DNA of 64,000 bases, from assembly GCF_900169565.1 (NCBI RefSeq), contig NZ_LT828648.1:2578501-2642500 (forward strand), read 5' to 3'. Under the pieces are notes generated by a model that was not told the DNA's origin, searched no databases, and saw only the letters and a list, made by a program, of their open reading frames with translations. Shown here one piece after another: positions 1-64,000 of this stretch. Made by a program: the position numbers and the translations under genes. The first letter of the stretch is position 1; the number at the start of each line of letters is the position of its first letter. This DNA is from Nitrospira japonica (GTDB lineage: Bacteria > Nitrospirota > Nitrospiria > Nitrospirales > Nitrospiraceae).

Positions 1-682
1 CCTTGACGACCACCTCGGGAAGTTTCACGGGCTTCGATTGTGTTCCGCTTGTCGGCGAATCGGAGATATCCCCGTCAGCTTGGGCATAGACCGCTCCGGC
101 CGTCCCTGCCGCAGCCGCGCCTACAGCCAGTCCGGTTCCAAGGCCGCTCTGGTTGCTCTGGCGTTCCAACGTGACGATATTGGCTTCCGTGATGCGATAG
201 ACCAATCCGGTATCGACTAACAGCAGACGCAAGGCATCTTCTGCGGTGCGCCGGCCGGACACGCCGGCCGTGCGCACGTGCTCGACATCTTCCGTTGCAT
301 AGGCAAATTGCAGGTCGGCTTGTTCTCCGAAGCGATGCAGGGCAGAGGTCAGCGGCTGTGGCGGGATGTCAAAGTCGAATTCCTTCGGTGTATCGGCGGG
401 GGATTGCGCGACGAGATTCTGCTGGCCTGTTGCGCGAGACCTCTTGGACGGTGGGTCTGATTGTCTCCACCAGTCTTCACGGCCAGGGGTATGGGGATCT
501 CGGTCCTTTCGATCGGGCATACCCAATCGCTTCCTGTTGAACTCCTCCTCATTGTTTGGTTCTTTTGCAACCGCAGTCTCAGGCGCGCACAGACCGAAGT
601 GGACCATGGCCGTCGTGGCCATGATCCAAGCCAGGCCTGGTTGCCAGATCCGTGTGCTCGCTTGCTTGCGCCGAATCCTCAT
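1..682 (-). CDS. TonB-dependent receptor with STN domain, C-terminus outside window
   Basis: This is the N-terminal 227 codons of an outer-membrane receptor whose plug and barrel lie beyond the left edge. The start at 682 follows a good ribosome site (AAGGAGAAG). A signal peptide comes first, then a charged linker, then an STN (secretin/TonB N-terminal) domain beginning FDIPPQPL and containing GRRTAEDALRLLL. A TonB-box-like PEVVVK closes the visible part. In FecA-type transducers the STN domain contacts FecR across the periplasm. The protein closely resembles the receptor at 11382-14102. It lies downstream of fecR (855-1856) and sigma (1987-2484) genes, so it should be the regulated receptor of that cassette. 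The ligand cannot be read from what is present; iron-siderophore is the family default. Confidence 0.85.
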   Translation of the reverse strand, partial: MRIRRKQASTRIWQPGLAWIMATTAMVHFGLCAPETAVAKEPNNEEEFNRKRLGMPDRKDRDPHTPGREDWWRQSDPPSKRSRATGQQNLVAQSPADTPKEFDFDIPPQPLTSALHRFGEQADLQFAYATEDVEHVRTAGVSGRRTAEDALRLLLVDTGLVYRITEANIVTLERQSNQSGLGTGLAVGAAAAGTAGAVYAQADGDISDSPTSGTQSKPVKLPEVVVK

Positions 683-787
683 CGACTTCTCCTTGTGTTC
701 CGGAGATGGGTGAACGGCGCGTTGAGCGCTCACGAATGTCATCACACCATTGGGGAATCGCTGTCATTGTTCAGGCTTCACTACTAT

Positions 788-809
788 GACGAGTGAAACA
801 AAGAACCGC
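788..809 (-). promoter_or_regulatory. Candidate ECF-sigma promoter of the partial TonB receptor
   Basis: Read on the minus strand this is a G-rich triplet, a T/C-rich 15-base spacer and CACTCGTCATAG, about 105 bases before the receptor start at 682. It is the weakest match of four sites sharing GGG-N15-CGTC; here the upstream triplet is GCG. The CGTC core suits many ECF -10 elements. That the cassette's own sigma factor reads it is inferred from the repeated placement. Confidence 0.4.
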
Positions 810-854
810 GTGGTCCGCGTCACGAATTTGCCGAAGCATGGCAGCAGGTGGAAT

Positions 855-1856
855 CTACAGAATAAAGACGAAGTAGCCGGCGACATGCACAACCTGGAGT
901 CCTTGGAGCTTCGCGAGCGCACTGATCGCGTCGTCCACTTTCTGAATCTTGAATCGTCCGCTCACGGGCTTCGTACGGGAGCGATCGGCCAGAACGACAA
1001 TGCGGCCGGGCCGATAGCGATCGAGTTCAGCCATCGCCTGTGCGAACGGTTGTCCCTCGATCGCGATAATGCCCTGTGACCAGGCCTTGGCCGATCCTCC
1101 GTCGGCTGGTCGAGCGTCCTGAGGCGTTTCTCCGGGACGATAGACCGTGTGTTGATCTTTGCGGACGATGACCTGTTGCCCGGTTTGCACGTCAGTACCG
1201 GCAAACACACCGACCGTCCCTTCCACCACCGTAATGCGAGTCTGCTGCGGGTCTGCGCGTACGACGAACGCCGTCCCGACGGCCTGCGTGACCCCATCCT
1301 GGGCCGCGACCCGAAAGGGTCTCTGTGGATTGGACACGACTTCGAACAGCGCTTCGCCTCGCAAGAGATCGACGCGTCGCTCGTGGTCCGTATATGACAC
1401 GGCGATGGCAGTGTCGCTGTTGAGGTGCGCCAAGCCTCCATCCGGCAAAGTCACGACCTGCACGTGACCGACACCGGTGTGATGGTCGGCGAGAAGAAAC
1501 GCTCGAATATCCTGATACAGCACGATGAACGCCAGGCAGGCCGCAGCAAGCCCTCCGACGAGGGCATATCGGCGGCCATGCCGGCGCAGCCTGGCCGGTG
1601 GCTCGGGAGTTCGGCGATCTTCCTCCAGTAGCGCTGCACTCACATGTTGGAGCTGATCCAGCTGCTGCCAGACCGTCCGCTCGCGATCGAACGCGCGCTG
1701 GTGAGAAGGTTGTTCGGCAAGCCAGGCCTTCAGAAGCCGGAGTTCTTCCGCCGTAATCCGGCCGGAGACGAGACGCACGATCCACTCTTGGGCGATGTCC
1801 GACACTCCTGATGCGTGCGTGTCGCCGGTATTGTCCTGATCGATCTGGTCAGCCAT
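855..1856 (-). CDS. FecR-family anti-sigma factor / transmembrane sensor
   Basis: A 333-residue inner-membrane protein that should receive the signal from the receptor STN domain and control the ECF sigma factor encoded upstream. The order is typical of the family. A cytoplasmic N-terminal domain (DUF4880-like, with EWIVRL and the WLAEQPSHQRAF motif) spans residues 20-65. One membrane segment lies near residues 98-115. The periplasmic FecR domain includes VVTLPDGGLAHLNSDTAI. A C-terminal STN-like module lies at about 260-333 (VSGRFKIQKVDDAISAL). No clear ribosome site precedes the ATG. The gap to the sigma gene is 130 bases and contains its own candidate ECF promoter, so fecR may be transcribed separately. 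It resembles the 14255-15256 copy more than the 7612-8664 one. Confidence 0.9.
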   Translation of the reverse strand: MADQIDQDNTGDTHASGVSDIAQEWIVRLVSGRITAEELRLLKAWLAEQPSHQRAFDRERTVWQQLDQLQHVSAALLEEDRRTPEPPARLRRHGRRYALVGGLAAACLAFIVLYQDIRAFLLADHHTGVGHVQVVTLPDGGLAHLNSDTAIAVSYTDHERRVDLLRGEALFEVVSNPQRPFRVAAQDGVTQAVGTAFVVRADPQQTRITVVEGTVGVFAGTDVQTGQQVIVRKDQHTVYRPGETPQDARPADGGSAKAWSQGIIAIEGQPFAQAMAELDRYRPGRIVVLADRSRTKPVSGRFKIQKVDDAISALAKLQGLQVVHVAGYFVFIL

Positions 1857-1939
1857 GGTGCGTCGGAACCGGGATTAGTATTGGGATGCCGATTGGAGAT
1901 CGTGCCTCTGACAGGAACAACACAGCCTTATATTTAGAA

Positions 1940-1961
1940 GACGAGTGGGAGGTGAAAGCCC
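1940..1961 (-). promoter_or_regulatory. Candidate ECF-sigma promoter before fecR
   Basis: The minus strand reads GGG, then 15 bases, then CGTCTTCT, about 80 bases before the FecR start at 1856. The same GGG-N15-CGTC arrangement, with CACTCGTCTTCT around the core, occurs at 15342-15363 before the other fecR. The identical placement in two diverged cassettes supports function. The sigma factor that reads it is inferred. Confidence 0.5.
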
Positions 1962-1986
1962 GTGCAGGGAATTGTGAAGCCCGGTC

Positions 1987-2484
1987 TCAGAGATTTCGGA
2001 CTTTGGATAATTGCCTGAGCGCGGTCCGAATGTGGTGTTCCACCGTGGAGGGCGACAGGTTCAGCTCGTTCGCGATCTCGGGGTAGGACTTGCCCTCGAA
2101 CCGATTGAGGTGGAAGATTTTTCGACTCAAGAGCGGAAGCTGTGCCAGGACCCGCTCCGACCGGGCCAATTCTTCCCGGGCGATCGATATGCGTTCCGGG
2201 TCCCGGCCGTCCGTGTCCCCCCATAACAATTCGTTGGTCTCAGCCAGAATGTGTGCGCGATTCTGCTCGACCCGCAAATAGTCCGTGGCGAGATTGGCGG
2301 CCATGCGGAACAGATAGGCCTTTTGGTTCTGGATGTGGGCGGTTTCGCCCTGAGCGGAGATTTTCAGAAAGAGATCATGCGTCATATCCCGGGCAGTGAA
2401 GACGCACTTGATCCGGCGGAGAAGAAAGCGAAAGAGGTCTTCTTCGTGTTCCAGAAAGACCTGCGACAGCTGTGTCTGCGACAT
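1987..2484 (-). CDS. ECF RNA polymerase sigma factor, FecI-like
   Basis: A 165-residue sigma factor of the extracytoplasmic-function class. Region 2 (about residues 10-85) has the FecI-type pattern ARDMTHDLFLKI and KAYLFRMAANLATDYLR. Region 4 (about 110-160) carries the helix-turn-helix SYPEIANELNLSPSTVEHHI. The start codon follows GAGGAACAGG. It heads a cassette with fecR (855-1856) and a TonB receptor (1-682), so it probably drives transcription of the receptor when the receptor is occupied. A housekeeping-type promoter lies at 2560-2588. Its closest relative here is the protein at 15387-15884; the one at 8765-9277 is more distant. Confidence 0.92.
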   Translation of the reverse strand: MSQTQLSQVFLEHEEDLFRFLLRRIKCVFTARDMTHDLFLKISAQGETAHIQNQKAYLFRMAANLATDYLRVEQNRAHILAETNELLWGDTDGRDPERISIAREELARSERVLAQLPLLSRKIFHLNRFEGKSYPEIANELNLSPSTVEHHIRTALRQLSKVRNL

Positions 2485-2559
2485 GCCCTGTTCCTCTTCA
2501 GGACGGAATGATCAGGATTCTGAGCCGAGGCAACCGGAATCTTTGACGATTGGACGGGC

Positions 2560-2588
2560 TTATAACATTCACGGAAAATATGCGTCAA
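2560..2588 (-). promoter_or_regulatory. Sigma-70-type promoter of ECF sigma gene
   Basis: The minus strand shows TTGACG, a 17-base spacer and TTATAA, ending about 75 bases before the sigma start at 2484. Almost the same sequence, spacer included, is found at 15952-15980 before the third-cassette sigma gene. Spacing and hexamers are close to the sigma-70 ideal, so basal sigma expression by the housekeeping polymerase is likely. Confidence 0.65.
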
Positions 2589-2726
2589 TGTCTGGATTCC
2601 GGAAAATGAAATAATGAGCGCGGCTCATTTCGTGCAGAAGCTTCGAGGCAATTCCATGCCCTACGAGTGATGAACTGCAGAATATTCCCTGAGGATTGGC
2701 CAACTTGAGAGGTGCAGGGGCATTGA

Positions 2727-4490
2727 TCAGGCGGAATGATCGGATCGGGCGAACGCCTTCTCCAGCTCGGGTAGATGGGGCGCGTAGTGTTTCCAGCGGC
2801 CGACGGATTTCGTATAGATCGGCTGGCGGACCTGCCAGCGGCTGGGCGTCTGGACGGCGCGCTCCTGCTGATGGAAATTCAAACAGCGGTCGTCCCAAGG
2901 TGCACCGAGAAAGCTCATCAATCTCCGTGCTTGACCTTCGAGATCCGCCACGACGTCCTCGTATTGGACGTCGTGGATCGTGAGCGGCAGGGCTGTATGC
3001 CAGTGCGCCATCAGCCGCTCATATTGCGAACGGAAAAACGCCAGATCGGCGAAGTCCGTGGCGTAGCGTTGATCCGGGTTGAAGTTCTCCATCCAGATCG
3101 ACAGGGCATTGTCCTTGGCATCACGCCGGCAATGGATCACACGGGCATTGGGAAACAACAGCGCGGCAAAGGCCAAGTGGAAAAAGTTGAGGGGCTGCTT
3201 GTCGCTGATGCGGGGACAGTCCGGCGGGGCATTGCGGCGCAGCGCCCGCAGATATTCATGCGCCAGCAGCCGGCTGGTCATCTCATCTGTTAATTGATAA
3301 GCCGCCTGCCAGGGAGCGATGTCCTGGCCGGCCACGGACTGGCCGGCGAGTCTGGCCAAGTCGGGCAGCTCGCCGGCGCCATGCATCAACGGATGGGCGG
3401 CGAGAATCTGCTCGACCAAGGTCGTCCCGGAACGAGGCAGGCCGACGATGAACACCGGCTGATCCGTGCCGATGCCGAACGAGCGCCGTTCGGCGAAGAA
3501 GTCCGTCTGGTAGGTCTCGACGATTCCGTCCACGCGCGTTCGTAAAGCCTCTCGATGAAATCGACCGGCTGCTTGTTGCCGGCCGGCATTGGCCCGTGTG
3601 GCCGCACGGGCAGCATCGGAGAACCGGCCTCGGCGATCATAGAACTTGGCCAGACCGTAGCCGACCAACGCTTGGGCTTCCGGGGATCTCTGCGTGCCAT
3701 CGAGTGCGGTCTCTACTTGTGCGGCCCAGGCCAGTCCTTCATCTCCTTTGATCAAGGCCAGGTATTGGCCGAGCGCCACCGCATGGCCCGGCTGACGATG
3801 CAAGACGTTTCGATAGCAGCTGAGCGCCGCTTCTGCCTGACCCAGATCCTCCAGCGTCCGTGCCAGGTCGGACCAACTCGCCGCATCGTTCTGATCCAGC
3901 GAAAGTGTATGACGAAATAGCGCTTCAGCCCGTTCCGGCTCCCCACGTTGGAGCAACTCTTGTCCCAACCGGCTGTGGGCTCGCGCGAGATGAGGATCGT
4001 GCGCCACGGCCCGTTCATAACAGGCGATAGCATCCTCTAACTGCTCCGCCTCGACCAAGAGATTGCCCAGGGAGAGATAGGTTTCGGCGCGGGTCGGATC
4101 GATCAGGAGCGCCTGCTTCAGTGCATCGAGGGCCTGTTCGTGGTTCCCCGTTTGTTTGAGCGCGATTCCAAGATTGTGCCAACCGTCGGTGTACGTGGGG
4201 TCGACGGCGACGGCCTTTTGAAAGCACGCGATCGCTTCCGGCAGGTTTCGTAACAACACATGCACTCGTCCGAGATCGGACCAGGTGCGCGGATCGTCCG
4301 GCGTCAGTTCCGTCGCGCGTACAGCCAGATTGATGGCACGTTCTTGTCCGCCGAGCACCAAACAGAGCTGGGCAAGATACCGGTGAGCATCGGCATCGTT
4401 TGGCACAAGGCGCAAGTGTTCCTCGCAGAGTCCTTGGGCGGTGGATGGATCACCGACCTTGAGAGAGGCATTGAGGGACTCAAGTAGCAT
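2727..4490 (-). CDS. TPR-repeat sulfotransferase fusion protein
   Basis: A 587-residue two-part protein. Residues 1-250 are about six tetratricopeptide repeats (for example DPRTWSDLGRVHVLLRN and TDGWHNLGIALKQTGNHEQAL). The C-terminal half is a PAPS-dependent sulfotransferase (Sulfotransfer_3 type). The 5'-phosphosulfate loop VFIVGLPRSGTT lies at 346-357, and the 3'-phosphate motif ARVIHCRRDAKDNALSIW near 455. SDKQPLNFFHLAF sits between them. No signal peptide is visible, so it is probably cytoplasmic. The start follows GAAGGAATT. It begins 62 bases after the TonB receptor stop and should be co-transcribed with it. The acceptor is unknown; protein tyrosines, glycans or a small molecule are all possible. 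It is very similar to 9515-11326, especially in the sulfotransferase half. Confidence 0.88.
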   Translation of the reverse strand: MLLESLNASLKVGDPSTAQGLCEEHLRLVPNDADAHRYLAQLCLVLGGQERAINLAVRATELTPDDPRTWSDLGRVHVLLRNLPEAIACFQKAVAVDPTYTDGWHNLGIALKQTGNHEQALDALKQALLIDPTRAETYLSLGNLLVEAEQLEDAIACYERAVAHDPHLARAHSRLGQELLQRGEPERAEALFRHTLSLDQNDAASWSDLARTLEDLGQAEAALSCYRNVLHRQPGHAVALGQYLALIKGDEGLAWAAQVETALDGTQRSPEAQALVGYGLAKFYDRRGRFSDAARAATRANAGRQQAAGRFHREALRTRVDGIVETYQTDFFAERRSFGIGTDQPVFIVGLPRSGTTLVEQILAAHPLMHGAGELPDLARLAGQSVAGQDIAPWQAAYQLTDEMTSRLLAHEYLRALRRNAPPDCPRISDKQPLNFFHLAFAALLFPNARVIHCRRDAKDNALSIWMENFNPDQRYATDFADLAFFRSQYERLMAHWHTALPLTIHDVQYEDVVADLEGQARRLMSFLGAPWDDRCLNFHQQERAVQTPSRWQVRQPIYTKSVGRWKHYAPHLPELEKAFARSDHSA

Positions 4491-4552
4491 TCGTCAATTC
4501 CTTCGGCTCAATCACGTTGAACCCATTCACCCGACTCCAGCGAAACCTTCCT

Positions 4553-7327
4553 CTAGAAATACACGCGCACGGTCCCGAAGGCGCTGATCGGCGCGCCGAA
4601 GGAGTTGGCCCAATTGATCGTGCCAGGATTTTCAATATATTTGGCGTTCAACAAATTGCGGAGATTAAAGGAGACGTCCCATTTCTTGCTGCCACGATAG
4701 AACAGCACGCCGTCGACCCGCTCGTACGGATTGACGAGGATGCGGTTGGGCAGCTGCGTATCATAGTCGCCCACGAAGTAGACGCCGCCGCCGAAGCCGA
4801 ATCCTCGGAGCGGTCCCGATTGAAGCTCATAGGTGCCGAAGACGCGACCGACATACTGGGGTGCCGCGGAACGTTGGCCAACCAATGCCGGATCGTTGTC
4901 CTCGGTGATTTTCGCATTGATGTACGCGAAGTTGGCGTTTAGGTTCAGCCCCGGAATCGGCTGTCCATTGACGTCGAACTCCGCGCCTTGGTTGCGCTGT
5001 TGGCCGATGGCTATCACGAACCGATTATTGTTGGGATCTGGGTTGGCGACATTGTTGAGATAGGTGCGAAACAGTGCGGTCGTGAAGCGAAGGCGGTCGT
5101 TGAGCAGATTCAACTTGGCGCCGACTTCATAGCTCAGGCCCCTCGTAGGCTCTATGACGCTGCCGTCGCTTGTGACGCCCAATTGCGGTTCAAAGGATTG
5201 CTGGATGCCACCGTAGACATTGGCCCCGGTCGCGACCTTGAATGTCGCGCCGAATCGGCCCGTCCAGGCGGATTTCATTGCGTCTTGCTGCTCCAGGGTG
5301 AATTTATTGGTGAATTGCTGATCCGCGCGGTCATGCCGACCTGCGACGACGAGAGTCAACCGTTCAATAGGACGAATGATTGCTTGCGCAAAGATGCCGA
5401 GCTGCTTGAGTTTCTGCTTGGTATTATTGTTTTGCAAATTTGCAGCTTCGGTGTACACCGAGTCGGCTGCCGTCTGTACGAGGTTCTGCGGATTGAAGAC
5501 GTTGTCGAGGACCGGTGCCGCATTGCTGGGCAGGTAGATATATCCAACGGAATAGTTCTGAGTCATGTCCCGGTAGTCCACGCCAGCCAGGATTTCATGT
5601 TTCTGCCCACCGAGTTCAAACTCCTTGCTCAGATTGAGCTCTCCTGCGTAGGTGTCGAACCGATTCTGTTGCAATGCAGAATTGAAGTATGAATCGCCAT
5701 TGAGGGGAATGCCGCCTGGCGTGTAACTGTAGATCGTCTTTTGTGAGAGGTATGAATTGGAATATTTACCCTTGACCGACAGTTTGATGTCATGAATGAA
5801 TTTGTGATCGTAGTGCACTTCCCCGTTGTATCCCGTGTACTGGGTTCGAGCTCCGTTGGGGGCGCCGCCGCCAAAATTGCGCGTGCGCGGGATGTTGAGC
5901 ATGGTTCCATCGTTCAAGAGCGGATAGCCGGGATAGATTGCGCCATCGAAGTTCTGATACATGCCGACGATGAGCAGTTTTCCTGCGCCTTTGAACAAAT
6001 CGAACTCCACGGAGGGGGCGACGGTGTATTGCCTGACCGGGGAGTTGTCGACGAAGTTTCCGCCGTCTTCGACCGCGAAGACGAGGCGGCCCCGAACGTC
6101 TTCATGGCCCGGCATCACACCGTTGGCGTCGACCATTCCCCTGAGAAATCCATAGGAGCCGGCTTGGAATTCGGTCGTGGAAAAATTCTGCCGCTGCGGC
6201 GTCTTCGTAATGCGATTGATGAGGCCACCGGGGCTGGATGCGCCACCGACGATCGAAGTAGGCCCTTTGACGATTTCGTACCGTTCAACCACGCCAAAAT
6301 CCGGAGCCCATACACCGTCGACGGGAAGTCCATTACTTCGCATCGCATTGAAGCTGCCGTTGCGATTGTTCGACTGAAACCCTCGAATGTCGAAGGTTTC
6401 CCCTCGTCCATAGTTCGTGCTTCGGGTGACTCCGCTAACGCCTTCGAAGGCGTCCATCTGTGTACGGGAAAAGGTATCCCGGATGACATCCCGCGTGACG
6501 ATGCCGATCGAGGTGGGGTTCTCGTCGATCGACATGGGGGTCCGCGTGACCGCTGACGAATAGTCCGCCTTGTAGCCGTCGACCGCTTCCTCCCAAGATT
6601 TGGGCCGTTCCATCGTTTCCTTAATGACCACTTCCGGAACTTTGACCGGTTTCGCCTGATCGCCCGATGCAGCTTGAGCGGGAGTGGCCATCGCCGGCAT
6701 GCCTGAGAGCTGTAAGGTGACGGTTCCCGAGGCGGCAAAAACCGCCGCCAGCCCAGTCCCGGCAAGCAAACCAGTTAAGCCTTCCTCCGGTGTGAAATCC
6801 CCTTGCAGACCTTCGGTCTGGCGGCCGGCAACGAGATCGGAGGGATACAGCGATTCAATGCCGGTTTGCTTGGAAAAGGTGATGAGCGCGGGCTCCAAAT
6901 CTCCGGCGGGAATGTCAAACCGTTGCTTCGATCCGCCTTCCGATCCCTCATTCGCGGCCAATCGAATGGGAGGAACAGGATTCCGGTAAAGATCCGTCTT
7001 CCAGTTCTGCCGCCCACGCGTTCGTTGGTCAGATCCCGATCCAAAGGGATTCCGAGGGTCGGCATCTCGTTCAGGTTCGCGCGGGACCGGCTTCCAATCG
7101 TCTGCAAGGGCCTCTTGCGGAAGAGCCGGGTGATAAATGCTCAATACCAGCGCGGAAAGACTTGCCAGGAATCTCAGGACAAATCGCCTCAGGGGCACTG
7201 ACTCCGTTGTCTGAAACGGTGCCAGTCCAGGTTTGGATGGCGACAGATACAACGCATTCTGCACCCGAGCTGCAGCCGCCCGATTTGCCGACGTGACGTG
7301 GTAAGGGACGCGCACCTTGTAAGCCAT
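4553..7327 (-). CDS. TonB-dependent receptor/transducer with STN domain
   Basis: About 924 residues from the chosen ATG, which follows AAAGGAAA at a rather long spacing. A start at 7387 adds 20 residues and cannot be excluded. An unusually long leader precedes the hydrophobic signal segment. It is followed by an STN domain (FDIPAGDLEPALITFSKQTG), a TonB box (KVPEVVIK), the plug (about 280-400, with PTSIGIVTRDVIRD and the GASSPGGLINRITK motif) and a 22-strand-type barrel ending in VRVYF. The plug and barrel suggest the FhuA/FpvA hydroxamate-type siderophore group. The STN domain shows that it signals as well as transports. It lies between its fecR (7612-8664) and the TPR-sulfotransferase gene at 2727-4490, and has diverged from the other two receptors. 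Confidence 0.9.
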   Translation of the reverse strand: MAYKVRVPYHVTSANRAAAARVQNALYLSPSKPGLAPFQTTESVPLRRFVLRFLASLSALVLSIYHPALPQEALADDWKPVPREPERDADPRNPFGSGSDQRTRGRQNWKTDLYRNPVPPIRLAANEGSEGGSKQRFDIPAGDLEPALITFSKQTGIESLYPSDLVAGRQTEGLQGDFTPEEGLTGLLAGTGLAAVFAASGTVTLQLSGMPAMATPAQAASGDQAKPVKVPEVVIKETMERPKSWEEAVDGYKADYSSAVTRTPMSIDENPTSIGIVTRDVIRDTFSRTQMDAFEGVSGVTRSTNYGRGETFDIRGFQSNNRNGSFNAMRSNGLPVDGVWAPDFGVVERYEIVKGPTSIVGGASSPGGLINRITKTPQRQNFSTTEFQAGSYGFLRGMVDANGVMPGHEDVRGRLVFAVEDGGNFVDNSPVRQYTVAPSVEFDLFKGAGKLLIVGMYQNFDGAIYPGYPLLNDGTMLNIPRTRNFGGGAPNGARTQYTGYNGEVHYDHKFIHDIKLSVKGKYSNSYLSQKTIYSYTPGGIPLNGDSYFNSALQQNRFDTYAGELNLSKEFELGGQKHEILAGVDYRDMTQNYSVGYIYLPSNAAPVLDNVFNPQNLVQTAADSVYTEAANLQNNNTKQKLKQLGIFAQAIIRPIERLTLVVAGRHDRADQQFTNKFTLEQQDAMKSAWTGRFGATFKVATGANVYGGIQQSFEPQLGVTSDGSVIEPTRGLSYEVGAKLNLLNDRLRFTTALFRTYLNNVANPDPNNNRFVIAIGQQRNQGAEFDVNGQPIPGLNLNANFAYINAKITEDNDPALVGQRSAAPQYVGRVFGTYELQSGPLRGFGFGGGVYFVGDYDTQLPNRILVNPYERVDGVLFYRGSKKWDVSFNLRNLLNAKYIENPGTINWANSFGAPISAFGTVRVYF

Positions 7328-7611
7328 CGGAGCCCCGTTTCCTTTATTGCCGGTGTGGAGAAATATTGAGCTTGAGGTGGCTCTCATTGGTCATGCCGCC
7401 CCATCTGACGGTAGGACGACGGCGGAAGACGATACCCTCACGTCGTGATGAAAGTTTTTGGTGGGCTCTGGCGGCGCTGGTGTCGATCCAGGCGTTTGGA
7501 CGGGGACAGACCGCACGCGACAGCCTGCCGAGGTCATGCGGTGGGCAGGCAGACGGGGGAAGGGAGTCAGTTCCCCGAACAGTCGGTAATCGGAAGGACA
7601 ACAGTCCTTGG

Positions 7612-8664
7612 TTAACGATGAGACAACACTGAAGGGTTCGATGAAACCGGGGCCGGCTCGATCACGATGAGGGTGCCATGAACCCGGTGTGCGCGCACCG
7701 GAAGGCTGTCCTGGAGGGTCTGGATGAAACGGTCTAAATCTCTGATGTGAAAGACACCGCTCACGGGAATCGATGCCAGTGCCGGATGGAGCAATCGAAT
7801 TTCTTCCGACCGATAGCGGGCGACTTCCGCCAAGACCCGTTCGAGGGCTTGCGATCGGAAGATCAACGTGCCTTCTCTCCAGCTGCCGAGACTGTCACGG
7901 TCGAAGGCACTCGCATGGGCAATGCTGCCGTCAGTGCCGTACGAAGTCTGTTGACCGGCCTGCAAGATGACGGGGGCAGCTGCCGATGATGACTCTCCGG
8001 TCGGTCGGATGCCCACTTCCACGGAACCTTCCCAGACAGAGACATTCACGGCATCTGCTGCCTTATTCACCAAAAACTGGGTGCCGATATCGCGGATCGA
8101 GCCATTGCCCGCCTGCACGGTAAACGGCCGTCGTTCATGTTCCACGGTGAACCAGGCCTCGCCACGATCCAATGTGATGATCCGCTCGCTGCGGGAGATC
8201 TGCACCGTCAGCTGTGTGTCCGTATTCAACAGCACGGTAGAACCGTCTGCCAACCGCACTTGTTGCTGCGCGCCTTTCGCCGTCTCATACCGGATGGTGT
8301 CGGGAAGTCCCGTCCACCACCAGGTGGTGAGGAGTACGAGGCTCAAGGCTGCGCCCACGGCGGCCGTTTGACGGACCGACCACCAGGACCATGTGGATGT
8401 CGTCCCGGGAGCGGAATCGTGGCGCTTCCAAAGATCTTCCGCCTTGGCGATTTCCGCCTCGAGGAGAGGTTGCGTATCGTCCAAGGTCGTCCACATCCGT
8501 GAAATTTGCTCAAATTCCCGCCGATGGTCCTGCCTGATGGCCAGCCATGCATCGAAAGCGCGGCGGTCGTCGTCTGTTGCGAGACCGGAGTGGAGTCGCA
8601 CGAACCAGTGGACGGCGTGCTCCCGTACGGAGTCTGGTGGTGGTGTGGGCGGCTGTTCGGTCAT
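7612..8664 (-). CDS. FecR-family anti-sigma factor / transmembrane sensor (middle cassette)
   Basis: About 350 residues from the internal ATG. A GTG at 8730 would add 22 residues and leave only 34 bases to the sigma gene. I prefer 8664 because the two other FecR proteins start at a similar distance before the DUF4880-like segment (EHAVHWFVRLHSG). A Trp-rich membrane segment follows (AAVGAALSLVLLTTWWW), then the FecR domain (VRLADGSTVLLNTDTQL and LDRGEAWFTVEH) and a C-terminal STN-like module (IPVSGVFHIRDLDRFIQTL). The role should match its paralogues: holding or activating the sigma factor 8765-9277 in response to the receptor 4553-7327. It lacks the strong CGTCTTCT element seen before the other two fecR genes. 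Confidence 0.87.
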   Translation of the reverse strand: MTEQPPTPPPDSVREHAVHWFVRLHSGLATDDDRRAFDAWLAIRQDHRREFEQISRMWTTLDDTQPLLEAEIAKAEDLWKRHDSAPGTTSTWSWWSVRQTAAVGAALSLVLLTTWWWTGLPDTIRYETAKGAQQQVRLADGSTVLLNTDTQLTVQISRSERIITLDRGEAWFTVEHERRPFTVQAGNGSIRDIGTQFLVNKAADAVNVSVWEGSVEVGIRPTGESSSAAAPVILQAGQQTSYGTDGSIAHASAFDRDSLGSWREGTLIFRSQALERVLAEVARYRSEEIRLLHPALASIPVSGVFHIRDLDRFIQTLQDSLPVRAHRVHGTLIVIEPAPVSSNPSVLSHR

Positions 8665-8764
8665 GCGCGACAGGTGATCATAGCTCTCTGGGGATGAGAC
8701 GAACAAGGCATCCTCCACCCGCAGGTACACCGCGGTCTTTCAAGGAAAGAGTGCTGATGGAGGG

Positions 8765-9277
8765 CTAGGAGAGGTCCTTAAAGCGTTCCCGACAGAAGGC
8801 CGTGGCCTTAAGTACATGCTTCTCCACCATGCTGATGGAGATTCCGAGACGCGAGGCAATCTCGGCCTGGGAATAGTCTTTAAATTTATGGAGGAGAAAG
8901 ACTTGCCGGCATCGCGTGGGGAGTTCCATGACGGCCTCGTACAACAAACGGACTTGCTCCTTGGCTTCGGTGTGCGCTTCCTGCTCGGCCGGCACAATGA
9001 GGGCGGCCTCGATGCTCTCTTCGTCCAAGGGTTCTTCCACGTGACGCTGCTGCCGGCGGAAGAGATCAACCGTCAGATTGAGCGCCGTCCGGTAGAGAAA
9101 CGCCCTTGGCTTGTTGATGGGAAGTGATGGTTCATGAGTCAGGACGCGAAGAAACGTTTCCTGCGCGACATCCATGGCCTGATCGCGGGAACGCAATCTC
9201 ACCGTCAGATAGCGGACGAGTTCGTCGTAATACTCGCGAAAAAGAGCAAACCGTTCCGCTGCGAGCTGGTTGTCCAT
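8765..9277 (-). CDS. ECF RNA polymerase sigma factor, FecI-like (middle cassette)
   Basis: A 170-residue ECF sigma factor. Region 2 contains DQAMDVAQETFLRVL and KPRAFLYRTALNLTVDLFRR. Region 4 contains YSQAEIASRLGISISMVEKHV. It differs clearly from the sigma factors at 1987-2484 and 15387-15884, with little similarity outside the core motifs, so it probably has a different promoter specificity or an older origin. It leads the middle cassette of fecR and TonB receptor. The start site has only a weak ribosome site. I could not find the TTGACG-N17-TATAA promoter that precedes its two paralogues. Confidence 0.92.
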   Translation of the reverse strand: MDNQLAAERFALFREYYDELVRYLTVRLRSRDQAMDVAQETFLRVLTHEPSLPINKPRAFLYRTALNLTVDLFRRQQRHVEEPLDEESIEAALIVPAEQEAHTEAKEQVRLLYEAVMELPTRCRQVFLLHKFKDYSQAEIASRLGISISMVEKHVLKATAFCRERFKDLS

Positions 9278-9421
9278 GACTCGATTCCCAAAAGAGGCGA
9301 TGCGGCCGACTAAACTAGCAGGATTACCGTCAGGAGGGAATGTTTACTTTCTGGATTCTTGAGGAGACACTTGGCTGGCAGCCACCCATCGATCCAGACT
9401 CTACGAGAAGGGGTCGCCTGG

Positions 9422-9441
9422 ATTCCGCTTCCGCGGGGAAT
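9422..9441. repeat. Intergenic palindrome, REP-like or terminator hairpin
   Basis: An inverted repeat, ATTCCGC, four-base loop, GCGGGGAAT, lies in the non-coding gap between the TPR-sulfotransferase stop (9515) and the sigma start (9277). The motif GGATTCCGCTTCCGCGGGGAAT resembles the small GGATTCCCGC...GCGGGAAT palindromes scattered in many bacterial genomes. No T-run follows it on the minus strand, so a repeat element seems as likely as a terminator. Confidence 0.4.
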
Positions 9442-9514
9442 GACCCCCCTAGCGTGCCTGATGGCAAACTGACCCCCTGCCGTCTGACATCTTGAAGCGA
9501 GTCCAACGGAAAGA

Positions 9515-11326
9515 TCATGAAAGAGCGGGGTGGCCAGATTCTTCATTGTAAGCAAACACTTCGCTCAGTTCAGGCAGATAGGGGGCATAGTGGCGCCAGC
9601 GGCCGACTGATTTGGTATAGATCGGCTGGCGCACCTGGCCACGGCTAGGCGTTTGCACGGCGCGGTCTTGTTGGTGAAAGTTGAGACAGCGCTCACTCCA
9701 GGGTGCGTTCAAAAAGTCGATAAGCCTGCGGCATTGCCCTTCGAGGTCTCCCACCACGTCCTCATACTGGACGTCAAGGATCTGAAGCGGCAGCGCCGTC
9801 TGCCAGTGATTCATGATCCGCTCATACTGTGCGCGGAAGAAGGCCAAGTCGGCAAAGTCCGTCGCATAGCGCTGATCGGCATTGAAATTCTCCATCCAGA
9901 TCGACAGGACATTGTCCTTGGCCTCGCGCCGGCAGTGGATCACGCGGGCGTTGGGGAACAGCAACGCCGCGAAGGCTAAATGGAAAAAGTTCAACGGCTG
10001 TTTATCGCTGATTCGGGGGCAATCCGGCGGCGCATTGCGGCGCAGCGCCTGCAGATACTCATGGGCCAGCAACCGGCTGGTCATCACATCTCCCAACCTG
10101 GACGCGGCTTTCCAAGGCGCCTGCTTCTGTCCGGCCATCGATTGGGCGGCAAGCCGGGAGAGATCAGGTAATTCCCCGGCCCCATGCATCAACGGATGAG
10201 CGGCAAGAATCTGCTCGATCAAGGTCGTTCCCGATCGGGGAAGTCCGACGATGAAGACGGGCTGATCTGTACCGATGCCGAACGAGCGCCGTTCTGTGAA
10301 AAACTCTGCCTGGTAGGTCTCAATGATGCCATCGACGCGCGTCTGCAGCGCCGTACGATTTAATGGGCCGGCCTTCCGACGCCGTGCCACATTAGCGGCT
10401 TGTCCTGCCTGCGCCGCCTGGTCATACCGGCCGCGGCGATCATGATATTTCGCTAACCCATAGCCGACGAGCGCTTTGGCCTCGTCCGGAGTCTCCGGTC
10501 TGGTTAATGCTCCCTGAGCCTGCGCGATCCACGGAGCCGCCTCCGCCTCGTCTTTTACAACCGCCAGATACTGTCCCAGGGCCAAGCCATGGGCCGGTTG
10601 CTGTTCGAGAATCCGGAGATAACAGGCCGGGGCGAGCTGTGCACGACCAAGATCCTCCATGGCCTGACCCAGGCCGAACCACGCGTCGAGATCCTCAGGG
10701 CGCTGAGCCAGCGAGCGGCGGAACAGCGCTTCGGCCTCATCCACCTGACCACAACCAGAGAGTTCTTGCGCCAGACGGTTGCGTGCCCTGGACGAGCCTG
10801 GCGCATGGGCGGCCGCCCGGTCAAAGCACCAGAGGGCTTCGTCAAGTTGCCCGTCTTCGATTAAGAGTCCCCCCATTGCCAGATAGCTCTCGGCGCGCGT
10901 GGGTTCGATCGCAAGTGCGCGCTGCAGACAAGACAAGGCGTGCTCTTGCTCGCCGATCTGTTTGAGCGCGGCGCCGAGATTGTGCCAGCCATCGGCATAG
11001 TCGATGTCGAGACTGACGGCTTGTCGGAAGCAGCGCACGGCGGCCGGCCAATCCTGCGACAGCGCCCAAACCCGTCCGAGATCGGACCAAGTGCGCGGAT
11101 CGTCCGGTGCCAATTCGGTCGCACGGCGTGCGGCCTGACGAGCTGTATCCAGATTGCCCTGACGTGCGTAAATCTGTCCGAGATAGCGATGGGCGTCTGG
11201 ATCCTCCGGCAGAGTGGCGAGCCGTTCCTGGCAGTGCCGCAGGGCCGAAGCGGGATCGTCGGTGCCAAGCGCTGCGTTGATCGCCTCTAACAATGAAGGT
11301 GGTGCGCTCGAGGTTTGCTGGGTCAC
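9515..11326 (-). CDS. TPR-repeat sulfotransferase fusion protein (second copy)
   Basis: A 603-residue paralogue of 2727-4490 with the same layout: TPR units over about residues 1-260, then a PAPS sulfotransferase domain. The phosphosulfate loop VFIVGLPRSGTTLIEQIL and the 3'-phosphate motif ARVIHCRREAKDNVLSIW are intact. The C-terminal half is nearly the same as in the first copy, while the TPR half has drifted more, as expected if the repeats bind different partners. Translation starts at GTG 11326 with a weak ribosome site, 55 bases after the TonB receptor stop at 11382, so co-transcription with that receptor is likely. The sulfated acceptor is not known. Confidence 0.88.
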   Translation of the reverse strand: MTQQTSSAPPSLLEAINAALGTDDPASALRHCQERLATLPEDPDAHRYLGQIYARQGNLDTARQAARRATELAPDDPRTWSDLGRVWALSQDWPAAVRCFRQAVSLDIDYADGWHNLGAALKQIGEQEHALSCLQRALAIEPTRAESYLAMGGLLIEDGQLDEALWCFDRAAAHAPGSSRARNRLAQELSGCGQVDEAEALFRRSLAQRPEDLDAWFGLGQAMEDLGRAQLAPACYLRILEQQPAHGLALGQYLAVVKDEAEAAPWIAQAQGALTRPETPDEAKALVGYGLAKYHDRRGRYDQAAQAGQAANVARRRKAGPLNRTALQTRVDGIIETYQAEFFTERRSFGIGTDQPVFIVGLPRSGTTLIEQILAAHPLMHGAGELPDLSRLAAQSMAGQKQAPWKAASRLGDVMTSRLLAHEYLQALRRNAPPDCPRISDKQPLNFFHLAFAALLFPNARVIHCRREAKDNVLSIWMENFNADQRYATDFADLAFFRAQYERIMNHWQTALPLQILDVQYEDVVGDLEGQCRRLIDFLNAPWSERCLNFHQQDRAVQTPSRGQVRQPIYTKSVGRWRHYAPYLPELSEVFAYNEESGHPALS

Positions 11327-11381
11327 ATGGGGCTCATAGTCGTCCTGGTATTGTCTGCGTTTGCCCGAGATCGAGGATGCT

Positions 11382-14102
11382 CTAGTATGTCAGGCGCAAC
11401 ATGCCGATCACATGCCGCGGGGCCCCAAAATGGTTAAATGCCGAGTAAGAAAATGGTCCTTCAACATACCGCGCGTCAAAGAGATTGTTTAGATTCAACT
11501 GCAAGCTGAGCCACTTGAGAGGTTCGTAGATGGCAAAGACATCGGCTCTCGTATAGCCCTCATAGGTTTGATTTGATGATCCTGGGAAGGAGGAGACTTG
11601 GCTTCGATAGTAGACAACGGCACCAAGCTTCAGCCCTTTTGTCAGCAGCTCGGAGAAATCGTAGCTACCGAAGGCACTGACCGTATTCTTTGGGGCATTG
11701 TAGGCTCGTGACCCGACGACATTTGAGATAGTGCTCTTTGTGATTTCAGTGTTCAGGTAGGTGTAGGCCAGGTTGACTTGGAGTTGTGGCGTGAGCGCTC
11801 CACGGGCTTCGAACTCAAAACCCTGATTCCGTTGGCTCTGGCCGCCGATACTGAAGGTCGGATTACCCGGATTGGGACTACTCACATTGTCCAATTCCGT
11901 ATTAAACAGGGCGGCGGTCAGCATGATCCGCTTCCCCAATGGTTCCCATTTGCTTCCGATCTCGAATGTCTGACCAGTCATGGGAGCCAAGAGTGATCCA
12001 TCCTCCGTAATCGCAAAGTTCGGCTGAATGCTTTCTCCGTAGGACGCATAGACATTGAGCCCCTCGATGAGCCGCTGGGACAGGCCGATCTGCGGCGTCA
12101 ACCGGCTGACATTAAGCCCTTCATGGGACCCATTTGGGTTGAAGGATGTCTGGGTAATCCAATTCCCGCGTAGCGCGGCCATCAGGGTCGTGCCTGCGAA
12201 CGGCCGAAGCAGGCCCTGCGCAAAGGCACCGGTTTGATTAAAGTGCAGGTCTTGTATGAAGTTGGGGGCCGGATCGGTAAACCCTGGGGGAAACGGAAAA
12301 TTGTTCTGAGGGCTAGAAATATTCACTGTGCCCTGGGGCAGGAAGCCCGTACCCTTGGTATTCACAGTTCCGGTGGAATAATCCATCCCCGCCGCCACGG
12401 AGCTGAAATTGCCGAAAAAGGAGAATTCTTTGGTCAGATTGACCTCACCCGCATAGGACTCCCTCTTCCAATCGCGGCCAAGTGCGTAGATGCTCACGTT
12501 CCCGCTTGGTCCGATGCCAGGATACTGGTACCCGAACCCATAGCGATAACTCGAACTGTCATGGCTATATTGGCCTTTTGCTTTTAGTCGAAAGCCTTGG
12601 GCGAACTTTTTTTCGGCTTCCACATGGGCGCTCTGGTAATCGATCTTGAGCTGGTTGTCAGGTCCCAGAAAACTATCCTTGATCCCGGCCGGGATTAGAC
12701 CCTCCGTTGTCGTCGGCGTACCGAAATAGCCCTTGCCCCTCAGGTGCTGCACATTCCCGGTCACAGTCAGCGTGAAATCGTTCTCTGTAGCGAATCGGAC
12801 GGAGGGGAGGAACGAAAACCGTTGATTGCCGCTATTCTGAAAAAATTCGGGGTCTTGGTTCTGGGTAAACACGAAGCGGCCCGACAGTTGTGGGATCGTC
12901 GGTAGGACGCCGTTGGCATCGAGCGTGGTTCGATAGTGTCCGTCTGAACCGCCGCCGGCCTCGGCGATGATGAAGTTTTCCTTCTGCGGCGCCTTCAAGA
13001 GCCGATTCACAAAGCCTCCTGCGGGCGCCAGGCCGCTAGTGAAGGAGGCAGAGCCCTTGATGACTTCAATGCGTTCGTACAGGGTGGGGTCAGCCACGTA
13101 ATTGTTGAAGGCGGACAAGCCATTGTCTCGAGACGTACCAATGTTCGCCCGCGGGTCGGCTTGAAACCCGCGAATAACGTAATCTTCAGTCCTAGCTGCC
13201 CCTCCCACAGGTGCCTTTGCTATGCCCGCGATACCTTCGATCGCCTGCGTTTGCGTAACGGCCCGACGCTCGCGGATGCTGTCCTTCGTCACGACACCGA
13301 CGGACATTGGCAGCTCTTGAATCTCGGCCGGAAAGCGAAGAACGGCTTCGGATGAGACATCTGCTTTATAGCCGTCAGGCAAATCAACAACCGGCGTCCG
13401 TTCTTTGACGTCTTTCACGACGACTTCAGGAACTTTCACGGGTTTCGCTTGCGTGCCATTGACAGGTGTGTCGGAGGCCCCGTTTTCGCCCTGAGCGACC
13501 GCTGCTCCGGCCACGCCCGCCCCAACGGCGCCTACCGCGATGCCTGTTCCAACGGCGGCGGCCCCAGTTCCGGTACGTTTTTCGAGCGTGATCGTTTTTG
13601 TTCCTGTCACGCGGTAGTTCAATCCCGTATCAACGAGTAACAATCGCAAGGCATCCTCCGACGTACGGCGCCCGGACACGCCACCGGTCCTGACGTTTTC
13701 GACGTCTTCGGTTGAATAGGCAAATTGGACCCCGGTCTGCTCGCCAAACCGGTTGAGAGCCGATGCGAGCGGTTGGGGAGGAATGTCAAAGTCATACTCC
13801 GGCTGCTGGTCATTGCCGTGCTGCGCCATGAGGCGTTGTCTCGCGAGAGATGGAGGTCGAGTGAGAGGAGGGTCTGCCGAATGCCACCGCTCATCCGGGA
13901 TACCGGATCCATTTGGTTCTTCGCCGGATCGATTGGGAAGTCCCGGCTTCTTCCTCTTGATGCCTTCCTCGTTGTCCGATTCCTTGCCTCGCGCCGGTTC
14001 GGGAGCAGAGATGCTGAAGTGCACCATGGCGGTGGCCGCCATGAACCAAGCCAAACGTGGGGTCACTGATTCGGAGGCAGACTTCTTTTGGCGTATCCGC
14101 AT
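11382..14102 (-). CDS. TonB-dependent receptor/transducer with STN domain
   Basis: 906 residues from ATG 14102, chosen because CAGGAG lies six bases before it and because the partial paralogue at 1-682 starts at the same point; an upstream start at 14177 is less likely. The order is signal peptide, linker, STN domain (FDIPPQPLASALNRFGEQTG, then GRRTSEDALRLLL), a Gly/Ala-rich hinge, TonB box (KVPEVVVK), plug (LPMSVGVVTKDSIRE, then IKGSASFTSGLAPAGGFVNR) and a barrel ending in IGMLRLTY. It is the signalling receptor of the third cassette and probably takes up a ferric siderophore or a similar metal chelate, a family-level inference. A CGTC-type promoter candidate lies at 14184-14205. Confidence 0.92.
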   Translation of the reverse strand: MRIRQKKSASESVTPRLAWFMAATAMVHFSISAPEPARGKESDNEEGIKRKKPGLPNRSGEEPNGSGIPDERWHSADPPLTRPPSLARQRLMAQHGNDQQPEYDFDIPPQPLASALNRFGEQTGVQFAYSTEDVENVRTGGVSGRRTSEDALRLLLVDTGLNYRVTGTKTITLEKRTGTGAAAVGTGIAVGAVGAGVAGAAVAQGENGASDTPVNGTQAKPVKVPEVVVKDVKERTPVVDLPDGYKADVSSEAVLRFPAEIQELPMSVGVVTKDSIRERRAVTQTQAIEGIAGIAKAPVGGAARTEDYVIRGFQADPRANIGTSRDNGLSAFNNYVADPTLYERIEVIKGSASFTSGLAPAGGFVNRLLKAPQKENFIIAEAGGGSDGHYRTTLDANGVLPTIPQLSGRFVFTQNQDPEFFQNSGNQRFSFLPSVRFATENDFTLTVTGNVQHLRGKGYFGTPTTTEGLIPAGIKDSFLGPDNQLKIDYQSAHVEAEKKFAQGFRLKAKGQYSHDSSSYRYGFGYQYPGIGPSGNVSIYALGRDWKRESYAGEVNLTKEFSFFGNFSSVAAGMDYSTGTVNTKGTGFLPQGTVNISSPQNNFPFPPGFTDPAPNFIQDLHFNQTGAFAQGLLRPFAGTTLMAALRGNWITQTSFNPNGSHEGLNVSRLTPQIGLSQRLIEGLNVYASYGESIQPNFAITEDGSLLAPMTGQTFEIGSKWEPLGKRIMLTAALFNTELDNVSSPNPGNPTFSIGGQSQRNQGFEFEARGALTPQLQVNLAYTYLNTEITKSTISNVVGSRAYNAPKNTVSAFGSYDFSELLTKGLKLGAVVYYRSQVSSFPGSSNQTYEGYTRADVFAIYEPLKWLSLQLNLNNLFDARYVEGPFSYSAFNHFGAPRHVIGMLRLTY

Positions 14103-14183
14103 TGCATGCTCCTGGCGTCTACAACAGAGAGGTGAGCGTGGTCCGTGTTGAGAAGGGTTCTCATCGGGCCGTATCACCTGTAT

Positions 14184-14205
14184 GACGAACGAAAAAGCGG
14201 AGCCC
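14184..14205 (-). promoter_or_regulatory. Candidate ECF-sigma promoter of TonB receptor
   Basis: The minus strand reads CCAAGGG, 15 bases, then CGTCATAC, about 80 bases before ATG 14102. The stretch GCCAAGGGCTCC also matches the site before fecR at 15342-15363 (GCCAAGGGTTC), so the upstream half-site is conserved as well. This is the best matched pair of the set. Confidence 0.5.
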
Positions 14206-14254
14206 TTGGCGACCGAGAAAAATTAATTTTCGACCAGTGGAATATCGAGGCGGA

Positions 14255-15256
14255 CTATAAGATCAGTACGAGGTAAGGCGTGAGCCGGACCACCGTCAGG
14301 CCTTGCGTCTTGGCGAGAGCAGTCACCGCGTCGTCGAGTCCTTGAAGAATAAATCGCCCGCTTACGAGTTTCGTCCGGGCTGGGTCCGCGAGCACGACGA
14401 TTCGGCCCGGTCGATACCGATTGAGTTCGGCCATCGCTTCTGCAAACGGTTTCTTGTCGATCACGATGCCGCCGCGTATCCAGGAGAGGGCTGAACGGCC
14501 GTCGATCGCCATGGCCGCGCGCGGTGCCTCTCCGACGCGATAGAGGGTCTCCTGATCCTTGTGCACGGTCACTGAGGCGGGCTGATCCTTGCCCGTGACT
14601 TTCGTGGCGACGTCAACAGTCCCTTCCGTCACCGTGACGGTCGCTTGGCGATCTTGGGCATGGACGGCGAACGCCGTACCGACCGCCTGTGTGATGCCTC
14701 CCTGCGTCAGCACGCGAAATGGTGCCTGCCTGTTGGGGACGACTTCAAAAAACGCTTCTCCCTTCAGGATTTCGATCCGCCGCTCGTGTTCCGTATACGA
14801 TACCGCAATGGCCGTATCGGTGTTCAAATGGGCCAGACCTCCGTCCGGTAGCTGCACGATCTGCTGTTGCCCGGTCGCCGTGCGGTGGTCGGCGGAGAGG
14901 AAGAGCCGGATGTCTTGATAGAAGAGGAGACCTGCAAGCCCAGCCGCAACCGCTCCAGTGATCACGACTCGCCAATGGGGCCGCAACCGTTGCTTCCGAC
15001 TTATCGATAGTTGTTCGGTCTTGTGATTCGCAGGGATGACGGTCTTGAGGGGTTCGAGTTGTTGCCAGAAGACCCGTTCGTCGTCGAAGACCCGTTGATG
15101 AGACGGGTGTTCCGCAAGCCACTGTTTGAACCGGCGCAGCTCTGCCTCACTCATATGGCCCGAGGCGAGCCGGATGACCCAGTCTCGCGCGATGCGAGAC
15201 AACCGCTCGTCGGGAGTGCCTAAATTTTTCAATTGAGGTTCCTGGGGTTCACTCAT
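14255..15256 (-). CDS. FecR-family anti-sigma factor / transmembrane sensor (third cassette)
   Basis: 333 residues. The N-terminal cytoplasmic domain carries IARDWVIRLASGHMSEAELR and WLAEHPSHQRVFD. The membrane helix spans roughly residues 95-112. The FecR domain contains IVQLPDGGLAHLNTDTAI and ILKGEAFFEVVP. A C-terminal STN-like module ends the protein (LVSGRFILQGLDDAVTALAKTQGL). It is nearly collinear with the 855-1856 protein, which marks the outer two cassettes as the closer relatives. It should transmit the state of the receptor at 11382-14102 to the sigma factor at 15387-15884. Its own CGTC-type promoter candidate lies in the 130-base gap upstream. Confidence 0.9.
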   Translation of the reverse strand: MSEPQEPQLKNLGTPDERLSRIARDWVIRLASGHMSEAELRRFKQWLAEHPSHQRVFDDERVFWQQLEPLKTVIPANHKTEQLSISRKQRLRPHWRVVITGAVAAGLAGLLFYQDIRLFLSADHRTATGQQQIVQLPDGGLAHLNTDTAIAVSYTEHERRIEILKGEAFFEVVPNRQAPFRVLTQGGITQAVGTAFAVHAQDRQATVTVTEGTVDVATKVTGKDQPASVTVHKDQETLYRVGEAPRAAMAIDGRSALSWIRGGIVIDKKPFAEAMAELNRYRPGRIVVLADPARTKLVSGRFILQGLDDAVTALAKTQGLTVVRLTPYLVLIL

Positions 15257-15341
15257 GATGTGCTTCGACTCGACGACGACAAAGGATTGTGCCGGGCCAG
15301 TCGGTTATGGGCGGACCGGTCACACGACCCCATGATGAGAA

Positions 15342-15363
15342 GACGAGTGAAAACGGTGAACCC
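15342..15363 (-). promoter_or_regulatory. Candidate ECF-sigma promoter before fecR (third cassette)
   Basis: The minus strand reads GCCAAGGG, 15 bases, then CGTCTTCT, about 85 bases before the FecR start at 15256. It matches the element at 1940-1961 in core and spacing, and the receptor promoter candidate at 14184-14205 in its upstream half. Confidence 0.5.
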
Positions 15364-15386
15364 TTGGCGGGAACGATTGTGAGGGG

Positions 15387-15884
15387 TCAGCGATCACGGA
15401 CGGACGACAGATGGTCGAGCACCTTCCGCATGTGCGCTTCGACCGTCGAGATGGAGATGCCGAATTCCTTGGCGATTTCCTGCTGCGTCTTGTGGCCGAA
15501 TCGGTTGAGCTGAAAGATGTTTTGGCTCAGACTTGGAAGCTCGTTCAGAGCCTGTTCGAGGCGAGCCAATTCCTGCCTGGCGATCATGACGCGTTCCGCA
15601 TGGCGGTGTTCCGTCCCTCCCCATAGGATGTCGTTGGCTTCCGCCAGGATTTCCGCGCGGTTCTGTTCCACCCGCAGGTGGTCGGTCGCCAGGTTGGCTG
15701 CCATGCGGAAGAGGTAGGCCTTTTGATTGTGGATATGCTGCGTATCTTCTTGAGCCGAGATCTTGAGGAAGAGTTCCTGGGTGAGGTCCCTCGCGGTGAA
15801 CGTGCACTTCAGCCGTTTGAGTAGGAAGCGGAACAGACCTTCTTCGTGCTCGAAAAAGACTTCCGAGAGTTCTGTGTGCGACAT
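15387..15884 (-). CDS. ECF RNA polymerase sigma factor, FecI-like (third cassette)
   Basis: 165 residues, the same length as the 1987-2484 paralogue, and clearly its nearest relative (both begin MS-T-LS-VF-EHEE-LFRFLL). Region 2 shows ARDLTQELFLKISAQ and KAYLFRMAANLATDHLR; region 4 shows TQQEIAKEFGISISTVEAHM. The ribosome site is AAGGGAACAGG. It is the regulator of the third cassette. The TTGACG-N17-CTATAA promoter at 15952-15980 implies constitutive or housekeeping transcription of the sigma gene itself. Confidence 0.92.
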   Translation of the reverse strand: MSHTELSEVFFEHEEGLFRFLLKRLKCTFTARDLTQELFLKISAQEDTQHIHNQKAYLFRMAANLATDHLRVEQNRAEILAEANDILWGGTEHRHAERVMIARQELARLEQALNELPSLSQNIFQLNRFGHKTQQEIAKEFGISISTVEAHMRKVLDHLSSVRDR

Positions 15885-15951
15885 CGCCTGTTCCCTTCAG
15901 AGGAAGGAGCCGGTGCGAAAACGGGAACGATAGCCTGTGCGTAATGTCGTC

Positions 15952-15980
15952 TTATAGCATTCACGGAAAATGTGCGTCAA
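15952..15980 (-). promoter_or_regulatory. Sigma-70-type promoter of ECF sigma gene (third cassette)
   Basis: The minus strand shows TTGACG, a 17-base spacer and CTATAA, about 70 bases before the sigma start at 15884. The spacer and flanks match the 2560-2588 promoter almost base for base, which indicates a recent duplication or selection on the spacer. Confidence 0.65.
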
Positions 15981-16091
15981 TCTTGCTCGGCCCCGCAGAG
16001 GCCCTAGGGATACGCACGCCGTCCCCTTTCTTGACCTGACAGGCGCGGCGGGTTTATCTTCCTGGGGATTTTATCCGAGCAAGGAGGTCTT

Positions 16092-16322
16092 ATGCGAAAC
16101 CGGCATCTGGCTGTGGCTCTAGCGGGATTCGCCCTGGCGGCGTGCAGTACGACGGAATGGGTCAATGCGAACAAGCCGCCGGAGCAATACACGACCGATT
16201 ACAACAAGTGCGAGAACTCGGCGCTCAGCGACCCCAAGCTGCAACAGGGCAGCAAGATCCTTGTCCAGACTGCGACCGAACGCTGCATGCAGAGAGAAGG
16301 CTGGCGTCTCATCGAGCATTGA
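16092..16322 (+). CDS. Small lipoprotein of unknown function
   Basis: 76 residues. A short signal peptide ends in a lipobox (ALAAC), so the mature protein starts at a lipidated cysteine near residue 18. The remainder is hydrophilic with two more cysteines (KCENSAL and ERCMQREG) that could form a disulfide. AAGGAGG lies a few bases before the start. It stands alone between the third sigma cassette and the phosphate region. No family was recognised. Confidence 0.75.
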   Translation: MRNRHLAVALAGFALAACSTTEWVNANKPPEQYTTDYNKCENSALSDPKLQQGSKILVQTATERCMQREGWRLIEH

Positions 16323-16598
16323 GGGTTATACGCCCTTCCCCGGACTCCGCCGTCGTGGTGCTGATCTCCGTTCGCTCCTGCCGGTAGATAGGATTCTCTC
16401 TCCCCTCCGGTTAACAGAAAATTTACTCATCGGTGACAGATCCGGAACGCTCGACGGGTACGTTGGGGCCATGATCAATCGTCGTCATGGTGATCAACGA
16501 CACCGAAGGCGTCCGGCTGTCCTGTCCGCACAACGATGTGGACGGTTCCCGGCGCCCATGCGCGACCGCGTCCGTCCATGCGGTCGCAGGAGGACGTC

Positions 16599-16847
16599 AT
16601 GACCGGACATGTCCTGCTCGAATCGTCGGTCGGCATCGGCCATTCCCCGGATAGCCTCGTCAGGGAGATTTTGGATCGGGTCGAAGAAGAGGCGGTGCTC
16701 AGCCTGGACTCTCTCGTGATGTCCCTGCCTCACTACAGCTGGAATCAGATTCTGATCGCCGTCGACCGTCTGGCGCGGGACGGACGACTCATTCTTCGCC
16801 GCCATCGATTCGACTACACGCTGTTTTCCAAACACTACCCCGCCTAG
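16599..16847 (+). CDS. Small protein, possible winged-helix fold
   Basis: 82 residues from the ATG that follows CAGGAGGACGTC; an in-frame ATG at 16536 has no such site. The middle (EEAVLSLDSLVMSLPHYSWNQILIAVDRLARDGRLILRR, quoted in parts) reads like a helix-turn-helix followed by a beta wing: short helix, turn, recognition-like helix, then LILRRH and FDYTLF strands. That fold assignment is an inference. It precedes the convergent phoU gene and has no obvious partner. It could be a small transcriptional regulator. Confidence 0.65.
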   Translation: MTGHVLLESSVGIGHSPDSLVREILDRVEEEAVLSLDSLVMSLPHYSWNQILIAVDRLARDGRLILRRHRFDYTLFSKHYPA

Positions 16848-16890
16848 GCTGGCCGGATATCTCCCCGCCGTTGCCCCTGCGAGGCGAACC

Positions 16891-17574
16891 TCAGGCTCCG
16901 TTATCCGCTCGCACTGGTTGGCTGGTATGGCGGATGATCTTGCCCTCGACCATGTAGATCACCAATTCTCCGACGTTGGTGGCATGGTCGGCGATGCGTT
17001 CAAGATACTTGCCGATGAACGTGAGACGGATGGCCCGGGTGATCGTGCCGGGGTTTTCAAGCATGAAAGACAGCAATTCCCTGAACAACTGATGCGTCAG
17101 ATCGTCGACGAAATCGTCGTCGGCGCAGACCTTTCTGGCCAGCGTGGCGTCCGAGCGGACGAAGGCCTCCAGGCATTCCCGTACCATCCGCATGGTCCAG
17201 CTCGACATGCGGGGAATGTCGATATAGGGTTTGAGCTGCGGTTCTTCGTTCAGTTCGATGACGCGTTCGCTGATGTTCTCAGCCAGGTCGCTCATGCGCT
17301 CCAGTTCGGTTGAGATTTTCATCGCCGTCGTGATGAATCGAAGGTCACCGGCGGCCGGCGCCTGCAATGCAAGCAGGCGAATGCAGGTCTCGTCGATCTC
17401 CACGTCGAGTCCATTGACCAGAGCGTCACGCTCGATGATCCGGGAAGCGAGATGAACGTCCCGGTCCACGAGCGCTTGGATCGAGCCCTCGATCTGCTGT
17501 TCCACCAGCGAGCCCATGCGCAGAATCTGCGTCTTCAGGTCCGCCAGTTCTTGGTCGAAGTGTCGGTGCATCAT
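16891..17574 (-). CDS. phoU: Phosphate transport regulator PhoU
   Basis: 227 residues forming the two three-helix-bundle repeats of PhoU. It starts MMHRHFDQELADLKTQILRMG. The metal-contacting motif of the first repeat is seen in EIDETCIRLLAL and DLRFITTAMKISTELERMSDLAENI. The second repeat is similar, with EYL-RIADHATNVGELV. PhoU links the Pst transporter to PhoR and suppresses Pho signalling when phosphate is plentiful. It is last in the pstSCAB-phoU cluster, 16 bases after pstB. No phoR or phoB gene is visible nearby. Confidence 0.96.
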   Translation of the reverse strand: MMHRHFDQELADLKTQILRMGSLVEQQIEGSIQALVDRDVHLASRIIERDALVNGLDVEIDETCIRLLALQAPAAGDLRFITTAMKISTELERMSDLAENISERVIELNEEPQLKPYIDIPRMSSWTMRMVRECLEAFVRSDATLARKVCADDDFVDDLTHQLFRELLSFMLENPGTITRAIRLTFIGKYLERIADHATNVGELVIYMVEGKIIRHTSQPVRADNGA

Positions 17575-17590
17575 TTCCCGCCTCCGATGA

Positions 17591-18376
17591 CTAACCGAAT
17601 CGGCCGGTCACGTATTCCTCAGTCAGCTTATTCGATGGATTGGTGAAGATCCTGTCCGTTCGATCGCACTCGATCAGACGGCCTTCGTACATGAACGCGG
17701 TGTAATCGGACACACGCGCCGCCTGCTGCATGTTGTGGGTGACAATCACGATCGTCACTTTCTGCTTGAGATCGGTGACCAGTTCCTCGATGCGCGCGGT
17801 CGCGGTAGGATCCAGGGCCGACGTCGGTTCGTCGAACAGGAGGATTTCCGGTCTCGTGGCCAGCGCTCGGGCGATGCAGAGGCGCTGCTGTTGCCCCCCC
17901 GAGAGGTTCAAGGCCTGATCGTGGAGGCGGTCTTGGACCTCGGGCCAGAGGGCCGCGTCGCGGAGCGCCCGCTCGACGGCGTGATCCAGGTCGGTCCGTT
18001 TCATGCCTCCGCGGATGCGCAATCCGTAGGCGACGTTTTCATAAATGGACTTGGGAAACGGATTCGGCCGCTGGAAGACCATGCCGATGCGCATCCGGAT
18101 TTCAATCGGGTCGATCTCGGCCGCCACCAGATTGATGCCGTCCGGATACAGCAGCAGCTCGCCCTCATACCGGTTGCCAGGATACAGGTCATGCATCCTG
18201 TTGAGACAGCGGAGGTAGGTCGTCTTGCCGCATCCGGACGGTCCGATCAGCGCCGTGGCATGGCGGTCAGGCAGGCCGAGGGAAATGGCATTTAACGCCT
18301 GGACGTTGCCGTAGAAGAAGCTCAGGCCCTTCGATTCCGCTTTCAGTGCGCCGTTGGGTGGGGTGCTTAGGGACAT
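17591..18376 (-). CDS. pstB: Phosphate ABC transporter ATP-binding protein PstB
   Basis: 261 residues. This is the ATPase that powers high-affinity phosphate import. Walker A is GPSGCGKTT, the Q-loop lies in VFQRPNPFP, the signature is LSGGQQQR, Walker B is [13 protein letters not shown] and the switch histidine is in VTHNMQQA. The length and the PNPFP motif are standard for PstB. It lies four bases after the pstA stop and is followed by phoU, so it belongs to the pst operon. Confidence 0.97.
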
Positions 18377-18380
18377 GAGG

Positions 18381-19325
18381 CTACCAACGGATTCGTTTCC
18401 GGAAATGCGCGCGAACCGCGATCGCGAGCGCGTTCATCGCCAGCGTCATGACCAGGAGGACGAGTCCTGCCGCCGCGGCGTTGACATGAAAATCCTCTTG
18501 AGGCCGGGAAACCCAGTTGAACATCTGGATCGGCATGACCGTAAAGGGATCGAACATCCATTGAAAGGAGACGTACGGCGGCTCGTCCTGCCAGGGAGGA
18601 TGGGGAAGAAACGCGATGAACGACAGCGCGCCGACGGTGATCAAGGGAGCGGTTTCCCCCACTGCGCGGGACAGCGCCAGAATCAGACCCGTCATGATGC
18701 CTCCCATCGAGCAGGGCAGGACATGGTGCTGGACGGTCTGCCACTTGGTGGCGCCGAGCGCATAGGCGGCCTCTCGGATCTGCGGCGGTACGGCGCGAAT
18801 CGCTTCGCGAGCGGCGATGATGACCATCGGCAAGACCAGCAGGGCCAGCGTCAAGCCGGCGGTCAGGAAGCTTTGCCCCAGGCGGAATTCATAGACGAAG
18901 AGCGCCAGCGCCATCAGGCCGTAGACGATCGACGGCACACCGGCCAGATTGGCGATGTTGATGTCGATCAGCGTGGTGAGCCGATTTTTTGGTGCATATT
19001 CTTCCAGATAGACGGCCGCTCCGAGTCCCACGGGGACGGCGACGAGCGCGGTGAGCAGCATGACGAGGATCGTGCCGATCCATGCGCTCAGAATACCCGC
19101 CTGTGCGGCAAACCGCGATGGGTAGGACGTCAGAAACTGCCAGGATAGGCGGCCGACTCCTTCCGCGGCTAACTGGCCGATCAATGCCAGCAGGACGCTG
19201 AGGACCGCCAGGGTGACAAGGAAACCGGTTCGCGCAAACACCGCATCCATCCGCTTTCGGCGGACCAGCTGTTTGCGGTCGAAGCCGGAGCTAATAGGCT
19301 TGGCGATAGCGTTTTCTAAGGACAT
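18381..19325 (-). CDS. pstA: Phosphate ABC transporter permease PstA
   Basis: 314 residues from the first ATG, which would overlap pstC by 35 bases. A start at about 19244 ([10 protein letters not shown]) would avoid the overlap and still keep the first membrane helix. Six membrane helices are visible. The permease EAA-type loop that docks on PstB is [21 protein letters not shown]. With PstC it forms the membrane channel for phosphate. The gene order C, A, B, phoU is conserved in many bacteria. Confidence 0.95.
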
Positions 19326-20235
19326 GGCCTGCCAGATTGAAGACGAATGTCATGAGCAACAGCGTGAGACCCGTGGCGAAAATAGTCCGGTATCCGATAC
19401 TGCCGTGAGGCAGGTCACCCAGACTGACTTGAACGATGTACGCGGTCATCGTGGCGGCCGGCTCCAGCGGGTTCCAAGTCAGGGTCGGCTGCATGCCGGC
19501 GGCGATAGCGACCACCATGGTTTCTCCGATCGCCCGGGATACGCCGAGGACGTATGCGGCGGCGATGCCGGACAGGGCGGACGGAAAGACCACCCGCCAC
19601 GCCGTCTGCATGCGTGTAGCGCCGAGCGCATAGGCGCCTTCACGCAAGGCGAGCGGCACGGCCCGCATGGCGTCTTCGCTCACCGAGCTGACGTAAGGCA
19701 CGATCATGATGCCGATGACGAATCCGGCGCTCAGCATATTGAAGCCGGGAAGGTCCGGCCAGATCCGCTGCAGCGCGGGCGTGACGAAGAGCAGCGCGAA
19801 ATAACCGTACACCACGGTCGGCACGGCGCTCAGCAGCTCCAATGCCGGCTTGACCGCTTCGCGCAACGCGCGGGACGCATACTCGCTCAAGTAGACGGCG
19901 ACGATACTGCCGGCGGGGATGGCCACGACCAGCGCGACGGTGGTGGTCACCACGGTGCCGGACACCAGGGGGAGAATGCCATAGTGCGGCTCGGAAAAGA
20001 GCGGCGTCCATTGGCTGTCGGTCAGAAACTCGAGGAGCGATACCTGTCGAAAGAACAGGAAGGATTCATACGAGAGGACGCCGACGATCCCGATCGTGAT
20101 GGCGACCGAGGCGAGCGCGGTGAGCATCAAGACCAGTTCGATTGCCTTCTCCTTGAATCTCGGAACCAGGACCGGGGGAACCTGGAACTCCCGCGCCTGT
20201 TTCAGTAACCCGGGTTTGGCGGTATCGGCGTCCAT
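19291..20235 (-). CDS. pstC: Phosphate ABC transporter permease PstC
   Basis: 314 residues with about six membrane helices. The first lies around residues 30-55 (LVLMLTALASVAITIGIVG). The EAA loop is REGAYALGATRMQTAWRVVFPSALSGI. It also has the PstC-type SVSEDAMRAVPLALRE segment. The protein forms the PstCA channel with PstA. It begins 26 bases after pstS and overlaps the upstream start of pstA. Confidence 0.95.
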   Translation of the reverse strand: MDADTAKPGLLKQAREFQVPPVLVPRFKEKAIELVLMLTALASVAITIGIVGVLSYESFLFFRQVSLLEFLTDSQWTPLFSEPHYGILPLVSGTVVTTTVALVVAIPAGSIVAVYLSEYASRALREAVKPALELLSAVPTVVYGYFALLFVTPALQRIWPDLPGFNMLSAGFVIGIMIVPYVSSVSEDAMRAVPLALREGAYALGATRMQTAWRVVFPSALSGIAAAYVLGVSRAIGETMVVAIAAGMQPTLTWNPLEPAATMTAYIVQVSLGDLPHGSIGYRTIFATGLTLLLMTFVFNLAGHVLRKRYRQAY

Positions 20236-20261
20236 AACGGCGATCCTTTCTCCGGCGCGGC

Positions 20262-21275
20262 CTAGAGCGTGGCTTCCCGGCGGAGCAATTCTTCGATCTT
20301 GATGCCGATCGTGGACGTGCCCTGGAAGGCGGTGCCGACCTTTCCGTTCCGGAAGTGCGCGAGCGCCAGTTCGTAGGCCTGCGCGGGAAGGGGAACGTAC
20401 TTGACCTGCGGCGCCAGGGTCGCCGTCTGAGCCAGATAGAACTCGACGAACCGCTTGACCTCAGAACGCTCGGCCGCTTTGGCGTTGACGTAGATGAACA
20501 ACGGGCGTGACAGCGGCTGGTACGTGCCGTTTTCGACGGTCACGCGGGAAGGCAATACAGGCCCTTTCCCGCCGTCGATCGCGATCGCCTTGAGGCGTTG
20601 TTGATTGGGTTCGAAGTAGGCGTACGGAACGTATCCCAGCGCCTGCTTGTCGTGGGAGATTCCCTGCACCAACGTGTTGTCGTCTTCGCTGGCCGTATAA
20701 TCTCCGCGGCTGGCTTTGGCTTTGCCGACCACCGCTTCCGTGAAGTAGTCGAAGGTTCCCGAGTCGGCTCCGGCGCCGAAGAGCTTAAGCGGAAGGTCTG
20801 GCCAGGTCGGACGAACCTGGCTCCATTTCATGACGCGGCCTTGAGCGGACGGTTCCCAGATCCGCTTCAACTCGTCCAAGGTGAAGTGATCGACCCACGT
20901 CGCCTGGGGACTCACCGCGATGGTCAACGCATCGAAGGCGATGGGCAGTTCGATATATGACACACCGTTGGTCCGGCAGACTTCCATTTCACCGGATTGT
21001 ATGGGCCTGGAAGCGTCCTGAATGTCCGTTTCGCCGCGGCAGAATTTCTTGAATCCTCCGCCTGTTCCGGAAATGCCCACCGTCACACGAACCGCTCCGC
21101 GCGCGGTTTTCTGAAACTCTTCCGCCACGGCTTCGGTAATCGGGAATACGGTGCTCGATCCGTCCACCTTGACCAGCGCCGTGGTCTGAGGCCAGGTCGG
21201 GGCGGCGCACCACACAAGCAGTCCTGCCAGACCAAGGCTCGCGACGACACTTCCTGGACGCTGCATTCTTCGCAT
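20262..21275 (-). CDS. pstS: Periplasmic phosphate-binding protein PstS
   Basis: About 337 residues. ATG 21275 is preceded by GGAAAGGAG; a TTG at 21296 is less convincing. A signal peptide (LGLAGLLVWCAAPTWP) precedes the mature protein, which opens ALVKVDGSSTVFPITEAVAEEFQ, the DGSST motif that binds phosphate. Later typical segments are VGISGTGGGFKKFCRGETDI and GADSGTFDYFTEAVVG. It delivers phosphate to PstCA. GTTAAC-type repeats lie upstream at 21360-21386 and 21448-21463. Confidence 0.96.
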   Translation of the reverse strand: MRRMQRPGSVVASLGLAGLLVWCAAPTWPQTTALVKVDGSSTVFPITEAVAEEFQKTARGAVRVTVGISGTGGGFKKFCRGETDIQDASRPIQSGEMEVCRTNGVSYIELPIAFDALTIAVSPQATWVDHFTLDELKRIWEPSAQGRVMKWSQVRPTWPDLPLKLFGAGADSGTFDYFTEAVVGKAKASRGDYTASEDDNTLVQGISHDKQALGYVPYAYFEPNQQRLKAIAIDGGKGPVLPSRVTVENGTYQPLSRPLFIYVNAKAAERSEVKRFVEFYLAQTATLAPQVKYVPLPAQAYELALAHFRNGKVGTAFQGTSTIGIKIEELLRREATL

Positions 21276-21359
21276 GAACGGGCTCCTTTCCTTCAACTAC
21301 TCCAACGAGGCACGTGTGCTCCGAAGACGCCCAGCATGCAGGCGGAAACTTTCGGTTCG

Positions 21360-21386
21360 ATTACGTCCTTGTTAACGCCGCGTTAA
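21360..21386. promoter_or_regulatory. Pho-box-like triple 11-bp repeat upstream of pstS
   Basis: Three five-base units, ATTAC, GTTAA and GTTAA, begin at 21360, 21371 and 21382, exactly 11 bases apart, matching the periodicity of PhoB sites (two 7-base units with 4-base spacers). A second degenerate pair, TTAAC and GTAAC, lies 11 bases apart at 21448-21463. Both sit in the divergent spacer between pstS and the porin gene and could serve either. Confidence 0.55.
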
Positions 21387-21559
21387 TTTTTCTTTTCTAT
21401 CTGCCGCAGGGTGCGGAACCACCACGAAACCGTAGGACAAGCATTTGTTAACAATCCTGTAACCGCGCGGCAATTGCCTTGTGATTCGTTGGAGCTACAC
21501 CCGTAGTGTCAGCATCGTCATCGAAGATCCGGTCTCATACCAACCAAGGGGGAGTCGAT

Positions 21560-23125
21560 ATGACGTGGGTTCGAGTACTGATGTGTTCAATAGTGGGAGT
21601 TCTGGCGTTGACGGCGGGTTTGCAGGCGCCGCCGGCCCTCGCCGGTACGGCCAAGAACCAGCCCTCCACTGCGTCGCCGGTCGTCGTTGCGCAGAAGACC
21701 GACGAGCCGATGCCGACGCAAGGCCCGGCCCCAGTGAGGGACCTGCCGCCCGGCGGCACGGCGATCGAAGATCTGCTGCTGCAAAAGGGCGCAATTACGA
21801 TGGACGAGTGGATTCAGATCCGCGCAGAGCAGGAGTATCGCGTGGCGGACCAATCGCGGCGCATCGATTCGCTCGAAGAATGGAAAAATAAGACAGAACT
21901 GCTCCCGATCCTCAGAGACAAGGTCAATTTCGGACTCAACGCGTTGCAATTTCTCTACGGTCACCTCGACACGCAGGTTCCGGAAGGCCGCAGCCAGGAC
22001 AGTTTTTCCATCCGGCGGTCGGAAATGCTGTTTTGGGGCAAGATCAGCGAAACGATTCCGCGGTGGCACATTCTCATGGAGTTTCAGAGTATCAATCTGA
22101 CGAGCAACACGCCGGCTGCTGCCAATCAGGTCGGAACTCCCACCTCCGCCACGTTCTTCCGGGAAAGCTACATCGACGTCAGACCGGTTCAGTCTTGGGC
22201 GCCCAATCTGAATCTTATTCGAATGGGTATTTTCCGAATGCCGTTCGGTATCTTCACCGAACAGTCGGGCGGCTTGCGCGACGTCATCAGCTCCCCCTAC
22301 CTCACCCAGGTCGGCGGCGGCGGCGGACCGGGACAGAACCAAAACGGGACGGGCGGATCGATTGAATTCGTCCAAGAGCGTGACTACTTCATCGATGTGC
22401 GCGGCAAGATCGCCAACCGGCTCGAATATGTGACCGGTATCATGAACAACAATAATTTTCAGGCCAATGGCTTGGTCAATACGACGTCCGGCCTGGGAGG
22501 AGCTAACGCTCCAAAGGCGTGGTACGGACGCGTGCGTCTGTTCGGAAACGACGTGTCGTTCATCAGTTTCACGACAATCCAAGGTACATCCAACAACGCG
22601 GGAACATTGATCAATGGCCGCGGAAAGGGAGCATTCGATCGCTACGCAGTCGATTTCCGTTACACGTCCAAGATCGTGCCAGGCTTAATGATCCAGGGCG
22701 AATACTGGCAAGGACACGACGGAGCCAATGCCACGACCGTCGGCGTCGGGGCCAACGGCACTTGTCAAGTCACGGCGGTTTGCGGTGGGTCGGGAGCGCC
22801 CGGCGAGATGAGAAGAACCTATTATGTGCTGGGCAAGTATCTCTTCACCGACGGGCCATTGGAGAATTTCGAGCCGACCGTCATGTGGGAGCAGTTCGAT
22901 CCCAATACCAGCATGGGGAATGACTTGTATGAACGAACCATCGTGGGCCTGACCTATTATTTCGAGAATTTTCCGCCGAAGGTTCAATCGAAAATCCAAT
23001 TGAACTACGAATTCCGGCATCACCAAGGGCTGGGTACCGGACCGAACACGCCGGCATACAATTCGGCGACCGATCCGTTTGCCAACAATGCGTTCTTCAT
23101 CCAGTTTCAAGTCCGATTCATGTAG
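21560..23125 (+). CDS. Phosphate-selective porin (OprO/OprP-like)
   Basis: About 521 residues from ATG 21560, which follows AAGGGGGAG; an in-frame upstream start at 21506 lacks support. There is a signal peptide (LALTAGLQAPPALAG), then a short helical oligomerisation-like stretch (EYRVADQSRRIDSLEEW) and a beta barrel. The barrel contains Porin_O_P features such as RRSEMLFWGKISETIP and IRMGIFRMPFGIFTEQSGG, and ends FFIQFQVRFM. These porins let phosphate or polyphosphate across the outer membrane. It is divergent from pstS with Pho-box-like repeats between them, which fits co-induction under phosphate limitation. Specificity for phosphate is inferred from family and context. Confidence 0.85.
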   Translation: MTWVRVLMCSIVGVLALTAGLQAPPALAGTAKNQPSTASPVVVAQKTDEPMPTQGPAPVRDLPPGGTAIEDLLLQKGAITMDEWIQIRAEQEYRVADQSRRIDSLEEWKNKTELLPILRDKVNFGLNALQFLYGHLDTQVPEGRSQDSFSIRRSEMLFWGKISETIPRWHILMEFQSINLTSNTPAAANQVGTPTSATFFRESYIDVRPVQSWAPNLNLIRMGIFRMPFGIFTEQSGGLRDVISSPYLTQVGGGGGPGQNQNGTGGSIEFVQERDYFIDVRGKIANRLEYVTGIMNNNNFQANGLVNTTSGLGGANAPKAWYGRVRLFGNDVSFISFTTIQGTSNNAGTLINGRGKGAFDRYAVDFRYTSKIVPGLMIQGEYWQGHDGANATTVGVGANGTCQVTAVCGGSGAPGEMRRTYYVLGKYLFTDGPLENFEPTVMWEQFDPNTSMGNDLYERTIVGLTYYFENFPPKVQSKIQLNYEFRHHQGLGTGPNTPAYNSATDPFANNAFFIQFQVRFM

Positions 23126-23197
23126 CAATCTGAGTAAATGTCTCGATGGACATTTTGTCATTGCATCGGAAACCGGCTAGGGAGTAAGGAGGATAAT

Positions 23198-23731
23198 ATG
23201 AAAGGTGTTTCGGTGGCTGCGTTGTTGTTGGCATCGCTGGCGTGCGTCGCCTGCTCGCCGTCTCAAGTGTTCGCACCGGACGTCATGGAAGGGGTGGACC
23301 AGGAGTTCGATTTTTCGAGATGGCGGGCGTTGCCGAACCAGGATGAAGGCAAGAAAGTTGAGCTCGGCGGCGCGATTCTTCAGTCCGATGTGAAGGGCGA
23401 CACGGTGACGTTCGTGCTGAGGCAACTCCCGATCGTCAAACATCCCGCCTACGGTCCCAAAGACACCGGAAAACGGAGCGGCGAGTTCGCGGCCACCTTT
23501 TCAGGAACGCTCGAACCCAAGTTTCTTCAACGAGGAAACAGGGTGGTCGTCATCGGCACGACCAAATTGGCCAAAGTCGTCGTCGTGGACGATATTCCGC
23601 GGAGCCTCCCGAATCTGGAAGTCAAATGTTTGCACATCTGGAATACCGGTGGGCGTGATATTGCCGACTTCCCCTCGTTCGGAGCGGGATACGAGACGCT
23701 CGAGAATCAGACGTGGTGCGCATCCAAATAG
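23198..23731 (+). CDS. Slp-family outer-membrane lipoprotein
   Basis: 177 residues from an ATG with TAAGGAGGATAAT upstream; the longer in-frame start at 23138 is unlikely. The signal peptide ends in a lipobox (ACVACS). The body matches the Slp family pattern of a beta-rich domain with VELGGAILQSDVKGDTVTFVLRQLP (quoted in part), GEFAATFSGTLEPKFLQRGNRVVVIG and a terminal Trp-containing segment (KCLHIWNTGG). Slp proteins in enterics are stress- or starvation-induced. It follows the porin by 72 bases and may share its transcript. Confidence 0.8.
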   Translation: MKGVSVAALLLASLACVACSPSQVFAPDVMEGVDQEFDFSRWRALPNQDEGKKVELGGAILQSDVKGDTVTFVLRQLPIVKHPAYGPKDTGKRSGEFAATFSGTLEPKFLQRGNRVVVIGTTKLAKVVVVDDIPRSLPNLEVKCLHIWNTGGRDIADFPSFGAGYETLENQTWCASK

Positions 23732-23790
23732 GACGGTCGCACCGACAATGGTCATGTGAGAATGGATTGAAAGAACATCGGCGAGTCAGC

Positions 23791-24117
23791 ATGCGGCAAT
23801 GGTTCCGGGCGATCTGTCCGGTTCTCCTGCTGTGCGTGGCGGGGGCCGTGGCGGCCGGCTGTGGCCACGAGGCGTCGCTTACCCGTGAGACGGAAACGGG
23901 GGGAGTCGTCACGTTTCCGATCGAGAGCGAGGGGGACGTATTGTCTTCTGCTGGCCGCCGGGATGCGCTTCGTTTGATCGCTAATAAGTGTCCGAACGGC
24001 TCGCGCATCGTCAAGGAAGGTGAAATTCCCAAAGTTAGCAAATCCGCCGATCGCAATTGGCGCGGGCAAATGGGGACCGAACGTATCTGGGGGATTCAAT
24101 TCACATGCGGACAATGA
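23791..24117 (+). CDS. Small lipoprotein of unknown function
   Basis: About 108 residues from ATG 23791; a longer frame from 23713 overlaps the preceding gene. The hydrophobic signal ends in a lipobox (VAAGC), with lipidation expected near residue 23. The mature part contains two further cysteines (NKCPNGSRIV and IQFTC). It overlaps the next gene by ATGA. No family was recognised. Its position between the phosphate porin/Slp genes and another lipoprotein suggests an envelope role. Confidence 0.72.
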   Translation: MRQWFRAICPVLLLCVAGAVAAGCGHEASLTRETETGGVVTFPIESEGDVLSSAGRRDALRLIANKCPNGSRIVKEGEIPKVSKSADRNWRGQMGTERIWGIQFTCGQ

Positions 24118-25046
24118 TCACGGTGCCGTTCATGGGCACGCGATGGATTCTCGGGATAGGGCTTGTCATTGCGGCGGCGGGACTGCCCGGCTGCGCGGCC
24201 TTGATGGGGGAGAAGACGACGTTCAACCAGGGAGGGGCGAAGGTCGGCCTCGAGCGCGATCCGACGATCGCCCGCGCAAAGACCGACGTTCATAATGCCC
24301 ATCCCGCCAATCTGACGGGGGCCGAGGTGCGGACGCTGCTCGGTGCGGTCGAAGTGAGCGGCTGGACCGGGACGATCGTCGGAATCTTCGAGAACCCACG
24401 GCCCGTGCCGTTATTGACCGAAGAACAGCTCAACGCGTATGCGGGCCCGATATCGGATGCCTTTCGACAGGCCGGACCGGCGGAACGCGTGACGTTTTCA
24501 TTTCCGAAACCCGACGTGAAATACAGCGACAACCGAACGATCGGCTTCTTGTTCGTGCGCGACAAATATCTGCACATCGTGCTGACGGATCATGCCTCAT
24601 TGACCCGCGCCGATACGGGCGGCGATGAGCTGAAAGATCCGCGGGATACCAAGGGGATGAAGCTTTGGGTGGCTCTTCCGGCCCGTGCGGCCGTCGTGCC
24701 GGATATCCAGGAGCCCACTTGGGCGGCGTTCGAGACGGTTCACGTCTCGTTGAACATGCAGGAAGTCATCGCGCTGCGCTCGGCAAAACCTCCGGTACTG
24801 GTTGGCCGGGAATCCGCGGTTCCGCCTTCTCCTGTTGCGAGCGACGCCGGGCCGTCGAAACAGGATTTGCAAAACCAAGTCCGCGAGCTGACGAATTCCA
24901 ACCTCGAATTACGCGGCCGGCTGGACGATCAGGCCAAACAAATGAAGACCTTGAACGACGAGATGAATCGTCTTCGCCTTGAGATGGATCAGGCCAAGCC
25001 CCCGAAGAGTCCTCCCCGCAAGAGCCCGGCCCCGTTCACCCCTTAA
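24114..25046 (+). CDS. Coiled-coil lipoprotein of unknown function
   Basis: About 310 residues from the ATG overlapping the previous stop as ATGA; ATG 24105 is also possible. The lipobox is GLPGC. A globular domain covers residues 45-235 (LTGAEVRTLLGAVEVSGWTGTI and FLFVRDKYLHIVLTDH), followed by a coiled coil near the end (QNQVRELTNSNLELRGRLDDQ) and a Pro/Lys tail (PPKSPPRKSPAPF) of the kind that can contact peptidoglycan. It ends 8 bases before the convergent PstS-like gene. Function unknown; an envelope-attached scaffold is one guess. Confidence 0.72.
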   Translation: MITVPFMGTRWILGIGLVIAAAGLPGCAALMGEKTTFNQGGAKVGLERDPTIARAKTDVHNAHPANLTGAEVRTLLGAVEVSGWTGTIVGIFENPRPVPLLTEEQLNAYAGPISDAFRQAGPAERVTFSFPKPDVKYSDNRTIGFLFVRDKYLHIVLTDHASLTRADTGGDELKDPRDTKGMKLWVALPARAAVVPDIQEPTWAAFETVHVSLNMQEVIALRSAKPPVLVGRESAVPPSPVASDAGPSKQDLQNQVRELTNSNLELRGRLDDQAKQMKTLNDEMNRLRLEMDQAKPPKSPPRKSPAPFTP

Positions 25047-25054
25047 GGGGCGCC

Positions 25055-26137
25055 CTAGCGACGAACCGGTGCGGACCCCGTCGTTCTATCCAACGCAACC
25101 GCACTCTTGTTGATCTGCTGCGCAGGCAGGGGAAAGAAGCCCGCTTTGACGACTGCCTGCTGGCCGTCCTGGCTCATCAGGAAAGCCAGGAATTCCTTTA
25201 CGGCCGGGGGAAGCGACGTCTTGGGGGTTTTGTCCAGATACAGATAGAGCATGCGTCGCAGCGGATAGGATTGATCGGCGACGGTGGCCGGTGAAGGAGT
25301 GATGAAGGGCGTGCCGGCGGCTTCGGCTAAAGGCACGGCGCGCACCATCGAGGATTCCAGGCCGAGCCCGCTGTATCCGATGCCGAGTTGATCCCGGCTG
25401 AGGCTGAGTATCACCGAAGCGGCTCCCGGATTCTCATGCACTGACGGGATGAATTCTCCTCCTCCGAGGCAGTGTTCCTGGAAAAAGGCCCTCGTCCCGG
25501 ATTTTCTATCCCGGCCATACAGCTGAATCGGGGCGTCGGTCCAGCCTTCTGATAGTCCGAGCTGACCCCACTGTGTGATCGGGGTCTTATGTCCGCGAAG
25601 CCGTGTGCTCGAGAACATCGCATCCACCTGTTCGAGGGTCAGGGCGTTCAAAGGATTGTCCTTATGGACGTAGATGGCCACGGCATCGACCGCGACCGGC
25701 ACGGCCATCGGTTCGTAATCGTGCTGCGCGACGAATTCCTTGAGCTCCGAATCGAAGAGCTCGCGCGAGGTCGCAACCAGGGAGAAATGCTGGGATCGCT
25801 CCTCCAGCAGCATCACCTTTCCGGTCTTCTGTAACGGAGGCTGGAGAAATTCCTCGATCGCTTTGGAGGATCCACCGCCGCGCACTTCGATACGGACGTT
25901 CGGCTGTCGGCGCTGAAATTCAAGGCTCAGGCGTGACAGCAACGGGTACATGGTTTCCGAACCCTGAATCTTGAGGCTGCCCTTGATCTGGGCCTGCGGG
26001 GCATAGCGTGCGAGTTCGTTGTCCGGCGTGACCGAGGCGAACGGCCCCCCCTGTTCGGCGGCAGCAGGATCGACCGTTACGGCGAGGGCGAAGATACCGA
26101 CGAGCCACGCACCTCGTTTGAGCATTGTGTGCAACAT
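25055..26137 (-). CDS. Second PstS-like phosphate-binding protein
   Basis: About 360 residues from ATG 26137, which follows GAAAGGATC. After a signal peptide the mature protein has a long lead, then LKIQGSETMYPLLSRLSLEFQ, the SphX/PstS-type ligand loop, and VEVRGGGSSKAIEEFLQ-like features. DRKSGTRAFFQEHCLGG corresponds to the second phosphate-contacting loop. It is only distantly similar to the PstS at 20262-21275 and has no permease genes beside it. It may therefore feed the same PstCA, act as a sensor, or serve another oxyanion. Three GTTAC-type 11-bp repeats lie upstream at 26219-26246. Confidence 0.85.
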   Translation of the reverse strand: MLHTMLKRGAWLVGIFALAVTVDPAAAEQGGPFASVTPDNELARYAPQAQIKGSLKIQGSETMYPLLSRLSLEFQRRQPNVRIEVRGGGSSKAIEEFLQPPLQKTGKVMLLEERSQHFSLVATSRELFDSELKEFVAQHDYEPMAVPVAVDAVAIYVHKDNPLNALTLEQVDAMFSSTRLRGHKTPITQWGQLGLSEGWTDAPIQLYGRDRKSGTRAFFQEHCLGGGEFIPSVHENPGAASVILSLSRDQLGIGYSGLGLESSMVRAVPLAEAAGTPFITPSPATVADQSYPLRRMLYLYLDKTPKTSLPPAVKEFLAFLMSQDGQQAVVKAGFFPLPAQQINKSAVALDRTTGSAPVRR

Positions 26138-26218
26138 TCTGGGATCCTTTCTTCGTATTGTCGTCGGGTCCCTACCCAATTTTATCGTCCGAATGTACTG
26201 AGATAGAGTTTCCGGCGG

Positions 26219-26246
26219 GTAACCTGAATGTTACAAGCGTGTTAAC
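26219..26246. promoter_or_regulatory. Pho-box-like triple 11-bp repeat
   Basis: GTAAC, GTTAC and GTTAAC begin at 26219, 26230 and 26241, spaced exactly 11 bases apart, about 80 bases before the second PstS-like start. This is the clearest of the three repeat arrays and resembles those at 21360-21386 and 21448-21463. PhoB binding is inferred. Confidence 0.6.
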
Positions 26247-26307
26247 TCTCGCCGGGAGCCGGCAAGCGCATTGAGGCTGTAGTCTCGAGATCGAAGAGAG
26301 TTATGGG

Positions 26308-27255
26308 CTAGAGGACACGGTAATACAGGACGGCGCTGGTTCCGGTGTTGGCGTCCCGGCGGAGGGTCACGATCGCGTGCTTGACGACCTCATTGACTGT
26401 CAGGGTCATGCGGGCCGAAAACACCTCGCTTTTGATGTCATACACGTTCTGAAGACGCAATTCCTTGCCGACCGCTTCGAAGCTGCTGACGCGGTCGAGT
26501 TCTTGAAGCGTCTTGTAGGGCCGCCCTTGAATGATCTCGCCGGCGACGGCCTGGCTGACCCTTGGGTCCAAGGACTGCAGCACGATCGACTCGGCGGTAT
26601 TGAGATTCAGCCGCCCCTCGCCCTCCTGCGGAAAGACGGTGACGTAGCGTGAAATCTTGTCGAAGCTTTCCGCGGTCATTCCCTTGACCAACCGAAGTTC
26701 TCCAAGGGTTTGCAGCGGGGCGTTGGCGGCCCGGTAGGGCGGATGCAGAGATTGATAGTAGAGGGTCTCGGCTCCGGCGGGTTCCGGCGTATCGTCGGCG
26801 TCGATCCAGTCGACGATCGCATCGACGATTTCCGGGCTGATCTGCATCAGATCGAACAGGCGTTTGACCCGGGTGACCTTGCTTTTTCTGGCGTTGGGAT
26901 CCCCGCCTGCCGCGAGGTCGTTGAGATTCAGCTTGCCCCGCTCGTCTTCGATCTGTGCGGTGAGTATGCCGTCGCCGATGGGATATTGCTGAATCGGAAA
27001 CGCCCACAGGTCCGTCGGCGCGTCGTAGAATTGTCCGGCCTGCCGGTCCTTGAGGAAATCCTGTTGAAGCACGGCCTTGGCCGCCTGCACGGCGGCACGG
27101 GTCAGCACGGTGGCCTTGAAACCGTCCCGGAAGGCCGCGGCGTCCCGATATTCGCGTCGCGCCTCGGAATCGAATTCCAGGATCAAGGCGACCAGCAGTG
27201 TGAGGACCAGCAGGGCGAGAAGGAGGGCGACGCCTCGCTCGTCAGACCTTGACAT
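26308..27255 (-). CDS. gspK: Type II secretion minor pseudopilin GspK
   Basis: 315 residues. The prepilin-like N-terminus has RGVALLLALLVLTLLVALILEF, lacking the usual FTLxE but with Glu five residues after the helix start region, as GspK proteins often vary. The large globular domain carries the GspK pattern: GKLNLNDLA, VDAIVDWIDADDTPEPAGAE with acidic calcium-site residues, and INLN-like RLNLNTAESIVL. GspK caps the pseudopilus tip with GspI and GspJ. It is the last gene of the operon and overlaps gspM by 14 bases. Confidence 0.93.
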   Translation of the reverse strand: MSRSDERGVALLLALLVLTLLVALILEFDSEARREYRDAAAFRDGFKATVLTRAAVQAAKAVLQQDFLKDRQAGQFYDAPTDLWAFPIQQYPIGDGILTAQIEDERGKLNLNDLAAGGDPNARKSKVTRVKRLFDLMQISPEIVDAIVDWIDADDTPEPAGAETLYYQSLHPPYRAANAPLQTLGELRLVKGMTAESFDKISRYVTVFPQEGEGRLNLNTAESIVLQSLDPRVSQAVAGEIIQGRPYKTLQELDRVSSFEAVGKELRLQNVYDIKSEVFSARMTLTVNEVVKHAIVTLRRDANTGTSAVLYYRVL

Positions 27256-27793
27256 AGGTGACGATTCTCAGCGAGGCATCCAGATTGACGGGGTTGTCGT
27301 ATTTCGGCTTGATCTGGATGTGTCGCACCTGAACGTCGTAAGGGGCCTGTTCCAGCACGACGAGGAGTGCCAGAAGTTGGGGAAGCTCCACGCCGTCGAG
27401 GCGGAGATCGACGGCGGTTTCCTGATAGCCCTGCACGGTAGTGGGCTGCTGCGGCTGCATGCCGACGATGCGGTCCCTGAGCTGGGCGGACGTGGCCGCT
27501 TCCTCCATGAAGGCCAACAGGGAGAAGTTGCTCTCGGCCGGCGGGAGCCGTTGCTCGCGCTGGGCCAGTCTGGCCTGCTTCGCGGCGTATTCAGCGGCCA
27601 GGAGCGTCAGTTCCGATCGCTCCTTCTGCTTGCGGAGGGTTTTTCTCTCCAGGGTGTCCATCTTGGTGAGGAGCGGGTCGATCAGCGCCAGGAACAGCAC
27701 GCAGCCCAGGACGACCGCGCCGCCGATGCTCAGAATCATCCGTTCGCGGGGCGCGAGATGACGCCAGCGCTCTTTGAGGACCTGCATCATCAT
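27242..27793 (-). CDS. gspM: Type II secretion protein GspM
   Basis: 183 residues: a short cytoplasmic start, one membrane helix (ILSIGGAVVLGCVLFLALI), a coiled-coil-rich stretch (RKTLRKQKERSELTLLAAEYA) and a periplasmic ferredoxin-like domain. GspM is an inner-membrane platform component that pairs with GspL. It begins ATGATG, overlapping the gspL stop by four bases, which is a sign of coupled translation. Sequence conservation is weak in this family, so the call leans on topology and position. Confidence 0.85.
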   Translation of the reverse strand: MMMQVLKERWRHLAPRERMILSIGGAVVLGCVLFLALIDPLLTKMDTLERKTLRKQKERSELTLLAAEYAAKQARLAQREQRLPPAESNFSLLAFMEEAATSAQLRDRIVGMQPQQPTTVQGYQETAVDLRLDGVELPQLLALLVVLEQAPYDVQVRHIQIKPKYDNPVNLDASLRIVTYVKV

Positions 27794-29364
27794 AATTGGG
27801 GCACCACGTAGGTCAGGCGGAAGACGACTTGATTGGCGGTCGATCCGACTCTCGTGTCCGAGACCGAGACGTCCTGGAACTTGCCGCTCCCGGAGAACGC
27901 CTGTTTGATTTTTTCCACCGCGTCGAACGAGGCGGTTTCGCCTTCGAGATGCACGGTCGAGCCGTCGATCGTCAGGTCCCGGATGGTCAAGGGGACGCCG
28001 GTCGGCAGTTGTTTCGCGAGACTCGAGAGATGGGCCAGCATGTTTGACCGGCTGCCGTCGATGACGGCGAGGTTCTTCTCGATCTGTCCGACACGGTATC
28101 GTGCCACGTCGATTTCCTCGCCGGATCCGGATCCTTCACCGAAGCTGCGGACAAAGTCGGCATGCAGCGCCTGCTTGGCGTCGGTAAAAGCGCGGTCCTT
28201 CACGTAGACCCGCACCGACAGATCGATCAGCGCCAAAATGCCCAGGATCAGAGCCCCCCAGACGGCCAGACGGCGGTCCTGGCGCAATGCCTCGGTTTGC
28301 GCGGACGCCGCCGCCGTTCCCGCGTTTAAATCGACGGCGAGGTCGGAGCCGATGGCTTTGGTCTTCCATCGCGGGCGGACGATCTTGGGATGAATGGCCA
28401 GGCCGAAGGCGATCGAGAAAGCCCTGGGGCAGGATGCGCCGAATCCCTGTCGCGGACCGACGGGGATCAATCCCAACTCTTGGGCCACGTGCCCGCTCAA
28501 CTCGCGCAGTTTGGAGCCTCCGCCCGATACCCAACAATGTGAGAGGCGCTGGCGGCCGTTCCCCTCGTAACCATGGAGAGTGACCCGCAATTCCTTTAAC
28601 AGGGGTTCCAGCCAGGTGTTGACCTCGTGAACGGCCATGGTCCGCTTGCGTCGCTCGGCTTCCGCAAAGCTGCAGGCGTAGCGAACGGCCAGGGCATGGG
28701 TGAGGTGATTGCTGCCCCACAGCACGGTACGAAGCAGAGTCGGACGCCCTTCCCGGATGAGGCATAACGTCGTCTTTGTCGCGCCCACGTCGATGATTGC
28801 CAGATCGCCCGGTACGCGGGCACCTTCCTCCTGCAGAAACTGAGTGACGGAATAGAGAGCCATGCCGTCCACGCCGATGGCGGAAGGCTTCAAGTCCGCG
28901 GAGGCCAAGAATTGAAGGTGCTCCGCGACTTTCTCTTTCGGGGCCGCCGTCACAAGGACTTCGGCCGTCTTGGGTTTCTGCGAGGCGTCCGGCGATTCTC
29001 TTGCGGGCAGCACCATGCTTCCCATCGCCACGTCGTCCAAGGACATGGGAATGAGGTTTTCCACTTCGAACGGCACGACTTGAGCCAGCTTTGCGGTATC
29101 GCGGAATGGAAAGGACAGGGTGCGGATGAACAGGTCCTGGCAAGGCAGGGCTGTCACAATGTCGCCACTACCATACAGTCCGTGCTGCCAGAGAAAGCCT
29201 CTGAGTTGCCCGGCTCGCTTGGCCGGTTCGGCGGCTTCCGGACGCCCGAACGGGAGTGGAAGATGGAAATATTCGACCGATTCACGGCCAGTCAGGCGGC
29301 GGCGGAAGCGCACGGCCTTGAATGCCGTCAATCCGATATCAAGGCCGACACATTCAGCTACCAT
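27790..29364 (-). CDS. gspL: Type II secretion protein GspL (PilM/PilN-like)
   Basis: 524 residues. The cytoplasmic part (1-360) is an actin-like PilM/GspL domain: CVGLDIGLTAFKAVRF phosphate-1-like segment, IDVGATKTTLCLI, and a GGGSKLRELSGHV motif. One membrane helix follows (LAVWGALILGILALIDLSV, about 375-395). The periplasmic C-terminus is PilN-like. It recruits the GspE ATPase to the inner-membrane platform. It is flanked by gspN and gspM. The long cytoplasmic part with preserved ATP-site motifs looks closer to PilM than to many GspL proteins. Confidence 0.9.
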   Translation of the reverse strand: MVAECVGLDIGLTAFKAVRFRRRLTGRESVEYFHLPLPFGRPEAAEPAKRAGQLRGFLWQHGLYGSGDIVTALPCQDLFIRTLSFPFRDTAKLAQVVPFEVENLIPMSLDDVAMGSMVLPARESPDASQKPKTAEVLVTAAPKEKVAEHLQFLASADLKPSAIGVDGMALYSVTQFLQEEGARVPGDLAIIDVGATKTTLCLIREGRPTLLRTVLWGSNHLTHALAVRYACSFAEAERRKRTMAVHEVNTWLEPLLKELRVTLHGYEGNGRQRLSHCWVSGGGSKLRELSGHVAQELGLIPVGPRQGFGASCPRAFSIAFGLAIHPKIVRPRWKTKAIGSDLAVDLNAGTAAASAQTEALRQDRRLAVWGALILGILALIDLSVRVYVKDRAFTDAKQALHADFVRSFGEGSGSGEEIDVARYRVGQIEKNLAVIDGSRSNMLAHLSSLAKQLPTGVPLTIRDLTIDGSTVHLEGETASFDAVEKIKQAFSGSGKFQDVSVSDTRVGSTANQVVFRLTYVVPQL

Positions 29365-29436
29365 GTGGGAGATTCACCGTGACCACGAGATATAAGCATA
29401 AACCAGGCCAGTTTCCTGTGTCCGAACCTCCTAATA

Positions 29437-30339
29437 CTACACTGACAGCTTGGGATTTGCGACAGTCCCGAGTACTTTGAACGTCAGGGAAGTACCAGGG
29501 GGGAGGGGAGGCAGGGGTAGACCGGCTGATTTTTGAGCCCAGCCGGCTCCCGCCTGGACGGTGAGGGTCAACTCCAACTCGGTCTGCTGGATCGGTTGTG
29601 TCAGGCGGAATTTGCCTTGTCCCGAAATCGATCCGTCCGGCCCTTCTCCGTTGAATTCCTTCACGTCGCAATGGTCGTTATGACAGAGAAGCGTGAGCAT
29701 GACGCGGTTGAACGCCAGCGAGGGGAGCCGGCTCGTGCCCGCCGGTATCTGTTCCAGGGTCAGGTCCGCCACTTCGACCCGCCATGTGCCATCGCCCTTG
29801 AACGAGACGGTTCCGTCCGAGTTGCCGATCCAGGCGTGATCCACATCGGCCCGTAACAGTCCTTTCGCGACGTGCGGCCTCAGAAAGAGCGACAGATCGA
29901 TTTGCTGGAGGTGGGCCTTCACGGTTGTCGGCCCTTGAAAGGACCAGGACGACGCCGTGACGGTGCCCGTGGCTCTCGCTGCGCCGGGCTGTGCCGAACC
30001 GGGAAAATGCACCAGCGCGTCGAGGACGCGATGCCCCATGAGTTGGCCCCAAAGCCCGACCGTCATGCTCATCGATTCGATCGGAAACGAGGCAGTCGTC
30101 GATTGCGACACCGTCACGTCCCGCCAGGCCACACCCAGCGGTAATTCGACCGACCAGTCGGCCGCCCGGACGTTCCATCCGGTGGCCCGCGTGATTTCGG
30201 ACAGGATTCGGGCCTGCAAGGCCTGGAACGGAAAGGTGAGAAACAGGAAGCCCACGAAGCACAGGATTCCCGCGACCGTCCAGAGCAACGGCTCCTTCGC
30301 CGAATTGGCCAGGCCGGACCAGGACAGACGCAGGGTCAT
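29437..30339 (-). CDS. gspN: Type II secretion protein GspN
   Basis: About 300 residues from the ATG that overlaps the gspJ stop as ATGA; a much longer in-frame extension to 30456 overlaps gspJ and is rejected. One membrane helix lies near residue 15-40 (WTVAGILCFVGFLFLTFPF), and the rest is a beta-rich periplasmic AsmA-like domain with GQGKFRLTQPIQQTELELTL. GspN is an accessory, poorly understood T2SS part found in some lineages. Placement between gspJ and gspL supports the call. Confidence 0.82.
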   Translation of the reverse strand: MTLRLSWSGLANSAKEPLLWTVAGILCFVGFLFLTFPFQALQARILSEITRATGWNVRAADWSVELPLGVAWRDVTVSQSTTASFPIESMSMTVGLWGQLMGHRVLDALVHFPGSAQPGAARATGTVTASSWSFQGPTTVKAHLQQIDLSLFLRPHVAKGLLRADVDHAWIGNSDGTVSFKGDGTWRVEVADLTLEQIPAGTSRLPSLAFNRVMLTLLCHNDHCDVKEFNGEGPDGSISGQGKFRLTQPIQQTELELTLTVQAGAGWAQKSAGLPLPPLPPGTSLTFKVLGTVANPKLSV

Positions 30340-30953
30340 GACGGGGCTCCGACGGACACCCATTGGCGGATGATCCGCGGTTCCGGCGTGTCCTGCTCGA
30401 GCGTCAGTTCGATCAAGACCGCCATCGGAACGCCGGATCTGGCCCGTCCGTCCCATTCATCCGTCCAGATGTTGCCGGTCCGGTTGTAGTAGCGGACATT
30501 GAACCCGCGCACCTTTTTCGCCATTTCCATTTGCTCCAGCGATTCGTCGTTGATACCGAAGAGATTGCGCCGGACGATCCGCATCAGGCTCGCTTCGTTC
30601 CTGGTGTAGACGACGCGGACCATTTCCGTATCGGTCGTGGCGCTCACCGGACGAAACGGTCCCACCGTCAGAAACGCGATCGTATCGGCCGGTTCGCCTC
30701 CCTGCTGCGCATTGATACCGAGCCAGGGACTCGCAGGGTGTTGGAGGCTCATGGCCAATTCTTCCGCCATGACGCGCAACGTGCTCCGGAGCAGCTGCTC
30801 CTCCGTCGCAGAGGTGCGGGTCCGGTCGATGGCGCTGGCAGTGAGATACAGCGCGCTGAACACCATCGTGGCGATGACGGCCACCAGGGCGACGGCCAGC
30901 AGCACCTCGACCAGCGTGAAGCCCTGTTCAGAGCGAGGCGGACGAAAAGACAT
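30336..30953 (-). CDS. gspJ: Type II secretion minor pseudopilin GspJ
   Basis: About 205 residues from ATG 30953; a start at 30986 is further inside gspI. The prepilin cleavage region is EQGFTLVEVLLAVALVAVIATMVFSALYL (quoted in part: QGFTLVEVLL), with the conserved Glu at +5. The globular domain suits GspJ (DRTRTSATEEQLLRSTLRVM and QMEMAKKVRGFNVRYYNR). GspJ joins GspI and GspK at the pseudopilus tip. It overlaps gspI by 26 bases and gspN by four. Confidence 0.9.
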   Translation of the reverse strand: MSFRPPRSEQGFTLVEVLLAVALVAVIATMVFSALYLTASAIDRTRTSATEEQLLRSTLRVMAEELAMSLQHPASPWLGINAQQGGEPADTIAFLTVGPFRPVSATTDTEMVRVVYTRNEASLMRIVRRNLFGINDESLEQMEMAKKVRGFNVRYYNRTGNIWTDEWDGRARSGVPMAVLIELTLEQDTPEPRIIRQWVSVGAPS

Positions 30954-31338
30954 AGGTGCTGACCTCGACCATCTCCTCCGTAGCACCCTGCGGCCAGATG
31001 ATTTGAATCTTCACCTCGCGGACGTTCGGCAACATCGTGGTCATCACGAAGCGTTTCCAGCGGTATTTCTCGGCGCGATGCTGGAAGTCGATTAGAGATT
31101 GCGCTCCCGGAGGGGGAGTCTGAAAATCACCGCCCGTTTCGCCCAGTGGGAAGGCGGTCGCGGCCTCGGCTTCCATCAGCTTTTCCTGGGCGAGCATGGT
31201 GGCGGCCGCGATGTCCTCCGCCCGCGAATACAGGCTCAAATCGAAGTTGCGCAATCCAAGAAGGATCGGCAGCGCCATGGCCAGGATGGCCAGCGCGATC
31301 AGCACCTCCAGCAGGGTGAAGCCTCGAGCGTCGTGCAT
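30928..31338 (-). CDS. gspI: Type II secretion minor pseudopilin GspI
   Basis: About 136 residues from the ATG one base beyond the gspH stop (TAAGATG); a start at 31362 would lie within gspH. The class III leader and helix are short and standard: ARGFTLLEVLIALAILAMALP. The domain SRAEDIAAATMLAQEKLMEAE is the usual GspI continuation. It starts assembly of the pseudopilus tip complex with GspJ and GspK. Confidence 0.92.
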   Translation of the reverse strand: MHDARGFTLLEVLIALAILAMALPILLGLRNFDLSLYSRAEDIAAATMLAQEKLMEAEAATAFPLGETGGDFQTPPPGAQSLIDFQHRAEKYRWKRFVMTTMLPNVREVKIQIIWPQGATEEMVEVSTYVFSSASL

Positions 31339-31339
31339 C

Positions 31340-32002
31340 TTACGATTGCCCGGCCGGTGCAACGGGCGCGACCGGCGCGACGGGTTTGAGACCGGGAAGC
31401 GACTGTTGAATCTGCAGCAACTGGCGAATACGTTCCGGCAAGATCCAGGGGCGCGGAGGTTCGATTCGTTGGTCGCTGACGCGGATGGTGGCCGTCACCG
31501 GCTCGACCTGGATTCCGAGCAGATTGTTGCTGTCATCGATCAGGTGCATCACGACCGGGTCGATCTTGCCGTTGGGATAGAACAGCACCGCGATACGCCC
31601 GGCCGTGCTCTTTTTCTGGCCGATCTGAATATCCGTAATATGAATCGATTCGGGCAGATTGATCGGAACCTGCCAGGCTTCATTGAACGGCAGCCGTTCC
31701 TCGCCGTCCTGGAGGATCATCGGCCAATACTGGCCTCGTTCGAGGTCGATGTGCAACCGCACGGGCTTCTGTCCGGCGACGGCCATCTCCTGAAACGTCC
31801 GGAACGTACTGACCCACTTGCGTCCATTGGACGCGAGGGTTTCACCGATTCCGATGCGCGGGATGAGAATGGTCAGCAATCCGGTCAAGAGGAAGAGCAC
31901 GATGATGATTTCGAGGATGGTAAAGCCGTCCTTCCCGAGGAGGCGTTCCAAAGGCCTGTCGGAGAGGTTCCGATCGGCTGGTAGAGAGAAAAAGGCCGTC
32001 AT
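31340..32002 (-). CDS. gspH: Type II secretion minor pseudopilin GspH-like
   Basis: About 220 residues from ATG 32002, which has AAGAG seven bases upstream; GTG 32008 is an alternative. The leader of about 25 residues is followed by KDGFTILEIIIVLFLLTGLLTIL and a beta-rich domain (QKPVRLHIDLERGQYW). The body is longer than most GspH proteins and ends in a proline/alanine-rich tail (KPVAPVAPVAPAG). Position between gspG and gspI fixes it as the minor pseudopilin GspH, although the sequence is divergent. Confidence 0.83.
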   Translation of the reverse strand: MTAFFSLPADRNLSDRPLERLLGKDGFTILEIIIVLFLLTGLLTILIPRIGIGETLASNGRKWVSTFRTFQEMAVAGQKPVRLHIDLERGQYWPMILQDGEERLPFNEAWQVPINLPESIHITDIQIGQKKSTAGRIAVLFYPNGKIDPVVMHLIDDSNNLLGIQVEPVTATIRVSDQRIEPPRPWILPERIRQLLQIQQSLPGLKPVAPVAPVAPAGQS

Positions 32003-32073
32003 GGACACGCTCTTGGCTGATCACCGGAGGCGGCAGAGGGGTTTGCGACAATCGGGATTCCCGGCCGGCCTGC

Positions 32074-32628
32074 TCAGTCCTTGTCGAGATTCCAGTTCGT
32101 GATGTCGGCGTTGACGCCTTCTCCGCCGGACTCTCCGTCGGTCCCGAACGACGTGATTTCGTAATCGCCCTTGATCTGGCCGTACTGGCCTTGTTGCACC
32201 GGGGCCGGACTCACATACTTGTACGGATTGCCCCACGGATCTTCCGGAAGGTTCGGGATGTACCCGCCCAGTTTCCACTTTTTCGGCACGACGCCGACCG
32301 AGGGCTTTTCGACCAGGGCCTTCAAACCCTGCTCTGTCGTGGGATACACGCCGTTGTCCAGCTTGTACAGTTGGAGTGCGCCCTCGAGGTTTCGGATCTG
32401 CACCTTGGCGGCCGTCCGCTTCGCATCGTCCGTCCGTCCCATGATCCGCGGGACAACCAGCGCGGCGAGAATGGCCAGGATCGCCACCACCACCATGATC
32501 TCGATGAACGTGAACCCGCGCTGTCCCAGCAGCAGGGGGTGGGGAAGCGACCCTCTCGATGCCGTGCGGAAGTCGAGAGCAGTCTGCCGTGCCGTCTGTC
32601 CGTCGTTCGGTTCCATCCTGTCACTCAC
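32074..32628 (-). CDS. gspG: Type II secretion major pseudopilin GspG
   Basis: 184 residues from a GTG with GGAGG six bases upstream; ATG 32616 is an alternative. The leader of about 37 residues is long for the family. It is followed by QRGFTFIEIMVVVAILAILA and the GspG hallmark DNGVYPTTEQGLKALVEKP, then PWGNPYKYVSP. The acidic loop near the C-terminus, GTDGESGGEG, is the calcium site. It forms the pseudopilus shaft after cleavage by a prepilin peptidase, whose gene is not in this window. Confidence 0.95.
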   Translation of the reverse strand: MSDRMEPNDGQTARQTALDFRTASRGSLPHPLLLGQRGFTFIEIMVVVAILAILAALVVPRIMGRTDDAKRTAAKVQIRNLEGALQLYKLDNGVYPTTEQGLKALVEKPSVGVVPKKWKLGGYIPNLPEDPWGNPYKYVSPAPVQQGQYGQIKGDYEITSFGTDGESGGEGVNADITNWNLDKD

Positions 32629-32674
32629 CTCGCACCTCCGTTGACGTAATCGTTGTTGGGACCTTCGTTCGGTC

Positions 32675-33916
32675 TCACCGTACCATTTGACCCATCTCGA
32701 AGATCGGAAGCAAGATGGCGACGACGATGAAAAACACGAGAATGCCCATGACCAGGATCATGACCGGTTCCAGCAGCGAGGTAAAGCGCGTAATCACGCG
32801 ATCCACCTCGCCGTCGTAGATCTGTCCGATTCGCCGCAGCATCTCCTCCATCTCACCGCTTCGTTCGCCGACGGCGATCATGTGGGTGACGAGCGATGGA
32901 AATTCTCCGCTGCGCTTCAACGGCTCGGCGATGGTCTCTCCCTCCCGGATGTTCTGCCGCGCTTCTTCGACGGCGTGTTCGAGCACGCGATTGTTCATGA
33001 CCCTCCGGGACACGTCCATGGCCTCCAGCAGCTGGACGCCGCTCCCCAACATCGTTGCGAGCGTGCTGGACAACCGGGAAATCGACACCATCCTTGCCAC
33101 GTCGCCGATGAGCGGCAGCTTGAGGATGAGACGGTCCGCCAGGATCCGGCCGCTCTCCGTTCGGATGATGCGGCGCACGGTCCAAATGAGGACCACCGCG
33201 CCGCCGGCAAGGACGGGCCAGTAATCCGAGCACCAGCGGCTGAGCGTCATGAGGACCACCGTCGGCCAGGGCAGCGTCTGTTTCAAGTTTGCGAAGACGG
33301 CCGTAATTTTCGGAACGACGAACGTCATCAGGAAAAACAGGACACCCACGCCGACCAGCAGCATTAGAGCCGGATAGAGGATGGCGTTGGTCACCTTGTG
33401 TTTGAGCGCGAGCTGTTTCTCCAGGAACTCCGCGAGCCGGAACAGGATCTGGTCCAGCGCACCGCTGGCCTCGCCGGCTCTGACCATGTGGACGTAAATC
33501 TGGGAAAACTCCCGTGGATAGCGTTCGAGCGCGACGCTGTAGGATTTGCCGCCGCGGATTTCCTCGCGAATGTCGGCCAGAATCGATTTGACGGATTTCT
33601 TGTCGGTTTGTTCGAGGAGCACGCCGAGGGCATCGACGAGAGGCAGGCCTGCCACCAACAGCGTGGCCAGCTGCCGCGTCATCATGGCGATGTCGCCCTG
33701 ACCCAGTGCGGATCGGCCGCTTATTGCGGGCGGGCCCGCGGATGGCCGGGAGGCCGCTGCGGGCGATTGCCCGGCGTTGCCCTGCTCCAGCATTTCAGTG
33801 GGGAAGACGCCGTCTTTCCTGAGTTTGAGCCGGGCGACTTTTGGACTTTCGGCGTCGATGATGCCGGTGGCCGAGCCCCCGTCCTGTTTGAATCCCCGGT
33901 ACTGATAGACCGGCAT
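32675..33916 (-). CDS. gspF: Type II secretion inner-membrane protein GspF
   Basis: 413 residues, begins MPVYQYRGFKQDGG, with two T2SSF domains separated by membrane helices. The first domain has MTRQLATLLVAGLPLVDAL, the second has SRLSSTLATMLGSGVQLLEAMD. Helices lie near residues 180-205, 230-250 and 385-410. It is the platform protein thought to transmit GspE-driven motion to the pseudopilus. The start overlaps the gspE stop by one base (TAATG). Confidence 0.96.
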   Translation of the reverse strand: MPVYQYRGFKQDGGSATGIIDAESPKVARLKLRKDGVFPTEMLEQGNAGQSPAAASRPSAGPPAISGRSALGQGDIAMMTRQLATLLVAGLPLVDALGVLLEQTDKKSVKSILADIREEIRGGKSYSVALERYPREFSQIYVHMVRAGEASGALDQILFRLAEFLEKQLALKHKVTNAILYPALMLLVGVGVLFFLMTFVVPKITAVFANLKQTLPWPTVVLMTLSRWCSDYWPVLAGGAVVLIWTVRRIIRTESGRILADRLILKLPLIGDVARMVSISRLSSTLATMLGSGVQLLEAMDVSRRVMNNRVLEHAVEEARQNIREGETIAEPLKRSGEFPSLVTHMIAVGERSGEMEEMLRRIGQIYDGEVDRVITRFTSLLEPVMILVMGILVFFIVVAILLPIFEMGQMVR

Positions 33917-35646
33917 TACACTTCCACTTCCTGCTGCGTCATGCGCAACACTTCTTCGGTGGTAGTAATGCCTTGAAAGATCCGGTCCGCGGCTTCGTCC
34001 TTGAGCAGGACCATGCCCTTCGCGAGCGAGGCTTGCCGGATCGCCGCAGCGTCCGCCTTGCTGCCGATGAGACGGCGAACGTCATCGTCCATCACCAGCA
34101 GTTCGTGGATGCCGGTCCGGCCGCGGTAGCCCGTCTGCGAACAGGCGGGACAACCGCTGCCTCGGAAGAACGTCGGCCGCTTTTTCCCCGGAACCACCCC
34201 GAGGCGGATGAGCTCTTCGTCGTCCGGTTCGTAGGACTTCTTGCAGTCAGGGCAGATCTTGCGGATCAATCGCTGAGCCAGCACGGCCACCACCGACGAC
34301 GCCACCAAAAACGGCTCGATGCCCATGTCGATCAGGCGGGTGGCGGCGCTGGCTGCGTCGTTGGTATGGAGCGTGGAAAAGACGAGGTGGCCCGTCAAGG
34401 ACGCATGAATGGCGATTTCCGCCGTCTCACGGTCCCGGATTTCCCCGATCATGATCACGTCGGGGTCCTGCCGCAGGATGGATCGGAGTCCGGCGGCGAA
34501 CGTCAGATTGATCTTCGGGTTGACCTGCATCTGTCCGATGCCGACGAGCTGATACTCCACCGGATCCTCGACCGTGATGATGTTCTTGTCCGGCGCGTTG
34601 ATTTCACTCAAAGCGGCATAGAGCGTGGTGGTCTTGCCGCTGCCTGTCGGCCCGGTGACGAGGATGATGCCGTGCGTCAGTTGAATAAGTTGTTGAATGG
34701 TGCGGAGCCGTTCCTGAGAAAATCCCATTTCGGAGAGATTCAGGAGACGATTCTCTTTTTCCAACAACCGCAGCACGACCCGCTCGCCGTGCGACGTCGG
34801 GAGGACCGAGACGCGCAGATCGATGTCCTTGCCCGATGTGCGGATGGCGAACCGCCCGTCCTGGGGCAGCCGCTTTTCGGCGATGTTCAGTCCGGCCATG
34901 ATCTTGAGCCGCGCGATAATGCTCGACTGGAGATGTTTCGGGGGGGTCAGGACCGGATAGAGCACGCCGTCGATTCGGTAACGGACGACCAAGCCGCGCT
35001 CAAAGGATTCGAAGTGAATGTCGCTCGCTCGCTGTCGTGCCGCCTGGAAGAGCACCGAATTGACCAGACGGATGATCGGTGCCTCATCGGTGGCATCGAG
35101 GAGGTCCTTTGGCTCGTCGAGCGCGTGGGCGAGCTGATCCAAATTTTCGTTGGCGGCCATGTCCTCCATGACCTGCTCGGCGCCGGTCGGACTGGCGATT
35201 TCGTCATAGACGCGGTTGAGGCATCCCATCAGAGCGATGGCGGTGGTCAGCACCGGTTTGACCGGCCGGCCCAAAAGGAGGCGCAAATCGTCGAGGGCCG
35301 CGGTCTCCAGCGGATCCGTGGTCGCGACCAGAATGGCGCCCTCCTCGGCCTTGATCGGAAGCACGCGGTAACGTCTGGCAAAATGGATCGGGACTTTTTT
35401 GATCCAGTCATGCTCGATCTGGGTGGTGTCGAGGTGGGGCAGCCACGGCAGGCCGAATTGGAGCGCAAGCGCCTGGAGCAGTTGATCTTCTTCGATGGCG
35501 CGCAGGCGGATCAGCAGTTCACCGAGGCGGCCGCCCTTGGTTTGCTGCAGGTTCAACGCCTCCAGCAGCTTCGATTCCGGCACCCCGAACTTGCCTTCCA
35601 GGATGCTCCCCAACAGCGGGGGCCCGTTTGAATCAGAATAGGTCAC
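33916..35646 (-). CDS. gspE: Type II secretion ATPase GspE
   Basis: 576 residues from GTG 35646 with GAGGAA upstream. An N-terminal MshEN-type domain covers about 1-140 (LLEALNLQQTKGGRLGELL). The ATPase core follows, with GPTGSGKTTTLYAAL as Walker A, an Asp box in ITVEDPVEYQL, IMIGEIRDRETAEIA as Walker B, and a His box in STLHTNDAASA. A four-cysteine zinc module lies near the end: CPDC...CPAC. It supplies the energy for pseudopilus assembly. Having MshEN suggests possible control by cyclic di-GMP, which would fit the PilZ genes in this window. gspF follows directly. Confidence 0.97.
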   Translation of the reverse strand: MTYSDSNGPPLLGSILEGKFGVPESKLLEALNLQQTKGGRLGELLIRLRAIEEDQLLQALALQFGLPWLPHLDTTQIEHDWIKKVPIHFARRYRVLPIKAEEGAILVATTDPLETAALDDLRLLLGRPVKPVLTTAIALMGCLNRVYDEIASPTGAEQVMEDMAANENLDQLAHALDEPKDLLDATDEAPIIRLVNSVLFQAARQRASDIHFESFERGLVVRYRIDGVLYPVLTPPKHLQSSIIARLKIMAGLNIAEKRLPQDGRFAIRTSGKDIDLRVSVLPTSHGERVVLRLLEKENRLLNLSEMGFSQERLRTIQQLIQLTHGIILVTGPTGSGKTTTLYAALSEINAPDKNIITVEDPVEYQLVGIGQMQVNPKINLTFAAGLRSILRQDPDVIMIGEIRDRETAEIAIHASLTGHLVFSTLHTNDAASAATRLIDMGIEPFLVASSVVAVLAQRLIRKICPDCKKSYEPDDEELIRLGVVPGKKRPTFFRGSGCPACSQTGYRGRTGIHELLVMDDDVRRLIGSKADAAAIRQASLAKGMVLLKDEAADRIFQGITTTEEVLRMTQQEVEV

Positions 35647-35809
35647 AATTCCTCAGTGCCGCGCGCCGGTTCGGCCGGTTGGCGCATGCGTACGTGAGCA
35701 GTCAGTCCGTGGGACACAGCCCATCCGCCAACATACTCAATGAAATGCCGATACGAAAGGGGCGCCCGGCGGACCGGATGGATCGGACGGACGGGCCGTC
35801 GCCGTCCTG

Positions 35810-36676
35810 TCAGCGGATGTCGTATAGCAACGTCGCACGCTGATTATTGCGCAGGACGTCCAGCTTGACCGTGCGTTCGTTGCGCAGCTGCTGAAAGAGC
35901 GTGAGCATGGTCGAGGGATCGCGGATCTCCACTCCGTTGACCTGCTTCAGCACGTCCCCCTGATGCAGGCCGATTTTCTCATAAAAGCTCGATGGGGCAA
36001 TATAGTCCATGCGAAATCCGCTCATGGCGCCGTTGGCCATGACCGGAACCGCGCGCGCCTGCGAGAGCAATTTCGGTAAATCGCCGATGGCCTGGTCGAC
36101 CTCGCGACGGTCGAGCGTCTTCTTGATGGGAGCGCCCGGAACGGCCGCGGTCGGCGTCGCCTGCGGCCTGGGCATCATCGGGGGCTGGTCATCGCCCATG
36201 CTGAGCCCGAGAAATTCCTGTTGACCGCCCTGGCGGATCAGCACCCCGTCGCGCCGAATTTCCGCGACTTCCCCCACGTCGGGGACGTGGTCATGCAACC
36301 TGAAGAACAGCTGTTGCTTGCTGGCGATCATTTCGACAATGGCCGAAACGCCGCCCTGATCGCCGATCACGACGCCCAGCAGTTTCAGTTTCGTCGCCAA
36401 ATTGAGCGGTTGTTGTATCACCGCCGCGACCGGCGTGCCGTCCGGCGACGTCGCGACCGGGTCCGGCGGCAACGGGAACAACCCGCTGGTCCTGACTTGA
36501 TAGGCAAGAGACGCGGCGGATTGATTGGTCGATGGATCCACGGCATCGGCTGTTCGGGGCGCGGTGACACCGGCCGGCACAAGCAGCGCTTCGGCGACGA
36601 CCGCATTGATGGTGTGAGCGATCAAGAAGCTCGCTCCGATCAGATAGAGTCCGATCAATGTTCGACGTACGGACAT
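35810..36676 (-). CDS. gspC: Type II secretion protein GspC with PDZ domain
   Basis: 288 residues. A cytoplasmic start and membrane helix (LIGLYLIGASFLIAHTINAVVA) are followed by the homology region near residues 90-145 (LKLLGVVIGDQGGVSAIVEM). A C-terminal PDZ domain holds FYEKIGLHQGDVLKQVNGVEI. GspC bridges the platform to the outer-membrane secretin GspD. gspD normally lies next to gspC, but the spacer 35647-35809 holds none, so the secretin must be encoded elsewhere. A proline-rich linker separates the two periplasmic domains. Confidence 0.93.
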   Translation of the reverse strand: MSVRRTLIGLYLIGASFLIAHTINAVVAEALLVPAGVTAPRTADAVDPSTNQSAASLAYQVRTSGLFPLPPDPVATSPDGTPVAAVIQQPLNLATKLKLLGVVIGDQGGVSAIVEMIASKQQLFFRLHDHVPDVGEVAEIRRDGVLIRQGGQQEFLGLSMGDDQPPMMPRPQATPTAAVPGAPIKKTLDRREVDQAIGDLPKLLSQARAVPVMANGAMSGFRMDYIAPSSFYEKIGLHQGDVLKQVNGVEIRDPSTMLTLFQQLRNERTVKLDVLRNNQRATLLYDIR

Positions 36677-36763
36677 CGGGTAATTCAGTTCGTTTCGCCG
36701 CGAGAGGGCTGCCGGTCGCTCTTACTGGCGGTCATTTTCCACATCCTGTTACAATGCGCCGCC

Positions 36764-39595
36764 ATGTCGTTGATCTTGCCTGAAAAATCCAGCGCTGTCG
36801 CCGAGGACCTGCGCCGTCTTCTGGGATCGTCTGCCGTGAAGGACGACGCGGCCACCAAGACGGCGTACGCCGTGGACGCCAGCATGTACCGGATGATACC
36901 ACAGGCCGTTGCGCTGGTGGAAACCGAATCCCATATCGAGTCTGTCGTTCGCTATGCCGTCCCGCGGGGCATTCCGGTGACCGCGCGGGCTGCGGGCACC
37001 AATTTGACCGGCTCCGCCATCGGGTCCGGCATCATCCTCGACGTCTCGCGGATGCACGGCATTCTCGAGATCAACCGCGAGGAGCGCTGGGCCAGGGTAC
37101 AGCCGGGCATCGTTCTGGCGGAACTCAACAAGCAGCTGGCGCGGCACGGGCTGCTGTTCGGTCCCGATCCGTCGAGCGGAGACATGTGCAAACTCGGGGG
37201 GATGCTCGCGAACAACTCGGCCGGTCCGCATACGCTCCGCTACGGCGCGGTCAAAGACAATGTGCGGGCGCTGCGCGTCTGTCTCCAGTCCGGAGAATGG
37301 CTCGATGCGCGCGATTATGCCGTCGACGACCCTGCCCTTTCCGGTCTACTGGCGGCGCACCATGCGGTCGGCGACGCGTGGTCGCTAGTCCGGAGCCATG
37401 CCGACCTGCTGGCGCGGTCGCGTCCGGAAGTCAGCAAGAACAGTTGCGGCTATAACCTCTTCGGGGTTGCGGACGGGCTGGCCCGCGGGCGATTCGACCT
37501 GCCGAAACTCTTTGTCGGGAGCGAGGGCACGTTGGGCGTATTCAGCGAGGCCACGATCGACCTGGTCGACAAGCCGCGCGCAACCCTCACGGCGCTCATC
37601 CACTTCAAGCGGCTGGAGGACGTGGGAGATGCGGTTCCGAAACTGCTCGAACTCGGTCCCAGTGCCTTGGAAGTCATGGATGCCAATACGCTCGATTTGA
37701 TCGGGCGCTCGAAACACGGCATTCCCCCCGACGCGGCCGCCACATTGTTGGCGGAGCTCGACGCGCGGGACGATGCGGCCGATTTGCGTGACCGGGCGGA
37801 GCGCATGGCGGCGGTGTGCCACAACTACCCTCTGGCCTCCACGATCGCCATTGCCTATGACCAGGAGCGCCGGGACGAGTTATGGAAGGCGCGCAAGGCC
37901 CTGTATCCGACGCTCTATCGATTCGATCCGCACAAGAAGCCGATCAATTTCGTGGACGACGTCGTGGTCCGGGCGGAGCGTATCAGCGAATTGATCCGCT
38001 ACCTCGAGGACTTTTTTCACGGCCAGCGCGTCCCGGTGGCGATCTTCGGGCATATCGGCAACGGCAACGCCCACATCGTGCCCCTCCTGAACGTGAACGA
38101 CGGGGGGGATTTCGAGAAGATGGTGCGGGGTTATCATGAGATTCATCAGACCGTCCTGGACCGGTTCAACGGCTCGATCTGCGGCGAGCACGGCGACGGG
38201 AGGGTGCGGGCCGAGTTCGTCCGCACGATGTTCGGACCGGAACTCTACGATCTGTTCGTGCGGCTGAAACGGAGCTTCGATCCGGCCGGCGTGTTCAATC
38301 CCGGCGTCAAGATCAGCGACCGGCCCTTTACGGACCATATCGATTACACCAGGCTGTCGAAGTCATGCGCCACCTGCGCCAAGTGCAACGCCGTGTGTCC
38401 GGTCTACGACGTGTTTCGCTCCGAGGACATGAGCTCGCGGGGCTGGTTCGAAATCCTGACGGACAAGAATTATTCCTACGACGAGTCGAAGCGGGTCGTC
38501 GAGGCCTGTCTCAACTGCAAGTCCTGTCGTACGGCCTGCCCGGCCGGAGTGGACGTGTCGCAGTTGATCCTCGACCGGCGTGCCGAACGTCCGAACAGGC
38601 TGGCGGGACGAATCTTTGCGTTGCAGGCGCAGCCGGAGAAGTTTGCCCGGTATCTGAAAATTCTGGCCAGGCTGCAGCCGCTCTGGGACCGGCCGATTGT
38701 CCGTAAAATTTTGGATGCCGCGACCAGACCGATCATGCGCCGGCTCGCGGACCATGCCAGGCTTTCGGCGGACGTGGTGCTGCCCAAGCTCGCGACCCGA
38801 CAGTTGCGTGATCGCCACGCCGACCGTATTCCGAAGCCGGGAAGCGCCAGGTCCTCTGTGGCCTACTTTCACGGTTGCGCCGCCAATTATTTCGACGACG
38901 GAGTCGGGGACGCCGTCATCTCCGTGCTGCGGCGGCACGGCGTCAACCCGGATCTGCCGCCTCAACGCTGTTCGGGAACGCCGATCGAAACCTACGGTCA
39001 CCGCGAACTCGCCAAAGAAGGCGCACGAGTGAATCTGCAATCGTTCGCCGGATATGAAACCGTCGTCACCGGCTGCGCGTCCTGCACATTGATGCTCAAG
39101 GATTATCCCAAATGGTTCGCCGGTGAAGCGGAGCAGGGCGCGGCCGAGGCGCTGGCCCGACGCGTGAGGCACATTTCAGAGTTCGTGGCGCAGTCACCGG
39201 TCAAGCCGGCGGTTGCGGCAGTGAGTCAGGACAGGCGGCGGGTGGGCTATCACTCATCCTGTCATCTGCGAGCGGCCGGGGTGACGAAAGAACCGCGCAC
39301 GGTGATGGCGGCGCTGCCCGGTGTGGACTACGTCGAGATGCCCGATGCCGACCGATGTGCCGGGGGAGCGGGAACCTATGTGGTGAAGGACTTCGAGACG
39401 TCGCAACGCATCGTGGAGCGAAAGCAGCGTGCCGTTGAACAGAGCGGAATCGAGGTGGTGGCGACGAGCTGTCCGGCCTGCATGATCCAGTTGCGCACCG
39501 GACTTCGCGGGGCGGCGGAGGTCAAACACGTGGCCCAAGTTCTTGAGGACGCTTATGAAGCCGGCGAACGCTCTTCACAGCGGAGCGGTTCATGA
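36764..39595 (+). CDS. Fused FAD-linked oxidase / Fe-S oxidoreductase (lactate/glycolate dehydrogenase type)
   Basis: About 943 residues from ATG 36764; longer in-frame upstream sequence overlaps gspC. Residues about 45-190 are an FAD_binding_4 domain (VTARAAGTNLTGSAIGSG and SSGDMCKLGGMLANNSAG). An FAD-oxidase C-terminal domain follows (AIFGHIGNGNAHIVP and CGEHGDGRVRAEF). Two 4Fe-4S motifs sit near 535 and 580 (CATCAKCNAVCP and CLNCKSCRTACP). Last comes a CCG-type cysteine-rich region. This is a GlcD-GlcF or Dld-type fusion oxidising a 2-hydroxy acid and passing electrons to the membrane. Both CCG motifs read R-C-(S/A)-G rather than CCG. The next gene, a membrane diheme cytochrome, overlaps by ATGA and may accept the electrons. 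The substrate is unknown. Confidence 0.9.
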   Translation: MSLILPEKSSAVAEDLRRLLGSSAVKDDAATKTAYAVDASMYRMIPQAVALVETESHIESVVRYAVPRGIPVTARAAGTNLTGSAIGSGIILDVSRMHGILEINREERWARVQPGIVLAELNKQLARHGLLFGPDPSSGDMCKLGGMLANNSAGPHTLRYGAVKDNVRALRVCLQSGEWLDARDYAVDDPALSGLLAAHHAVGDAWSLVRSHADLLARSRPEVSKNSCGYNLFGVADGLARGRFDLPKLFVGSEGTLGVFSEATIDLVDKPRATLTALIHFKRLEDVGDAVPKLLELGPSALEVMDANTLDLIGRSKHGIPPDAAATLLAELDARDDAADLRDRAERMAAVCHNYPLASTIAIAYDQERRDELWKARKALYPTLYRFDPHKKPINFVDDVVVRAERISELIRYLEDFFHGQRVPVAIFGHIGNGNAHIVPLLNVNDGGDFEKMVRGYHEIHQTVLDRFNGSICGEHGDGRVRAEFVRTMFGPELYDLFVRLKRSFDPAGVFNPGVKISDRPFTDHIDYTRLSKSCATCAKCNAVCPVYDVFRSEDMSSRGWFEILTDKNYSYDESKRVVEACLNCKSCRTACPAGVDVSQLILDRRAERPNRLAGRIFALQAQPEKFARYLKILARLQPLWDRPIVRKILDAATRPIMRRLADHARLSADVVLPKLATRQLRDRHADRIPKPGSARSSVAYFHGCAANYFDDGVGDAVISVLRRHGVNPDLPPQRCSGTPIETYGHRELAKEGARVNLQSFAGYETVVTGCASCTLMLKDYPKWFAGEAEQGAAEALARRVRHISEFVAQSPVKPAVAAVSQDRRRVGYHSSCHLRAAGVTKEPRTVMAALPGVDYVEMPDADRCAGGAGTYVVKDFETSQRIVERKQRAVEQSGIEVVATSCPACMIQLRTGLRGAAEVKHVAQVLEDAYEAGERSSQRSGS

Positions 39596-39831
39596 GGCTT
39601 CGAAAGGTGGACTGGCTCTTCGTGGTCGCGGCGCTGGCGGTCGTCATCGGGGTGTCACTGCTGCCGGCGCCGAGGGACCGGAACCCGCGGATTCCCGCGA
39701 ATGGGGAACACCAAGCCATCGTGGTCGAAAAGGACTGCGTGAGCTGTCATCGGGCGGATGGAGGCAAACCGGTTCCTGCGCGCCATCCCAAACGACAGGA
39801 CTGCTTCCGCTGTCATGCGCGCGGCGCATGA
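39592..39831 (+). CDS. Membrane-anchored small diheme cytochrome c
   Basis: 79 residues: an uncleaved N-terminal helix (WLFVVAALAVVIGVSLLPA) and two haem c-binding motifs, CVSCH and CFRCH, 18 residues apart. The gene overlaps the FAD/Fe-S dehydrogenase stop by ATGA, so they should be translationally coupled. The likely role is to pass electrons from that dehydrogenase to a periplasmic or membrane acceptor. No methionine ligand follows, so bis-histidine coordination is possible (H-x-H spacing not certain). Confidence 0.85.
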   Translation: MRLRKVDWLFVVAALAVVIGVSLLPAPRDRNPRIPANGEHQAIVVEKDCVSCHRADGGKPVPARHPKRQDCFRCHARGA

Positions 39832-39918
39832 GATGGAAACGGCAGAGAGCGAGGTCGCCGGTCCGGGTCGCCGGGCTGGCGGGAGACAGGCGAAGGAATC
39901 GAGACGAGGTCGAACGAC

Positions 39919-40197
39919 ATGGTGAAAGTATTGGTATTCGGATTGACGCTGCGCGACGCGCTCGGCGAGCATGAGATCGAAGTAGACTGCCCCGGGCCGA
40001 CCACGGTGAAGAAGCTCGTCGAGGCCAATCTGGACAGGCTCGGGCCCGTGGCCGAATTCATAGCCAGCCGCGAAGTGTTGATCGCCGTCAACAAGAAGGT
40101 CAGCACGGAAGACAGTGCGGTCAAAGACGGGGACATCGTGAAACTATCCCATCAATCCAGAACCTCCTACGACGGGACGAGGGACATCCCGACCTGA
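39919..40197 (+). CDS. MoaD/ThiS-like beta-grasp protein without C-terminal Gly-Gly
   Basis: 92 residues with a ubiquitin-like beta-grasp pattern: VKVLVFGLTLRDALGEHEIEV, TTVKKLVEANLD, VLIAVNKKVSTEDSAVKDGDIVKL. MoaD and ThiS end in Gly-Gly, which is adenylated and thiocarboxylated. This protein continues past the usual end with SHQSRTSYDGTRDIPT and has no Gly-Gly. It may be processed, act as a small regulator, or have lost sulfur-carrier activity. No moaE or thiG partner is adjacent. Confidence 0.75.
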   Translation: MVKVLVFGLTLRDALGEHEIEVDCPGPTTVKKLVEANLDRLGPVAEFIASREVLIAVNKKVSTEDSAVKDGDIVKLSHQSRTSYDGTRDIPT

Positions 40198-40229
40198 TCC
40201 GGCCCGTCCTCTCGACGCCGGCCCGCGCC

Positions 40230-41459
40230 ATGCCATCGCCATCCATGACGACAGGGGCCAGACCCGCCGCAGTAGTCTTTATCCTCATCACCGTTCTGCT
40301 GGATGTTCTTTCATTCGGCGTCATCATTCCGGTGCTGCCCGTGCTGGTGGAACGATTCATGTCGGGTGATACGGCCCGCGCGGCGGAGATCTTCGGATTG
40401 ATGGCGACGGCATGGGCATTCATGCAGTTTGTCTGTTCGCCGATTCAAGGCGCGCTCTCCGATCGATTTGGGCGGCGTCCGGTGGTTCTCCTGTCGAACG
40501 CCGGCTTGGGGCTGGACTACGTTCTGATGGCGCTGGCGCCCGATATCACATGGCTCTTCGTCGGTCGGGTCCTATCGGGTATGGCCTCGTCCAGCTTCAG
40601 TACCGCGGGGGCCTATATCGCGGATGTCACCGGAGCCGAACAACGGGCAGCCGCTTTCGGCAAGATGGGAGTGGCGTTCGGTCTTGGATTCGTCCTGGGT
40701 CCCGCGGTCGGCGGACTCCTGGGCGCCGTCGATCCGCGTCTGCCGTTCTGGGGAGCGGCGGCGACGAGTCTCCTCAATGCCTGCTATGGGTATTTCGTCC
40801 TGCCCGAATCGCTGGCCCCGGAGCATCGCCGCGCATTTTCCTGGTCGAGGGCGAATCCGATCGGTGCACTGGTACTGCTCCGATCTCACCGTGAACTCTT
40901 CGGACTTGCGATAGCCGAGTTCCTGATGAGCCTCGCGCACGTCGTGCTGCCGAGCGTCACGGTTCTGTATCTGGGCTACAAGTTCGGATGGGACAGTACC
41001 GCGGTAGGGCTGACGCTTGCCGCCGTCGGAATTTCCGCCATGATCGTGCAGGGCGTTCTCGTGGGGCCGGTTACGCGGGCATATGGTGAGCCGAGGACCG
41101 TCCGCACCGGGTTATTCTGCGGAGCACTGGGATTTTCCATCTATGCATTGGCGCCGCACGGCTGGGTGTACTGTCTCGGCATTCCGATCATGTCGTTCTG
41201 GGGACTGGCCGGCCCCGCGATGCAGTCTCTCATGACCCGGAGAGTCAGTCACATGGAACAGGGACGGCTGCAAGGGGCCATTGCGAGCTTGATCGGCATC
41301 GCCGGCCTGATCGGGCCAAGCTTGTTCACGCAAACGTTCGCGTACTTCATCAATCCGGCGGCGCGTTGGCATTTTCCCGGGGCGCCGTTCGTCCTTGCCT
41401 CATGCCTGTTGTTGCTGGCCATGACGATTGCCTGGAGAGTCACAAGATTTCAGGACTGA
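40230..41459 (+). CDS. MFS transporter, TetA/TCR-like
   Basis: 409 residues, twelve predicted membrane helices. The loop 2-3 signature GALSDRFGRRPVVLLSNAG is the major facilitator superfamily motif A, and GFVLGPAVGGLLG is the antiporter motif C found in drug:proton exporters. The whole resembles tetracycline-resistance-type carriers, but in environmental bacteria these export many compounds. The start could also be ATG 40245. It follows the MoaD-like gene by 32 bases with no clear functional link. No tetR-type regulator is adjacent. Confidence 0.88.
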   Translation: MPSPSMTTGARPAAVVFILITVLLDVLSFGVIIPVLPVLVERFMSGDTARAAEIFGLMATAWAFMQFVCSPIQGALSDRFGRRPVVLLSNAGLGLDYVLMALAPDITWLFVGRVLSGMASSSFSTAGAYIADVTGAEQRAAAFGKMGVAFGLGFVLGPAVGGLLGAVDPRLPFWGAAATSLLNACYGYFVLPESLAPEHRRAFSWSRANPIGALVLLRSHRELFGLAIAEFLMSLAHVVLPSVTVLYLGYKFGWDSTAVGLTLAAVGISAMIVQGVLVGPVTRAYGEPRTVRTGLFCGALGFSIYALAPHGWVYCLGIPIMSFWGLAGPAMQSLMTRRVSHMEQGRLQGAIASLIGIAGLIGPSLFTQTFAYFINPAARWHFPGAPFVLASCLLLLAMTIAWRVTRFQD

Positions 41460-41841
41460 TAACCGACATGCCTGTACCGATTGTAGTTCACACCTGAATC
41501 CTCTTTGAGTAGGGCCAAGAAGCCGCGTCGTGCTCCTATCTCTGAATTCGTTATTTCAGCTTTTCCATTCAATCATCAAGAAATGATGAGGTTGTGCTGT
41601 AGCAGCAATCCACGGCAGTGGCAAATGTGTTCCGTGGTATATGGCTTGCTTGACAGTCTGGCTAAGCTAAATCTCCTTCGAGGTGCAGCTGAGGTCTGCC
41701 ATGCAATGTTCCGACGACATAAGCCTCGCTCGGTCGCGTAACCACAACTTCGGAAGTGGAACTGTCTGTGAAGTTGCCGGTCGGAGGTCTGGATTCTGGA
41801 CAACGAATAGGAACGCAGTATTGGCTTCGTTGGCGAATGGT
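41460..41841. other. Non-coding spacer, AT-richer than surroundings
   Basis: This 380-base spacer between the MFS gene and the metalloprotease gene holds no convincing gene on either strand. It is visibly less GC-rich than its surroundings, for example near 41560-41600. A GTG-initiated extension of the downstream frame begins at 41683 but has no clear ribosome site. A TTGACA at 41650 has no matching -10. Confidence 0.5.
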
Positions 41842-43125
41842 ATGCGATTGGCTGTCGTGTGCTTATGCTTCCCCGCATGCTCCCACCCGCAGCTGATTCA
41901 AAATTCCAAGCTTAATGAGTACCGAATTCACGACGCCATCGAGCGTTCGAGCTATGCATCAGGATTGTCCGTCAGCCGTCCGCTGTCAGTCGAGGTCGTT
42001 GATCGTCATGCTTTGCGGGAGATATTTGGACGAGCCGCCATCGAGACGAAACAGTCGCAGATATGGGCGGCGAAGCAAGACGGGTATAGCGCCATGGGAT
42101 TTGACATCGGGGAAGCGGAGGACCCATACGAACACATTGACCTTCTGTCTCGTTCAGTCGGAGGCCTGTACCTGCCTCGAACGCAAACATTGTATGTAGT
42201 CAATGAGCCGGCTCGATCTGCAGCCGGAGGCATTTATCTCAACGCCCAGGGTGATCTTAGCCATGACGTGACGCTGGCTCACGAAATCATCCATGCGCTC
42301 CAGCATCAGCACTACCCTGGCGTCTTCGAACCAAAGGAACAGATATGGCAGGAGCAAGAGGACGCTGCTGTTGCGCTCCAAGCGGCCACAGAGGGCGATG
42401 CCAATCTTTGGTCGGCACAGTCCGTGGGGTTCATGGGACGCCCTAGAGATCCGGATGATGTGATTCGTCTCTCGAAGGAGAGTGAGGCGGAACCACTGAG
42501 TGATGCACACTTTCTGGTTCGAGAGCGCATTATGTTTCCTTACACGTATGGATACCGATTCGCTCATCATGAGGGTCGAAATGGGATGAAGTCGCCACCG
42601 GCATCGACGGAACAAGTCATCCATATTGGAACAAGTGGGAGGAGCCCATTTGAGGCGATCGATCTATCCAGTTTCGCGGAAGCCCTCGCCACACGGGGCT
42701 GTCGACTGAGCTTTCAAGACACAATGGGCGAGCTCACGCTCTCCTTGTGGCTACGGAGCTTCGATCCAACAACTGACCAACAGACTTGGGAAGGATGGGA
42801 CGGGGACCGCTGGATTGCGGCGACGTGTGGAAACTCCCGAGAGGTGGCCTGGTTAACGAGTTGGGATACGGAGCAAGACGCCGTGGAATTTGCTCGAGTG
42901 GTCAGTGAGCTAGTCGGAGCGTGGCGGCAACGTGCCAGGTTGACCTCGGGAGTGAGAGTTGAACGGATGGGAAGAGATGTTTTCGTTGTAAGCGACGGCA
43001 TACGGATGGACGTCGGTCAGGTGCAAGCGCTTGCCCATAGGGCGCGAGTGGCTACCCGCGATGAACTTCTGGCGCATTTCAAAAGGACCGGCGTGAATGT
43101 CGATCGATCAGTGCAGACTAAATAG
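41842..43125 (+). CDS. Predicted lipoprotein zinc metalloprotease-like protein (HEIIH)
   Basis: About 427 residues from ATG 41842, which gives a short signal with a possible lipobox (CFPAC); the frame extends to a GTG at 41683. Near residue 147 it has LAHEIIHALQHQHYP, a gluzincin-type HExxH zinc site, followed by EQEDAAVALQAATEGDANLW, where a third ligand Glu could lie. The protein is otherwise unlike families I recognise. Composition is less GC-rich than neighbours and codons include more AT-ending ones, hinting at recent transfer. Peptidase activity is inferred from the motif only. It is flanked by spacers and shares no operon. Confidence 0.75.
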   Translation: MRLAVVCLCFPACSHPQLIQNSKLNEYRIHDAIERSSYASGLSVSRPLSVEVVDRHALREIFGRAAIETKQSQIWAAKQDGYSAMGFDIGEAEDPYEHIDLLSRSVGGLYLPRTQTLYVVNEPARSAAGGIYLNAQGDLSHDVTLAHEIIHALQHQHYPGVFEPKEQIWQEQEDAAVALQAATEGDANLWSAQSVGFMGRPRDPDDVIRLSKESEAEPLSDAHFLVRERIMFPYTYGYRFAHHEGRNGMKSPPASTEQVIHIGTSGRSPFEAIDLSSFAEALATRGCRLSFQDTMGELTLSLWLRSFDPTTDQQTWEGWDGDRWIAATCGNSREVAWLTSWDTEQDAVEFARVVSELVGAWRQRARLTSGVRVERMGRDVFVVSDGIRMDVGQVQALAHRARVATRDELLAHFKRTGVNVDRSVQTK

Positions 43126-43200
43126 CCTGACGCGAGGAAAGGAGCTCAGGAAGCTACCCGCTTGGGTTCCGGAAGAATGGTCCAGCTCGTGAGCTGAATG

Positions 43201-44163
43201 TTACTTGGCCCCGTGCACGAAGAGCTGGCGGTGACGGTAGATCGACAGGGCACGCTGTTCGGCCGCGTCCGCTTCCGCCGATTCTCCCGTTTGACGATAG
43301 AGCCCGCTCAGGAGCGACAGGGCTTTCGCTTCCGTGAGCGGATCGCGGAGGGTCTGAGACAGAAAAATCGCCTGCTTGCTCGATTCGATCGCCTCTTTCA
43401 CCCGGCCGCTCGCGTCATCCATGTAGGCAAGTTTGAGGCGAAGGGAGGCTTCCATGGCCATGTCGCGCTCCGTTCGCGCCAATTCGAGGCCCGCTTCGTA
43501 CTGGGATCTGGCTTCCGATTCCTGATCGAGGAGCCATCGGGCGTCGCCCAGCGCGACGGTTGCCGAAAGTTGCTGGGATGAATCCTGCCTGGCATGTGCA
43601 TCCGCCAATGCGCGCCGCAACAGCGCCAATCCCGGTTCTACCTGGCCGTCGGCCACTTCCAGCAGGCCCAGCCGAATCGCGGCGTCGGTTGTTCCTCGAC
43701 GGTCTTTTGCACGGTCGAAGAGTGCGGCCGCCTGTCGCAGAGCATCCCGGGCGACATCGGTCTGGCCCAGTCCGGCGGCGATCCGCCCCATGGCGAGCCA
43801 GGCGCTGGCCTGGGCCGGACGATCGGCCGTCCGCGCATAGAGAGAGGTGGCCTCCTGGAGTTCGGCATAGGCTTCCTGCAACTTGCCTTGTCGCTCATGC
43901 ACCAATGCAATCTTGACCAATGATGCCGCGATGCCCCCGGGCTGCTTGGCTTTTCGGAATTGCGCCAGGGCAAGGTGGTAATACGTCAGCGTTTCGCGGA
44001 AATGATGCTGATGGTCGTGGATTTCTCCGATCCGCAGCAGCTCGTCTCCGGTGAGTTGGCCGGTTGAAGACGCAGGGTGAACGGGCGGAGACGAAGCCGG
44101 CTCCCATCCGGAAAATCCGGCGGACAGGAGAACACCCACTAAAGGCCAGCCGGCAAGCTGCAT
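43201..44163 (-). CDS. Exported TPR protein
   Basis: 320 residues: a signal peptide (WPLVGVLLSAGFSG) followed by about six tetratricopeptide repeats over nearly the whole length (HFRETLTYYHLALAQFRKAKQ and QGKLQEAYAELQEATSLYARTAD, quoted separately). No catalytic domain. Such all-TPR periplasmic proteins are usually scaffolds for envelope complexes. It is co-directional with the lytic transglycosylase-like gene, with a 96-base gap between them. Confidence 0.8.
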   Translation of the reverse strand: MQLAGWPLVGVLLSAGFSGWEPASSPPVHPASSTGQLTGDELLRIGEIHDHQHHFRETLTYYHLALAQFRKAKQPGGIAASLVKIALVHERQGKLQEAYAELQEATSLYARTADRPAQASAWLAMGRIAAGLGQTDVARDALRQAAALFDRAKDRRGTTDAAIRLGLLEVADGQVEPGLALLRRALADAHARQDSSQQLSATVALGDARWLLDQESEARSQYEAGLELARTERDMAMEASLRLKLAYMDDASGRVKEAIESSKQAIFLSQTLRDPLTEAKALSLLSGLYRQTGESAEADAAEQRALSIYRHRQLFVHGAK

Positions 44164-44259
44164 GCGTTGAGCATGCGCCCCTAGCAGTGCAAGATCAAGC
44201 GGTTGAGCCTGGAGTCGGGGTCCTGCGGTTCGCGGCGGCGGGGAATCTTCTTACGGACT

Positions 44260-45135
44260 TCATGCGGCCGTGCCGGCCGCGAGCTTTGCGAACTCGCGCA
44301 TCAAGATCGAAACGCGAGCCACGTAGTGGCGAACGTCATGATCGCCGCACCGCTGTCTGGACGTCAACCGGAATCCTCGAGCGACGAATTCGCGGCCCGC
44401 TCCGGCTCCGCAGAGATGGATCACCGCGGCCAGTTCCTGCTTTCTCCGCAACGATACCGCGGCGAAGCGTCTGGCGCCGAGAATTTGAGTCACGCGACGG
44501 TCCAGGAGCGCCGCGGTCATCTCGACCGCGTGAGTCGGCCATACGCGCATGTAGAACTCGTTGAACCAGCACGAACGGAGATCGTGCCATGGCCCTTCTT
44601 CGACGACCTGGTGGTTGTGGATGCAATAGCGTTTCGCCTCCTGGAACGTTCCGTCGGTGATCTGATAGAGCCCGACGGCGCTCGATGCCGGCCGATACAC
44701 GCCCAGCGGATTCCATGTCAGACGCCATCGCCAGTACGTGCGGGCCACGGGGTTGCCCCCGCTCTCCAATTGCGCCAGGGCTGCAAGAAGTTCCGGCGTG
44801 ATGATGGACGTGGAATGTTTGACGAAGAGGGACTTGTATTGCCGCCACGTATCGGCGGGATTCTTATCCAGGGTATCGTCCAGCGGAAAGAACAGTTCGG
44901 TCGGTTTGTGGATCGCGTGGTAGGTCCAATTTACCGTGGACCAGATCAAGAGGAGCAGGAGTCCTCCCACGATCAGCCGGAACGGGAACGGGGCGGCCGC
45001 CAGGGCCGCCCGCATCAACTGAAACTCGTTCCATCGCGCCTGTAGGAAGCGCCGGATCCGTGCGAGCCTCCTTCGAAGACCGGTTCGTCTCCCCTGAGCT
45101 TTATGAAAGGAGCGCCGGTTCGGTCTGGCGGCCAT
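44260..45135 (-). CDS. Lytic-transglycosylase-like membrane protein
   Basis: About 291 residues from ATG 45135; a start at 45174 is also open. The Arg-rich cytoplasmic N-terminus is followed by a membrane helix ([19 protein letters not shown]) and an SLT/lysozyme-fold domain. The segment [14 protein letters not shown] carries the likely catalytic Glu (about residue 124), and [14 protein letters not shown] is the second SLT motif. It would cut peptidoglycan near the inner membrane, for example to make room for secretion machinery. The second half ([19 protein letters not shown]) is unusual for the family. Confidence 0.8.
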
Positions 45136-45288
45136 GGCCCCACTATACCCCGAATCGCCGGAGAGGGAATCCATGCCTCGCTTCCCGCCTCCGACGAGAA
45201 TCCGGGCTTGCTATTGCGTTTCCCGGCAGTCCACGATGGGTACGGAGACGAACGAATCGATCGAACGCACAAGGAGTCGAATCGTCAC

Positions 45289-47130
45289 ATGGCCTATTTA
45301 CCGATCGAGCACTACGGCATTATCGGAAACATGCGTACGGCGGCTCTCATCAGCCTGAACGGATCCATCGATTGGCTCTGTATTCCGGCATTCGATTCGC
45401 CAAGCGTGTTTGCCGCCCTCTTGGACGACGGAAAGGGTGGACGGTTCGAGATTGCCCCGAATGATCCGGCCGCGCGGACCAAGCAGTTTTATTGGTCGGA
45501 AACCAACGTCCTGGTCACCCGCTTTCTCTCGCCCGACGGCGTCGGAGAGATCGAAGATTTCATGCCGACCGGCTTGCCGACGGAATCACCCTGGCATGAT
45601 CAGTTGGTCCGTCGCGTGAAAGTGACGCGCGGGTCGCTGGCTTTCAAGATGACGTGTCAACCTGCGCTGGACTATGCGCGCGCGGCTCACCGAACGGCGA
45701 TCGGGACACACGGCGCCGTCTTCGAGGGAGCGCCGCTCTCCCTCGGCTTGTCGAGCAGCGTGCCCCTTCAGGCGGTCGGCGACGCGGCGGTTTCGACGTT
45801 CGTTCTCCAAGAAGGACAGGAAGCGGTCTTCGTGCTGCATCGGCTGCAAGCCGGCGAAGCCTGCCGGCGAGGCCCTTCCGCCGCCGAAACACAGCAGATC
45901 TTCGACCATACGGTGGACTACTGGCATGGGTGGCTTTCAAAGTGTACCTATACCGGACGCTGGCGCGAAATGGTCTATCGCTCCGCGTTGACGCTCAAGT
46001 TGATGACCTACGAACCGACGGGAGCGATCGTGGCGGCGCCGACGTGCAGCCTGCCCGAATCGATCGGCGGAGGGCGGAACTGGGACTACCGCTATACCTG
46101 GATGCGCGACGCCGCCTTCACGCTCTATGGATTGCTCCGGATCGGGTTCACCGAGGAAGCTCATGCCTTCATGCGATGGCTCGAAGCCAGGGCTGGCGAG
46201 GTCGAAGCCGACGGGTCGCTCCAAATCGTCTACGGCATCGACGGACGACATGATCTCAAGGAGGAGGTCCTGGGTCACCTCGACGGCTATCGGGGTTCGC
46301 GGCCCGTGAGGATCGGCAACGGGGCCTACCAGCAGCTGCAGTTGGATATCTACGGCGAGCTGTTCGACTGTCTCTATCTGTACAACAAGTACGTCATGCC
46401 GATCGGTTTCGATGCCTGGCTGCGCATTCGTCGGCGTCTCAATTGGCTCTGTGACAACTGGCAGCAACCCGACGAGGGGATTTGGGAAGTCCGCGGCGGC
46501 CGGCGGCATTTCGTCTATTCGAAGCTGATGTGCTGGGTGGCCATGGATCGAGGCCTGCGACTGGCCGGCAAACGGTCGTTTCCCGCAGACCAGGAACGGT
46601 GGATGCAGGCTCGAGACCAGATCTACGAAGAAATCATGTCGAAAGGCTGGAGCCGAAAACGCGAGGCATTCGTCCAGCATTATGACGGCGAGGCACTCGA
46701 TGCGTCGAATCTCATCATGCCGCTGGTGTTTTTCATGGCGCCCAACGATCCCCGCATGCTGAGCACGTTGAAGGCGATCAATCGTTCTCCGAAAGACGGA
46801 GGGCTGGTCTCCGACGGTCTCGTGTATCGGTATGACAGCGAGACGGGAAGCGACGGCCTCCAAGGACGGGAAGGAACCTTCACCATGTGTTCGTTCTGGC
46901 TCGTGGAGGCGCTGACCAGGGCCGGACGTTTCGATCCATGTAAACTGGCGGAGGCCAGGCAGCTATTCGAACGGATGCTGGGGCACGCGAACCATGTCGG
47001 CCTGTATGCCGAAGAAATCGGCGAGAGCGGAGAGGCACTCGGCAATTTTCCTCAAGCCTTCACGCACATCGCCTTGATCAGCGCCGCGTTCAATTTGGAT
47101 CGGGCACTGGACGGCGGTCGCCCAGGTTGA
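45289..47130 (+). CDS. Glycoside hydrolase family 15 protein (glucoamylase/trehalase-like)
   Basis: 613 residues from ATG 45289 with AAGGAG upstream; in-frame upstream codons overlap the divergent transglycosylase region. The N-terminal beta-sandwich ([20 protein letters not shown]) and the (alpha/alpha)6 barrel of GH15 are complete. Signature segments are [31 protein letters not shown] (a catalytic Glu) and GNFPQAFTH near the second Glu. It hydrolyses alpha-glucosides such as glycogen-derived oligosaccharides or trehalose. No signal peptide, so cytoplasmic. No glycogen or trehalose genes adjoin it. Confidence 0.93.
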
Positions 47131-47191
47131 TCATGCTAGTGGGAAGGGCGGCGCGGTCCGAAATCGCCTGTGGCGATGATCTGTAAGCTGG

Positions 47192-47683
47192 TCAGGCCTG
47201 GGGTCGCCCGCCGGGCCGCCGTTCCTCAAAGGCGACGGCCGCCGCTTCGATGGCTTTGCGGAATTCGAGCGGTGCGTGGATTCCGGCGAAGGTTTCCCTC
47301 GTGGATCCGGTGCCCGTCACGTAGATCGTGCCGAAATTGAAAAGGCGGCCCCAGAGCGTTTGCTCGACGCCGATGTTCTCGACTTTGGTGAGAAGCGTTT
47401 CGAGGGTGTGACGCCCCACGATGCCGGTTTTGATCAAGACGCGCTTGTCGCTCACGGCAAATTCGGAGCAGCGCCAGGTCAGGTAGGCTGAAAGCACGGT
47501 GCCGGCGGGAATGACCAGGATGAGGAGCGACCAGTAAGGGTCGAATCCCTGATTGATCGCCAGCCCGACGAAGGCGAGGCCGAGGATCGTCAGCAGGACG
47601 GGACCGACGAAGAGTTTCCAATGCAGACGCGCGCGGTAATGCACTCGCTCGCCCGGCAGGAGATTGTCATCAACGTATCCCAT
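47192..47683 (-). CDS. PH-domain (bPH2/DUF304) membrane protein
   Basis: 163 residues from ATG 47683; a longer frame to 48316 overlaps the next gene on the same strand and is rejected. It begins GYVDDNLLPGERVHYRARLHW, then two membrane helices (VGPVLLTILGLAFVGLAI and SLLILVIPAGTVLSAYLTW), and a bacterial pleckstrin-like domain with CSEFAVSDKRVLIKTGIVGR and GRLFNFGTIYVTGTG. Members are widespread and of unknown role, possibly in membrane stress. Confidence 0.88.
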   Translation of the reverse strand: MGYVDDNLLPGERVHYRARLHWKLFVGPVLLTILGLAFVGLAINQGFDPYWSLLILVIPAGTVLSAYLTWRCSEFAVSDKRVLIKTGIVGRHTLETLLTKVENIGVEQTLWGRLFNFGTIYVTGTGSTRETFAGIHAPLEFRKAIEAAAVAFEERRPGGRPQA

Positions 47684-47769
47684 GGCGATCTTCTTAGCAG
47701 AGCTGCTGTGCGATTGCCAATAACGTTCGGCAGGTGACCGCCTCGATCCGCCACGACATCCGGCCTGGG

Positions 47770-49077
47770 CTAACGATGTCCCCCGCTGTGACCGCCGCCG
47801 CCGCCGGCCCGCCCGAACGCGCGTCCCCCCTGATGGTGTTGGTGAGGGACGGTGTACGGAGCACGGAGGATCGGAGGATTGGGTTGCGCCATATGCGGAG
47901 GGTGAATTTGCTGGAGCGTGGGAGGCAACGGGGACGGCAACGGCGGCAAGGGAGCAAGCGACGGCCCCCGATGCATTTGGGCATTGGTCACGGCATTGGA
48001 AGAGGCAGGAGGAAGCGCTTGTGTCGGGATCGGAGGCCGCATGGCGTTCGTGCCGGCCGCCGCCGAGGGAAAGGATGGAGAAGTCGGTGCGGGTGTGGGC
48101 GCCGGGGGAACGAGCAATGAGCCGGAGGACGGTGCCGAAAAAGTCGCAGCAGGAGGTGCGGGGGGCAAGCCGGCCGATTGAGCTGCGATCACCTGTTGCA
48201 CCGTGGGAAGGTGGCGATTGTGCGGTTGAAGGCGTTGTGCTTGCACCAGCAGTCCGCGGACCTGCTGCAGGCCGATCGACGGAGACGGATAGACTCCCGG
48301 CGTCACATACACCCAATCAGTCCAAGCTTGAGACACCAGCGCATTGGCCTGGATTTGGTTCAACAGGTCCTCCCGTTGACGGCTTACCTGCTGCACTTCT
48401 TCGGGTGAGACGGCCGCGGCCAGGATCTGATTCGCGGCGTCCAGTTGCTGGCGCAACTGGTCCGTTTCCGACCGCAGCGCAAGGAGTTCGGTCTTCGCGC
48501 TCTCATTTTCGTGAAGGGCCATGATGGCTTGCGCCACTTCATCCGGGTCGACTTGGGCGGTCAAATCGGCTCGGATGACAATGGTGTCTCCATCGAGAGC
48601 GGTGCTGATCTTTTGATCGACGACCATGACGATTCCGGCTGTGTACGTGCGGATTTCGTCCCTGGTGAGTTCCATCCCCGTCACCTCGGTGATGCTTTCC
48701 AGATAGGTCGCCACCTGTTCAAGCGCCTGCCGCTTGGCCGCTTCGACCGCCAGGCGGGTTGCGTCACTTTTTGTATCGTGATCTCCCATGCGGTATTCAC
48801 CGCTTGCCGTCACCACGCGGACATTCTCGGAAGGGGGCCGTTGCGCGGCCGGTACGACCGGCGGATTTGAGACGGAGCCGAGATCGAGCTGGGTGACCCG
48901 GCTCTGGTACTTTTCCGGAATCGAGCTCGACTCGGTGGTGAAGTTCTGCGTGCCGGAATCGTCGGTATAGGTGTAGATCGTCGTGGCGGCGGAAACGGGC
49001 GATTCGAGGGCGACAAGGGCGGCGATGACAGGACAGAGCCAGAACTGGAATCCAAGTCGGCCGTACCAGGTCAACAT
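47770..49077 (-). CDS. Secreted LPP20/FlgT-like protein with proline-rich and Gly/His tail
   Basis: 435 residues. A signal peptide is followed by a DUF4124-like segment (TIYTYTDDSGTQNFTTESS), then an LPP20/FlgT-N-like domain (SGEYRMGDHDTKSDATRLAVEAAKR and TAGIVMVVDQKI, quoted separately), then a coiled coil (RSETDQLRQQLDAANQILAA). The last 150 residues are proline/alanine-rich and end in PHQHHQGGRAFGRAGGGGGH. The tail could bind metal or the cell surface. FlgT-like domains occur in flagellar and other envelope structures. No flagellar genes are here, so the function is open. Confidence 0.78.
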   Translation of the reverse strand: MLTWYGRLGFQFWLCPVIAALVALESPVSAATTIYTYTDDSGTQNFTTESSSIPEKYQSRVTQLDLGSVSNPPVVPAAQRPPSENVRVVTASGEYRMGDHDTKSDATRLAVEAAKRQALEQVATYLESITEVTGMELTRDEIRTYTAGIVMVVDQKISTALDGDTIVIRADLTAQVDPDEVAQAIMALHENESAKTELLALRSETDQLRQQLDAANQILAAAVSPEEVQQVSRQREDLLNQIQANALVSQAWTDWVYVTPGVYPSPSIGLQQVRGLLVQAQRLQPHNRHLPTVQQVIAAQSAGLPPAPPAATFSAPSSGSLLVPPAPTPAPTSPSFPSAAAGTNAMRPPIPTQALPPASSNAVTNAQMHRGPSLAPLPPLPSPLPPTLQQIHPPHMAQPNPPILRAPYTVPHQHHQGGRAFGRAGGGGGHSGGHR

Positions 49078-49280
49078 CCCTGTCCTCTTATACGATCATG
49101 ACCAGCTTAACACAGAGGCAGGGTCTTGAGCCGATCAAGGCCGTGCGCGTCGTAGCGTCTATGCCGGTCATGGAATCGTGGCGAACCATTCCCTTCGCGA
49201 GTTGACAGCCGCATTCCGTGCATCGTAGCCTGAGCCCGTCGCATCCCTTCCAGGCACTTTCGACATCAGGGGTCGTGATC

Positions 49281-49949
49281 ATGCCCCTCTCCATTTCAAC
49301 ACTTCGGTCGTCGGTAGCTCTCGCTCTCACGCGGGGAGCGACCGCTGGGGGAATGGTCGCCTGGGCGCTGTCGGCCGTTCTGTTTGCGGCGCAGGCCGAT
49401 GCGGACGGGACTTTTGGTCCGTCGTCCGTCAAGAGGGGCGTTCTCCTGGTAGCCAGTCCGACGCTCGGGGATCCGAATTTTCGGGAGTCGGTCGTCCTCA
49501 TCGTCGAACATGGTGAAGAAGGGACGCTGGGAGTCATTCTGAACCGTCCGACCGAAGTTCTGCTCTCCGAAGTCCTGCCCGACATCGCGGCTCTCAAGGG
49601 AACGCGCTACCAGTTGTTTGCAGGCGGTCCGGTGCAACCGGCTCAACTGCTCATGCTGTTTCGTCTGAAAGAGCCTCAGGCCTATGCGCGGTCAGTATTC
49701 GACGGGGTATATGTAGGAGGCACGCCTGAGATACTGGAGCGTGTCATCAGGCAGCCCAAACCGACCGAGACGTTCAAGGCTTTTGCCGGATCCGCCGGAT
49801 GGGCTCCGGGGCAATTGGCTTATGAAATGCATCAAGGGGCATGGGCCGTACTCGCCCCCGACGCGGCCGGTATTTTCGATCGCAAACCCTCTACCCTCTG
49901 GCGCGATTGTCTCGATCGACTTCAAGCTCCCAGGGCGATCGGCTACTGA
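49281..49949 (+). CDS. YqgE/AlgH family protein
   Basis: About 222 residues from ATG 49281 (a frame from 49218 is open upstream). It has a hydrophobic start that looks like a signal peptide (GGMVAWALSAVLFAAQADA), which most YqgE proteins lack. The family core is clear: GVLLVASPTLGDPNFRESVVLI, GTLGVILNRPTEVLLSEVLPD, FAGGPVQPAQLLMLFR and the closing GWAPGQLAYEM segment. The molecular role of YqgE is not settled. The next gene, a PilZ protein, is convergent with 15 bases between. Confidence 0.9.
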   Translation: MPLSISTLRSSVALALTRGATAGGMVAWALSAVLFAAQADADGTFGPSSVKRGVLLVASPTLGDPNFRESVVLIVEHGEEGTLGVILNRPTEVLLSEVLPDIAALKGTRYQLFAGGPVQPAQLLMLFRLKEPQAYARSVFDGVYVGGTPEILERVIRQPKPTETFKAFAGSAGWAPGQLAYEMHQGAWAVLAPDAAGIFDRKPSTLWRDCLDRLQAPRAIGY

Positions 49950-49964
49950 ACCGGCGCACAGGGC

Positions 49965-50315
49965 TTAACTGGCTCTCCTCGTCAGCCGCTGCAAGGTGCG
50001 GTTCAACTTCGTTTGATAAGTCGTCGAGACCGCCTGAAATTCGACGCCGATTTGGCGTGCGTGACACCACCTGACCACGGCCTGTTCGATCAAAATCAGG
50101 GTGCTGCCCTCCAAGAAGCACAGAAGGAGGTTCACTTTCATCCCGGCAGAGAGCTGTAATGGGCTTTCAAGACGGCAGCCCGCACGGGAAAGGTCCAATG
50201 ATTTGGTGATGAGGTGGGGGTAGTCCTGGTAGGAAACCGTTCCGGTAAACGCGACAGGGAATCGAGGTTCTATTCTCAAGGTGCGACACATGCCTTTCTG
50301 CAGCGGCAGCTGCAT
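49965..50315 (-). CDS. PilZ-domain cyclic di-GMP receptor
   Basis: 116 residues, essentially a lone PilZ domain. The ligand motif is complete: R-x3-R in RIEPRFPV and D-x-S-x2-G in DLSRAGCRLESP. So it probably binds cyclic di-GMP. Beyond the domain is VVRWCHARQIGVEF, which is typical. The start codon is uncertain because no good ribosome site is seen; ATG 50291 is the alternative. It is paralogous to 52308-52664. Candidate targets include the type II secretion ATPase. Confidence 0.88.
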   Translation of the reverse strand: MQLPLQKGMCRTLRIEPRFPVAFTGTVSYQDYPHLITKSLDLSRAGCRLESPLQLSAGMKVNLLLCFLEGSTLILIEQAVVRWCHARQIGVEFQAVSTTYQTKLNRTLQRLTRRAS

Positions 50316-50623
50316 AATACCGTATTAATTATTGTCATGATGATGACGATTCAATGAATCGGCTGCCGATGCAGAGCTGATGCCAGTGATTAAGGGCAAA
50401 CTATACATATGTTTCCTAATGATTTCGTACTTTCACCGTTGGAAAGTGGAAAGACCGGGTCATTCATGCCACAGAGGTGAAGGGAATTGAGAACGGTTGC
50501 AGGCTTGAGAGAGTCTTGACGCTCATTGATCCCGAGCGTAGGTTTTTACCAGGAACGGAACAGCGGCTCGGCAGGAGGGATGCCGGCCAGACGGAAACTT
50601 CGCATCGTGTAAGCCCGTTCATC
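50316..50623. other. Divergent spacer, AT-rich in part
   Basis: This 308-base gap separates the divergent PilZ gene and the secreted-protein gene. Its first 120 bases are AT-rich (for example ATTAATTATTG near 50325) and probably contain both promoters. I could not assign exact -35 and -10 elements. No coding frame here is convincing. Confidence 0.45.
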
Positions 50624-51388
50624 ATGACGGATATATCCATGGGGACTCTGAAAACTCGGTCAAGGAGCGATGTCGGGCAACCGGTCCGAAGACTGAACCG
50701 TGTGCCGGGAGGGCGGCCTGCCGTGGCCGCCAGCATCGGCCTTTTGATGATCGCTCCCTGTTCCCTTTATGCGGAGATTCCCTTGGACCACATGGCTGGA
50801 TCCGTGGATGCGATGGTTCCCCATCAGCGGCATCTTGGTCCCCATATGAGATGGACGTCCCTACGGCCGGTCGAATCCGGGGATGAGCGACGTGCCGATC
50901 AGATCGTACAAGTGTTGCGTAGTGCGATCGAAAAATACCGGGACTACCGGGTGGCCGAGAGCGACGGCTTTGTGCTCCTGCACCCCGAGCGAACGGCGAA
51001 GCATTACCATTTTGCCAATAGGGATCATCGCCAACGGGCCAGAAGCGCCTTTGATGCAGCCGAACCGACAGCGCTTCTCTATAAAAAGAACGGGGAGGGG
51101 TATGAGTTGGAGGGTGCGATGTATACCGCGCCAAAGGATATGGACGAAGATCAGTTGAACCGGCGAATCCCGCTGAGCATTGCCCAATGGCACGCCCATA
51201 TCAATATATGCCTGGCTCCGGACGGCAGCAGGAACCGCATGAGCCGCCGTTCATTCGGCTTCAAGGGAACGATTGTTCTGGAATCGGAATGCCGTGAGGC
51301 CGGCGGGCAATTCGTCTCTCAGGCGGGTGGATGGATGATTCATGTTTACCCATTTGAATCCACCCGAGGCAGGATCTGGACTCATTGA
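50624..51388 (+). CDS. Exported protein of unknown function
   Basis: About 254 residues from ATG 50624; ATG 50639 and a longer frame from 50477 are alternatives, none with a strong ribosome site. A hydrophobic stretch (PAVAASIGLLMIAPCSLYA) acts as signal peptide. The mature part includes IEKYRDYRVAESDGFVLLHPE and a His-rich centre (IAQWHAHINICLAP), ending in GGWMIHVYPFE. His and Trp clusters could bind metal, but no known site pattern matches. A hairpin terminator at 51423-51459 lies downstream. Confidence 0.72.
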   Translation: MTDISMGTLKTRSRSDVGQPVRRLNRVPGGRPAVAASIGLLMIAPCSLYAEIPLDHMAGSVDAMVPHQRHLGPHMRWTSLRPVESGDERRADQIVQVLRSAIEKYRDYRVAESDGFVLLHPERTAKHYHFANRDHRQRARSAFDAAEPTALLYKKNGEGYELEGAMYTAPKDMDEDQLNRRIPLSIAQWHAHINICLAPDGSRNRMSRRSFGFKGTIVLESECREAGGQFVSQAGGWMIHVYPFESTRGRIWTH

Positions 51389-51422
51389 TGATCTAACGCG
51401 TATTGGTTTTGGGCGGGGAGTG

Positions 51423-51465
51423 CCGCCGGAATGCCGGTTTCACGCACGCACTCCGGCGGTTTGAT
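51423..51465. terminator. Bidirectional hairpin terminator between convergent genes
   Basis: CCGCCGGA at 51423-51430 pairs with TCCGGCGG at 51452-51459, and TTTGATTCT follows on the plus strand. An alternative stem pairs GGAGTGC with GCACTCC. It sits between the convergent genes ending at 51388 and 51478. The T-tract is short, so efficiency is uncertain. Confidence 0.5.
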
Positions 51466-51477
51466 TCTCGGTCCACC

Positions 51478-51975
51478 TCACGACGGATTGTCGACCTCCA
51501 AGACCGTCAGTGTGACGTTCAGCGGCTTGCCGGCTAGCGGATGGTTGAAATCGACCACCGCCCCAGACTCGGACAGCTGTGTCACCGTAGCATGTCGTCC
51601 CGACTGATCTTCCAGGACGTCGCCTGGTTTCGTGCCTTCCGGTAGCTCGTTGGCTGATACGACGGTTTTCTTCCGCGGATCATACTGCCCAAACCCCTGA
51701 TCAGGTGTCAGGTCGATTTGCGCTTTGTCCCCGCGCTTCATGCCGGCCATGGCTTTTTCCAGTGCCGGCAACATTTGATGCCGTCCCTGGACAAATTGGC
51801 TCAGGTCTCTGACCTCAAACTCCTCATTGCCCGGTACTGTGATTTGATACAGCAGCGTGACGGTCGATCCCTCCCTGATGGGGAGAGACTCACCGGCTCC
51901 GGCTTGAGGCAAGCCGGTCATATTGACTGCCACCGCTGCGATGGCCGCAATCATCACATAGAACAACCTATTCAT
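51478..51975 (-). CDS. Exported FKBP-type peptidyl-prolyl isomerase (SlyD-like)
   Basis: 165 residues. Signal peptide (MIAAIAAVAVNMTGLPQAGA), then an FKBP domain with an IF-type insert as in SlyD: REGSTVTLLYQITV, LPALEKAMAGMKRGDKAQIDLTPDQGFG, and VVDFNHPLAGKPLNVTLTVLEV. The DFNHPLAGK motif is diagnostic. It lacks SlyD's His-rich metal tail. It would fold proteins in the periplasm. A very strong ribosome site, GAGGAGGACACA, precedes the start. Confidence 0.93.
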   Translation of the reverse strand: MNRLFYVMIAAIAAVAVNMTGLPQAGAGESLPIREGSTVTLLYQITVPGNEEFEVRDLSQFVQGRHQMLPALEKAMAGMKRGDKAQIDLTPDQGFGQYDPRKKTVVSANELPEGTKPGDVLEDQSGRHATVTQLSESGAVVDFNHPLAGKPLNVTLTVLEVDNPS

Positions 51976-52307
51976 TGTGTCCTCCTCGGTTCATAGTGTG
52001 CGCCATTGTTTGACTATTCCCGCAAGTCGTTTGCCAGCCAGGAGAATGGCAAAAACGCACGAGCCAGTGAGGAGTTAGCTCAAGTGTTTTCCGGCTGACT
52101 CAGGCACGGATGGAGAAAGGAAGGTCGAGCTGCTGCATCGTGATCGCTAAGAACGCCCTATTCTTGCGGGGTTGCAAAGCGTGACAGTCTGTTCTGTCCA
52201 GAAACAGAATGCGCAAGCATGGAGCCTCTCCCTGACGGCGGTTCCTGCTCAAGGTCGTTGTTTATGTATGGATGGGAGAGGCGGCGAGACCGGCAGCATC
52301 GAGTCGA
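51976..52307. other. Non-coding spacer
   Basis: This 332-base region lies upstream of the FKBP gene and downstream of the second PilZ gene. It presumably carries the FKBP promoter. No gene, repeat or clear terminator is visible. Short frames found here have no coding character. Confidence 0.45.
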
Positions 52308-52664
52308 TCACATGGTGTTGGTGGAGGGAGGACAGGGGTACTCGTTACCCACGGTGGTTTCGAAGCGCTGGAGAGTCCGGTCCAACCGCTCACGGTGAGG
52401 CGAGGAGAGTGACTGAAATTCGAGCCCCATGTCGCGGACGCCACACCACCGCACGACCGCTTGCTCAATGAGGATCGGAGAATCGCCTTCCGGAAGCGAC
52501 AGCAGGAGATTGACCTTCATTCCGGCATACGCTTCAAAAGGACTTTCGAGCCGGCAGCCTTTTCGTGACAGATCGAAGGACTTGGTAATTTGGTGCAGGC
52601 GGTTTTGATATCCGAGTGTGCCGAAAAAGGAAACCGGGAAGCGGGGTTGTTGGCGGATGACCAT
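52308..52664 (-). CDS. PilZ-domain cyclic di-GMP receptor (second copy)
   Basis: 118 residues, a lone PilZ domain closely related to 49965-50315. The ligand residues are intact: RQQPR (R-x3-R) and DLSRKGC (D-x-S-x2-G). The ribosome site AGAGGAA lies before the start. The tail (GNEYPCPPSTNTM) is unlike the first copy. The two PilZ genes are on the same strand and 2 kb apart with the FKBP gene and the exported-protein gene between them, which fits an older tandem duplication. Confidence 0.88.
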   Translation of the reverse strand: MVIRQQPRFPVSFFGTLGYQNRLHQITKSFDLSRKGCRLESPFEAYAGMKVNLLLSLPEGDSPILIEQAVVRWCGVRDMGLEFQSLSSPHRERLDRTLQRFETTVGNEYPCPPSTNTM

Positions 52665-53086
52665 AATGATTCCTCTCTGGCGATCGACTGCGGAATTGCA
52701 ATGACCTCACAGAGCCAGCATGCAGAGCCGATGCCCGAAAGGTCATGCTGTCTTGCTTGATTTTTCTACGATTCCCCTTTCCAGGCCAAGTTGTCCCGTC
52801 CATTCGTGGCCACTGGTGAAGGCCATGGAGAACGTTCTCATAGGCCGTCTCCGCCGGATCTTCGTGTTCGACCAATGCCTGCCGGTTGTTGACACAGGAC
52901 ATCGCACAAAGTAGCCTGCCCGCTCGTTCTGTCGGTCGATTACCCAGACCCCATGGAGGGTCGCGACAGCCGTAAGCTCAACCAAGAGCGATGACCGTAG
53001 AGGGCAGGCCGGGATCTACACCGCAATCGTTACGGCTCCCATCGGAGCCATGCACATGCCAACCTTCAGCTCTATGAGGACGACAT
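52665..53086. other. Non-coding spacer
   Basis: This 420-base region separates the divergent PilZ gene and the cupin gene. Several short frames span it on both strands but none has a start site, length or composition that suggests a gene. GAGGACGACAT near its end is the ribosome site of the cupin gene. Confidence 0.45.
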
Positions 53087-53533
53087 ATGATGATCACTGT
53101 TGAGTCAACTCCTGAACGTCCGGTCCCCGGGGTCACGATTCTGGCGGTTCTCGTTTTGGCACTGGTAATCCCGTCGGCCCTGTTTGCAGGAAGTCCCACA
53201 TCGATGCTCATTCGGCAAGACCTGCCGGACCTACCGGGAAAGGTGGCGACGGTGTTGACCGTCCAGTACGCACCGGGAACGGCATCCGATGCGCATCAAC
53301 ATCCAGGTTCAGTGTTCGCATATGTCCTGGAGGGGGCGGTGGTGAGTCAATTGGAAGGAGAAAAGCCGGTGACGTACACAGCCGGGCAAAGCTGGTATGA
53401 ACCTCCGGGGCAAGCTCACGTGGTGCTGAGGAATGCCAGCCGGGAGGAGACGGCCAAGATTCTCGTCTTTATTCTGACGCAGGAGGGGGAGGAGCTGAAA
53501 TCACCGGTGAAATTGTCCGATGTCGGGAAATAG
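53087..53533 (+). CDS. Exported or membrane-anchored cupin-domain protein
   Basis: 148 residues. A membrane helix (ILAVLVLALVIPSALFAG) precedes a single cupin domain: YAPGTASDAHQHPGSVFAYVLEGAV carries the first metal motif (H-x-H-x-E-like), and WYEPPGQAHVVLRNAS the second. Such proteins bind a metal and often act as sensors or isomerases; the reaction here is unknown. It ends just inside the upstream frame of the DedA gene and is probably co-transcribed with it. Confidence 0.86.
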   Translation: MMITVESTPERPVPGVTILAVLVLALVIPSALFAGSPTSMLIRQDLPDLPGKVATVLTVQYAPGTASDAHQHPGSVFAYVLEGAVVSQLEGEKPVTYTAGQSWYEPPGQAHVVLRNASREETAKILVFILTQEGEELKSPVKLSDVGK

Positions 53534-53558
53534 AATCCCGGGAGAAGCATCCTGCGCC

Positions 53559-54152
53559 ATGGAAACCGGGCTTCATTGGATTGAGCAGTACGGATACGGA
53601 GGTCTGTTCATTCTACTGATGCTGGGTGTGCTGGGTCTTCCGGTGTCGGATGAAACGCTCTTGGTGTTCGCCGGTTATTTGAGTGCGAAGGGTACCTTGC
53701 GGATCGAACCCGCCTTCATTGCGGCGTTCCTCGGCAGTGTGGCAGGAATCAGTCTCAGTTATGCGATCGGGCGGTTCGTCGGTCTTCCGGCCATCGAAAA
53801 GTTCGGCCATCTGATCCATATGAAGCCGGAGCACCTGACCGCTTCCCGGCGATGGGTCGAACGTTGGGGAAAGTATTCCCTCCTCGTTGCCTATTTCATT
53901 CCCGGCATCCGGCATCTGGCCGCCCTCCTGTTCGGTGCCGCAAAGCTTTCTCCAGGCGTGTTCGCCAGGTTCGCCTATGCGGGGGCATTGGTATGGTCTG
54001 CCAGTTTCATCGGTCTCGGATACGCCGCGGGAGAGGAGTGGACCAAGTTCTCCCCGCTGATTCATCGGACGTTGACGGTCGTCGTCCTGTTGATGTTGTT
54101 CGCTCTGTCGATCACCTTGTCGGTCTGTCTCATACGACGGGTGAACCGATAA
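53559..54152 (+). CDS. DedA-family membrane protein
   Basis: About 197 residues from ATG 53559, which follows GGGAGAAG; ATG 53520 would overlap the cupin gene by 14 bases. There are four to five membrane stretches and the DedA/SNARE-associated pattern: GVLGLPVSDETLLVFAGYL, GSVAGISLSYAIGRFVG and the F-PGIRH-type motif YFIPGIRHLAALLFG. DedA proteins flip undecaprenyl or other phospholipids and support envelope homeostasis. It follows the cupin gene closely. Confidence 0.92.
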   Translation: METGLHWIEQYGYGGLFILLMLGVLGLPVSDETLLVFAGYLSAKGTLRIEPAFIAAFLGSVAGISLSYAIGRFVGLPAIEKFGHLIHMKPEHLTASRRWVERWGKYSLLVAYFIPGIRHLAALLFGAAKLSPGVFARFAYAGALVWSASFIGLGYAAGEEWTKFSPLIHRTLTVVVLLMLFALSITLSVCLIRRVNR

Positions 54153-54186
54153 CCTGCCGTCCAATGTATTACGAGAGGAAACGGTC

Positions 54187-54459
54187 ATGAAACGATTGGC
54201 GTTGCCGGCAGTTCTCCTGCTGGTCAGTGTTTCCACCGGTCATGCGGAAAGTCTGTGCCGGCAATGCTTCGATGCCGCCAAGCAAGAACTGAAAAAATGC
54301 ATGGAGGCGGCCATCAGCGCGGAGGACAAGGCCACGTGTCACCAGAAACATGATGCCAAGTCCACAACCTGCGAAGAAGGAGAATGCAAACTGGAGCAGG
54401 CGGCCAAACCAAGCTTGAAGGACAAACCGGCTTCCGAACCGCTTCCGGAGCGAAAATAA
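54187..54459 (+). CDS. Small secreted cysteine-rich protein
   Basis: 90 residues. The signal peptide (LALPAVLLLVSVSTGHA) is cleaved before ESLCRQCF. The mature part has six cysteines in pairs: CRQC, KKCME, ATCHQ, TTCEEGEC. Helical Lys/Glu-rich sequence runs between them, and the tail is KDKPASEPLPERK. The pattern suggests two or three disulfides or a metal site. AGAGGAAAC lies before the start. It follows the DedA gene by 34 bases. No family recognised. Confidence 0.75.
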   Translation: MKRLALPAVLLLVSVSTGHAESLCRQCFDAAKQELKKCMEAAISAEDKATCHQKHDAKSTTCEEGECKLEQAAKPSLKDKPASEPLPERK

Positions 54460-54545
54460 TCGGGCACCCGGGGGGCATGCTGCCGTCAGCAAGGAGAGGG
54501 TTGGCCTCCATACTTCGACATCGGAGACGCGCGGGAGCCGATCCG

Positions 54546-55706
54546 TCACGCGTCAGCGCATCGATGGAGCTCTCGAACGAATCGCTCCGTTGCGGCCGCG
54601 AGACCGAGAGGGTCGGCTTGAATCCGGCTGCCGAGAATAAATACGACGTCCCGGCCGTAGAACGTCGTGAATTCAGCGATGTCCGGCGTGCCGATCCGTC
54701 CGGCCGCCGTCGGAGCCATGGGACGCACGTGTTCCCAGGCTGTCCGGCACGCCCGCGCCAACGCTGCACAGTCGTCTCTCGTCATCGCATAGCCGGTACG
54801 ATAACCGGGATAGATGGACAGATCCGCGCCGGCGAGACGAGGGAGCTGACCATAGAGGGCTGCAGGGGCGATTCCGTGATCCCGATGGATCGTGTAACTG
54901 CCCAGCAGCGCGGGGTGGCTCGCGATGGGCAGCGCAAGCGTCTCATCCTCAGCCAGGAAGCGGAGCGCGTCGAATCCGGTCAGCCCCGGCGCCACCAGCA
55001 GCCCTCCGGCGCCCCGTTTTTTGGCAAGCGCGGCGCGCGTTCTCATGACGTCGAGAGGACCGCTGACGTGGACCAAATAGGGACACGGCCGGCCTCGTTT
55101 CGCCGCGGCGGTGGACACCGCATCGGCGCATCGTGCGACGCGCTCGTCGAACGGACAGAACGGTTGATCGACCAGACCCTGGTCGTCTTTGATCAAGTCT
55201 GCGCCGCCCAGCACGAATTCCGTTGCCAGATCCGCCAACTCCCGCGGTGAGCGACCGAGCGGTTTCAGCACGGCGCAGACCAGTGAACGGTCCCGAATCC
55301 CGGTCAGTTCCCTGAGGCCCGCCATACCGAATCGTGGGCCTCGCCATTGCGGCAGGATGGAATCGGGAAGCTCCCACGAGATCAGCCGCACGCCGGGGCG
55401 CAGGCTGCTTGTGCCGAACAAGAGATTTAGCAGATCAGTGAGATGCCGTCCGATCAGGTCGGCGGCGTAACTGATCCGGACTTCATAGCCGCCGGTCGGT
55501 CGAGGTTGGAAGTCTTCGAGCCGGCCCACGATCCGATGCCGTAATTCAGCCGTCAGGATTTCGTCACTGGCTTCGACGGTCTGATCCAGGCAAATCAGTT
55601 CGGCCGTGGCCCGAGCCTCGGTCTCCGAACCGCCGGCGTGATACAGGGCGGTGACGCGTGCATTTGGAGACGGTGGTTTCGATTCAGCGGAGAGTCGTAC
55701 GCTCAT
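54546..55706 (-). CDS. RuBisCO-like protein (form IV)
   Basis: 386 residues, a RuBisCO large-chain fold lacking several catalytic residues. The N-terminal ferredoxin-like domain (YEVRISYAADLIGRHLTDLLNLLFG, quoted in part as DLLNLLFGTSSL) is followed by the TIM barrel. K148 matches the first active-site lysine in AVLKPLGRSP, but the second lysine of KPK is absent. The activator site is GGADLIKDDQG: Lys173 and Asp175 kept, the metal Glu replaced by Gln176. The loop that holds phosphate in RuBisCO (GGG) reads GSR at 359-361. Carboxylase activity is therefore unlikely. Form IV proteins act in methionine salvage and other sugar-phosphate isomerisations. It is divergent from 55824-56471. Confidence 0.9.
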   Translation of the reverse strand: MSVRLSAESKPPSPNARVTALYHAGGSETEARATAELICLDQTVEASDEILTAELRHRIVGRLEDFQPRPTGGYEVRISYAADLIGRHLTDLLNLLFGTSSLRPGVRLISWELPDSILPQWRGPRFGMAGLRELTGIRDRSLVCAVLKPLGRSPRELADLATEFVLGGADLIKDDQGLVDQPFCPFDERVARCADAVSTAAAKRGRPCPYLVHVSGPLDVMRTRAALAKKRGAGGLLVAPGLTGFDALRFLAEDETLALPIASHPALLGSYTIHRDHGIAPAALYGQLPRLAGADLSIYPGYRTGYAMTRDDCAALARACRTAWEHVRPMAPTAAGRIGTPDIAEFTTFYGRDVVFILGSRIQADPLGLAAATERFVRELHRCADA

Positions 55707-55823
55707 GAGCGATGTTCGCGCGAGCTGTCAGGGTACGCCGAAGGAAATGGAATTGCCAGCCCGTCTTGAAACTGCCGGGGCGAGCGGGTTCTCGGAATCG
55801 TGTGCCGCGTGAAGAGTAGAACG

Positions 55824-56471
55824 ATGGCCAGGAGGCTCCCTCGCCATGTCTACCACCTGGCCGAAGCTGCGAATTGGCCCTCAATCCAGCGATACGGCCT
55901 GCTTCCCGCCCAGGTATTGGTCGACCGTTCAGGGATCAAGGGGCGGGAGCGAGCGCACCTGCTCGGAGAACAGCGGAAGCGGCACGTCGTCCTTGCGGGA
56001 GGCTATGAACTCCGGGATCAACGGCCGATGCCCCCAGAGGCATTGGCCAGATGTCTTGTTGGAATGACTCCCGCCGACTGGTACAGGCTGATCAATGCAC
56101 ATGTCTATTTTTGGCCGGACCATGCGCGGCTGAATCGGCAACGGACCGCTTGCGGTGTACGACCGCAGGTGGTGCTGGTGGTCGATGCCGAGTCCCTGGT
56201 CGCACGATACGGTAGCCGCACGGTCCTGACTCCCATCAATAGCGGACATGCCCGGCGCCGGCCGGCTGTGCGGGGAGCCGCGACTTTCGTACCCTACGAA
56301 GCATGGTTGGCAGACGGGTGGGCAAGCGAGGCAGCGGCTTTACAGCAAAAAACCAGGTCCTCTTCGCATCGGCCGGCCGAGCTTGCGGTAGAGGGACCGA
56401 TCCTCGACATGACCCGCTATCTCGTCCGCGTTGTGGAACTGGCGGGCGACAGGCCGTTCGTCCCGGCGTGA
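55824..56471 (+). CDS. DUF7002-like protein, possible ADP-ribosyltransferase fold
   Basis: About 215 residues from ATG 55824; GTG 55800 is an alternative. It opens HVYHLAEAANWPSIQRYGLLPAQVL (quoted in part: YHLAEAANWPSIQRYGLLP), the pattern seen at the start of DarT, RNA 2'-phosphotransferase and related ART-fold enzymes. Later come WYRLINAHVYFWPD and VVLVVDAESL, then TPINSGHARRRP and FVPYEAWL. A nucleotide-binding ART-like fold is inferred, not shown. It is divergent from the RuBisCO-like gene with about 115 bases between, and no antitoxin-like gene adjoins it. Confidence 0.7.
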   Translation: MARRLPRHVYHLAEAANWPSIQRYGLLPAQVLVDRSGIKGRERAHLLGEQRKRHVVLAGGYELRDQRPMPPEALARCLVGMTPADWYRLINAHVYFWPDHARLNRQRTACGVRPQVVLVVDAESLVARYGSRTVLTPINSGHARRRPAVRGAATFVPYEAWLADGWASEAAALQQKTRSSSHRPAELAVEGPILDMTRYLVRVVELAGDRPFVPA

Positions 56472-56515
56472 CTGCCGCGCGTTTCAGCGTTTGGGCGAAG
56501 AAGGTCTCAGGACAA

Positions 56516-57559
56516 TCAGGTTCGGTTGAACCGTCTCTTTGCCTTGGCAACGCGCGCGACGGCCAGCCGAACTTGATCTGCGAGGAATGCGTCGGTTCGC
56601 ATTTGCCGGCAGATCGCTTTGGCATAGGACAAGACCAACTCGTCTTCCGGCATCAAATTGTTTCCGATACAGAGCATGTCTAATCCGGCTCTCAATCCCA
56701 CGGCGCAGGCTTCCCCGGTCTGGTACTTCTTTTGGAGGCCCTGCATGTGAAGATCGTCCGAGATAAGGAGGGCGCGCGGCAGACGTTGACGAAGCTTGGC
56801 TATGGCGATCGGAGACATGGAGACGGGGGTGCCTTCCTCCCACTGTCGGACGATGCCGTGACTGACCACGATACTTTCTCCAGATATGGACTCACCGAAT
56901 TGATAGAAGAGCTCCAGTTGGTCATCGGAAATCGTGTCTGAGAGGTCGGTGAGTTCGCGATGGCTGTTGACGGTCGCTCCTCCCAAGCCGGGGAAATGCT
57001 TGAGGCTCAGGCCGATTCCTGCCGCCTTTGCGGCGGCATCGAGAATTCGTACGTTGTCGCGAACGATGGCAGGTTCGATGGAATAGGACCGTTCGACGGC
57101 TCCGATGTCCGGATTCAACGGATTGAAGTTCAAATCGATGACTGGTGCCAGGTTGTAATGAAATCCGAGGCGGGCCAGCTCCTGGAAACTGTCGCCGATC
57201 AACCGGCGTTTCTCTTCCGGAGGCAGCCGGCTGAACGTCTGCTGGCTGGGAAGCGGAGCGAAGCCTTGTTCATCCTTCAGGCGACGTACCCGGCCGCCTT
57301 CCTGATCGACGAAGAGCAGCGGTCCTGATGGCAGGGCGGAGATTTCGGCGCACAGATCCCGGACCTGCTCGGGATTGCGGATGTTATTGTCGTAGGTTTT
57401 GGTTTGACAGTTGAAGTCGAAAAGGATGACTCCACCGAGTCCGTGCGTGCCGGCAAACTGCCTGAGCCATGGCGGAATTTCCGTGCCTCGAAAGCCAAGA
57501 AGGAAGCAGTGACCGATCGCAGGCCGATCGTCCATGGAAGGAGGCACCGGCTCGGTCAT
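56516..57559 (-). CDS. Glycoside hydrolase family 3 protein, NagZ-like
   Basis: 347 residues, a single GH3 TIM barrel as in beta-N-acetylhexosaminidase NagZ. The substrate loop KHFPG lies at 187-191 and the nucleophile motif ISDDLHM at 266-272. In NagZ the loop continues GHGDT...DSH and its Asp-His pair is the acid/base. Here it reads GLGGATVNSH, so the Asp is Asn198 and the GH is GL, a possible change in mechanism or substrate. No signal peptide, which fits cytosolic muropeptide recycling. Its ATG overlaps the upstream stop by one base (TGATG). Confidence 0.88.
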   Translation of the reverse strand: MTEPVPPSMDDRPAIGHCFLLGFRGTEIPPWLRQFAGTHGLGGVILFDFNCQTKTYDNNIRNPEQVRDLCAEISALPSGPLLFVDQEGGRVRRLKDEQGFAPLPSQQTFSRLPPEEKRRLIGDSFQELARLGFHYNLAPVIDLNFNPLNPDIGAVERSYSIEPAIVRDNVRILDAAAKAAGIGLSLKHFPGLGGATVNSHRELTDLSDTISDDQLELFYQFGESISGESIVVSHGIVRQWEEGTPVSMSPIAIAKLRQRLPRALLISDDLHMQGLQKKYQTGEACAVGLRAGLDMLCIGNNLMPEDELVLSYAKAICRQMRTDAFLADQVRLAVARVAKAKRRFNRT

Positions 57560-58173
57560 CAGTAAGTCGCGCCGCCGAGGTCCTGTTCCGGAGCCATCTG
57601 TCCCTCGGAAAACTTCAAGGCAGAGGGGCGGTGCTCGAAGAAAATGATGCCGCGGTCCTTCATGCCCTCATACGTGAGGATGATCTCGCTGTCGTCCCCC
57701 TGCCAGTTGAGCTGCTGGACCGGGCCTTTTGAAATTTGACCGGGCGTCCGATCCAACGGTCCATAGAGGGATTGAAAGTACGAGACGATCCGTTCATGAG
57801 TTTCTTGTCCGTGATAGCGAATGACAACCCGAGCGAACTGCCCGTCGAAGGTCAGAAACCGCATGGAGTCCACTTTCGCGGTGCCGAGGTCCGGTGGGCC
57901 CTGCTGGAGCTCGTAACCCTTGATGTGTGCGCCGTTCTCGACAAGGAGAAATTCAGGCGTCTCGGAAAAGGCCGCTCCCCAGGGAATGCCTTCAAAGCCT
58001 TTGGGGTCGTTCACCATCGGGACGGCACAGGCAGGGAAAGGCAAGCAGGCGGTCCATACGGATAGCAGACACGCAATCAGAAACCCTGGAGTAAACAGCG
58101 ACCGGCCAGCGCGGAACATGTCTGCCGCCGGGCCTTTCAACCAATGAACGATCATGAGACTCATCGGGCGCAT
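57559..58173 (-). CDS. Exported protein of unknown function
   Basis: About 204 residues from ATG 58173; 58164 and 58221 are alternatives. The signal region (PGFLIACLLSVWTACLPFPACA) is followed by DPKGFEGIPWGAAFSETPEF, similar in style to small periplasmic proteins that start with GF-GI-WG. Two segments (FARVVIRYHGQETHERIVSYF and GDDSEIILTYEGMKDRGIIFF) suggest an alpha/beta fold. Its stop overlaps the start of the GH3 gene, so the pair should be co-translated. Confidence 0.75.
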   Translation of the reverse strand: MRPMSLMIVHWLKGPAADMFRAGRSLFTPGFLIACLLSVWTACLPFPACAVPMVNDPKGFEGIPWGAAFSETPEFLLVENGAHIKGYELQQGPPDLGTAKVDSMRFLTFDGQFARVVIRYHGQETHERIVSYFQSLYGPLDRTPGQISKGPVQQLNWQGDDSEIILTYEGMKDRGIIFFEHRPSALKFSEGQMAPEQDLGGATY

Positions 58174-58261
58174 ACGGGGTGTGCGTGGAGTGACGAATCG
58201 CCGGGAACTGTAATAAAACAATAGGAGGTTCCCGGCGATAACGGCGATTGCGTGACGATGG

Positions 58262-58537
58262 CTACTTCGACTTTTCCTTCATCGCGTTGGCCTCGCCCTT
58301 GGCCCGTTCCATGCTGCCTTTGGCGTTGCCCTTGGCCCGTTCCGCTTCCGCACTCATCTTGTTGCCTTTGGCGTCCTCCACGGCGCCTTTCGTTTGTCCC
58401 TTGACCTCCTCGGTCGTCGCCTTGGCCTCGCCCTTCATCTTTTCCATTGTGGCGGATGTCTCTCCCGCGAGTGCGGGCGAGGCGAATGCGACCAATCCCA
58501 ACAGAGCTGCCGCGATTCCCAATCCGGTATGTCTCAT
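58262..58537 (-). CDS. Secreted LEA-like repeat protein
   Basis: 91 residues from ATG 58537 with AAAGGAGG upstream; longer in-frame sequence has no start support. After the signal peptide (AAALLGLVAFASPALA) the mature part is nearly all Lys, Glu, Ala and Gly in 11-residue-like units such as MEKMKGEAKATTEEVKGQ and AERAKGNAKGSMERAKGEA. This resembles group 3 LEA or CsbD-like stress proteins, disordered until dried or salt-stressed. A role in protecting the envelope is inferred. Confidence 0.78.
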   Translation of the reverse strand: MRHTGLGIAAALLGLVAFASPALAGETSATMEKMKGEAKATTEEVKGQTKGAVEDAKGNKMSAEAERAKGNAKGSMERAKGEANAMKEKSK

Positions 58538-58945
58538 GACTCGGCCTCCTTTGGATGTTGGCGGACGATGGATAGCGGCGGTTCCTCCTGCTTGGTACGC
58601 CGCAATGAGGGAATATCGAGACACTGCACAAGCGGGGGGTGAACAGGAGAACTCGCAGGGGAGCATTGCGCGAGATCTGCAGACCGATCTGAGGAAATGA
58701 GGAATCCCACGCGAACGCCTCTTCAGGTTTCAGTGAAAAGTCTAAGCCATTGGGTGAAGCAAAAGCAAAACCAAAAAACGGATGCTTCGCCGGCGCACGT
58801 TGACGGGATGTTCGGCCCGCAATCCTGCGTCTTGCTGAAATCGTCCATCGTAATGGCCGTGTCCAGGGGGGTGGTTGTAGGCACAATTGACAAGGAGAGG
58901 AGGTGGTTTTAGTCTGTGAGCATAGACAGGATCGATGGGGACACT
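58538..58945. other. Divergent spacer, no gene seen
   Basis: About 400 bases between the LEA-like gene and the small exported protein. It holds an A-rich patch near 58750 and GAGAGGAGGTGG at 58896-58907, which is a ribosome site for a possible GTG start at 58916. No other gene-like frame is convincing. Confidence 0.45.
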
Positions 58946-59263
58946 ATGCCTATAGTCTATGCATTCCTGCTTCTGCTTGCGGCCGTGACGACGGTACAGG
59001 CACAACCCGTTTCTCAAACGACGATCAACGACGTCGTGAAAGGAGATGTGCTGTATTGGGAAGGGGAAGAATTGGTCGTTCGAGAAATATCCGGGCATGA
59101 AGTACGGATGCGTGTCACGGCGGACACAAAAATCGAGGGTGCGGCGGCGCGGCTCAAGACCGGCGACAAGATTGCCGCCCAGCTCGCAGCCGACGGGCAC
59201 GCGACCACCATTACACTGCAGATTCCAGACGGCGATGCATCTACTGCCCCGCGGGCGCGGTAG
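58946..59263 (+). CDS. Small exported protein, OB-fold-like
   Basis: About 105 residues from ATG 58946; GTG 58916 has the stronger ribosome site (AGGAGG, 12 bases) and would add ten residues. A signal peptide (IVYAFLLLLAAVTTVQA) precedes one small domain: VVKGDVLYWEGEELVVREISG, HEVRMRVTADTKIEG, LKTGDKIAAQL. This resembles the beta-barrel OB-type DUF5666 or YgiW-like proteins. Function unknown. The next gene, a cytochrome c, follows by 56 bases. Confidence 0.72.
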   Translation: MPIVYAFLLLLAAVTTVQAQPVSQTTINDVVKGDVLYWEGEELVVREISGHEVRMRVTADTKIEGAAARLKTGDKIAAQLAADGHATTITLQIPDGDASTAPRAR

Positions 59264-59319
59264 TCGATACATGCCATAGCCAGAGACCTCACGAGCCTGT
59301 GAGGCATGAGGCCCCCACG

Positions 59320-59667
59320 ATGAAAGATCGGATGGCTGTCTATGGCTTCCTCGCTGCTTGGATCTGGTGGGTGCTTCCCCCGGCGACGGCGCAATCCGGC
59401 GCCGGTCATGGGGACGTAGCGAAGGGCAAAGTCCTTTTCGAGCGCAATTGCGCCGGCTGCCATGGAGCCGAAGGAAAGGGAAACGGCTACAAGCTGCTCG
59501 GCCCTGATCCGGCGGATCTCACGTCCAGGCGGACAGCGGCCAAGTCGGACGGAGAACTGCTCAAGACCATTCATGACGGAAAACCCAACATGCCCGCCTG
59601 GAAGAATCTCCTCTCCGACGAGCAGGCGCGGGACGTTCTTGTGTACGTGAGGACATTGACCAAGTAA
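59320..59667 (+). CDS. Small soluble cytochrome c
   Basis: 115 residues from ATG 59320. A signal peptide (FLAAWIWWVLPPATA) is followed by a class I cytochrome c domain: GKVLFERNCAGCHGAEGKG has the haem motif CAGCH, LGPDPADLTSRR is the usual loop, and GKPNMPAWKNLLSDEQ gives the axial methionine. It would shuttle electrons in the periplasm. It lies between the OB-like gene and the GH15-like gene with no redox partner adjacent. Confidence 0.93.
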   Translation: MKDRMAVYGFLAAWIWWVLPPATAQSGAGHGDVAKGKVLFERNCAGCHGAEGKGNGYKLLGPDPADLTSRRTAAKSDGELLKTIHDGKPNMPAWKNLLSDEQARDVLVYVRTLTK

Positions 59668-59783
59668 CGGCAGTCTCTCTCCTTTTCATCGCCGGTTCAC
59701 GCGCATTCCTGCATCTTGATGTCGGTTCGGACTCACGGTAGATTCCGAGGCATTCGATTGCCTCATTCATTTGGAGATGAATC

Positions 59784-61079
59784 ATGCCCCCGATCGTCGT
59801 GCAGAACGGCACGCTGCTGCGGTACATGCTCGATCGATATGACCCGTCAAGCTTGAAGCGACTCCGACGGTTTCTGGAACGGCAGGGGGTCTTCACCTTC
59901 AAGCCCCTGCGCACGCACCTGTTTCCCGCAGCCATCGTGGATCGCTCGAACCGACACAGCGGTTATCATCACGTCTGGGTGAGGGACAACGTTCATGTGA
60001 GTCACGCGCTGTACGTGCATGGCGACGCACGGGCCGCCGCCCGCTGTCTCTCGGCTCTCATGGAATTCTTTTCGCGGCACCGGCACCGCTTTGAGGACGT
60101 CATCGACGGCGATGCCGCACCGGCCGACATCATGTCCCAACCACATGTGCGATTCGATGGAGCCACGTTGCGCGAGTCGCGGGAAATTTGGGCCCACGCG
60201 CAGAACGACGCACTGGGTTACTTCGTGTGGATGTATTGTCTGTTGGCCTGCCGGGGACTGCTGAAACCGACTTCCTCGGACGTGAGCGTGCTCGGAATGT
60301 TTGCCCGCTACTTCCGTGCCATCCGCTACTGGACGGACGAGGACTGCGGTCATTGGGAAGAGGAACGAAAAATCGAAGCGTCCAGCATCGGCACGGTGGT
60401 TGCGGGGTTGGCCAAGCTTCGGGAGTTGCTGGCGACCGGCCCGAACCGGCGCGAGGCGGCGGGGTTATCGGATGCCGAGCTTCGGGTGCTCGAAGACCGC
60501 GGACGAACGCAGCTACGAAGGATCTTGCCGCACGAATGTATTCAGAAGACCAAGAAGCGTCGTACCGACGCGGCGCTTCTGTTTCTCGTGTATCCGCTCG
60601 ACGTCGTCGGGCAGGCGATGGGTAAGCGAATTCTTGCCGACATCGCCGAACGTCTCGAAGGCCCCTACGGTATCAAACGGTACGCCGGAGATTCCTATTG
60701 GGCCGCTGACTACAAAGAAAAGTTGAGTCCTTCTGAACGCACGGTCGATTTTAGCGACACGGTCGAAGCGCGGAACGCCCTGCTGTCGCCGGGCGAAGAG
60801 GCCCAGTGGTGTCTGTTCGACTCCATCATGTCCGCCGTCTACGGACGGCGCTTCCAGCGCACGCGAAAGCCGGCAGATTTTGTGGCTCAGACGCACTATT
60901 TCAATCGGGCTCTGGGGCAACTGACCGAACCATTGCCGGGTATTCCGGCGTTTCGGTGTCCGGAAGCATACTATCTTTCGCGCGGTCGCTACGTCCCCAA
61001 CGATCACACTCCGCTGGTGTGGGCGCATGCGAATCTCCTGGTCGCCATGAAACTGATGGAGACCAGCTTGGCCGAGTGA
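59784..61079 (+). CDS. GH15-related / phosphorylase-kinase-like protein
   Basis: 431 residues, an (alpha/alpha)6 barrel related to GH15 and to the glucoamylase-like domain of phosphorylase kinase. Key segments are YHHVWVRDNVHVSHAL, IWAHAQNDALGYFVWMY, and CGHWEEERKIEASSIGTVVAGLAKL, in which the acidic residues correspond to the GH15 active site. No signal peptide. Its relation to the GH15 enzyme at 45289-47130 is distant. A glucan-related function is likely, but the reaction is not clear. Confidence 0.82.
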   Translation: MPPIVVQNGTLLRYMLDRYDPSSLKRLRRFLERQGVFTFKPLRTHLFPAAIVDRSNRHSGYHHVWVRDNVHVSHALYVHGDARAAARCLSALMEFFSRHRHRFEDVIDGDAAPADIMSQPHVRFDGATLRESREIWAHAQNDALGYFVWMYCLLACRGLLKPTSSDVSVLGMFARYFRAIRYWTDEDCGHWEEERKIEASSIGTVVAGLAKLRELLATGPNRREAAGLSDAELRVLEDRGRTQLRRILPHECIQKTKKRRTDAALLFLVYPLDVVGQAMGKRILADIAERLEGPYGIKRYAGDSYWAADYKEKLSPSERTVDFSDTVEARNALLSPGEEAQWCLFDSIMSAVYGRRFQRTRKPADFVAQTHYFNRALGQLTEPLPGIPAFRCPEAYYLSRGRYVPNDHTPLVWAHANLLVAMKLMETSLAE

Positions 61080-61089
61080 CTGTGGCTGT

Positions 61090-61671
61090 TCATTTCTTGG
61101 GAGGAAAGTTCGACAGCACGTCTCGAAGGATTATTCGGATCCGTTCGTCCCGCTCCTGGGAACTCAAACTCGGGTCGACCGTGCCGGCCGCCGTTCCCCG
61201 CCACGCGAGTTTCTTCGATGAGGCGTCGATAATATCCACCAGCAGCGTGCCTGCTGCATAGGATGGTGCCTCAGGCTCGGCCTTCGGCTTCCCGCTCGGG
61301 TTTCTGGTGTCGACCGAATGGACGAAGGGTTTGCCCGCCATGCCGTCCGAAAAATACTGCTGCGACTGATCCGCGGGGCCTTCCTTCACTTGAATATAGT
61401 AGGCGACAAGAAAATCCGGGCGGCCGGCGGTGGAGGCCGCATAGCCCTTCAGGCCGAGTTGCGCGGCAATCGCCGTGCGAACCCGGATGTCGGTGCTCGA
61501 ACTGTCCACGCGGCGGTCGCCGGTCTTCTCCTGTTGGTCCCGCATCCACTCGTAGGTCCGATACGAGTGGAAATCCACGGAGCGGTCATAGTCGTACCCG
61601 ACCTTGTAGGATGCGCACCCCGATAGCGACCATATGATCAGACAATAGTGAAGAAAATTCCTTCGAGCCAC
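61090..61671 (-). CDS. DUF4136 lipoprotein
   Basis: 193 residues. A signal peptide ends in a lipobox (SLSGC). The DUF4136 domain follows: YKVGYDYDRSVDFHSYRTYEW, VRTAIAAQLGLKGY and LAWRGTAAGTVDP near the end. These lipoproteins are common in Bacteroidetes and Proteobacteria, with no assigned biochemistry. It pairs with the paralogue at 61687-62286, 15 bases upstream, and the two probably form one transcript. Confidence 0.9.
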   Translation of the reverse strand: MARRNFLHYCLIIWSLSGCASYKVGYDYDRSVDFHSYRTYEWMRDQQEKTGDRRVDSSSTDIRVRTAIAAQLGLKGYAASTAGRPDFLVAYYIQVKEGPADQSQQYFSDGMAGKPFVHSVDTRNPSGKPKAEPEAPSYAAGTLLVDIIDASSKKLAWRGTAAGTVDPSLSSQERDERIRIILRDVLSNFPPKK

Positions 61672-61686
61672 GCGGTCCTCCGGTCA

Positions 61687-62286
61687 TTAGGGTGGAAAGT
61701 GATCGAACATGGCTTTGACCACGCGGGCGATCCGCTCATCCCGCTCCCTCGCCGTCAATGCCGGATCAATCTCGGCTGACGCGGTACCTTGCCAGACCAA
61801 CTTTTGCGTTGCTCCGTCGACGATGTCGACCAGGAGCGCTCCGTCTTTGTAGGGATGAACGTCGCTGACGGTGGTATAGAGGCCGGATGCCCGGTCGCCG
61901 ATATAGCGTTGAGTCGATGCCCCCTTCATCATGTCCGTTACGGCCGCCTGATACGACACGTAAAAATCCGGCCGCCCGGCCGCCGGGTTGGTATAACCCT
62001 TCTGCCGCAGCTGCCCGTCGACGGCGGCGCGAATACGGGCATCGACCAAGTCATTGTCGATCCGTTTGTCTCCCGCCGGGCTGCGGGAATCCGGCATCCA
62101 TTCGTAGGTTCGGTAGGCGGTGAAATCGGCGCCGCGATCGTAGTCATAGCCCACCTTCGGTGACGCGCAGGCGGACACGAGCGCGGCCAGCAGTCCTACG
62201 CATACGGCTGTAATCCGCAATACGAGGCGATTGCCGCGTGAACTGCGCTCATGTCTCTTTAATGTTGAATGGTTACCATGATTCAT
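61687..62286 (-). CDS. DUF4136 lipoprotein (paralogue)
   Basis: About 199 residues from ATG 62286; starts up to 62388 are open. The lipobox is VSACAS. The domain matches the neighbour at 61090-61671: PKVGYDYDRGADFTAYRTYEWM, IRAAVDGQLRQKGYTNPAAGRPDF, LVWQGTASAEIDP (quoted separately). Tandem duplication is evident. Both end with a similar RDERI-RIV motif and a Phe-Pro terminus. Function unknown; an outer-membrane-associated periplasmic protein. Confidence 0.88.
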   Translation of the reverse strand: MNHGNHSTLKRHERSSRGNRLVLRITAVCVGLLAALVSACASPKVGYDYDRGADFTAYRTYEWMPDSRSPAGDKRIDNDLVDARIRAAVDGQLRQKGYTNPAAGRPDFYVSYQAAVTDMMKGASTQRYIGDRASGLYTTVSDVHPYKDGALLVDIVDGATQKLVWQGTASAEIDPALTARERDERIARVVKAMFDHFPP

Positions 62287-62483
62287 CTCTGAGGGGTGAT
62301 GTCGGAGCAATATCATGCCGTATTCAAACATGCGGATATACCTGGCGGCGCTGGCCATGTGTGTGTCCTCACTCATTGCGCGCTTCATAGCGGCGCGTAG
62401 CCGGAAGATGTCTCGTCACGACACGGCCCCGTGAGCCTGATGCCGTAGAATTCTTGGACTCAGCCGTTTCGTCGGGCATGTTC

Positions 62484-63785
62484 TCATGGCGGAGAAGCCG
62501 GCCTGAGAACCGGGTACGTTTCGAGCAGGCGCTTGACCAGGCAGTCCTGATAGTCGTCAGGCAGCAGCCAGACATTGTGTCCTGAACCCGGTTTCAGACA
62601 CCGATGTTGTGCGGGGACCGGATACCGCATCGAAATCGTGACGTCGCTGGAGACCCAGTCATTGGCAAACCAATAGCCGTGTCCCTTCATGCCGTGGAGT
62701 TCGTGGGCGCCGTTCACATCCGTCACATCGATGACCTCAAACGTCGAATCTGCTGCAAAAGCATCGAGTTCCTCTCGCGTGAGTTCTTTGACGTCGGGCC
62801 GTCCCACGCGCGACGTTCTGGCCAGGAACGCCGAAAAGGCCAGGGCTTCGTCATTCCGCGATACATAGACGATGATCTGGGTCGCCAACTGCCTGATGGA
62901 GGGAAAGCCGTCGCGAGCGAAGGTTTTCACGTCAAGGTCTGATGCCGCGAAGATCACGTTGCCGATGCGGAAGCGTCTCTGCAATTCATTCTGACCCTCG
63001 TCCGGATACCGGCCTCGCAGACGCACGAGCGCCTCGGCCAGCATCGGGGAGCCGCAACTGTAGGCCACCAGGTTCAGCCGCACCGCCCGCGTGTGCGTCG
63101 CCAGCTCGATCAATCGTTCGATGTGGGGAATGTACTTGAGGGCGCGGGGGCAGTCGGTGAGATAGTTCCAGAAATACAGATTGGTGGGCCACTGGAACGA
63201 TATTGTCGCAGAATGGCCGAGATATCTGGCGAACGACGCCATCAGGACGGAAACCTCATCGAAGGTGACACGGTATCCGTGGACGTACAGCGTCAGGTCT
63301 TGGTTTCTGGTCAGCGCCAGATGCTCGTCGATGGCCGCCACGAACGCCCGTTCGGATTCCGTGAGTTCGCCATCCCCGCGCAGCGATCCGAACTCCCGCA
63401 CTTGGTGCACGCGTGCCGGACGGGGCTTGTCGATCCGGTCGGTCAGGTCTGATGCGACCAACTGATTCCAATCCCAACCCGGCTTGCCCAGCTTCACGTC
63501 GGCAACCCCCAGCGTGACGGTCTCACTTTCTGTCGCGGAGTAGTGTCCGGCCGATCCCGCTGACACCGGCTTGCGATTGGTCGCATAGAACACCGGCAGT
63601 TCAGGCGAACGAAGGGCCAGGGGCACAAGGTGAGAGAGTTCGATGCGGGGGTCCTTGTACAGCATCGGCGTGGGCATCATATGCTGGTCGGCCGCCGTGC
63701 ATCCGGCCACGAGCGCCGCGGCCGTAAGAGGCACCGCGGCCAGCAGGTTGTGGAACCGCCCTCCCGCGCGGAACCGATTCATCAT
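62484..63785 (-). CDS. Alpha/beta-hydrolase lipoprotein (DUF900)
   Basis: About 433 residues from ATG 63785; a start at 63863 is also open. The lipobox is LVAGC. The DUF900 hallmark FYATNRKP opens the domain. The oxyanion region includes LYVHGYRVTFDEVSVLMASF, and the nucleophile elbow is LVAYSCGSPML, with Ser in A-Y-S-C-G instead of the more common G-H-S-M-G. A conserved ISMRYPVPAQHRCLKPG lies near the end. It is probably an outer-membrane or periplasmic esterase; its substrate is unknown. The adjoining 215 bases to the right edge of the window hold no gene. Confidence 0.85.
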   Translation of the reverse strand: MMNRFRAGGRFHNLLAAVPLTAAALVAGCTAADQHMMPTPMLYKDPRIELSHLVPLALRSPELPVFYATNRKPVSAGSAGHYSATESETVTLGVADVKLGKPGWDWNQLVASDLTDRIDKPRPARVHQVREFGSLRGDGELTESERAFVAAIDEHLALTRNQDLTLYVHGYRVTFDEVSVLMASFARYLGHSATISFQWPTNLYFWNYLTDCPRALKYIPHIERLIELATHTRAVRLNLVAYSCGSPMLAEALVRLRGRYPDEGQNELQRRFRIGNVIFAASDLDVKTFARDGFPSIRQLATQIIVYVSRNDEALAFSAFLARTSRVGRPDVKELTREELDAFAADSTFEVIDVTDVNGAHELHGMKGHGYWFANDWVSSDVTISMRYPVPAQHRCLKPGSGHNVWLLPDDYQDCLVKRLLETYPVLRPASPP

Positions 63786-64000
63786 CAGTCTTCGTCGGAG
63801 AATGGTCGTGATTTCGGTGCGTTCGGCACGGTTGGATGTAGCTCGAATCCGGTTCACTGTCAAGGTGACATCTTCCCCTCGATCTGTCGCGGTGGAATAC
63901 GTACAATGCGGCTCTGAAGAAAGAGGGGAAATGCACAGAGACCCGTAAGGTCAGCTGTCTGTATTGGTTGCGTCCGCAATATCGGAAGATTTGACGATGT

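Follow-up and report, generated by a model that had tools for sequence, protein, structure and literature searches.

The window analysed here is a stretch of 64,000 nucleotides from Nitrospira japonica (contig NZ_LT828648.1, positions 2,578,501 to 2,642,500). It carries an intact gene for a RuBisCO-like protein (RLP), complete with its stop codon, that is solitary, flanked by a DUF7002 gene on one side and a VTT-domain gene on the other. Equivalences between its residues and canonical RuBisCO positions were taken from an alignment with other RuBisCO-family sequences of the same phylum, which, together with a comparison of 110 members of the protein's clade, is the basis of the features listed below other than the gene itself.

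54546..55706, minus strand: RLP gene, 386 amino acids, Gln-type Nitrospiraceae subclade of DeepYkr-like RLPs (open reading frame, homology, alignment, structure match, tree)
55410..55412, minus strand: T99, N123 position; Asn in 71 of 71 His-type relatives, Thr, Met or Ile in the Gln-type
55257..55265, minus strand: K148-P149-L150, the KPK motif (canonical K175-P-K177); first Lys kept, second replaced by Leu
55179..55190, minus strand: K173-D174-D175-Q176, metal site; K173 corresponds to K201, D175 to D203, and Q176 lies at E204
54915..54917, minus strand: H264, H294 position, conserved throughout; the next residue, P265, lies at R295
54792..54794, minus strand: G305, loop 6 K334 position; Arg of GGRF in 70 of 71 His-type sequences (one gap), never basic in the Gln-type
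54696..54698, minus strand: R337, G381 position in a phosphate loop; Arg in 37 of 37 Gln-type sequences, Gly in 70 of 71 His-type (one gap)
54624..54632, minus strand: G359-S360-R361, the 403-405 phosphate loop; Ser at G404 invariant in the Gln-type, third residue variable

Elsewhere in the window, two adjacent genes (61090-61671 and 61687-62388) encode similar proteins that fall into one cluster and look like paralogous lipoproteins.

The protein is a form IV RLP, which has the RuBisCO fold and has lost canonical carboxylase residues. It is matched by the Pfam RuBisCO_large profile (E 9.5e-20), and its best solved relative is an RLP of Rhodopseudomonas palustris, 3qfw (E 4e-65), on which its confidently predicted structure (mean pLDDT 93.4) superposes with a Z score of 47.4 and an rmsd of 1.4 Å over 350 residues at 39% identity. 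The NCBIfam MtnW models reach 188 of 409 and 141 of 514 bits, far below cut-off. Pairwise dN/dS values between near relatives (0.18-0.23) show purifying selection on the gene and, therefore, that the protein is being kept. Subtype names follow PMC5893883, which describes two RLPs in R. palustris, RLP1 (DeepYkr) and RLP2 (Photo); since another structure, 2qyg, is titled rlp2, 3qfw is taken to be RLP1.

The sequence-only reading of this gene had pointed out that K173 and D175 are kept, that the third metal ligand is Gln176, that the second Lys of KPK is lost (KPL) and that the GGG phosphate loop has become GSR. All of this is confirmed by the alignment, which adds R337 at G381, G305 at K334, T99 at N123 and P265 at R295. 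Relative to RuBisCO forms I-III, E204, K177, R295 and K334 are thus replaced by Q176, L150, P265 and G305, while the carbamylated-Lys and Asp positions of the metal site are retained. The changes are not due to chance, since Q176, R337, S360 and L150 are invariant in 37 distinct Nitrospira-type sequences, the gene is under purifying selection and the fold is confident. The same reading had proposed an enolase-type reaction on a substrate with a different or absent phosphate. An enolase-type reaction fits the retention of the K175, K201, D203 and H294 equivalents beside metal and phosphate sites that are both non-canonical. Absence of the phosphate is possible as far as the aligned residues indicate; the phosphate side has lost one Arg (loop 6) but gained R337, so the site may retain a positive charge.

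Phylogenetic placement was based on a careful maximum-likelihood tree of 52 sequences and on a wider quick tree. The query, its relatives and 3qfw form one clade (100/99), separate from MtnW, form III RuBisCO and the other forms found in Nitrospirota, with the R. palustris sequence on a long branch in the maximum-likelihood tree. The Nitrospira Gln-type sequences are monophyletic (100/100) and have a single origin on the tree, at the end of a long stem (0.55 in the careful tree, 0.46-0.55 over both trees). Their sister group is made up of two sequences from Nitrospiraceae in which the ligand position is His or Ser (support of 92/91 for the pair and 96/82 for the union). These two loci, L014 and L016 (genomes G015 and G016), have intact phosphate loops, L014 also retaining a split transketolase, and are useful intermediates for tracing the change of the active site. 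As to whether the same changes occur inside a well-studied subtype, a question left by the sequence-only reading, the protein does fall inside the DeepYkr-type clade, but within a subclade whose additional changes are absent from the studied members.

A full-length RLP homologue is present in 15 of the 37 searched genomes of the window's family, and a fragment in one more. In the scan of named genomes, homologues also turned up in the genus Nitrospira (N. moscoviensis, N. defluvii and numerous MAGs) and, more widely, in Chloroflexota, Bacillota, Chromatiaceae, Thiotrichaceae and others; no account of an RLP from N. moscoviensis was found in the open-access literature. One Gln-type RLP with a Nitrospira-like gene order (L104) comes from a record labelled Candidatus Parvibacillus calidus, Saprospiraceae (CP058702.1), probably because the assembly is mislabelled or mixed, or because the gene was transferred. 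At another locus (L034, G107:C1:900257-901129), in a one-contig Nitrospirota genome, the matched stretch of a RuBisCO-type gene contains an in-frame TGA stop.

Comparison across 110 distinct clade members separates what was inherited from what is specific to Nitrospira. All 110 have the same residue at each of the Lys175, Lys201, Asp203 and His294 positions, and the E204 position is occupied by His in 71, Gln in 37 and Ser in two. The second Lys of KPK is replaced by Met or Leu in nearly all clade members outside the Nitrospira type. The lack of Glu at the third ligand and of the second KPK Lys is therefore wholly or partly inherited from the parent clade, and the earlier statement that known form IV types usually vary at other positions does not hold for the DeepYkr-like parent clade, which already has His at the former position and Met or Leu at the latter. 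In every one of the 37 Gln-type sequences, G381 is replaced by Arg and G404 by Ser, N123 has given way to Thr, Met or Ile, and the K334 position is not basic. None of the 71 His-type sequences shows any of these changes: N123 is Asn throughout, and K334 and G381 are occupied by Arg and Gly except in one partial sequence, which has a gap at both. The Nitrospira-specific component is a concerted remodelling at five positions: His has become Gln, the Arg of loop 6 and the Asn at N123 have disappeared, and G381R and G404S have been acquired. These represent one event on one branch, so finding them together does not count as independent statistical support for compensation.

The gene neighborhoods of the parent clade are informative of its function. 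A split transketolase gene (one or both halves) adjoins the RLP in 37 of 54 His-type loci, and mtnA and the methylthioribose kinase gene mtnK are also present in some, as in C. ljungdahlii, where the order is mtnK-mtnA-TktN-TktC-RLP; the same order is annotated on rhizobial plasmids. A cupin gene occurs in four His-type loci, that of L131 matching Rru_A2000 and being followed by a gene for O-acetylhomoserine sulfhydrylase. These neighbors tie the parent clade to the catabolism of 5-methylthioribulose-1-phosphate. Operons combining a His-type RLP with the split transketolase, often together with mtnK and mtnA or with sugar ABC transporter genes, were observed in Clostridia, Spirochaetota, Chloroflexota and on rhizobial plasmids (L108, L107, L090, L172, L173), and no description of them was found in the open-access literature; a thiamine enzyme replacing the cupin points to another route for breaking down 1-methylthioxylulose-5-phosphate. 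The operon partners of the parent clade have been lost from the Gln-type loci, with transketolase, MtnA/MtnK or cupin genes beside the RLP in none of 38. The split transketolase is absent from 36 of the 37 searched genomes, only G015 being positive, and the window's genome contains only ordinary full-length relatives (35-36% identity).

Two candidate partners were rejected. In about 19 Nitrospira loci the RLP is followed by a B12-binding radical SAM gene; 56 of 61 genomes, with or without an RLP, have a match at E 1e-30, and in the window's genome its close homologue lies nowhere near the RLP. The product of the cupin gene at 53087-53533, about 1 kb from the RLP, belongs to Cupin_2, has a hydrophobic N-terminus and gives no alignment with the shunt cupin.

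The pathway genes were searched family by family in the window's genome, which is a single contig, 99.96% complete. That no methionine-salvage genes lie near the RLP, as had been remarked before, is true locally; in the same complete genome, MtnA is encoded at G000:C1:3432269-3433258 and MtnP at 176966-177682, both above the curated cut-offs. The complete genome encodes no Aldolase_II proteins, so neither MtnB nor the MTRu-1P aldolase, and contains no match to ARD/MtnD or, at E 0.001 with the Rru_A2000-matching cupin as the query, to the cupin of the MTA-isoprenoid shunt. MtnP and MtnA can take MTA to 5-methylthioribulose-1-phosphate, and the absence from this genome of the known next enzymes that were searched for marks a metabolic gap in Nitrospira. 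Since MtnP and MtnA are found in nearly all Nitrospiraceae, with or without an RLP, they are not RLP-specific partners. One genome of the same genus without an RLP (G003) has adjacent genes for a class II aldolase and ARD, and in G007 the RLP, MtnB and ARD occur together. In G001, G002, G004, G010 and other Nitrospiraceae, MtnP and MtnA are encoded but Aldolase_II (MtnB/Ald2), MtnD and an RLP are all lacking, which leaves the fate of 5-methylthioribulose-1-phosphate in these genomes unaccounted for.

The view we tentatively favor, at somewhat less than an even chance, is that the protein catalyzes a metal-dependent enolisation or 1,3-isomerisation of a 5-substituted ribulose-1-phosphate, possibly with a shifted substrate preference. 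Its Nitrospiraceae-specific branch has a single origin within the DeepYkr-type RLPs, and on this view the protein is a catalytically built enzyme, the core chemistry of the superfamily probably being retained. In such a mechanism, the metal that polarises the ketose-phosphate would be held by D175 and a carbamylated K173, the acid being replaced by Q176 or by water, and K148 would serve as the proton-transfer base; reprotonation of the enediol elsewhere would complete a 1,3-isomerisation as in RLP1 of R. rubrum and R. palustris, with R337 standing in for the lost loop-6 Arg at the phosphate. The most likely substrate would be a 5-substituted ribulose-1-phosphate made by the MtnP and MtnA of this genome, either 5-methylthioribulose-1-phosphate from MTA or 5-deoxyribulose-1-phosphate from 5'-deoxyadenosine; the latter would presumably be converted directly to 1-deoxyxylulose-5-phosphate, with no need for a cupin. 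The nesting with 3qfw, the invariant catalytic positions, the 1,3-isomerase activity of RLP1, the neighbors in the parent clade, the presence of MtnP and MtnA, the lack in this genome of any other known consumer of their product among those searched for (no Aldolase_II, no ARD) and a dN/dS of about 0.2 support this assignment. Against it, MtnP and MtnA are not specific partners, G007 combines the RLP with MtnB and ARD, and a changed function would account equally well for five concerted changes on one branch and for the disappearance of all operon partners. Without the shunt cupin, moreover, no known enzyme would take a methylthio product further. The DeepYkr signature consists of K-D-D-H, the GGRF loop 6, GG loops and Asn at N123, and the protein has K-D-D-Q, no loop-6 Arg, GR and GS loops and Thr; as both the signature and the cupin were looked for without success, we do not assign it to the DeepYkr 1,3-isomerases.

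A changed function is the leading rival. It is conceivable, although we would not quite wager on it, that this is a Nitrospira-specific enzyme whose new substrate or reaction came with a single concerted rebuilding of the metal and phosphate sites, for instance the above conversion of 5-deoxyribulose-1-phosphate or a reaction on a ligand with an acid group held by Arg337. A stricter version, close to the idea of the sequence-only reading but extended to the whole Nitrospira branch, seems less probable yet deserves consideration: the fold and enolisation would be kept, and the phosphate side rebuilt (G381R, G404S, loop-6 Arg, N123) for a different substrate, such as one bearing a carboxylate or a differently placed phosphate. 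The clustering of the changes at the phosphate loops, their strict co-occurrence in the Gln-type, the long stem and the contrasting neighborhoods of the two types speak for this version; however, an Arg lost and an Arg gained can retain a phosphate, no new conserved partner gene indicates another pathway, and the ancestral substrate is still supplied by MtnP and MtnA. A non-catalytic or regulatory protein with the RuBisCO fold is unlikely: the variable third ligand (His, Ser, Gln), the replaced phosphate glycines and the lack of a conserved operon partner would agree with it, but the invariance of K148, K173, D175 and H264 in 110 sequences and the purifying selection do not. Identity with MtnW, the 2,3-diketo-5-methylthiopentyl-1-phosphate enolase of Bacillus-type methionine salvage, is very improbable despite the subthreshold NCBIfam matches, given that MtnW lies outside the clade and keeps Glu at the ligand position (KDDE), and that the genome has no MtnB to make this substrate and no MtnD to use the product. 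A CO2-fixing RuBisCO, for which the Pfam match could be invoked, is practically out of the question, as the equivalents of E204, K177, R295, K334 and G381 are missing and form III is separate in the tree.

Among the known systems, MtnW (2oek, 2zvi) resembles the window RLP in fold, in the catalytic Lys pair and in HP replacing H-R; it differs in its placement and KDDE motif, and the window's genome lacks the partner enzymes of its pathway. The His-type operon RLPs of C. ljungdahlii, Pararhizobium and Rhizobium rosettiformans belong to the same clade (about 38-40% identity), whereas the Gln-type genes are solitary and their signature differs at five positions. A third is the DeepYkr-type RLP1: the enzymes of R. 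palustris and R. rubrum are 5-methylthioribulose-1-phosphate 1,3-isomerases that shift the carbonyl of this substrate to yield 1-methylthioxylulose-5-phosphate, with a kcat of 1.3 per s for the R. palustris enzyme (PMC5893883). Taken as RLP1, 3qfw shares with the window RLP the clade, the fold, the catalytic Lys, Lys, Asp and His and a KP-x-G motif without the second Lys; unlike it, 3qfw has the His ligand, Asn at N123, the loop-6 Arg and intact GG phosphate loops, and the cupin of the RLP1 pathway is missing from the window's genome. The window RLP represents a Nitrospiraceae-specific branch of the DeepYkr type, descended from enzymes that salvage a sulfur-bearing by-product of methionine. 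RLPs are a test case for how one fold acquires new chemistry, and this branch offers a clean natural experiment, with a parent clade of known reaction, one stem, five linked changes and a lost operon in widespread nitrite-oxidising bacteria.
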